Positions 1 through 26,863 of a stretch of DNA of 26,863 bases are shown piece after piece; the first letter of the stretch is position 1; the number at the start of each line of letters is the position of its first letter. Where the stretch lies: positions 1 through 26,863 of the IMG/VR virus record IMGVR_UViG_3300021962_007389; one strand, written 5' to 3'. The notes beneath the pieces were generated by a model that saw only the letters and a program-made list of their open reading frames with translations, had not been told where the DNA came from and made no database searches. The translations under genes were made by a program, and so were the position numbers. The stretch comes from a virus.

Positions 1-77
1 TTATGTTAGCACTTGCATTTATTGGTGGCACATGCCTTGGAATCGGTTTAATATTGTTAATTGAAAAAAAGAAATAA
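1..77 (+). CDS. Short hydrophobic peptide or C-terminal end of a membrane protein (possibly partial)
   Basis: An open frame runs from the window edge to a TAA at 75-77. Its only ATG, at position 3, would give 24 residues: a single hydrophobic, glycine-containing stretch ending in IEKKK, which looks like one transmembrane helix with a positively charged end. It may be the tail of a longer membrane protein that starts outside the window, because the frame is open to position 1. No function can be assigned. The next gene starts 25 bases downstream on the same strand. Confidence 0.4.
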   Translation, partial: MLALAFIGGTCLGIGLILLIEKKK

Positions 78-102
78 TATTTTTATTCAAAACAAACATA
101 CT

Positions 103-624
103 ATGAAAACACTAATCTTAATATTAACAGTTATACTTTTAACTTCAGCTACATTCCCAGCGCTAAAAAAACAGCCTGCACCAAAACACATAGATAGCTA
201 CATAAAACGCTTTTTAGCAACTGCAAAACAAGAAGCTAAACTATTTAATATACCTGTAAGCATAACATTAGCACAGGGCATTATAGAAAGCAATGCAGGG
301 CGTTCAAGTTTAAGCCGTAAGCATAACAATCACTTCGGTATTAAACACCGTGGAAAAGGCAAATATGCAGTTTATAAAGACGATACACCGCGCGACAAAT
401 TTCAAGTCTATAAATCGGCGTGGTGGTCATATCGGGCGCATAGTAAGTTACTAACTTCAAAACGTTATAAACACCTCACACGGCTAAATAGATTAAATTA
501 TAAAGCATGGGCACACGGTTTAAAAAAGTGCGGCTATGCAACTGAAAAAAAATATGCTGAAATCTTAATTTCTGTAATAGAAAAGTACGAACTTTGGCAA
601 TATGATTTTCCAATTTTTCCATGA
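103..624 (+). CDS. Secreted GH73-type glucosaminidase (peptidoglycan hydrolase)
   Basis: This 173-residue protein resembles the FlgJ/LytG-type mannosyl-glycoprotein endo-beta-N-acetylglucosaminidase family (GH73), which cuts the glycan backbone of peptidoglycan. Residues 1-20 form a signal peptide (MKTLILILTV followed by more hydrophobic residues). The domain covers about 30-165: AQGIIESNAG carries the likely catalytic Glu62, NNHFGIKH matches the family NxFGIK motif, and CGYATEKKYAEIL is the usual late motif. I chose the ATG at 103 because a TTG start at 61 would put 14 charged residues before the signal peptide. It overlaps the next gene by 23 bases. A secreted lysin near an amidase suggests a role in lysis, or a virion-associated or exported wall hydrolase. 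The family call is strong; the timing of action is inferred. Confidence 0.85.
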   Translation: MKTLILILTVILLTSATFPALKKQPAPKHIDSYIKRFLATAKQEAKLFNIPVSITLAQGIIESNAGRSSLSRKHNNHFGIKHRGKGKYAVYKDDTPRDKFQVYKSAWWSYRAHSKLLTSKRYKHLTRLNRLNYKAWAHGLKKCGYATEKKYAEILISVIEKYELWQYDFPIFP

Positions 625-844
625 TAAAATAAAGGGCGATGAATGGTATGTAGTCGAACAGTTGCCCGAAGGCAATTATAAGGCTATTTGCACGCGTCAA
701 ACAAAAATCTATAAGTTAGGATGTGTAAGGAACTTTTTTTTTGATGACAAAGAAATATGGACTAAGGGAAAATTTAAACCTAAAAATCATTCATTAACAA
801 ATTTAAATAAAACAAATGGTAAACCGCGTGACGCTAATCGGTAG
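602..844 (+). CDS. Unknown small protein, 80 aa
   Basis: I do not recognise this protein. It is 80 residues, basic, with aromatic-rich sequence such as GDEWYVVEQLPEGNYKAI, which suggests a small beta-rich fold. It starts inside the end of the glucosaminidase gene (23-base overlap) and ends 29 bases into the single-stranded DNA-binding protein gene, so all three are probably co-transcribed and translationally linked. A run of nine T at about 731-739 encodes FFF. The reading frame is maintained across it, but such a run is prone to replication or sequencing slippage. Confidence 0.6.
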   Translation: MIFQFFHDKIKGDEWYVVEQLPEGNYKAICTRQTKIYKLGCVRNFFFDDKEIWTKGKFKPKNHSLTNLNKTNGKPRDANR

Positions 845-1172
845 GGTTGGCAAAGAACCCGAGCAAAAACAATTTGGTGAAAAGACATTAACAAAATTTA
901 GTTTTGCAACGTCTGAAAGCTATAAAGACAAAAACGGCGAATGGCAAGAAAAAACACAATGGCATCAAGTTAGCTATTGGAATAACATTACAATTGAAAA
1001 AGGCGATATGCTTTTTATTGAGGGCAAAATTGAATATCGCGAACACGAGGGCAAATATTATACTGATATTATAGCTTCATATTGTAGAAAATTTAATTCA
1101 GGACAAAAAGCGCAAGCAGTTGAAGTTGAAGTATTGCCAGTAAAAAATAATGATGCTGATTTGCCTTTTTAA
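816..1172 (+). CDS. ssb: Single-stranded DNA-binding protein (SSB)
   Basis: This 118-residue protein is a bacterial-type SSB with one OB fold, which coats single-stranded DNA during phage replication and recombination. The family signature is clear: the N-terminal MVNRVTLIGRVGKEPE, then LTKFSFATSESY, TQWHQVSYW and GDMLFIEGKIEYREHEGKYYTD-type strands. The C terminus ends in NNDADLPF, the acidic tip with terminal Pro-Phe that in SSBs recruits partner proteins. The linker between OB fold and tip is very short compared with cellular SSBs (usually about 170 residues), as is common for phage copies. The gene is followed by an intrinsic terminator at 1242-1275, so it probably ends a transcription unit. 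Confidence 0.93.
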   Translation: MVNRVTLIGRVGKEPEQKQFGEKTLTKFSFATSESYKDKNGEWQEKTQWHQVSYWNNITIEKGDMLFIEGKIEYREHEGKYYTDIIASYCRKFNSGQKAQAVEVEVLPVKNNDADLPF

Positions 1173-1241
1173 ACTTTGAAATATTAAATAAAAATCTTAT
1201 TTTTAATTACAGTTTTTAATTTTCATTAGTCTTTGGTTTGT

Positions 1242-1275
1242 ACCGCCTGTTTTTGAAGTTCAGGCGGTTTTTTTT
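1242..1275 (+). terminator. Rho-independent terminator after ssb
   Basis: A perfect 8-bp stem (ACCGCCTG at 1242-1249 with CAGGCGGT at 1261-1268) encloses an 11-base loop and runs into a T tract at 1268-1275. It lies 70 bases after the ssb stop codon and just before the next plus-strand gene. It should end or attenuate transcription of the ssb unit. Confidence 0.88.
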
Positions 1276-1286
1276 AAAAATAAGAT

Positions 1287-1712
1287 ATGTATTTAACATT
1301 TGAGCAGGCATTCAATATGATTAAGCCAAACGGCGCTAAAAATGCCAACTATTCAGCAACGCGAATTAGACAGCTTATAAATTTAGGTCATTTAGTTGAA
1401 GCTAAACCTGAAATATTTGTTGATGATAATAGTATTTTTGTAAGTTTAGGCTACATTAAAACCGAAGGATTAGTTACTGAAGAATCTGTCAAAAGATATA
1501 TTTTTGAGCGCAAAGAACTTAAAAACAAGTTAGGCAAGATTCCTAAAAAGAACCGAGAAGTTAAGGCATATTTTGAAGATGACAGCTATACTAATTTTAT
1601 GTCAATAGATGCTGCATGTTTATTTTTTGGCATATCTAGGGACAAAATAATGCGCAGTATTGAAAAGAAAAAATTTATTAAGGTTAAGAACGAAATGATA
1701 AAGTTTGTATAG
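1287..1712 (+). CDS. Possible DNA-binding protein with HTH-like segments, 141 aa
   Basis: The protein is 141 residues and rich in Lys and Glu. Two segments look like DNA-binding helices. Around residues 24-38, SATRIRQLINLGHLVEA has the spacing of an excisionase/MerR-like winged helix. Around 107-130, SIDAACLFFGISRDKIMRSI resembles the NUMOD1-type or HTH motif (SIxEAAxxLGISxxxIxxxL). A regulatory or DNA-associated role is inferred from these patterns alone; I do not recognise the whole protein. It starts 11 bases after the terminator that follows ssb, so it may have its own promoter. It ends in a TAG stop. Confidence 0.65.
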   Translation: MYLTFEQAFNMIKPNGAKNANYSATRIRQLINLGHLVEAKPEIFVDDNSIFVSLGYIKTEGLVTEESVKRYIFERKELKNKLGKIPKKNREVKAYFEDDSYTNFMSIDAACLFFGISRDKIMRSIEKKKFIKVKNEMIKFV

Positions 1713-1746
1713 TCCTATGGCGGAATTGGACTACTAAAATTAACAC

Positions 1747-1908
1747 ATGAAACACATTGCAGCAATATCACAAATAATAGTCTATTTTCTTATTAGCTAT
1801 TTTTTTACATGGCAATTGTCGCTTTTGATATTTTTAGCCATATTTTTTAACAACTTACAAAAAAACACACATGTTCAACGAATTAGCAAAAAGTATTCAC
1901 GAAGGTAA
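1747..1908 (+). CDS. Small membrane protein, 53 aa
   Basis: A 53-codon frame begins with ATG at 1747 and ends with TAA at 1906-1908. Residues 7-36 are strongly hydrophobic (for example IIVYFLISYFF and LSLLIFLAIFF), enough for one long or two short membrane helices, and the C terminus is basic (RISKKYSRR). It overlaps the next gene by 38 bases in another frame, which fits the compact style of this block. The start context, ACACATGAAACAC, resembles that of other starts in the window. Function is unknown. Confidence 0.5.
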   Translation: MKHIAAISQIIVYFLISYFFTWQLSLLIFLAIFFNNLQKNTHVQRISKKYSRR

Positions 1909-2227
1909 CAAGGCACGTGGATTTTGGGAAGAAGACCGCAAATTGACTGAAGTTGTAATGCTTACAGTTTGTGAATTAGCTGAAGCAATAGAAGCGGACC
2001 GCGCTGGCAAATGGGTTGATGAAACTGATTTAATTAAATATCTAAATAAATATGAACCCGATACATTTCGCGAAACTATAAAAGACACCGTACAGGATGA
2101 AATAGCCGATGCAATAATACGTATTTTAGACTTTAGCCATAAGTTTAATATTGACTTAGATTTTCACATTAAAGCTAAATTAGCTTACAACGCTTCAAGA
2201 CCTTACAAACATGGCAAATCATACTGA
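1871..2227 (+). CDS. MazG-like all-alpha NTP pyrophosphohydrolase
   Basis: This 118-residue, mostly helical protein fits the MazG/all-alpha NTP pyrophosphatase superfamily, which hydrolyses (d)NTPs to NMP and pyrophosphate. The diagnostic metal-binding pattern is visible: an ExxE in CELAEAIEAD (residues 34-43) and an ExxD in DEIADAIIRI (about 77-86). In phages such enzymes may reshape the nucleotide pool or lower (p)ppGpp; which substrate applies here cannot be read from sequence. The gene overlaps the following gene by 17 bases, and that gene also encodes a small protein with a related helical motif. Confidence 0.8.
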   Translation: MFNELAKSIHEGNKARGFWEEDRKLTEVVMLTVCELAEAIEADRAGKWVDETDLIKYLNKYEPDTFRETIKDTVQDEIADAIIRILDFSHKFNIDLDFHIKAKLAYNASRPYKHGKSY

Positions 2228-2414
2228 TAGTATTGTTGAATCGGTTGTACAAAAATTTCAACAACGTTCCGAAATAGGAATAAAAAAATACGGTAAAACA
2301 CTAGATAGAAATGATTTGAACTTTATTGAATGGGTTAATCATTTACAGGAAGAACTTATGGATGCTATTCTTTATGCTGAAAAATTAAAACAAAATGCTA
2401 ATACTAAATTCTAA
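2211..2414 (+). CDS. Small helical MazG-related phage protein, 67 aa
   Basis: The 67-residue protein has the pattern of small phage proteins related to the all-alpha NTP-PPase group: QQRSEIGIKKYGKTLDRNDL followed by WVNHLQEELMDAILYAEKL. The EELMD in the second helix resembles the ExxxD metal-binding half of MazG-like enzymes, but the protein is too short for a full four-helix domain. It might work as an oligomer or together with the MazG-like protein encoded just upstream. The gene overlaps its neighbours on both sides (17 and 20 bases). Confidence 0.65.
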   Translation: MANHTDSIVESVVQKFQQRSEIGIKKYGKTLDRNDLNFIEWVNHLQEELMDAILYAEKLKQNANTKF

Positions 2415-3105
2415 TTCATTGGCAGTTGTAAGGATGCAAATGCAACTTAGACAGCTTGATTTTTATAATGGCTTAATAGATGGTTTTTTTGATGAAACGG
2501 TACGAAATGCTGTTATTGAATTTCAAAAAAAATATCAGTTAGTTCCCGATGGAATTGCAGGACCTAAAACATTAACAGTTTTAAATACTGTTTGCGCAAA
2601 TGGTTTTCACACTTTGTTTTTACATTGTTCAGCTGGTCCTGAATTTCGCGATGCAAAAGCTGAACAAATAATAGCTATGCACACTTTGCCCATTTCTAAA
2701 GGTGGGCGCGGTTGGTCTAAGCCCGGTTATTCAGATGTAATTGAAACAAGCGGCAAACTTGTAAACATTTGGAAGTATAACAATGATAATCTAATAAATG
2801 AATGGGAACAAACGTGGGGCGTTTTAGGCACTACACTATTAAATAGAAATGCAAGGCATATTTGCTATATTGGTGGCATGACTGCTGACATGCGAATGCC
2901 AAAAGATACAAGAACACCCGGTCAATTACTTACGATGTATAATTATATTCATGACATAGTAAAACAAAATCCAAAAATTATCATTGCAGGACATAACCAA
3001 GTACAGAATAAAGCATGTCCAAGTTTTGATGTGCCTAAATATTTAGAATCAATAAATATACCTAGTTATAATATTGCACATTGGTCAAGCAAACTTAAAA
3101 TATGA
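2395..3105 (+). CDS. Endolysin: peptidoglycan-binding domain plus N-acetylmuramoyl-L-alanine amidase
   Basis: The 236-residue protein has two parts. Residues 8-65 form a PG_binding_1 domain (VVRMQMQLRQLDFYNGLIDG, then FDETVRNAVIEFQ and PDGIAGPKT), which anchors to peptidoglycan. Residues 72-235 form an Amidase_2/T7-lysozyme-type N-acetylmuramoyl-L-alanine amidase, which cuts the glycan-peptide bond. Probable zinc ligands are His77 (FLHCSAG), His200 (IAGHNQ) and Cys208 (ACPSFDV). The T7 residue corresponding to the catalytic Tyr/Lys pair cannot be placed with confidence by eye. There is no signal peptide, so a holin or other route is needed for access to the wall. The holin-like gene lies on the opposite strand at 4100-4561. 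The stop overlaps the next start as ATGA. Confidence 0.9.
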   Translation: MLILNSNSLAVVRMQMQLRQLDFYNGLIDGFFDETVRNAVIEFQKKYQLVPDGIAGPKTLTVLNTVCANGFHTLFLHCSAGPEFRDAKAEQIIAMHTLPISKGGRGWSKPGYSDVIETSGKLVNIWKYNNDNLINEWEQTWGVLGTTLLNRNARHICYIGGMTADMRMPKDTRTPGQLLTMYNYIHDIVKQNPKIIIAGHNQVQNKACPSFDVPKYLESINIPSYNIAHWSSKLKI

Positions 3106-3278
3106 CACATACAGAGCGACATAGATTAACAAGGCTGTTAAACTATAATAAAGGTTTTCAAGATGCTTTAATTTGGATTCAGAATGACCAGCCTTATGAT
3201 GAAGAAATTGAATTAAAAATTGATATTATATTACATAAAATTGAACAAATCGAAAACAGACTAAAGAATGACAAATGA
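3102..3278 (+). CDS. Unknown small helical protein, 58 aa
   Basis: A 58-codon frame starts at the ATGA overlap with the amidase stop and ends 11 bases inside the next gene. The product is charged and probably helical (FQDALIWIQNDQP, then a run of alternating Ile and Glu/Lys residues) with coiled-coil character at the C-terminal half. The ATGA junction and the overlap at its end argue that it is a real, translationally coupled gene. No function can be assigned. Confidence 0.6.
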   Translation: MTHTERHRLTRLLNYNKGFQDALIWIQNDQPYDEEIELKIDIILHKIEQIENRLKNDK

Positions 3279-3666
3279 AGAAAAAAAAGCGGCACTAATT
3301 GAAAAGATAGGTGAGCAAAAAGTAAATGAACTAACGCAAAATATTTGGCTGTTGTTAGGTTCGCTTAAGACTGCAAAATATGCTATTGCACAGTTTGAGC
3401 CTAAGAAGCTAAAATTTGAAATGAAAAAACGTTTTATAGACTTGCATACAGCTATAAACTTATTTGTTAATACGTTTGAAAAGGCTGCAAATCCTAAAGA
3501 ACGCGAATTGCTAAATACAACTTCTTATGAAAATGTCGGTGCCGTTGCTGAATTGATAGCTATGGCAATAACGTTGCCTGAATCACAAATTGAATGGTAT
3601 TTGGATGAATGCAAAAAACTTACTTACGTAGCTTTTAATAGGTCACAGGATGAATTGCGTAGTTGA
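3268..3666 (+). CDS. Unknown helical protein, 132 aa
   Basis: I do not recognise this 132-residue protein. It is rich in Lys, Glu, Ala and Leu and is predicted all-helical by composition (for example NIWLLLGSLKTAKYAIAQFE and VGAVAELIAMAITLPE). No signal peptide or membrane helix is evident. It overlaps genes on both sides (11 bases upstream, 17 downstream) within the plus-strand block. Confidence 0.65.
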   Translation: MTNEEKKAALIEKIGEQKVNELTQNIWLLLGSLKTAKYAIAQFEPKKLKFEMKKRFIDLHTAINLFVNTFEKAANPKERELLNTTSYENVGAVAELIAMAITLPESQIEWYLDECKKLTYVAFNRSQDELRS

Positions 3667-4045
3667 ATCAGTCAGTAAGCTGTTTAATATTGATGTCAGT
3701 AAGTTTCCTGACCGTGAAGTAGGTTATGCAATGTGCGATATTCAAAGAATGATACCAAATGAATATTCTGTTTGGATTGTTTATGCTAATCACACTAAAT
3801 GTATAAACTTTGACTTATTAAAACAGTTGCCAAAATCAGATAATTATATACCTTTATTTTTGTTTAAATCAATTATGTCAAGCCGATATAAGTTGCATTG
3901 TGAATTTTGCCTTTATGACAGAAATACAGTCAATATAGATGGCAAAGAATATGATTCTGATGAATACTTCAAACAGAATAAAATAATTCAAGTGGCGGCA
4001 ATTATTCAATATGACACACATAAAATATTAAGCATCCTAAAATGA
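3650..4045 (+). CDS. Unknown protein, 131 aa, last gene of the plus-strand block
   Basis: I do not recognise this 131-residue protein. It contains four cysteines in its middle region (KCINFD, HCEFCLYD) and a mix of beta-like and helical stretches. It is the last plus-strand gene before the convergent junction: its TGA at 4043-4045 is followed at once by a hairpin, and the plus-strand terminator at 4106-4136 lies about 60 bases downstream. Confidence 0.65.
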   Translation: MNCVVESVSKLFNIDVSKFPDREVGYAMCDIQRMIPNEYSVWIVYANHTKCINFDLLKQLPKSDNYIPLFLFKSIMSSRYKLHCEFCLYDRNTVNIDGKEYDSDEYFKQNKIIQVAAIIQYDTHKILSILK

Positions 4046-4071
4046 AAACCGCTGCCAAAAAAGACAGCGGT
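4041..4071 (-). terminator. Hairpin terminator for the minus-strand virion operon
   Basis: Read on the minus strand, ACCGCTG (4071-4065), a 10-base loop and CAGCGGT (4054-4048) form a perfect 7-bp stem, followed by TTTTCATTTT. It lies 30 bases beyond the holin stop codon and abuts the stop of the opposing plus-strand gene. The U tract is interrupted, so it may be weaker than its plus-strand partner. Confidence 0.65.
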
Positions 4072-4099
4072 CACACATGAAAACACAAAAGAGCAAAAT

Positions 4100-4561
4100 T
4101 TATTCACCTGCTGGTTTATCACTAGCAGGTTTTTTTAATATATCTTTAGGATTCGGAATAAAGCCTTTAAAATAACCGATTATATCAACGCCTGTTGTTT
4201 GGCTAACGTTTTCAAATATTGATTTTAGCTCAATGCCACAAACAAATAAAGCAACGTAATATGATAGTGTAAATTCTAGGTCAAGCATCCACGTAAAAAC
4301 CTGACTACTTATTATCGCTAAACAATAATCATTCATTTTGTTTATAGTACGTCTAAAACCTTTTGATTGTATTTTTTCGCCAAGTGCTTTAGCTTTACGA
4401 ACGCCTGTTAAAAAGTCAACTAAAAGCATTACAGATAAACAAATAATAAGGGGCTTTAAAATGCAAAGTTGAAGTTTAATTTCGGGCAAAACTTTCATAA
4501 AATAGTTAAGCGAATCAGATGCTAATTTCAAAGAATCGGCGGTAATAGTCAGGGAATCCAT
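4100..4561 (-). CDS. Holin (phage holin family 4-like)
   Basis: The 153-residue protein matches the phage holin 4 / toxin-secretion lysis holin pattern. The core motif is VDFLTGVRKAKALGEKIQSK (49-68) followed by GFRRTINKM, which is diagnostic for the family. Predicted membrane helices lie at about 34-52, 78-95 and 97-113. Holins form holes in the inner membrane at the end of the infection cycle so that wall hydrolases without a signal peptide, such as the amidase at 2395-3105, can reach peptidoglycan. The start overlaps the upstream stop as TAATG. It is the last gene of the minus-strand virion operon, and its 3' end carries the plus-strand terminator. Confidence 0.85.
   Translation of the reverse strand: MDSLTITADSLKLASDSLNYFMKVLPEIKLQLCILKPLIICLSVMLLVDFLTGVRKAKALGEKIQSKGFRRTINKMNDYCLAIISSQVFTWMLDLEFTLSYYVALFVCGIELKSIFENVSQTTGVDIIGYFKGFIPNPKDILKKPASDKPAGE
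4106..4136 (+). terminator. Strong intrinsic terminator for the plus-strand block, inside the 3' end of the holin gene
   Basis: ACCTGCTGGT (4106-4115) pairs with ACTAGCAGGT (4121-4130) as a 10-bp stem with one G-T wobble and a 5-base loop, followed by seven T (4130-4136). It ends plus-strand transcription while also encoding the last residues (KPASDKPAGE) of the opposing holin gene. Confidence 0.85.
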
Positions 4562-5073
4562 TATTCAATTTTAATATATCGTGAAACAATAACCGCGGCT
4601 GGTGTTCCTATAAAAATAAACCACCACGGCAACGGTACAAAGATAATAAAAAAAATGAATGTTATCATAGAAATCCACGTTCCAAAACATATAGGACACG
4701 CTCCCATCATTGACCAATAGTTATTTTTCATATTATTTTCGACATCATTATAAACCATGTCGATTTGTTGTAAATACTCTTTGTATATACTATCGGCTTG
4801 TTCAGCTGTTTTATTCTGCAATTCAGCATTTAATTCAATGTCGCGTTTAGCTTTCCATTTGTTATAATTTGCCCATACGCGGCTTTTTTCTTTGCGTTCG
4901 AAATCAAGATAGCGTTTAGAAATAAATTTGCCATAAGCCGAAAATATGCGCCCTGTATAAAATTCCCCCTGCACAGGCGAACCGATGCAATAATGTAAAA
5001 ATTTAATTATGCAAGATGCAAATATTGTAAGTGTTATAAGTGATAGCATTACACAATAAATTGAGTTAGCCAT
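4561..5073 (-). CDS. Membrane protein with CPICFGTW motif, 170 aa
   Basis: This protein has an N-terminal hydrophobic helix (about 5-30), a central charged, helical region (about 55-118), then CPICFGTW at 126-133 followed by hydrophobic segments at about 134-168. The CxxCxGxW at the start of a membrane segment is reminiscent of DUF1360-type small membrane proteins, where CxxC may bind metal or form a disulfide. Function is unknown. Its place directly upstream of the holin (TAATG junction) suggests a membrane or lysis-related role, but this is inference from position only. Confidence 0.65.
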   Translation of the reverse strand: MANSIYCVMLSLITLTIFASCIIKFLHYCIGSPVQGEFYTGRIFSAYGKFISKRYLDFERKEKSRVWANYNKWKAKRDIELNAELQNKTAEQADSIYKEYLQQIDMVYNDVENNMKNNYWSMMGACPICFGTWISMITFIFFIIFVPLPWWFIFIGTPAAVIVSRYIKIE

Positions 5074-5285
5074 TGATTAACCATATTAGGAACATCACTA
5101 TCTTCCCAAGTATCTACGTAAGGCATATCTTCAGCACGAACACCAAAAGAAGCCGTATCTGTAAATAAAACAACATCAACAGACAAAAGCTTATCAACTG
5201 CCTTATCTCCTATTGTGTTCATATGTATTTCTATGTTTTGAGTTGTTATTTCGACTTTGAATTGTGGAAACTTATAAGTTGGCAT
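5049..5285 (-). CDS. Unknown small protein, 78 aa
   Basis: The 78-residue product is not recognised. It has beta-like N-terminal sequence (YKFPQFKVEITTQNIEIHM) and an acidic C-terminal half (PYVDTWEDSDVPNMVNQWL). It lies between the putative receptor-binding gene and the membrane protein gene, overlapping the latter by 25 bases. A minor virion or fibre-associated role is possible by position only. Confidence 0.6.
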   Translation of the reverse strand: MPTYKFPQFKVEITTQNIEIHMNTIGDKAVDKLLSVDVVLFTDTASFGVRAEDMPYVDTWEDSDVPNMVNQWLTQFIV

Positions 5286-5303
5286 TTTTATTATTTTTTT
5301 ATG

Positions 5304-5939
5304 TTATGAAAGTGTTGTTCCAGTTACTGTAAAAGTTCGGCAGGGAATTGCTCTATAACTTATGCTTGTATTTGTTTTTACTCTTACTGATATAAAATTT
5401 GGTGAAGTTAAAAATTGATTATTAATTATATAAGCAGATGTAGTGCTATTTGGCGCTGTTGTAGATGTCCAATAATATCCAGAGGGCAAAGTATCAAAAG
5501 GTGGATATCCTAAAGGTCTAGTTAAAGGATTCAAATCTGCTATTGAAAATAAACTCATAAATTCGGTAATATTAGGCAATCTCCAACCATTTGTAAAACT
5601 CCCTATACTAAAAAGTAAAGAATTATCAATTGCATCATTCCAAGAAACATCGGTGTAAGTACCTCTTATTCTATACCACCCCAAAACCTCAGAACCATCA
5701 TATGTACTCCAATCTATTACAATATTATTAGCGTAAACTTGAGTTCCTAATTCATCTGTAAATCTGTCTGTTGTGCCAAAGACATTATTTTCTGCAAGTG
5801 TGAAAAAATCAACATTTCTACCCGCTTGTAAATCTCCATCGTCACCCGTTCTGTAAGACGTTGTTTGTCCTGTTTTCATTAGTGTAGCCGTGCTAATGCT
5901 TGTGCCACCTGCAACCGCTTTAATATAATTTCCTATCAT
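5304..5939 (-). CDS. DUF1566 (Lcl C-terminal-like) protein, probable tail adhesin
   Basis: The 211-residue protein has a C-terminal DUF1566/Lcl-type domain, a fold related to C-type lectins. Diagnostic segments are GWRLPNITEFMSLF (118-131), SGYYWTSTT (153-161) and SYRAIPCR (194-201). Such domains are common at the tips of Bacteroidota phage fibres and in secreted surface proteins, so host recognition is a reasonable inference. The N-terminal 110 residues are Gly/Thr/Asn-rich and beta-like and probably link it to the virion. It follows a fibre-like gene at 5942-6535 in the same operon, only 2 bases apart. No signal peptide is seen, as expected for a structural protein. Confidence 0.75.
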   Translation of the reverse strand: MIGNYIKAVAGGTSISTATLMKTGQTTSYRTGDDGDLQAGRNVDFFTLAENNVFGTTDRFTDELGTQVYANNIVIDWSTYDGSEVLGWYRIRGTYTDVSWNDAIDNSLLFSIGSFTNGWRLPNITEFMSLFSIADLNPLTRPLGYPPFDTLPSGYYWTSTTAPNSTTSAYIINNQFLTSPNFISVRVKTNTSISYRAIPCRTFTVTGTTLS

Positions 5940-5941
5940 AA

Positions 5942-6535
5942 TTAAACTTTTTCAACGTTAAGATTTACAACCGCTGCTGTATCAACAGTAACAGTTATTT
6001 TGCTACCTACTGCAATTGTATTAGTTAATGTATAAGGTACACCATCATCGTCAATAGTTGTAACAGGTGTATTTAAAATATCAGTAACACTATTTATTTT
6101 TAGGTCATAAGGCGCATAAAAATCAACTGTCAAAGCATCAACAAGTTCAACTGTATAAATTAAATCAGTTGCTAATTCATCGATAGCATCTTGAACATTT
6201 GTAGCCGTTAAACCTGAAATAGTATTATTATAAGTAATTGCAGATGCAGCACCACCACCCCCACTAACTACAAAAAAAAAATCGCTTGCTAACAATGCAG
6301 CAAGGTCAGCACAATCACCTGTAAATGGTATCGCAGCAGCTGGTACAACTTGTGTATTTGCAACGGTTGCAGGGTCAAAATATTCTACGCTTCCATTGTC
6401 TTGTTCTACTTTAACAGAACCGTTTGCATTGCATTCAATTTCTACAATGTCAGGATTTAAACTGTTAATAAAATCTCCGCTAGCGTTATCATAAATAGCT
6501 ACATTGCCATTTGCGAGTTTTACAATATCAATCAT
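5942..6535 (-). CDS. Tail fibre-like structural protein
   Basis: The 197-residue protein is acidic and rich in Asn, Asp, Thr, Val and Ala. Residues 103-125 contain ISGLTATNVQDAIDELATD, a segment repeated in many phage tail fibre and minor structural proteins, where it forms a trimerising helix after a beta region. The N-terminal part (about 1-60) reads as short beta strands. A glycine run SGGGG at 91-95 follows a FFF encoded by ten T. The setting between virion genes and the DUF1566 protein supports a fibre or fibre-tip assembly role. Confidence 0.7.
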   Translation of the reverse strand: MIDIVKLANGNVAIYDNASGDFINSLNPDIVEIECNANGSVKVEQDNGSVEYFDPATVANTQVVPAAAIPFTGDCADLAALLASDFFFVVSGGGGAASAITYNNTISGLTATNVQDAIDELATDLIYTVELVDALTVDFYAPYDLKINSVTDILNTPVTTIDDDGVPYTLTNTIAVGSKITVTVDTAAVVNLNVEKV

Positions 6536-6538
6536 TTC

Positions 6539-6871
6539 TTATAAGTTTAATGTATTATTTGATAATCCTATTTTAGTGCTAAATTCTATGCAATCGTATT
6601 CTATATTATCAATATTAAGTTTAACTATATTGCCATCGGGGTCTATTATTTGTCCTGTATATGTGTAATTTTCGTTTAAATTTTCAAGTGTAAAAATTAC
6701 AATATCAAATAATGCAGCATTAAAACTGTAATAAATAGTAATATTTGAAAAATTTAATTCTAATATCCAAACACCTGCAATGGTTGCAATAATATCTGTA
6801 TTAAAAACAGCATTACAACTATTTATGCAGCCCAAATTTAACGTATTTTCACAACAATTACAACAAGCCAT
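6539..6871 (-). CDS. Small structural protein with a Cys-rich N terminus
   Basis: The 110-residue protein opens with MACCNCCENTLNLGCINSC: six cysteines in the first 19 residues. The rest is beta-rich and hydrophobic (about 25-95, for example GVWILELNFSNITIYYSF), which would suit a small beta-sandwich. I do not recognise it. Position between connector-like and fibre-like genes suggests a minor virion component. The Cys cluster could bind a metal ion or cross-link the particle. Upstream lies a hairpin (6902-6925), so its expression may be partly uncoupled from the preceding gene. Confidence 0.65.
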   Translation of the reverse strand: MACCNCCENTLNLGCINSCNAVFNTDIIATIAGVWILELNFSNITIYYSFNAALFDIVIFTLENLNENYTYTGQIIDPDGNIVKLNIDNIEYDCIEFSTKIGLSNNTLNL

Positions 6872-6890
6872 ATATATAAAGTTTCAAATT

Positions 6891-6925
6891 TTTTAAAATA
6901 ACGGGGCTATTTATTCCAAGCCCCG
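6891..6925 (-). terminator. Hairpin, possible terminator or attenuator
   Basis: On the minus strand CGGGGCT (6925-6919) pairs with AGCCCCG (6908-6902), a GC-rich 7-bp stem with a 10-base loop, followed by TTATTTTAAAA. It lies between the genes at 6969-7541 and 6539-6871. The downstream T tract is interrupted, so partial termination or mRNA-end protection is likely. Confidence 0.6.
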
Positions 6926-6968
6926 ACTAATTGCCCCAAGGTAGCGAAATTTGGCGGCATAGTGAATC

Positions 6969-7541
6969 TTAACATATTTTAAACGGTTTACACTTTTCAG
7001 TTAGTGCAAAATCATAACGTAATTCAAAATCTATACTTACTATTTGCATTAAACTTTGTAATGTTTTTGCGTCTTTTCCTGTTTCAGATGCGTAAACAAC
7101 CCAAGGCAAAATCTCATTTGATACCGGAAACAAACGCGGATTTACTATTGAATAATCATAGTTTACAGCCTTTAAATTAGCACCATAAAGCGCAAACTTA
7201 ACGCTATCTAATAACATTCTAGGGTCAGCACAAAGATGCCAAAATACTAATTTAAATGGAACACGCACATCAAGTTCGATACCACAACTTCCCCTTTTAG
7301 TATTCGCTGCTTTTCGGACTTCAGAAATAGTACCATTAACACGGATATAATAGCCCGTTCCTGAGGTGTCTGTGATGCCAACATAATTACGGTGTCCATT
7401 TTGTGTAACATTTAAACTCACAACCTGTCCATCAGTATCTTTAACTGCAATACCTTGACCGTTCACGTTTACGTTCACAGCTGCCATTTGCGCGTCAATT
7501 TGCTTTATTAGTTCGGTTATTATGTTTTGAGTTACGTACAT
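6969..7541 (-). CDS. Probable head-tail or tail completion protein, 190 aa
   Basis: The protein is not recognised by family. Residues 1-30 look helical (IITELIKQIDAQMAAVNVNV), followed by beta-rich sequence. TKRGSCGIELDVRVPFKLVF at about 82-101 shares KRGSCG with the probable tail tube protein at 14922-15803. It also has late cysteines (CKPFKIC at the end). Its place after the connector-like genes, size and mixed alpha/beta layout resemble a tail terminator or completion protein, but this is inference. The start overlaps the previous stop as TAATG. Confidence 0.6.
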   Translation of the reverse strand: MYVTQNIITELIKQIDAQMAAVNVNVNGQGIAVKDTDGQVVSLNVTQNGHRNYVGITDTSGTGYYIRVNGTISEVRKAANTKRGSCGIELDVRVPFKLVFWHLCADPRMLLDSVKFALYGANLKAVNYDYSIVNPRLFPVSNEILPWVVYASETGKDAKTLQSLMQIVSIDFELRYDFALTEKCKPFKIC

Positions 7542-8110
7542 TATAAATAAGTATCTATTTCTTCAAGTATTGCTAATAATTCATTTCGCGCGGCTGTTTC
7601 GCCCATTTCTTTTTCATCATTTGAAACTGTTGAAATGTCTTTGCCAAAACGTGCTTCTTGACTTTCCATTATATCAGCCATGCTATCATTCGTATAATTA
7701 ACAGCACTTACAATTCCATTTTCAGTTACTTTTATGCTTTGAAATAACGAACCGCTAAAATTCAAATCTACCTTTTCAGCTTGCCTGCCTGTTAAATTAC
7801 GTAATTCAGCATAGCCTTGTGTTAAATATTTAGTTTTGTGCGGATTGCCATTTTTAAAAACTGTTTGACCGTTTTTACCTTCGGGTTTTATGCCACCTGC
7901 TGAAACAGTTGTTAAACTTAGCGGATTTATATAAAATGGATTAACTGAATATTGACCTATCAAACTTCCACTAGAATCCAAACCATCAAAAAATATCCTT
8001 TGCTTATATTCTGCAATGACTTGAAACGCGGCAACCTGTGAAATTCTACGCGCTGTATTTTCGTTGGCAATAACCTCTGAAAGTATTTTAAGTCTTGCAA
8101 TTGCATTCAT
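7541..8110 (-). CDS. Probable neck/tail completion protein, 189 aa
   Basis: This 189-residue protein carries GYAELRNLTGRQAEKVDLNF followed by SGSLFQSI, a pattern like the 'LTGxLxxSI' centre of HK97-gp10/virion-morphogenesis neck proteins that join head and tail. The N terminus (1-40) is helical. The C terminus has an acidic helix (ARNELLAILEEIDTYL). It lies between two genes with TAATG junctions on both sides, so all three are probably made in fixed ratio. The assignment to head-tail joining rests on this motif and on gene order. Confidence 0.6.
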   Translation of the reverse strand: MNAIARLKILSEVIANENTARRISQVAAFQVIAEYKQRIFFDGLDSSGSLIGQYSVNPFYINPLSLTTVSAGGIKPEGKNGQTVFKNGNPHKTKYLTQGYAELRNLTGRQAEKVDLNFSGSLFQSIKVTENGIVSAVNYTNDSMADIMESQEARFGKDISTVSNDEKEMGETAARNELLAILEEIDTYL

Positions 8111-9090
8111 TAGCCCGGAAACATTGGATACATTGTTAAACGCGGTTTACATCTATAACAAAAGCGGTCAGTTTCTAATATCTGAATTATATTATCAATT
8201 TCGTTATCTAAGGCTTCAATACTTGCATTTTCCCATTCAACTATTTTAAGATTTGCCCATTCGTTACCGTGTGTTTTGATTAGGTTTAATCTATTATTAG
8301 GGCTAACCCATTCTTTAAGAATCTGCACTCCTGTTTGATACAAAATTGTCATGCCTAAACGGTCCAAAAAATTACATATAATATCAGTATCTACACAATC
8401 AACACGTACACACGCCCCTAAATAACCATTTACTGATTCGCTTACACCGTTCCATCCTTCAACATTTAACACATTATCGCCGCATGGTTTACAATTAAAT
8501 GCCTGATTGCATGAATATAAATAAGGTTCTACATTAGTATTGTCAATAGTTATTAAAATCACATCTTCATTAAATGATTTTTTAATAAATACTGTCATTT
8601 CAGTATCAGCTGTCATGCTAATTGTTTGCTGAAATAAAATATTGCCTATATAATCAGTAATGTATAATGTAGAATTAGCATTAACAACACTTTTAAAACG
8701 AACAGAATCGACAAATATACGGCTTTGTGTGCTATTAATCCATTTCTTAGATACTTTAATACCGCGATTTACAGCTACAGGCATATCAGTAATATTTGAA
8801 ACACCGCAAACAGTATATAAGTTGCCTATTGTGTTTAATTTTATGCCACGCGCATTTAATACAGCCTTTAAACGCTTTTCAACTATATCAGCTGCAAAAT
8901 ACATCTTTTCGCGAACAGTTGCCGTTGCTGATACTAAAGCCTCACTACTAACCGCTGCGACATTATTTATAGTTAATCCTTCAAGATTTTCTAAATAATA
9001 TCCACTAGTCGGAACTGTACTTTCAGGATAACAGCCGTTTAATGAAATGATATAATTATCTAAGCAATTTGGTGTATTAAGATTCAGCAT
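8110..9090 (-). CDS. Structural protein of unknown role, 326 aa
   Basis: I do not recognise this 326-residue protein. It begins without a signal peptide and is mainly beta-like in the middle (about 130-200). It contains cysteine clusters: CNQAFNCKPCGDN around 203-215, CVRVDCVDTDIICNF around 236-250, and FCYRCKPR near the C terminus. The segment 265-315 is helical and ends in IIQILETDRF. Position two genes after the capsid suggests a head-tail connector or head decoration protein. The start overlaps the preceding gene by 14 bases. Confidence 0.6.
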   Translation of the reverse strand: MLNLNTPNCLDNYIISLNGCYPESTVPTSGYYLENLEGLTINNVAAVSSEALVSATATVREKMYFAADIVEKRLKAVLNARGIKLNTIGNLYTVCGVSNITDMPVAVNRGIKVSKKWINSTQSRIFVDSVRFKSVVNANSTLYITDYIGNILFQQTISMTADTEMTVFIKKSFNEDVILITIDNTNVEPYLYSCNQAFNCKPCGDNVLNVEGWNGVSESVNGYLGACVRVDCVDTDIICNFLDRLGMTILYQTGVQILKEWVSPNNRLNLIKTHGNEWANLKIVEWENASIEALDNEIDNIIQILETDRFCYRCKPRLTMYPMFPG

Positions 9091-9448
9091 CTATATCAGT
9101 TTGTTTTTTGCGACCGCGTTTTTTAGGCTGTTCTTGAATAACAGTTTCTTCTATTATTTCAGGCTGTTCAATTATTTCTTCAATAGGTTCTTCAATTACA
9201 ACCGCTTCAACTTTCTTTGTAGGTATTGATAACATCCCCTCTGAATAAAGAACATCTTTTGGAAAGTCCTGTTGTTTCATTGCTTTTTCAACAGCCTTGT
9301 TCACTATTACAGAACCGATAGTTTTTTGTTTATTGATATAGTCAAATAGAAAAACTACATTTTCATTATCAGTTCTTTGAACGCTAACAGCATTATAATA
9401 TTTGCGAATAATTGCAATAGCTTCGTTAATTTTTTTAAGTGTTTCCAT
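9077..9448 (-). CDS. Small protein with acidic linker and basic KKRGRKK tail
   Basis: The 123-residue protein has a folded-looking N-terminal half (about 1-70, METLKKINEAIAIIRKYYN onward). A low-complexity region follows, rich in Glu, Ile, Pro and Val (about 78-110). It ends with PKKRGRKKQTDIDAES. The basic GRKK patch could touch DNA in the head, and similar small proteins follow capsid genes in many phages, so a head protein is plausible; this is inference. It follows the capsid gene, separated by a strong hairpin terminator at 9468-9485. Confidence 0.6.
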   Translation of the reverse strand: METLKKINEAIAIIRKYYNAVSVQRTDNENVVFLFDYINKQKTIGSVIVNKAVEKAMKQQDFPKDVLYSEGMLSIPTKKVEAVVIEEPIEEIIEQPEIIEETVIQEQPKKRGRKKQTDIDAES

Positions 9449-9460
9449 GTTATTAAAAAT

Positions 9461-9485
9461 TTAAAAAGGGGCGGCGAACCGCCCC
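9461..9485 (-). terminator. UUCG-loop terminator after the major capsid gene
   Basis: On the minus strand GGGGCGG (9485-9479) pairs with CCGCCCC (9474-9468) around a UUCG tetraloop, and the stem is followed by TTTTTAA. It lies nine bases beyond the capsid stop. A very stable stem here would stop most transcripts after the capsid gene and may also protect the capsid mRNA's 3' end. Confidence 0.85.
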
Positions 9486-9493
9486 CGTTATTA

Positions 9494-10669
9494 TTATACT
9501 ACAGGTGGAACTAATTCATCGCAACCTTCAGCAGAATCGCAGAATTTAGCATCAGTAGCAGTTGGTGTGCCAACTTCGCCACATGCTGGTTCAATGTCGC
9601 AATATCCTGTGTCAGCGCAAACAACTTCGTATTTGAATACGTCAAGAACGCCATCAAAGTAGCAGTCATTAACAGCCCAACACTTAGGCATACCAACAAC
9701 AGCCCAGTTAGTTACAAACTGAATGTAAAGTTGAATTTCATCTTCGCACTTAACGTAAGACATAATAACATCATGCTCAAGACCTAACCAAGGGTCAACA
9801 ACAGTTGTTCTCATTTGGTCTTCAAACTCGTACATGAATTCGCCTTTGTTTTTAACGAATGTTACAAGTTGAAGCGCACCCGGTGCCATAGCGATAATTT
9901 CGTTAGGATTACCAAGTGCGGCAGGTAGGTTAGTATCGTAGTAGATTGAACGTGTAATGTCAAGCAATGACGCATCAAAGCCATTATCATTACCAGCTGC
10001 AATTTGACGTGCTTTACGGTATTGGTCAAGTAAAGTACCACCAACTAAAACAAGCATTTGCTCAATTTCAGCTTGTTTGCGGTCACTATCTAGGATAGAT
10101 TCGCCAACAGGGTTAATACCTAAGCCACTTGCAAGGAACAAAGGCAAAGATTTAGATGTAACAGCAGGGTCAGCACAATCGCATTTTACAAAAGAACCGA
10201 TAAAATCACCTGTACCAACAATAGTAGAAACTTCTTTTCCAAGTTTATTGATATGATTTCTTAGAACTTCGTTAACGTAGCTATTCTGATAGTCAGCTTT
10301 ACCTTCTTTAATACAACGAATTAGTTCATCGTCAATTTTTACTTTTGCTGAAGCTGTTTTGTTTGTGATTTCAACTTCATCATACAAAGGCTTAATAGTA
10401 TCGCCACTAGTTGGACAATATTCTACATCATTAGTAAGTGATTGAGTTAAACGAGGGAAAAAACGGCGTGAAACTTTGTAAACTTTACCGTTACCTTGGT
10501 CAACAGCTTGAACGTTACCAAGTTTAACTTGTGAAGCGGATTTATTTGCGCTGCTAACTAGCAATTGCAAAAGACCGATATTTGGAGATGGCATGGAGCG
10601 CATACCGCTGTTATTATTCAGCGAAATGTCTATAATTTTCCAAGCATCAGCTAATTTTATTGTTGACAT
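9494..10669 (-). CDS. Major capsid protein (probable)
   Basis: The 391-residue product is the best candidate for the major capsid protein. It directly follows the scaffold-like gene and has the usual length. Its overall mix is typical: an N-terminal helical arm (SPNIGLLQLLVSSANK), a central RRFFPRLTQSLTNDVEY-type region, helices near 175-240 and a conserved-looking MAPGALQLVTFVKNKG segment that resembles capsid P-domain sequence. Codon choice looks less AT-biased than in neighbours, as expected for a highly expressed gene. The last 45 residues are unusually Cys-rich (VCADTGYCDIEPACGEV, then FCDSAEGC). Terminators on both sides and a promoter candidate at 10783-10790 suggest its own transcript. 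The HK97 fold is not proven from sequence by eye. Confidence 0.78.
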   Translation of the reverse strand: MSTIKLADAWKIIDISLNNNSGMRSMPSPNIGLLQLLVSSANKSASQVKLGNVQAVDQGNGKVYKVSRRFFPRLTQSLTNDVEYCPTSGDTIKPLYDEVEITNKTASAKVKIDDELIRCIKEGKADYQNSYVNEVLRNHINKLGKEVSTIVGTGDFIGSFVKCDCADPAVTSKSLPLFLASGLGINPVGESILDSDRKQAEIEQMLVLVGGTLLDQYRKARQIAAGNDNGFDASLLDITRSIYYDTNLPAALGNPNEIIAMAPGALQLVTFVKNKGEFMYEFEDQMRTTVVDPWLGLEHDVIMSYVKCEDEIQLYIQFVTNWAVVGMPKCWAVNDCYFDGVLDVFKYEVVCADTGYCDIEPACGEVGTPTATDAKFCDSAEGCDELVPPVV

Positions 10670-10847
10670 TTATTGTAAATTATTTGAATTAAAAAAAAAT
10701 TGTTTTGGCATTTTCCACGCTGCCATTAGCGTTCTGTTTTTTTTCTGTGCCTTAGCACCCTATTTTGTGAGAGGTCGTTGTGCAAAGATAATAACTATTT
10801 TTTTTAATAAAATTATTATTTTTTTATAAAATGTTTCAAATAAAAAA
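10670..10847. other. Capsid gene leader and intergenic region
   Basis: About 180 bases without a gene lie between the scaffold terminator and the capsid start. They hold a promoter candidate for the minus strand (10783-10790) and an untranslated leader of roughly 100 bases. The leader contains long A/T runs and no clear open frame. It is the largest gap within the virion operon. Confidence 0.6.
10783..10790 (-). promoter_or_regulatory. Bacteroidota -7 promoter element for the capsid gene
   Basis: The minus strand reads TATCTTTG, a match to the Bacteroidota -7 consensus TAnnTTTG, about 115 bases upstream of the capsid start and downstream of the scaffold terminator. No clear -33 TTTG is seen, so the promoter may need a phage factor or be weak. 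Such 8-mers are expected several times by chance in this AT-rich DNA; the intergenic position is the main support. Confidence 0.5.
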
Positions 10848-10867
10848 AGCAGCCCGTAAAGACTGCT
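10842..10867 (-). terminator. Intrinsic terminator between scaffold and capsid genes
   Basis: On the minus strand AGCAGTCT (10867-10860) pairs with GGGCTGCT (10855-10848), with two G-T wobbles and a 4-base loop, followed by a run of seven T (10848-10842). It lies about 30 bases after the scaffold stop codon. Confidence 0.78.
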
Positions 10868-10896
10868 CAAACAAACTAACTAACTATTAAACTAAT

Positions 10897-11721
10897 TTAA
10901 ATAAGACCGTTTTGCTGCATATATTTTAAACGTGCTGGATGTATGCCTGTTTTTGTTTTTTCATCAATTTCAAACGTTTTTTGTTGACCGCCGTTTGATT
11001 GTTTTTCAAAATTATATTCAGCTGCTATAATTTCAAATAATGTTTCGTACTTTAAATTTTCAGTAGGCTTAGTCGGATGCTTTACGCGATTGCTATCTTT
11101 GTTTACCCAAATATTACCATCAGGGTCAATTTCAAAATCAAAACCACGTTCTCGAATTTCAGCTTCTAAAATAGCGCGCATTTCTTTTGGCGCTAATCTT
11201 GCATTTTTAACAGATTCAACAAGCGAACCGCGTACCTTTTCAATTTGCTGATTTTTAATGTAGCTTTCAAATTTGCTTTGTTCTTCTTTGATAGCCTGTT
11301 GCATTATCATTTCTTTTTCAGTAAGCTTTGCGTTTGCAAGTTCTAATTGCTGTGTAAGCTGTTGAAGTTTTTGCGCATCGGCAGATGTGTATTCCTGTTT
11401 TAGCTTTTCAATCATTTCTACTTGACCATTTTTTAAGTCTGAAATAATTGTTTTAAATCTATCTTTTTTATCAACAGGTTCGTATTTTTTCAAATCAATA
11501 CCAAAGGCTTCAGCAATTTGCTTTTCTGTTTTGGCATAAGCGGCACCGAATAGCTCGGCGCTTTTAGCTTCTTCAATCTGTTTTCCGATTCGTTCCTGTA
11601 CTGTTTTTTCAAGTTTAGATACATAACCTGTGACAGCATCGTCAAGGCTAATTTCGTTTGATTCAAGTTTTTGAATCAGTTCGGGTTCTATACCCAATTT
11701 TTCTACAAATTTGTCAAGCAT
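10897..11721 (-). CDS. Head scaffolding protein (probable)
   Basis: The 274-residue protein is acidic and Lys/Glu/Gln-rich with long coiled-coil stretches (about 110-180, for example LQQLTQQLELANAKLTEKEM). It ends in a basic, less helical C terminus (GIHPARLKYMQQNGLI). This layout, and the position directly upstream of the capsid gene, fits phage scaffold proteins (minor structural GP20-like), which guide procapsid assembly and then leave. I chose the ATG at 11721 (MLDKFVEKLG) because the longer frame starting at 11766 would overlap the upstream gene by more than 50 bases; with this start the overlap is 8 bases. No protease domain or Ser-His motif is evident. Confidence 0.75.
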   Translation of the reverse strand: MLDKFVEKLGIEPELIQKLESNEISLDDAVTGYVSKLEKTVQERIGKQIEEAKSAELFGAAYAKTEKQIAEAFGIDLKKYEPVDKKDRFKTIISDLKNGQVEMIEKLKQEYTSADAQKLQQLTQQLELANAKLTEKEMIMQQAIKEEQSKFESYIKNQQIEKVRGSLVESVKNARLAPKEMRAILEAEIRERGFDFEIDPDGNIWVNKDSNRVKHPTKPTENLKYETLFEIIAAEYNFEKQSNGGQQKTFEIDEKTKTGIHPARLKYMQQNGLI

Positions 11722-12079
11722 TTTCAGGTGTGTTAATATTAAAAAATAATTTTGTAAATTGTTCAAAACTTATACTTAGCGGCAATTCAAAACCGCTCTT
11801 TAAAATAACCTTAGTAAATTCGCAACCATCTTCCCATTCTGATTTATAAAAAGTTGCAATTTCATCAAGGTCAACAAAACAATAATCTTCAAGTTCATAA
11901 ACAGTTTCACAATCAGTATCATTGTTTTTAATATGCAAATCAATTTCTTTTTTTATTTCAGCTGCCAGCTTATAATCTTCAATACTTACAGCTTCATTAA
12001 ATTCATTTTGCAATTCTTCAAGTGTCGGCGCTTCGGTATTGTATTCCAATTGAATTACAAATTTATAAAATCTTGGCAT
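11714..12079 (-). CDS. Small acidic protein with UVR-like helix, 121 aa
   Basis: The 121-residue product starts at the ATG at 12079 (MPRFYKFVIQLEY), four bases after the upstream stop; the longer frame reaching 12166 would lie within the neighbouring gene. Residues 22-47 read NEFNEAVSIEDYKLAAEIKK, which resembles the UVR helix-hairpin (EAVxxEDYExAAxLRDxI) used for protein-protein contacts in UvrB/UvrC and other proteins. The rest is acidic and aromatic (YELEDYCFVDLDEIATFY). Its role among head genes is unknown. A partner-binding assembly role is only a guess. Confidence 0.6.
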   Translation of the reverse strand: MPRFYKFVIQLEYNTEAPTLEELQNEFNEAVSIEDYKLAAEIKKEIDLHIKNNDTDCETVYELEDYCFVDLDEIATFYKSEWEDGCEFTKVILKSGFELPLSISFEQFTKLFFNINTPENA

Positions 12080-12083
12080 AATA

Positions 12084-12281
12084 TTATTTTTTATTTTTGT
12101 TTGCACATCCGCAACCGCGTTTTGCAGTTGTAGTATTTTGCTGTAGTGGCTGTGGCGAATCGGCAATATGAATAGTTCCTAAATAATTATAATCGCCTGT
12201 TTGCTGTGCATCATACCATTGTGTAGCTGTGAATCTATATTCAGTGCCCGTTGTTTTGTGTTTTGCTTTAATGTATAACAT
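12084..12281 (-). CDS. Unknown small protein, 65 aa, with C-terminal CGC
   Basis: The 65-residue protein has an N-terminal beta-like half (MLYIKAKHKTTGTEYRFTAT) and a low-complexity, basic tail ending RGCGCANKNKK. It lies between the MuF-like and UVR-like genes, with gaps of 6 and 4 bases. The first half resembles small head proteins in related phages by length and position only. Function is unknown. Confidence 0.6.
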   Translation of the reverse strand: MLYIKAKHKTTGTEYRFTATQWYDAQQTGDYNYLGTIHIADSPQPLQQNTTTAKRGCGCANKNKK

Positions 12282-12287
12282 AGTGTT

Positions 12288-13139
12288 TTATTTTTTCTGA
12301 TAATTAGCCGACCGTACCGGGTATGCGATATGCCTACAATTATAACCGCCGCGATTTTGGCAAAAGTTTTCGGGCGTTGTATTTGGTATCATGCCCGTGC
12401 CTTCATTTTCTGCAAATTTAATTTCTTCCTCTAATTGTTCAAATAAAATTAAGCCTTTCTTACCATTTTTATCATAATTAACCCATTCCTCACATTGCAA
12501 TCGGCTATCCTTTACTAAACTACCAACGTATAATAAAGCATCTAATTTATAGCTTTTGCGCACCGCTTCATTTACTATTCCATCGTATTGTAATAACGCG
12601 TCACGTGATGCCTGCAAACTAATTCGTTTTAATACGCCTTGCCTAGCTTCAGTTGTTGTTAATTGACCTGCTATTGAAGTAACAACATCTGTAAGGCTGC
12701 TACCTTGATTTACTGCAATTAGTAATTCATTTTTTATAGGATTTATAAGATTAGTATTTAAACCTTGCCCTTGCATTGCAGCAACTACATTATTAACAGC
12801 ATAGCGCTTAAATGGATTTAAAAAACTTTTTGTAATATCTAAGCCGTTTAGTTCTTGTTGAGCAAGCTGTGTATTTGCCCCTATTTCATCAAAGTTTTCT
12901 AAAAAACCCGATACCATTACATTATAACCAGCCTTTTCTAAGAACCTATTTATTGCAGTTTTAAATGAACTTAAACGCGCTAAATTATCTTTTGACCTTA
13001 CTAAATTGCCTGATGTTGTTCTAAACTTACCTATCCAATCGACAACTTGTTTCACAAATTTAGGTTCTACTTTATCAAACCGCTTTTGTAAAATTTCAAG
13101 TGCTTTGTCGTTAATTCGTTCGGGTTTGTTGAAGTCCAT
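12288..13139 (-). CDS. MuF-like minor head protein
   Basis: The 283-residue protein has the C-terminal signature of the phage Mu F/SPP1 gp7 minor head family: YVGSLVKDSRLQCEEW (204-219) followed by FCQNRGGYNCRHIAYPV (259-275). This corresponds to the family's DxRT..C and H..CRH/W pattern with conserved Cys and His. MuF-like proteins sit inside the head near the portal, and some are ejected. The helical N-terminal two thirds (about 1-190) precede the motif. The gene follows the portal-like gene with a TAATG junction, the usual portal-MuF order. No toxin domain is attached, unlike MuF polymorphic toxins. Confidence 0.82.
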   Translation of the reverse strand: MDFNKPERINDKALEILQKRFDKVEPKFVKQVVDWIGKFRTTSGNLVRSKDNLARLSSFKTAINRFLEKAGYNVMVSGFLENFDEIGANTQLAQQELNGLDITKSFLNPFKRYAVNNVVAAMQGQGLNTNLINPIKNELLIAVNQGSSLTDVVTSIAGQLTTTEARQGVLKRISLQASRDALLQYDGIVNEAVRKSYKLDALLYVGSLVKDSRLQCEEWVNYDKNGKKGLILFEQLEEEIKFAENEGTGMIPNTTPENFCQNRGGYNCRHIAYPVRSANYQKK

Positions 13140-14869
13140 TATTCAGCATTATTAAACTCATCCATATTAACTTCAGGAATATCAGTACTAGCAACAGCAT
13201 CAAAACGCGGCGCTAACTTTTCATCAATAGCTTCTTTAATAGCTGTATAATCTGAATTCATAATGTCAAAACCCTCATCATAATATAATTCAGTTATTGC
13301 ATCAAAAACAAATTGAGCGCTAATTGCATCCTTTTCTGTTATTTGACCACTTGCCAGCAAATTAACACGTTCTTCAACTGTATAAAGATAAGCGCTGTTA
13401 TACATTGCGCAAATAGTAGCTATTTGGCGTGCAATAGCATCAGCATTGTAACGGCGGTCAATATAGCTAATATAAGATTCATAACGTATTGCAGTTGGTA
13501 AACCTTGCTGTGACATTGCAAATTCAGCCATTAGTTCAGTTTCTGTTTTAAGGTCAAAACTAATAGGCGGATTTACAAAAATAGGACTTTCGGTGTCCAT
13601 AAAAACAATGGCCTGTATAATTTTTAATACATCCTTATATCTTGCATAAACATCATCACTAATTTTACCAACTTCTATATATTCAGGTTCGCGGTCTAAT
13701 TCTTTTGCCACGCCCGATTGTGCAGCTTTTAAACTACGGTTTATATTTAGCACCTGTTCAGCTTTTCCAAGCGCTTCGGTAGCTACTTTGTTTGTTTCCT
13801 GAATAGTACTTACATCAGGACTATAATAACGTATCGGTTCAACTTGTTGTTTATCGCTATCCCCAAATTTTGAAGTTGTAGGATTTAAGTTATAAGCTGC
13901 AAGCGGTGTTATGCTTAACGTTTTACCGTGTCCACTACATGTTTTACATGTTATGCTATTGTCATAATTTGCAGGGTCAGGAATACGACCAACACCATTG
14001 CAACTATTACAATCAACACCCTCAACAAATTTAATAGGAAAACACGTTGCAAGCATAACCGATTTGTGCTGATTATCAAAAATAGCAGCATCATTAAGAT
14101 AAGGTATTGCAGGGCTAAAATCAGACTTATAAATTTTAAACGTATTGCCATAAATATCATATTTAGGAACAACGCGACCGCCCAAAGTAACCCATGGCAT
14201 AATGCCGCTGTTATGTTCGTAAATAACTTCAAACATTGTTTTATCGCCATAGCTTCGTGCCTGTGCATAAAACATGTCAGTAACTATATGATAGTAAAGC
14301 GGATTTTCAATACCTAAGTTAGCATATTTGTTTTTACTTATGCCTTTATATATTAACAGTCGATATTCAGGGTCGTTAAAAATAATTCTATCAGACTGAA
14401 TTACTTTCATATCTACATTAACCCTTACATTATCAGTTTCAATGCCATCGCCTTTTGGCTCAATTAACAAAACCGCGTTTGGGTCAAGTACGCGATTTGG
14501 AATAAATACAGAAAATAAAAATGACTGCAAATTACTTTCGCCGAACTTTTCGTTTTCGGCAAATTGTTGCATGTCCATGTTTTCAAATCTTACAGAATGC
14601 TTTGCAGAACTTAACAACCTATGCAATTCAGTAATAGCCTTAACTAACGGGCTTTCTGTTTTAGGTTGATATGTGTTTTTTCTATAACTTAATATCTGTT
14701 CATCTTCATTTGGAAAAGCCTTATCTAAAGCAGGCGGCACCTCACCATAGAAGTGAGGTTTAATGCTTTCATAAATACGCTTCCAATCCTGTTTAAAAGG
14801 ATGTACGGGCGGATTTAATATTGTAGCATTTACAGAATTAAGAAATTCATTAAACTGTTCTAAGTTCAT
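13139..14869 (-). CDS. Portal protein (probable) with an embedded CxxCxGxG zinc element
   Basis: The 576-residue protein is the best portal candidate: it directly precedes a MuF-like gene and has portal-like length. Its pattern also fits, with an N-terminal region (YRKNTYQPKTESPLVKAI), a central beta-rich core, and a helical C-terminal third with EYIEVGKISDDVYARYKDVL and an acidic end. Residues 287-314 hold CNSCNGVGRI and, 18 residues after its second Cys, CKTCSGHGK: two CxxCxGxG repeats as in the DnaJ zinc-binding domain. This is not a standard portal feature. The portal forms the dodecameric DNA gate of the head. The assignment rests on gene order and size; a search is needed to confirm it. 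Confidence 0.65.
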   Translation of the reverse strand: MNLEQFNEFLNSVNATILNPPVHPFKQDWKRIYESIKPHFYGEVPPALDKAFPNEDEQILSYRKNTYQPKTESPLVKAITELHRLLSSAKHSVRFENMDMQQFAENEKFGESNLQSFLFSVFIPNRVLDPNAVLLIEPKGDGIETDNVRVNVDMKVIQSDRIIFNDPEYRLLIYKGISKNKYANLGIENPLYYHIVTDMFYAQARSYGDKTMFEVIYEHNSGIMPWVTLGGRVVPKYDIYGNTFKIYKSDFSPAIPYLNDAAIFDNQHKSVMLATCFPIKFVEGVDCNSCNGVGRIPDPANYDNSITCKTCSGHGKTLSITPLAAYNLNPTTSKFGDSDKQQVEPIRYYSPDVSTIQETNKVATEALGKAEQVLNINRSLKAAQSGVAKELDREPEYIEVGKISDDVYARYKDVLKIIQAIVFMDTESPIFVNPPISFDLKTETELMAEFAMSQQGLPTAIRYESYISYIDRRYNADAIARQIATICAMYNSAYLYTVEERVNLLASGQITEKDAISAQFVFDAITELYYDEGFDIMNSDYTAIKEAIDEKLAPRFDAVASTDIPEVNMDEFNNAE

Positions 14870-14879
14870 TCTATTGATT

Positions 14880-14912
14880 TTTAAATAGGGCAGCCATATT
14901 TCAGACTGCCCT
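14880..14912 (-). terminator. Hairpin between tail tube and portal genes
   Basis: On the minus strand AGGGCAG (14912-14906) pairs with CTGCCCT (14893-14887), a 7-bp stem with a 12-base loop. It is followed by ATTTAAAAA, a weak U tract. It lies ten bases after the stop of the probable tail tube gene and is probably an attenuator that sets the ratio of abundant tail tube protein to portal. Confidence 0.6.
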
Positions 14913-14921
14913 TAAAAACTA

Positions 14922-15803
14922 TTATGGCAATACAGTAATTGCAATTAAAGCGTTAACACCTGAAGCATCATTTGCTGTTGCATAAACAGTAATTGTACCG
15001 GCACCTGTTGCAGTTAATAATCCTGTTGTAGGATTGATTGTAGCAGAACCTGTACCATTAACAACAGACCATGTAACACTTGTATCAGTCGCATTTGTTG
15101 GACTTACAGTTGCAAAGAATTGTAAAGTATCACCATCATTTACAGTTGTAACACCGCCTGCGGCTGCTACTGTAATAATAGAAACCCAACAAACATTATA
15201 AGACTGTGTAAGTAAGAATGTCAATTGCTGCTGATTAAATGTACCAAGTTGTTCGTTGTATCTAAATTCAATTGTCCAATAAGCATCGTCTTCATCAGTT
15301 TCAGCAATCTGATAAAACGGGCGAACTGTTACATTTGAATACCAACCTAGAAAACGACCATCACAAGTTACAAAACCAAATTCATAACCTGAAGCATTTG
15401 CAGGATTAGCTAAGAAATTATACAAACCATCAATAGTAAAATCATTGTCGTTTTCAGCATCGGTAAGCGATACAACACGGCTTTGTTTTACTACTTCTTC
15501 TTGACCGCATGAGCCGCGTTTTTTAGTCGTAAATTCAGGCGCAGGAAGACCACCAGAAATACGGCTACCATTAACGCGTCCAAAAACCTGCTTAGTTGCA
15601 ATAGCAGTTTCCCACTCACTAGAATCGGTAATATCAGAAAATTCATAAGAACATTTTTTAGCAAACCAGCCTGCAATACCACCTGAATATACAGTTGAAT
15701 CGCATGGGTCGCATAGGTAATTAGGCACGTTTTCATCGTCGATGCAAGGAGGGCAAACACCGAAAGCGCCTAAAAAACCGTTAAGAAAAGAAATATTATT
15801 CAT
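14922..15803 (-). CDS. Probable major tail (tube) protein with C-terminal Ig-like (Big_2) domain
   Basis: The 293-residue protein has two parts. Residues 1-205 form a beta-rich domain with N-terminal cysteine pairs (CPPC, CDPCD) and a KKRGSCGQEEVV segment. Residues 207-293 form a bacterial Ig-like Big_2 domain: SPTNATDTSVTWSVVNGTG, then INPTTGLLTATGAGTITVYA. Many siphophage tube proteins, such as lambda gpV, carry this kind of C-terminal Ig domain on the tail surface, where it may bind host glycans. Size, a single Ig domain and a hairpin after the gene support the tube call. The location next to the portal rather than upstream of the tape measure is unusual. A different virion surface protein remains possible. 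Confidence 0.62.
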   Translation of the reverse strand: MNNISFLNGFLGAFGVCPPCIDDENVPNYLCDPCDSTVYSGGIAGWFAKKCSYEFSDITDSSEWETAIATKQVFGRVNGSRISGGLPAPEFTTKKRGSCGQEEVVKQSRVVSLTDAENDNDFTIDGLYNFLANPANASGYEFGFVTCDGRFLGWYSNVTVRPFYQIAETDEDDAYWTIEFRYNEQLGTFNQQQLTFLLTQSYNVCWVSIITVAAAGGVTTVNDGDTLQFFATVSPTNATDTSVTWSVVNGTGSATINPTTGLLTATGAGTITVYATANDASGVNALIAITVLP

Positions 15804-15844
15804 ATTTTTTGTTTTTAAAATATTATGTAAATGAATTCACGACC

Positions 15845-16798
15845 TCACCTACATTGTTTATTATCAATTCGACATTTTTTGTCAAAAGACAAATCCAACA
15901 AAAACATTCGGTTATCTTCGGGCTTAGAATCATATCTATAATTCTGATATGCAATTCCATCTACAGTTACATAATTGCCTCTCACAGCTTGTTGTAATAA
16001 CTTAATGTAGAACGGCGGCACAGCACCTGAAATAATACCGTAATTTTCTGTTATATCTTTACTAATAACTACATTTCTGTCATTTTCTGTAATCGCTTCA
16101 GTATCTCCAAAGAATTCTACATTGCCAAAAATACGAAGCGAATTATAAAACGGCGTATTATTAGAACCTAAATAATTAGTCAAAGTTCCATAATAATTGC
16201 CATTGCAATCATAATTTGAATATGTACTATAAATTAGTGATGTATCATTTAAATTGCCACAGCCTTCAACTTCTTTATAATATTCAGTCCATAGAACCTT
16301 ATCTAATTCAGGTTCTAAACTTATTTGATTTATTTTAAAAAATTCTATCTTAAGCCTAAAGCAATCTAAGTCAGCAGGGAATAAACCTGTATTAACAAAC
16401 CATGTTTGAATGCTGCCCGTTGCAAGACTTTGACCTACATGATAGCTATCTGAAAATTCATCAATTAAGTCAGTCACTAAGTTACCACAGCAATCATATA
16501 AACTAACTACAACATAATGAGATGAACTTGTACTTGTTTGAAATCCTGCTACTAAAACATCATTAGGTTGATTATATTGGTCAGTATATTGCGTTTGAAA
16601 TGGTATAACATCTCCTTCAACATAAGGAATATAAAAAGGCAAATCAGAACCGCAAAGATTACAATTCCACGCATCGGTTTCATTTTGCATAAAGTTACCA
16701 GGCAATATAGGGCAGGCATACCTAATAGGTACGGGCTGCCTAAATGCGTAAGTTCTTGAAATTTCAGGAACGTATGTAATCGGATAATTTATTAACAT
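15845..16798 (-). CDS. Tail/baseplate structural protein, 317 aa
   Basis: I do not recognise this 317-residue protein. It is beta-rich, with many Asn, Tyr and Ser residues and scattered Cys pairs (CNLCGSDLPFY at 46-56, YDCCGN at about 101-106). The start is 12 bases downstream of a promoter-like TACCTTTG, so any transcript from that site would be nearly leaderless. Position between the large tail protein and the probable tube protein suggests a distal-tail or baseplate component. Confidence 0.6.
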   Translation of the reverse strand: MLINYPITYVPEISRTYAFRQPVPIRYACPILPGNFMQNETDAWNCNLCGSDLPFYIPYVEGDVIPFQTQYTDQYNQPNDVLVAGFQTSTSSSHYVVVSLYDCCGNLVTDLIDEFSDSYHVGQSLATGSIQTWFVNTGLFPADLDCFRLKIEFFKINQISLEPELDKVLWTEYYKEVEGCGNLNDTSLIYSTYSNYDCNGNYYGTLTNYLGSNNTPFYNSLRIFGNVEFFGDTEAITENDRNVVISKDITENYGIISGAVPPFYIKLLQQAVRGNYVTVDGIAYQNYRYDSKPEDNRMFLLDLSFDKKCRIDNKQCR

Positions 16799-16809
16799 AT
16801 ATATAAAAG

Positions 16810-16817
16810 CAAAGGTA
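16810..16817 (-). promoter_or_regulatory. Bacteroidota -7 promoter-like element TACCTTTG
   Basis: The minus strand reads TACCTTTGC, a match to TAnnTTTG identical over nine bases to the element at 25329-25336. It lies in the 45-base gap upstream of the gene at 15845-16798. No clear -33 TTTG is present. A promoter here would boost the tube, portal and head genes, but chance matches are common in this DNA. Confidence 0.42.
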
Positions 16818-16843
16818 CAAATAAAAAATTAAACTAAAAAATT

Positions 16844-19288
16844 TTATCCTAAATCGCTGCATTTATAGTTATTGCTAAAAGTTGTTATTGGTATTAAAGT
16901 AATTGGAGGAATTGGAACGGGCATTACAATTTCATGTCTAATTGTGTGAGCGCCTGTGCCCGGGTCAAAGTCAGCATCTACAATAAATGTATAATAAGCC
17001 ACAGGTATTGATTCTAGTACTTTAATTGCAGTAACTACATTGCCTGCATAAGTTGTAGTGCCTACTTGGTTGCCTGCCCCATCTACAAAATTGTTTTGAA
17101 CAATTGTTAAGTTACCAACATAATCAGGATGTGCTAAAATTTCAGCTATTACAGCCGTTGGATTTCCTGTAATTGTCCACCTTGGTAAAACATCAAAAGT
17201 TCTATAAGTTGATGTACTTGTAAGTGCAACCAAACCAATAGGACAATAATCGGGTATTTGCTGAAAGGCAATTGCAGTAACCCAATAACGTTGACCCTGT
17301 GTTAATTGTTGACAGTTTATTTTAAAAATTGCAAAGTCATCAGAACCAAAAGAAGCATCAACATCGTCAAGTTTTCCACTAACTAACTGATTCATCTGTA
17401 TTGTTATTGGTTGCCAGCTTTCTTCTTCTTCAATGGCATTGTTATTTGTATCACCTAATTCATTTGCAGGGTATATAGTAGCGACTAGGTTAATAGAACC
17501 TGTAAATAATGGGTCTTTTTCAACTTCAGCTATTATTTGGTCAGCATCGCAAATATCTATTATTTCGGTTTTTATGCCTAAGATATAATCTTCCAAATCA
17601 TAAAATTTAACACTTAGTAGATTAGGGCTTATTGCATCATTTTCAAAAACATCAACATCTAATTTTTGAACGTAATCTATTTGTGTAAATTGAGTTATGC
17701 CATTTGTTGAAGTCGGTTGATTTAAACTTATTGTCCAAGTTATTTCAGTTGTTGTGCCTGCATATTCTTCAGCTATTCTAAATACAGAATCTAAAACCAA
17801 ATCATTTACAGTATCAGTTACAACTGTCATATCATTTGTTGTAATGCCATTTGGCAAATAGCCTTGCACTTGGTTTACAACGCCCGAAATGTTTGTAAGT
17901 TTACAAATAATGCCTGCTAAACTTGCATCAAAACTACCAACTAATCCAATAGCATTAAGTGCCGATACATAGCTAAGTTTGTCAATTTCTAAACGTGCCT
18001 TTATACGTTGGTGCGGTGCAATTGTCAATTCATTCCCACCATATTCAGTATTATATGTACTTAAATAACCTGTTAAAGTTGGTATTGCAGGCGCTGTATA
18101 TGTAGCAACTAATAAAGGGCTAAGATGTGAAGTTACATATTCAGGATTAACAGCATCATGAATATTAACTACAATATAATATTGTCCATTTACTTGTAAC
18201 TGTGAGCCATCAATTACAAATTGAACTTCAATATCGTCAGGATTAGGTGCATTTTCAAACCATACACTTGGCGTATATATAGCATTATTTAATTGACCTG
18301 CGACAGGTTGTGAACTTGGTATTACAGCATCAGACAATTGTAAGTCAGTAACGAAATCAGTATTATTTAAAACGGTATCTACCCTAAAAAATAAAACGCG
18401 AATATCTGTAATTGCAGGATTATTGACAGAACCATTATAAGCATCACCCCTTAATAATATCCTTACTGAATTGTCCTCACCTACTGCTAATTGATTATTA
18501 GTAACTGTAAAAATAGCGTTTGGTATTATTAACCTACTTGGCTGTGCCGCCGTTGCCGTTGCATTAGTTAATAAAGGTAAACCAGCTGAAACCTGCGATG
18601 CTGAACTAATTTCAAGTTCACGTATGTATCGCATCAAAAAACTATAACCTGTATAATCTGAATTATACCAACGACCTTGTATAGGTATGTTTGCAAATCT
18701 TGCACCAAAAGGAGTTGTTACTACCATGTCAAAACCTGCTGAATCAAAAACTTTACAGCCTAAACCTAAATTTCTACTTGTATTGTAAATACTTGGACCC
18801 GTATTAGTTTGCCAGCCTCTATAATTAGAAGCTAAAAATTTATTTATATTTGAATCAGTTGAATTTGCAAAAATAAAATCAATAAAATCATCAGTAACGT
18901 AAAATTCAAATACTACTGTGGCAATATCGTGAGGTGCTGCATTCTTTGACATTTCACAATATATATTTTCTAATACAGGATTATTAACATTTAAAAAAGC
19001 TTGTTGGGGCGTTGTACTTAATGGGCTTAATGTTTCATAGCCGAAATCAAAAGCACTTATTGGATTTGTAGTTACATAAAGACCAGGATTAAATCTAAGC
19101 TGTTTATTTAAAAAGCTATTAGCGCCCGAACTATTTATTGTAAATGTTAATCTTAATTTTATTCCTATTGCAAAACCTTTTATAGCTACTGTTGGTATAG
19201 TACTACTTGTAAACGTTGCAATATTATATAAAACAGTTCCGCTGCTATCTATGCAATCTAATTGTATTGAATCGTAAGTATAAGACAT
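16844..19288 (-). CDS. Large beta-rich tail/baseplate protein, 814 aa
   Basis: The 814-residue protein is the second largest product in the window. It is rich in Thr, Ile, Asn and Val with regular beta-strand patterns throughout, which suits repeated beta-sandwich or FN3-like domains. Examples are YYIVVNIHDAVNPEYVTSHL around 350-370 and RYWVTAIAFQQIPDYCPIG in the last third. I see no enzymatic motif and no signal peptide. It directly follows the hub-like gene with a TAATG junction. A role as a large baseplate or tail-side protein is likely from size and order; which one is not known. Confidence 0.65.
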   Translation of the reverse strand: MSYTYDSIQLDCIDSSGTVLYNIATFTSSTIPTVAIKGFAIGIKLRLTFTINSSGANSFLNKQLRFNPGLYVTTNPISAFDFGYETLSPLSTTPQQAFLNVNNPVLENIYCEMSKNAAPHDIATVVFEFYVTDDFIDFIFANSTDSNINKFLASNYRGWQTNTGPSIYNTSRNLGLGCKVFDSAGFDMVVTTPFGARFANIPIQGRWYNSDYTGYSFLMRYIRELEISSASQVSAGLPLLTNATATAAQPSRLIIPNAIFTVTNNQLAVGEDNSVRILLRGDAYNGSVNNPAITDIRVLFFRVDTVLNNTDFVTDLQLSDAVIPSSQPVAGQLNNAIYTPSVWFENAPNPDDIEVQFVIDGSQLQVNGQYYIVVNIHDAVNPEYVTSHLSPLLVATYTAPAIPTLTGYLSTYNTEYGGNELTIAPHQRIKARLEIDKLSYVSALNAIGLVGSFDASLAGIICKLTNISGVVNQVQGYLPNGITTNDMTVVTDTVNDLVLDSVFRIAEEYAGTTTEITWTISLNQPTSTNGITQFTQIDYVQKLDVDVFENDAISPNLLSVKFYDLEDYILGIKTEIIDICDADQIIAEVEKDPLFTGSINLVATIYPANELGDTNNNAIEEEESWQPITIQMNQLVSGKLDDVDASFGSDDFAIFKINCQQLTQGQRYWVTAIAFQQIPDYCPIGLVALTSTSTYRTFDVLPRWTITGNPTAVIAEILAHPDYVGNLTIVQNNFVDGAGNQVGTTTYAGNVVTAIKVLESIPVAYYTFIVDADFDPGTGAHTIRHEIVMPVPIPPITLIPITTFSNNYKCSDLG

Positions 19289-20964
19289 TATATTAAACCT
19301 TGTATAGTTAATGAATTATTATTTGTGTCGTAGGTTATTTCTGTTATTTGAACATCGCCCTGTTCAGTTGTAACGTATTTGTCAACATCTAAAGTATCTA
19401 ATAAATCACATGTAGCAGTTATTGATATTGTAACTTTGCGCGTTTTTACAGATGTTAAACGAGGGTCATCAATATAAAAAAGTTTTTGATAGGCAGTATC
19501 GTATGTTTGACCGCTTCCATCAACTAAAGGATTTTCACGAATATGCCATTTATAGTTGTAAACACGCAAACCTGCTGCATCTATAAACAAATCAGGTCTT
19601 GCATAACCTCTTTGAAAATTTGACAAACTTGTATTTTGGTCTATTACTGAATTTAAATTTATAAGTTTTGGATATGCAGCTGTTCCCTTATCAATAAACA
19701 TTGCAAATCTATTTTCAGCATCTTGAATAAAAGCATAATAAATAAAATAAATTGGTTTATCTATTGGATTTACATCCGGTCTATTAGCATCATATCTAAA
19801 TTGTGCCGCACCATATTGTAATTTTTTAGTAAATAATCCTGTTTGTTGTGGGTTATTAGTAGGATTCCAATCTATAACCCTATCAGTCCAACGTTTAGCC
19901 ACTTCATCCCCACTATTATCTACACCATCCTTTGCATATTCATATTCTCCATAACTTGCAGGTCTTTCAGCCAATGATTCATAACAAATAGATAGCAATT
20001 GATTTTGCTGTAAATTATCAGTATCAAACCATTGAAAACCTGTAAAATAATCTTTGCGCTCAACCTGTAAAATACCATTAACAACGCGCCATTCTATATT
20101 AAAGTCTTTAAGTTGGTCTAAGAATTGAATGCCGTTTAAATTAGGTTTATTATCATTATAAGCTGCTAATCCTTGCGATTGAGTAACTGTTGCTCTTACG
20201 CCCGGCACAAAACCAATATCCATTCTTACTGTATTGTGATAATAACCACCAACATCAAATAAACTTGACTGATAACCTATATTGCACAGCTTACATAAGT
20301 TTTTAAACTGACTATCCAAATAAGGTGTTAAATGTCTAAATCCGCAACCAACAATATAATTTTGTAGGTTTTGAAATAAATTTTGGTTAACTATAAGTGA
20401 AAAGAAAAAAAGAATAGGAGCTAAAGTTATTTGAATAAATGAACCTATAATCATCATTGCTTCTAAAGTTCCACTTGGTTTTGGGTCGTTGCAATAATAT
20501 GTAAACGGCGCTACTCTAAACTCATCAAACCCCCTTGTTATTAAATTGCCATTTTTATCTAAATTATCCCAAGGAAAATGATTTTTTAAACATCTTATAG
20601 CTTCAGCATCAACACTATTATCTACTACAGTAACCTGTGCCTCACATGTCGGGAACGAACACCAGCGAACAGAACCGCCTTCAATTTTGCCCGTAAATAA
20701 TAACCTATCAGACCCATCGGAATTAGTGCAGCATGTATCATAAATTAAAACCTGTATGGCTGCAATATTTGGATTTACAGCGTTTATTATTTGTTGTTTG
20801 ACATATTCATAAGTCGAACCTACTACAGTTAATTCAGGGGCAAAACTAAAAGCCGAATCACCGTTTTCATCTTTGCGGCGAAATACAAAACTTGCCGATT
20901 CAGTACCGTTGAAGTTGTCAAGGTCTTGAGGTATTCCATCAAAATATATTACTAAGCCGTTCAT
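19288..20964 (-). CDS. Probable tail hub / tail-tip protein, 558 aa
   Basis: The 558-residue protein follows the tape measure region, where distal-tail and hub proteins usually sit. The N terminus (MNGLVIYFDGIPQDLDNFNG) and C-terminal VTISITATCDLLDTLDVDKY followed by ITEITYDTNNNSLTIQGLI resemble beta domains of baseplate hub proteins (lambda gpL/gp27-like late-beta regions). A hydrophobic stretch at about 172-195 (IIGSFIQITLAPILFFFSLI) is unusual for such proteins and could contact the host membrane during DNA entry. Start and previous stop overlap as ATGA. The hub role is inferred mainly from gene order. Confidence 0.6.
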   Translation of the reverse strand: MNGLVIYFDGIPQDLDNFNGTESASFVFRRKDENGDSAFSFAPELTVVGSTYEYVKQQIINAVNPNIAAIQVLIYDTCCTNSDGSDRLLFTGKIEGGSVRWCSFPTCEAQVTVVDNSVDAEAIRCLKNHFPWDNLDKNGNLITRGFDEFRVAPFTYYCNDPKPSGTLEAMMIIGSFIQITLAPILFFFSLIVNQNLFQNLQNYIVGCGFRHLTPYLDSQFKNLCKLCNIGYQSSLFDVGGYYHNTVRMDIGFVPGVRATVTQSQGLAAYNDNKPNLNGIQFLDQLKDFNIEWRVVNGILQVERKDYFTGFQWFDTDNLQQNQLLSICYESLAERPASYGEYEYAKDGVDNSGDEVAKRWTDRVIDWNPTNNPQQTGLFTKKLQYGAAQFRYDANRPDVNPIDKPIYFIYYAFIQDAENRFAMFIDKGTAAYPKLINLNSVIDQNTSLSNFQRGYARPDLFIDAAGLRVYNYKWHIRENPLVDGSGQTYDTAYQKLFYIDDPRLTSVKTRKVTISITATCDLLDTLDVDKYVTTEQGDVQITEITYDTNNNSLTIQGLI

Positions 20965-21419
20965 TTAAATATAGAATAAGTTATTGCCCCCAAAGATACA
21001 CTAATAAACGCGTAAGTTGTTATTTTCCACATCTTTTTAAGACGTTTTTCTTTTTTGATTTGCCTTGCATAGTCATTACATACAACACTAGCACGTTCAT
21101 GACTTGCAATCATTGCATCCTTTAACCTTAGCATATCGCTTTGTGTATTATATTGTACTTTCATATCTGATATGACCATTTCTGATTGATATAATATACT
21201 ATCGCATGCTTCTATTTTATCAATAGCTTCTTTATGTTTTAACTTAAATATTTCTAAGCTATCAAAACGCGCTGCTATAAATTCAGCATATTCACGCGAA
21301 ATTAAAAAACCATTATCTACCTTTGTAATCTGACATGAGGCGACTAATGAGCAAAGTGTCAGAAATATTATCGTAATTAACAACCGGTACTTTAATAATC
21401 TTAATTCTGGAAAGGTCAT
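20961..21419 (-). CDS. Lipoprotein with C-terminal membrane helix, u-spanin-like
   Basis: The 152-residue protein has a basic N terminus, a hydrophobic segment (about 10-26) and a lipobox LVASC with Cys29. A long charged, coiled-coil-prone region follows (about 40-128), and then a C-terminal membrane helix (KITTYAFISVSLGAITYSIF, about 132-151). An N-terminal lipid anchor in the outer membrane plus a C-terminal inner-membrane helix is the architecture of u-spanins such as T1 gp11 (about 131 residues), which fuse the two membranes at lysis. The gene overlaps the upstream membrane protein gene by 107 bases in another frame, an Rz/Rz1-like arrangement. The position between tape measure and hub genes is unusual. 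The topology is clear; the spanin function is inferred. Confidence 0.6.
   Translation of the reverse strand: MTFPELRLLKYRLLITIIFLTLCSLVASCQITKVDNGFLISREYAEFIAARFDSLEIFKLKHKEAIDKIEACDSILYQSEMVISDMKVQYNTQSDMLRLKDAMIASHERASVVCNDYARQIKKEKRLKKMWKITTYAFISVSLGAITYSIFK
20991..20998 (-). promoter_or_regulatory. Weak -7 promoter-like element before the tail hub gene
   Basis: The minus strand reads TATCTTTG, a match to TAnnTTTG, 27 bases upstream of the hub start and inside the end of the preceding gene. No -33 element is clear. It could be a secondary promoter, but it may be a chance match in coding sequence. Confidence 0.3.
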
Positions 21420-21654
21420 ATCTAAAGTTTTTTATTTGTTTGTCTAAGTCAATGTTCATGCTGTCTATATGTGCCTGTAAGCTGTCCGATTTTGTAACAA
21501 ATTTAGCATATATTTGTGACAAACTGTCACGGGTTCGCTGTTCGTTTTCGATAATCTGTTTGTGCAGCTTATTGCTATTGTTAATAAATACATAGCACAA
21601 TACAGATATAACAATTGCAACAGCAACTGATATAATAATAATCTGTTTTATCAT
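21313..21654 (-). CDS. Single-pass membrane protein with coiled coil, i-spanin-like
   Basis: The 113-residue protein has an N-terminal membrane helix (about 3-24, IIIISVAVAIVISVLCYVF) and a periplasm-directed, coiled-coil-like region (about 28-90, for example IENEQRTRDSLSQIYAKF). It ends in a basic YKGR. The shape matches inner-membrane spanins (Rz-like). Its 3' end overlaps the lipoprotein gene in another frame by 107 bases, a layout typical of Rz/Rz1 pairs. An alternative is a tail-assembly or entry-related membrane protein, because it lies between tape measure and hub genes. The start overlaps the upstream stop as ATGA. Confidence 0.6.
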   Translation of the reverse strand: MIKQIIIISVAVAIVISVLCYVFINNSNKLHKQIIENEQRTRDSLSQIYAKFVTKSDSLQAHIDSMNIDLDKQIKNFRYDLSRIKIIKVPVVNYDNISDTLLISRLMSDYKGR

Positions 21655-21776
21655 TTCTTAACAGTATTTAAAGCAATTGCCACCGCCTGCTGTTGTGGAT
21701 AGCCTTCAGCAACTAACTGCTTAATTACTTTTGAAATACATTTATTGTCACCGGGTAAGCATTTTTTGATAGGCAT
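21651..21776 (-). CDS. Small conserved-type phage protein, 41 aa
   Basis: A 41-codon frame runs from the ATG at 21776 to a TGA at 21651-21653, overlapping the next start as ATGA. The product begins MPIKKCLPGDNKCISKVIKQ and contains EGYPQQQAVAIALN, resembling a motif seen in many small phage proteins (xEGKPxxQAVAIALS). The function of that group is not known to me. It follows the tape measure gene by 35 bases. Confidence 0.62.
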   Translation of the reverse strand: MPIKKCLPGDNKCISKVIKQLVAEGYPQQQAVAIALNTVKK

Positions 21777-21811
21777 AATTTATGATGTTTAAATATTTAT
21801 ACAAAACGTTA

Positions 21812-24505
21812 TTATTTTGACCAATTACGCGAAAAGTTTTTACGGGCCTGTCTTTGTTCAACAATTTTAAATATACCGTTAGCATTTGCACTTACTGTTG
21901 TACGTGGCATATATTTTGGCAATTCAGTTAGCACCGCTTCAATACGTTCAAGTCTATTTTCCATGCCGCCGTATGTTTGCGCTACATTTACAAAGATAGA
22001 TTTTTGACCTAATTCAGAACTTAGGCTAACGTTATCCTTAAAAGCACCTAAAGCGTTTTTAATGCCGCCCTGTTGATATGCCTTTGCAAAAGTATTCAGC
22101 ACATCGGCAGGGATTCTATTATTGTGAACAGCACTAAGCACATCCCAATACTTATTGTTTGTGTCTGTTGTAATTACGCGTTCGCCTTCATTAAGCATTG
22201 CAGGGATTGTGTCGCGCCCTGCTTTGTTATTGCCACGTTCAAGATATTCAACACCATGAAAAAAAGCGTTGCTAGCTGCTACCCTTGCCTGTGCTAAACC
22301 TGCAATAAGTGATGCAAGTGTTAAGGCTATTGTTATTGGTGCTGCCGCGCCACCTTCAGCCGCCGCCTTTGAAATTGCTATTGCTGCATTTATTGCTAAC
22401 TGTACAGATGCCAATGTCTTTTCACGTTCAACAGCTCGCGCCCTTTCAGCTTCTAATTTTTCAAGTCGTTCCTTTTCAATTTCTAATTGACGCGCATTGT
22501 AATTTTCGCTATTAGAACGTATTTCATCTAATGCTGATTTGCTTTTATCTATTGCCCTGTCAAGCCCTTGTATGTAGGCTTCAACTTGCGCGTTTAAAAC
22601 ATTGAACACATTATCAGAAACGCCTTGGATTAACTGTGATGCTTGGTCAACTAATTCTTTTTGCTTTTCAAGTGCTTCTTTGTCCTGTTCTTCTTTTTGC
22701 TTTTGTTCAGCTTTAGCGCGGTCCGCATTTTCTTTTGCGGCATCGGTATTTATTTTGCTAAGTTCAATAACTTGCAATTTAGCCTGTTCAATTTGTTTAT
22801 TCAATTCAGCTTCGGCTGCTTTATCATTTGAATTTGCAGCGACTAACTTTAAAGATTCTAATAGCTTAATCCTTTCATTTAATATTTCAATATTAGCCTT
22901 CTTTTCAATTTCTTTTCTTGCATTATTATAGCCCTCATCAATATCTTGAAAAGCCTTTGCAAGTTGTTCTTGGTCGGTTATATTTTGTGCCGCATATAAT
23001 AATTTATCATTGCGCTCTGTTTCAAGTACTGCTAACTGTTTGGCTAAATTAGCTTCATTGTTGTTTTCAATCAAATCTGATTCAGCTTTTAAAGCATCAT
23101 TCAATTCTTTTAGCTTTTGAATTAAATCTTCTTTTGTTGGTCCTATAATAGCATCCTTATTTTGGTCTTTTTTTTCTTTTAAATTTTCATAGTATTTTTC
23201 AAACAGTTTTTCCCTTTCTTGCAATCCTTCTAATTGCATGATTTTAAGTTCAGTTTCATCAAGTTCTAATTCCTTTGCATATTTTTGTCTTAAAATCAAC
23301 AATTGGTCAATTAGGTTTTGTTCAGCATCTAATCTGTCCTGACTACCCTCTTCAGTTCTTAATATTATTTCTTTTAATCTGTTTGTTTCATCTTCTATTG
23401 CTTTATTCGCAGCGTCAAGTGCCATTTTGCGTTGTTCATCATTTGATTTTTTTATAAAATCATTTATTGCTTTTGTAGTATCTTTATTAAGTTGGTCAAT
23501 TTGTGCATTTTGAAGTTGATTTATTGCCGTCCATTCATCTTCTGCTTGTCTTGCTATTTTATCCTGTTCTATTGATTGACTAATTAAATTCATTGATGCA
23601 AATTTATCTCTTTCTTTTAAAGCATCTTGCATTCTTCTATAAGCATCATTTCTTTGTTTTTCATTTGCTAAGTTAATAGCTTTTCTCTCAAGTTCAGCAG
23701 AATCTTTAATTTGTTGAATACTTTCACCACGTAATTTAATTCTAATACGTTCAGCATCAATTTGCATACCACTAATTTTTAATAATCGGTCTTCCTCTTC
23801 TTTTATAATCTGTTCAGATGTTTCTTTATATGTTTTCACTAATTCGCGTCTTCTTTTTTCTTCTTCATCTGTTAATTTTCCGCGCTTGCCTTCAATTATA
23901 TTAAGTTTTTCCATTTCAACTTCTGCAATTTTAACACGCTCTGCCATTGACAACGTACTATCTGATAGCTTTTCCATGTTTTCAGCCGTTTGGTCGGTAG
24001 TAGTGAAAAGGTCTTTAAAAAAATCAATTACAGGACCAATTAAACTAAGTATAACACCAAATGGAATTGCGGCCGATAATGCCCTAAAAGCAAATGTTAA
24101 GGTAGAAGTGACACGGCGCATTTGACCTATTGCACGTGTACCAGCTAATAGATTTTGTCCTAAACTTCTTTGCTGTGTTGCTGCCTGCCCTGTGCTAACT
24201 GCTATCTGTCTATTTGTAGTGTCTAATTGCCTACCAACTTGAACACCTGCCTTAGATTCATTATTTAACTTATTTTGTGTATTAACTAAAACGTTACGTT
24301 TCTGATTCAATTGTTCAACACCTTTAGCTTCAGTTCCTAAAATATCGACTAAAGAACCCTGTGCCTGTGCTAATTCATCGGCAACATCTGCACCGTTTTC
24401 CATTGCGCTGTTAAGTTCTTCGATTCGCTGTATTGCAGAATCTATTTCGCTTTGAAATTGACCGCTGTTAAATTCTAAACTGTAAACGTCTTTTATTTCT
24501 GCCAT
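21812..24505 (-). CDS. Tail tape measure protein
   Basis: The 897-residue protein has the classic layout. The N terminus is helical (EFNSGQFQSEIDSAIQRIEE), with a hydrophobic region at about 134-163 (LSAAIPFGVILSLIGPVIDF). A very long charged coiled coil spans about 190-690, and a second hydrophobic stretch about 700-745 (ITIALTLASLIAGLAQARVA). Near 748 comes FFHGVEYLERG, then AGRDTIPAMLNEGERVI, a segment typical of the C-terminal part of tape measure proteins in this group. The protein sets tail length and is ejected with DNA. By the usual rule of about 0.15 nm per residue the tail would be near 135 nm. It follows the frameshifted chaperone gene with a TAATG junction, the classical order. 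No lytic transglycosylase or peptidase domain is seen. Confidence 0.9.
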   Translation of the reverse strand: MAEIKDVYSLEFNSGQFQSEIDSAIQRIEELNSAMENGADVADELAQAQGSLVDILGTEAKGVEQLNQKRNVLVNTQNKLNNESKAGVQVGRQLDTTNRQIAVSTGQAATQQRSLGQNLLAGTRAIGQMRRVTSTLTFAFRALSAAIPFGVILSLIGPVIDFFKDLFTTTDQTAENMEKLSDSTLSMAERVKIAEVEMEKLNIIEGKRGKLTDEEEKRRRELVKTYKETSEQIIKEEEDRLLKISGMQIDAERIRIKLRGESIQQIKDSAELERKAINLANEKQRNDAYRRMQDALKERDKFASMNLISQSIEQDKIARQAEDEWTAINQLQNAQIDQLNKDTTKAINDFIKKSNDEQRKMALDAANKAIEDETNRLKEIILRTEEGSQDRLDAEQNLIDQLLILRQKYAKELELDETELKIMQLEGLQEREKLFEKYYENLKEKKDQNKDAIIGPTKEDLIQKLKELNDALKAESDLIENNNEANLAKQLAVLETERNDKLLYAAQNITDQEQLAKAFQDIDEGYNNARKEIEKKANIEILNERIKLLESLKLVAANSNDKAAEAELNKQIEQAKLQVIELSKINTDAAKENADRAKAEQKQKEEQDKEALEKQKELVDQASQLIQGVSDNVFNVLNAQVEAYIQGLDRAIDKSKSALDEIRSNSENYNARQLEIEKERLEKLEAERARAVEREKTLASVQLAINAAIAISKAAAEGGAAAPITIALTLASLIAGLAQARVAASNAFFHGVEYLERGNNKAGRDTIPAMLNEGERVITTDTNNKYWDVLSAVHNNRIPADVLNTFAKAYQQGGIKNALGAFKDNVSLSSELGQKSIFVNVAQTYGGMENRLERIEAVLTELPKYMPRTTVSANANGIFKIVEQRQARKNFSRNWSK

Positions 24506-25310
24506 TACTTTTTAATATTTTTTTGAGCCTGTTCAGCCCTGTCATTATCTTTTAATATCTGTTCTAGTGCGCTGTAATAATCACGTATAACCCAAAACCT
24601 AACATTCTGCATTGCTACCGGGTCGCCCTTTGTTATTATATAATCATTTTCACGGTTTTGTTCTTTAAGTTTTTGTATTGCATGCTGAAATGTTTGAGGG
24701 CGTTTTTGTGGTTTTGCTTTTGGGTCTATCTTGTTTAGCCTTGTAAAATTTAGCCTTTTATATCGCTCGAACCTTTCAAGATTTGTTCTATACTGTTCAA
24801 AAAAAAAGCGCGCAATTCATCATCCTTTTTAATTGCATCTAATTTTCGTTGTTGTGTTTCACTGTTAATAATGTATGGGTTTTCGCCGTCAATATAGAAA
24901 AAATACAAACCAGCTTCAAGTAACAAGTCATCTATCTTAACACTTTTAAGCCTATAAATAATATCATTCAATTGGTCTTTTGACTTAGTATGAAATTCTT
25001 TTAACTTATCACGTGTCATATTTTGCCATGGCATATCCTCAACCGTTTCCAAAATACCTGATAGCTTTTCGACAACTTCATTTTTATGAATACCGTAATC
25101 AATAGCTGTCATGGCTTCCTCAATTCTTTGCGCCCGTTCACGTGTTAAATTTGCAGGGTTTTTTAAAATATAGAAGTTATTACCAGCCCTATCTGTGAAT
25201 ACCCTTGTTAATTCAATACGCTGCTTTGTTGTTTCAGGAATGTAGGTTTTAAGCCACTTTTGAAAGTTCTTTTCGTTTTGTTCTGCTCTGTTTCGCTTTC
25301 TGAATATCAT
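24505..25310 (-). CDS. Tail assembly chaperone frameshift fusion (gpG-T-like), 268 aa
   Basis: A -1 shift at the slippery T_TTT_TTT (24807-24801) joins the first 170 codons of the chaperone gene to a second frame of 98 codons. That frame ends with a TAA at 24507-24505, which overlaps the tape measure start as TAATG. The extension begins FEQYRTNLERFERYKRL and contains PVAMQNVRFWVIRDYYSALE. The extension frame has no ATG, GTG or TTG start in its first 60 or more codons, so it makes sense only as a fusion. In lambda, gpG-T binds the tape measure protein during tail assembly and is absent from the virion. Here the size ratio is 186 to 268 residues, close to lambda's 140 to 279. Order, slippery site and start-less frame agree. 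Confidence 0.82.
24750..25310 (-). CDS. Tail assembly chaperone (gpG-like), unshifted product, 186 aa
   Basis: The 186-residue helical protein is encoded directly upstream of the tape measure and is the zero-frame product of the frameshift pair. It is basic at the N terminus (MIFRKRNRAEQNEKNFQKWL), with helical central segments (DDLLLEAGLYFFYIDGENPY at about 131-150), and ends RAFFLNSIEQILKGSSDIKG. The ATG at 25310 is chosen because the longer frame uses a TTG that lies on top of the promoter element at 25329-25336. It is the first gene of the minus-strand virion operon. The protein should coat the tape measure during tail assembly. I recognise it by position and frameshift architecture rather than by a sequence motif. 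Confidence 0.8.
   Translation of the reverse strand: MIFRKRNRAEQNEKNFQKWLKTYIPETTKQRIELTRVFTDRAGNNFYILKNPANLTRERAQRIEEAMTAIDYGIHKNEVVEKLSGILETVEDMPWQNMTRDKLKEFHTKSKDQLNDIIYRLKSVKIDDLLLEAGLYFFYIDGENPYIINSETQQRKLDAIKKDDELRAFFLNSIEQILKGSSDIKG
24799..24807 (-). other. Programmed -1 ribosomal frameshift site
   Basis: Nine T on the minus strand contain the ideal heptamer T_TTT_TTT in the zero frame (codons GCT TTT TTT TTG). After a -1 slip the frame reads TTT TTT TTT GAA and stays open to 24507. A short stem (CTTGAA / TTCGAG, 24780-24766) lies about 20 bases downstream, and an AAGGA lies about 15 bases upstream. Both are weak stimulator candidates. Confidence 0.8.
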
Positions 25311-25328
25311 GTGTGTATATTTTATATG

Positions 25329-25336
25329 CAAAGGTA
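25329..25336 (-). promoter_or_regulatory. -7 element of the late (virion) operon promoter
   Basis: The minus strand reads TACCTTTGCATATA, matching TAnnTTTG. The predicted transcript start is about 10-15 bases upstream of the chaperone ATG at 25310. No TTTG -33 element lies at the usual distance, which would fit a late promoter needing a phage activator. Confidence 0.58.
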
Positions 25337-25379
25337 ATTCAAAAAAACTTAAATAATTTTATAAAATTTTAATAAAAAG

Positions 25380-25410
25380 TTTTGGAATTTAGAAAATAGA
25401 TGTAACTTTG
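25380..25410 (+). promoter_or_regulatory. Near-consensus Bacteroidota promoter for the rightward operon
   Basis: TTTTG at 25380-25384 (the -33 element) is followed after 18 bases by TAACTTTG at 25403-25410 (the -7 consensus TAnnTTTG). The predicted start of transcription is near 25416, about 45 bases before the ATG at 25461. This is the best promoter match in the window and should be read by the host's main sigma factor early in infection. Confidence 0.75.
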
Positions 25411-25460
25411 TATTACAATACAACGGAAACGAATTTAAAAAACTTCAAAAAATTAAGATT

Positions 25461-25679
25461 ATGACAACTTTAGAATTTAAATCAATGACAAAAGAACAAC
25501 AACTTGCTTTTCTTAATCCTTTAATTGAATACGGTATGAATTCAATGTTAGTAGGAACATTAAAAAAGAATATTGTTAGACATTGGTTAAATAAAGGTTT
25601 ACCAATTGAAACAGCTGAAAACCTTGCAGAACTTTCAGAATCAAAAGCTCAAGAATTCAAAAAAAATAAACTTAAATAA
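25461..25679 (+). CDS. Unknown small helical protein, 72 aa, first gene of the rightward operon
   Basis: The 72-residue product is helical and basic at its C terminus. It has two halves, MTKEQQLAFLNPLIEYGMNS and KNIVRHWLNKGLPIETAENL, the latter with a helix-turn-helix-like spacing, then ESKAQEFKKNKLK. It is the first gene after the strongest promoter in the window, so it is probably an early, well-expressed protein. Function is unknown; early phage proteins of this size are often inhibitors of host processes, but nothing here proves that. Confidence 0.68.
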   Translation: MTTLEFKSMTKEQQLAFLNPLIEYGMNSMLVGTLKKNIVRHWLNKGLPIETAENLAELSESKAQEFKKNKLK

Positions 25680-25741
25680 AACATCAAGGTTTTCGGTCAG
25701 CCTACAAAACCGAATCTTTAACACAATCAAACATTTTAAAA

Positions 25742-26551
25742 ATGAAACAAACAAAAGTTTATCATGAACTTGTGCAAAAAATGCGCACATTCTTTTTACA
25801 ACGTGGCTTTTTAGAAGTTCCAACACAATCGCGTTTATCAATATTAGCAGCCTGTGAAAATCCGCACAGCATTACAACTTTTAATTATTCAGGTGAAGTT
25901 TGGCCACTACCACAAACAGGGCAAATGTGGCTAGAATATGAATTACTTAACAATCCTGGCTGGGATGGTGTTTTTTGTATCAGCACATCATATAGACAAG
26001 AAAAAAATCCTATTGCAGGCAGACATGAACTTATATTCCCAATGTTTGAATTTGAATCTAAGGGAACTATGGATGATATGTTAGAACTTGAAGCTGAATT
26101 ATTAGATTATTTAGGTTTTCCACGCGTTTACCATGTAGATTATGAAAGCATGGCATATAGATACGATACTGAAATATTAGAAGATGAACACGAATTTTTG
26201 ATGTGGCAGGATTACGGTGCTGTAATATCACTTGAAAACTTTCCTTATCGTACTAATCCATTTTGGAATATGAAACATAAAGCAGCTGATATTTATGCAA
26301 AAACAGATGTTATATTATACGGTCAGGAAACAATCGGAAGTGCTGAAAGGTCCTGCGATGCAATTAAAATGGCTAATAATTTTTATACAATTGAAAACGG
26401 TAAATATGCTGATAAGTTATTTGAATTGTTTGGCAAAGAACGTGTTGAAGCTGAATTAAAACAGTTTTTAGAACATGATTTTTTTCCACGTTTTGGCGGT
26501 GGCATAGGTATGACACGTTTAGCACGCGCATATAATTTACTAAATTCTTAA
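25742..26551 (+). CDS. Class II aminoacyl-tRNA-synthetase-like enzyme, free-standing AsnRS/AS-AR-like catalytic core
   Basis: The 269-residue protein is a class IIb synthetase catalytic core (Asp/Asn/Lys group). Motif 1 is MRTFFLQRGFLEVPTQSRL (14-32), but the usual TP is TQ. Motif 2 is YRQE (84-87; Arg85, Glu87) followed by RHELIFPMFEFE (94-105). Motif 3 is FGGGIGMTRL (251-260) with Arg259. YGQETIGSAERS (193-204) resembles the AsnRS segment GEIIGGSQRE. The N-terminal OB fold that binds the anticodon is absent. The best-known enzyme of this shape is the archaeal AsnRS-derived asparagine synthetase (AS-AR), which makes Asn from Asp with ATP. A tRNA-independent amino acid ligase is an alternative. 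The ATP-binding arginines are kept, so it is probably active. Substrate is unknown. Confidence 0.82.
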   Translation: MKQTKVYHELVQKMRTFFLQRGFLEVPTQSRLSILAACENPHSITTFNYSGEVWPLPQTGQMWLEYELLNNPGWDGVFCISTSYRQEKNPIAGRHELIFPMFEFESKGTMDDMLELEAELLDYLGFPRVYHVDYESMAYRYDTEILEDEHEFLMWQDYGAVISLENFPYRTNPFWNMKHKAADIYAKTDVILYGQETIGSAERSCDAIKMANNFYTIENGKYADKLFELFGKERVEAELKQFLEHDFFPRFGGGIGMTRLARAYNLLNS

Positions 26552-26564
26552 AATCAAATCACAC

Positions 26565-26863
26565 ATGAAAACACTATTTTTTATTTTACTAATTAGCGCT
26601 ACAGCATACGCGCAAACAGATATTATCTATTGCATCCAAATACTTAGCACTAAAACACCTGAATATGTAACAGCCGAACAGCTTGATATTATGCCATTTG
26701 ACACGGTTATGTACGAACAAGCAGGGGATTATTACAGGCTTATGATTGTTTACCCTGATAAGTTTGAAGCTGAAATATCTTTGACTTCATGGCAACGTGC
26801 TTATTCAGATGCTTTTATTTGCCAGCGCAATAGTAAACAAGTTGCTAAACTTAGAAAATTTTA
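26565..26863 (+). CDS. Secreted SPOR-like protein, partial at the window edge
   Basis: The frame starts at the ATG at 26565, in the context ACACATGAAAACACT, and is open to the window end (99 full codons plus TA). Residues 1-17 form a signal peptide ending AYAQ. The mature part resembles a SPOR domain: IIYCIQILSTKTPEYV at 20-35, YYRLMIVYPDKFEAEISL at 56-73 and YSDAFICQRNSKQVAKL at 80-96. These match the family's strand-helix pattern (YRVxVGxF.s..eA, then aFIv). SPOR domains bind glycan strands lacking stem peptides at division sites, so the protein would be exported and wall-associated. It follows the synthetase-like gene by 13 bases and is probably co-transcribed. The protein may end just outside the window, since TA could begin a stop codon. 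Confidence 0.65.
   Translation, partial: MKTLFFILLISATAYAQTDIIYCIQILSTKTPEYVTAEQLDIMPFDTVMYEQAGDYYRLMIVYPDKFEAEISLTSWQRAYSDAFICQRNSKQVAKLRKF

Follow-up and report, generated by a model that had tools for sequence, protein, structure and literature searches.

The window, i.e. the whole stretch of viral DNA analysed here (26,863 nucleotides), contains a gene for a stand-alone catalytic core related to AsnRS. Somewhat more likely than not, its product is an auxiliary metabolic enzyme serving de novo pyrimidine synthesis and not a tRNA synthetase. For the family as a whole, gene neighbourhood and genome content make a role in forming dihydroorotate (DHO) likely, while the chances that the exact reaction is Asn + HCO3-/CO2 + ATP -> DHO are about even. 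The pyrimidine link is the strongest signal of the analysis. A role outside ordinary tRNA charging, as suggested in the first-pass annotation of this DNA, is probable. The family is uncharacterised so far, and its entry PHROG 29758 is labelled "unknown function".

Identity and fold of the window protein

The gene is an intact open reading frame with an ATG start and encodes 269 amino acids. The following features were assigned to it:

25742..26551, + strand: stand-alone AsnRS-like class II synthetase core, proposed dihydroorotate-forming enzyme (domain matches, alignment, predicted fold)
25826..25864, + strand: family signature Q29-S-R31-L-S-I-L-A-A-C38-E39-N-P41, replacing the motif 1 proline region (35-member alignment)
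25916..25936, + strand: T59-G-Q-M-W-L-E65, aligning with AsnRS S-S-Q-L-Y-L-E (phmmer and profile alignments)
25991..26050, + strand: motif 2, Y84-R85-Q-E87 ... G93-R94-H95 ... F99 ... E103 (35-member alignment)
26318..26353, + strand: Y-G-Q-E196-T-I-G-S-A-E-R203-S, aligning with AsnRS GE(I/L)VGGS-R (alignments)
26495..26518, + strand: motif 3, G252-G-G254-I-G256-M-T-R259, with T where an acidic residue is usual (alignment)

The protein matches Pfam PF00152 (class II tRNA synthetases D, K and N; 1.7e-13, 50.8 bits at a cut-off of 25) and PHROG 29758 (1e-93). Profile searches against AsnRS, AspRS, LysRS, EpmA and AS-A, which the first-pass annotation had recommended, placed AsnRS closest, with all curated models below cut-off. 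The scores were 25.6 vs 414 bits (NF003037) and 17.0 vs 342.6 bits (TIGR00457) for AsnRS, 16 vs 309 bits for AS-A (NF005054) and 19.6 vs 286.9 bits for EpmA (weak match, 5e-4); matches to AspRS and LysRS models were far under the cut-offs as well. A profile of 35 family members likewise had AsnRS as top match (2.8e-13), compared to 3e-4 for AS-A (3p8t).

In the AlphaFold model (pLDDT 92.3, pTM 0.90) the whole chain forms one class II catalytic domain. Among solved structures AsnRS of P. horikoshii with Asn-AMP (1x54, TMq 0.81, 19% identity) comes nearest, followed by AspRS and LysRS, and archaeal AS-A appears at rank 46 (3rex, TMq 0.73). No OB-fold or anticodon-binding domain is present in the 269-aa model, and the alignment covers only the catalytic half of AsnRS. 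An intact AsnRS-like core lacking the anticodon-binding domain, with a changed motif 1 proline, had been described from the sequence at the outset; both alignments and model agree with this description. In place of the class II motif 1 proline the family has the consensus Q-x-R-L-S-I-L-A-A-C-E-x-P, with Q29, R31, S33, I34, A37, C38, E39 and P41 invariant across 35 members.

The same 35 diverse members share R85, E87, G93, R94, H95, F99, P100 and E103 of motif 2 as well as E196, R203 and R259. The ATP-binding arginines are kept in relatives. In an alignment of 37 rows R94 is absent from one divergent jumbo-phage member. The very divergent protein of the 484-kb phage LR756508 (L165) has R31 replaced by Q and R94 by W, and its function may differ from that of the rest of the family. 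In the alignments E87 and R203 fall on the AsnRS residues recognising the Asn side chain, R203 on the Arg that binds its carbonyl, and L64 falls on the Leu found in AsnRS where AspRS has its Asp-binding Lys. The ATP site is intact and the side-chain pocket is AsnRS-like. The family shares with AsnRS (class IIb) the catalytic fold, motifs 2 and 3, the E87/R203 pocket and the Leu at the AspRS Lys position, but differs from it in the missing OB-fold, the QxRLSILAACExP sequence at motif 1, an identity of only about 19-22% and its pyr-operon context.

Distribution and phylogeny of the family

Relatives are encoded in at least 593 viral stretches among 600 candidates listed, far more than chance would give, and a jumbo-phage query yielded only two additional loci. 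The cyanophages P-SSM2, P-SSM5 and P-SSM7 carry homologues with about 50% identity, annotated as 'tRNA ligase', and Sullivan et al. 2010 (PMC3037559) give the family no more than the label 'tRNA ligase' T4-GC194. No description of its function was found in the open-access literature searched.

Cellular relatives occur in at least 124 stretches, the best 80 having 53-62% identity to the window protein. They belong to Bacteroidota, Patescibacteria, DPANN archaea, Chlamydiota, Dependentiae, Gammaproteobacteria, Myxococcota, Coatesbacteria and Rickettsiales. A tree of 115 proteins places the phage clade of the window as a single group (100/99) within cellular lineages, with the cyanophages as a separate group. 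The first-pass annotation had regarded the protein as a phage enzyme; instead, the family is widespread in bacteria and archaea, and most likely it is of cellular origin and was acquired by phages at least twice.

Link to pyrimidine synthesis in cellular carriers

In 28 of 80 cellular loci PyrD, PyrE or PyrF is encoded within 4 kb of the AsnRS-like gene (PyrD 16, PyrE 25, PyrF 21), as counted with PyrD/E/F models built from the loci themselves. Sampled neighbours exceeded the NCBIfam cut-offs for PyrE, PyrF, DHO oxidase and phage PyrE; PyrD of locus L209 and DHODH of L237 were weak NCBIfam matches. Example operons have the AsnRS-like gene followed by pyrE-pyrF (L172, L202, L206, L219, L220) or by pyrD-pyrE-pyrF (L209). 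In L191 and L208, where pyr genes are close by, a gene of the argininosuccinate-lyase family lies immediately upstream of the AsnRS-like gene.

Among 50 carrier genomes, PyrB exceeded the cut-off in four and was missing in 46, CarB exceeded it in three and was missing in 47, and PyrC exceeded it in four by TIGR00857 and in none by TIGR00856, absence counts that rest mostly on MAG carriers. PyrB and CarB were present in 14 of 14 controls. PyrE exceeded the cut-off in 20 of the 50 carriers. In 16 of these 20, PyrB, CarB and PyrC were all below cut-off, and ten of the 16 are without even a weak PyrC. The 16 include large genomes (G003, 6.9 Mb; G009, 6.0 Mb; G014, 7.4 Mb, the genome of Aureispira sp. 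CCB-QB1). In the order of G014, comprising 199 genomes, PyrB is missing in 5/5 carriers compared to 5/194 non-carriers (Fisher p = 1e-7).

Canonical PyrB is kept in four carriers, namely the Coatesbacteria G002 and G022 as well as G032 and G046; in G046 the contig bearing the AsnRS-like gene resembles phage. The two Coatesbacteria genomes have two PyrB copies each and also retain PyrC, with no CarB over cut-off. Several Bacteroidota carriers retain a PyrC-like protein below cut-off (200-262 bits), and several DPANN and Patescibacteria carriers are without convincing PyrE. Many patescibacterial loci adjoin Dus, SerRS and DnaX rather than pyr genes. In six of them (L195, L200, L205, L210, L212, L223) the order SerRS/FtsQ-like, Dus, AsnRS-like gene, DnaX is conserved; a tRNA-Gln lies downstream in several, and pyr genes are absent in most.

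All domains of life are considered to build their pyrimidines from carbamoyl phosphate (PMC13260591, 2026). Since the Thermococcales mostly have no carbamoyl phosphate synthetase and obtain carbamoyl phosphate from arginine, absence of CarB alone is not decisive, and the joint absence of CarB and PyrB is more telling. The AsnRS-like gene combines the two properties to be looked for in a pyrimidine entry enzyme, i.e. linkage to pyrD, pyrE and pyrF, and canonical enzymes that are missing while PyrE is kept.

Link to pyrimidine synthesis in phages

In 50,697 phage records, PyrE occurs among cyanophage isolates only in P-SSM2, P-SSM5 and P-SSM7, the very three that carry the AsnRS-like gene. Four marine cyanophage contigs (L103, L108, L125, L161) encode PyrE at most two genes away from it, and the phage-like contig L237 has its weak DHODH match downstream of it. 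Such vicinity is rare in viral contigs: only two of 80 PyrE contigs have the AsnRS-like gene in the flank, and phage pyrE usually sits elsewhere in the genome, away from that gene. The 595-kb phage LR756511 encodes PyrE and DHODH homologues, and an AsnRS-like gene was not detected in it.

In the phage clade of the window the surroundings of the AsnRS-like gene showed no pyr gene, so that we infer the function there from homology and from the Asn-rich leaders described below. The window protein may well share the function of the cellular members, because it is 53-62% identical to those sampled and belongs to a clade that branches within pyr-linked cellular ones.

Asn-rich leaders and the surroundings of the window gene

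In the phage clade of the window, a terminator is found at most 110 nt upstream of the gene in 41 of 61 distinct loci. The short ORFs ending in or just before it are Asn-rich, e.g. MMNNNRNLNINYKKS or MKNNKPNNK. Asn makes up 22.6% of 22 non-redundant leaders vs 7.3% of 354 control ORFs (z = 9.8; 0/5000 draws), NN pairs are about 12-fold enriched, and Lys is raised, too (16% vs 9%). An earlier comparison with strict controls, comprising just four control ORFs, gave a permutation p of 0.09. Many leaders have their stop codon inside the terminator stem. Four leaders were folded; each showed a strong terminator and none a competing antiterminator. Such units, which combine an Asn-codon leader with an intrinsic terminator behind it and lie 40-80 nt ahead of the gene, are found in L007, L009, L010, L033, L038, L056, L058, L064 and others, and are putative peptide-leader attenuators.

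In these units a ribosome reaching the leader stop would mask the terminator, so that the gene would be on when Asn-tRNA is plentiful. From the layout of the leaders, expression would thus seem to require charged tRNA-Asn, a sign that fits an enzyme consuming Asn. Together with the AsnRS-like pocket, the Asn-rich leaders suggest asparagine as the substrate. In L060 (about 7940-7985) a minihelix-like stem, TACTTC..TTTGG-TTCGACT-CCAAA..GAAGTA, is located just upstream of the gene; it resembles a tRNA acceptor/T-arm and was seen only once.

The leader and terminator element is absent from the window itself and from L005. Two features were detected upstream of the window gene:

25381..25410, + strand: Bacteroidota-type promoter-like match, TTTG-N18-TAACTTTG (pattern scan of the window)
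25461..25679, + strand: 72-aa ORF upstream of the synthetase-core gene, not an Asn-rich leader (ORF list)

The 72-aa ORF is probably co-transcribed with the synthetase-core gene. Concerning the strong host-type promoter assumed before, a single pattern match does lie upstream of the gene, but TTTG-N18-TAnnTTTG is no more frequent in the window than by chance (3 matches vs 2.06 expected). Elsewhere in the window (13139-14869, - strand) a probable portal protein contains an inserted CxxCxGxG zinc-finger-like motif with weak DnaJ/Anti-TRAP matches.

Proposed reaction

We propose that the family replaces CarAB, PyrB and PyrC and would hand dihydroorotate to PyrD, PyrE and PyrF, according to L-asparagine + HCO3-/CO2 + ATP -> L-dihydroorotate + AMP + PPi. 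Five atoms of the six-membered ring are already present in Asn (alpha-N as N1, C-alpha as C6, C-beta as C5, the amide C as C4 and the amide N as N3). Only C2 is lacking, and it can be supplied by bicarbonate. A single adenylating, Asn-binding enzyme could therefore take the place of CarAB, PyrB and PyrC. The alpha-amino group would be carboxylated first, the class II ATP site would then adenylate the carbamate, and the side-chain amide N would close the ring. Dethiobiotin synthetase, whose fold is unrelated to that of the window family, offers a comparable case, in which ATP activates an N-carbamate and a second N closes it into a cyclic ureide. The end product would be the same as that of CarAB-PyrB-PyrC, but those proteins are unrelated, and the canonical route needs carbamoyl phosphate whereas the proposed one would not.

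To our knowledge, an asparagine shortcut into pyrimidine synthesis is part of no textbook pathway. AsnB is absent in five of the 16 key genomes, so that Asn would have to be imported there. Taken as a whole, the proposal that an AsnRS-derived enzyme of phages, bacteria and archaea makes DHO from Asn independently of carbamoyl phosphate, and that phages tune it via Asn-codon leaders or pair it with a class II tRNA-Asn, may equally well prove right or wrong.

Cyanophage tRNA-Asn and alternative explanations

In the cyanophage members a tRNA with a long variable arm and the anticodon GUU starts 7-13 nt 3' of the gene wherever there is room:

L002, 10784-10870; L003, L004 and L085-L164, downstream of the gene; L237, 4316-4406: tRNA-Asn(GUU) with long variable arm

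These tRNAs are 83-98 nt long and have an invariant U37, U1-A72 and G73, and 16 of 20 predicted pairs covary with none broken. Position 37 of tRNAs is normally a purine; U1-A72 together with G73 is an Asn-type acceptor end. The long-arm tRNA was never seen without the AsnRS-like gene (97 lie next to it, 16 sit at the end of a contig and 2 are slightly farther off). ARAGORN misread or missed some of these tRNAs (L134, L138, L158, L160, L164).

This linkage favours a tRNA role in the cyanophage lineage and is not explained by the pyrimidine reading. The family might accordingly be a minimal AsnRS, which loads Asn onto tRNA by recognising the acceptor end alone, possibly on a dedicated phage tRNA-Asn. 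AsnRS is also the nearest relative by profile and fold, and Asn-rich leaders would suit any function of Asn or tRNA-Asn. Still, we consider a minimal AsnRS unlikely. Neither tRNA nor tRNA-like RNA was found beside the window gene (ARAGORN, Rfam). No such tRNA accompanies the gene in the further Bacteroidota-type phages that were checked or in cellular members, the phage-like contig L237 excepted. Moreover, carriers usually have AsnRS (20/50 over cut-off) or GatB (35/50), and the pyr operons and the loss of PyrB, CarB and PyrC would be left unaccounted for. An AsnRS/tRNA pair, as the cyanophage tRNA might suggest, is disfavoured by the tRNAs lacking in cellular and Bacteroidota-type phage members and by the pyr data. 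AsnRS, GatB and AsnB show no complementary pattern among the 50 carriers, which argues against a role as AsnRS as well as against one as asparagine synthetase.

The operon and phylogenetic-profile evidence would equally suit a different step within an alternative route to pyrimidines, for example one that cyclises N-carbamoyl-aspartate with the help of ATP or acts on N-carbamoyl-asparagine. Such a step needs a source of carbamoyl-aspartate, yet PyrB and CarB are missing in most carriers, and the pocket is AsnRS-like rather than AspRS-like, making this improbable.

An asparagine synthetase of the AS-AR type, activating Asp and using ammonia, had been named as the known precedent. Archaeal AS-AR (3rex, 3p8t) is also a stand-alone AsnRS/AspRS-type core with no anticodon domain (TMq 0.73 to 3rex, profile E 3e-4 to 3p8t), a leader sensing Asn would be in line with it, and bacterial AsnA is an example of the class II synthetase fold in an enzyme acting on a free amino acid. 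AsnA (PF03590), however, belongs to another Pfam family, which is not among the Pfam matches of the window protein. By profile AS-AR is farther away than AsnRS (3e-4 vs 2.8e-13), and the Leu at the AspRS Lys position is that of AsnRS. In many carriers such an enzyme would fill no gap in Asn supply: about half of the 50 have a strong AsnB match, AsnB and/or AsnA occur in many, and G005, G009, G012 and G014 already possess AsnRS, AsnB and AsnA. Furthermore, the pyr operons would be left unaccounted for, and the leader layout, on when Asn is plentiful, has the wrong sign for a synthetase. A role as asparagine synthetase is thus unlikely, and we regard the AS-AR type as quite improbable.

A ligase like EpmA (GenX/PoxA), whose amino acid would go to a protein or to a base of tRNA or DNA, is very improbable. 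EpmA is a synthetase paralogue of the same fold without anticodon domain, but it is LysRS-like and only weakly matched by the window protein, which is closer to AsnRS than to LysRS/EpmA; there is no recurring EF-P or base-modification neighbour, and the pyr link would again go unexplained. As for the protein or DNA-base conjugation considered at first, no acceptor recurs among the neighbours either. Asparagine supply and conjugation are both less likely than a new pyrimidine entry step. Finally, although the protein is shorter than AsnRS, a decayed fragment of a full-length synthetase is refuted by conservation and is practically inconceivable: the family has a length of about 250-305 aa throughout, a mean column identity of 59-74% in its alignments and strong conservation, with catalytic residues that do not vary between bacteria, archaea and phages. 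Neither such decay nor a loss of the ATP-binding arginines in relatives, the two findings named beforehand as speaking against the annotation, was observed.

Implications of an asparagine route

If the proposed reaction is true, the one-enzyme route from Asn to DHO would revise the view of carbamoyl phosphate as universal pyrimidine precursor, and it would explain the pyrimidine supply of sizeable bacteria without CarB or PyrB, e.g. Aureispira. It would also tell what a phage gene of wide occurrence (PHROG 29758) does, and the non-translational synthetase paralogues would gain a new reaction.
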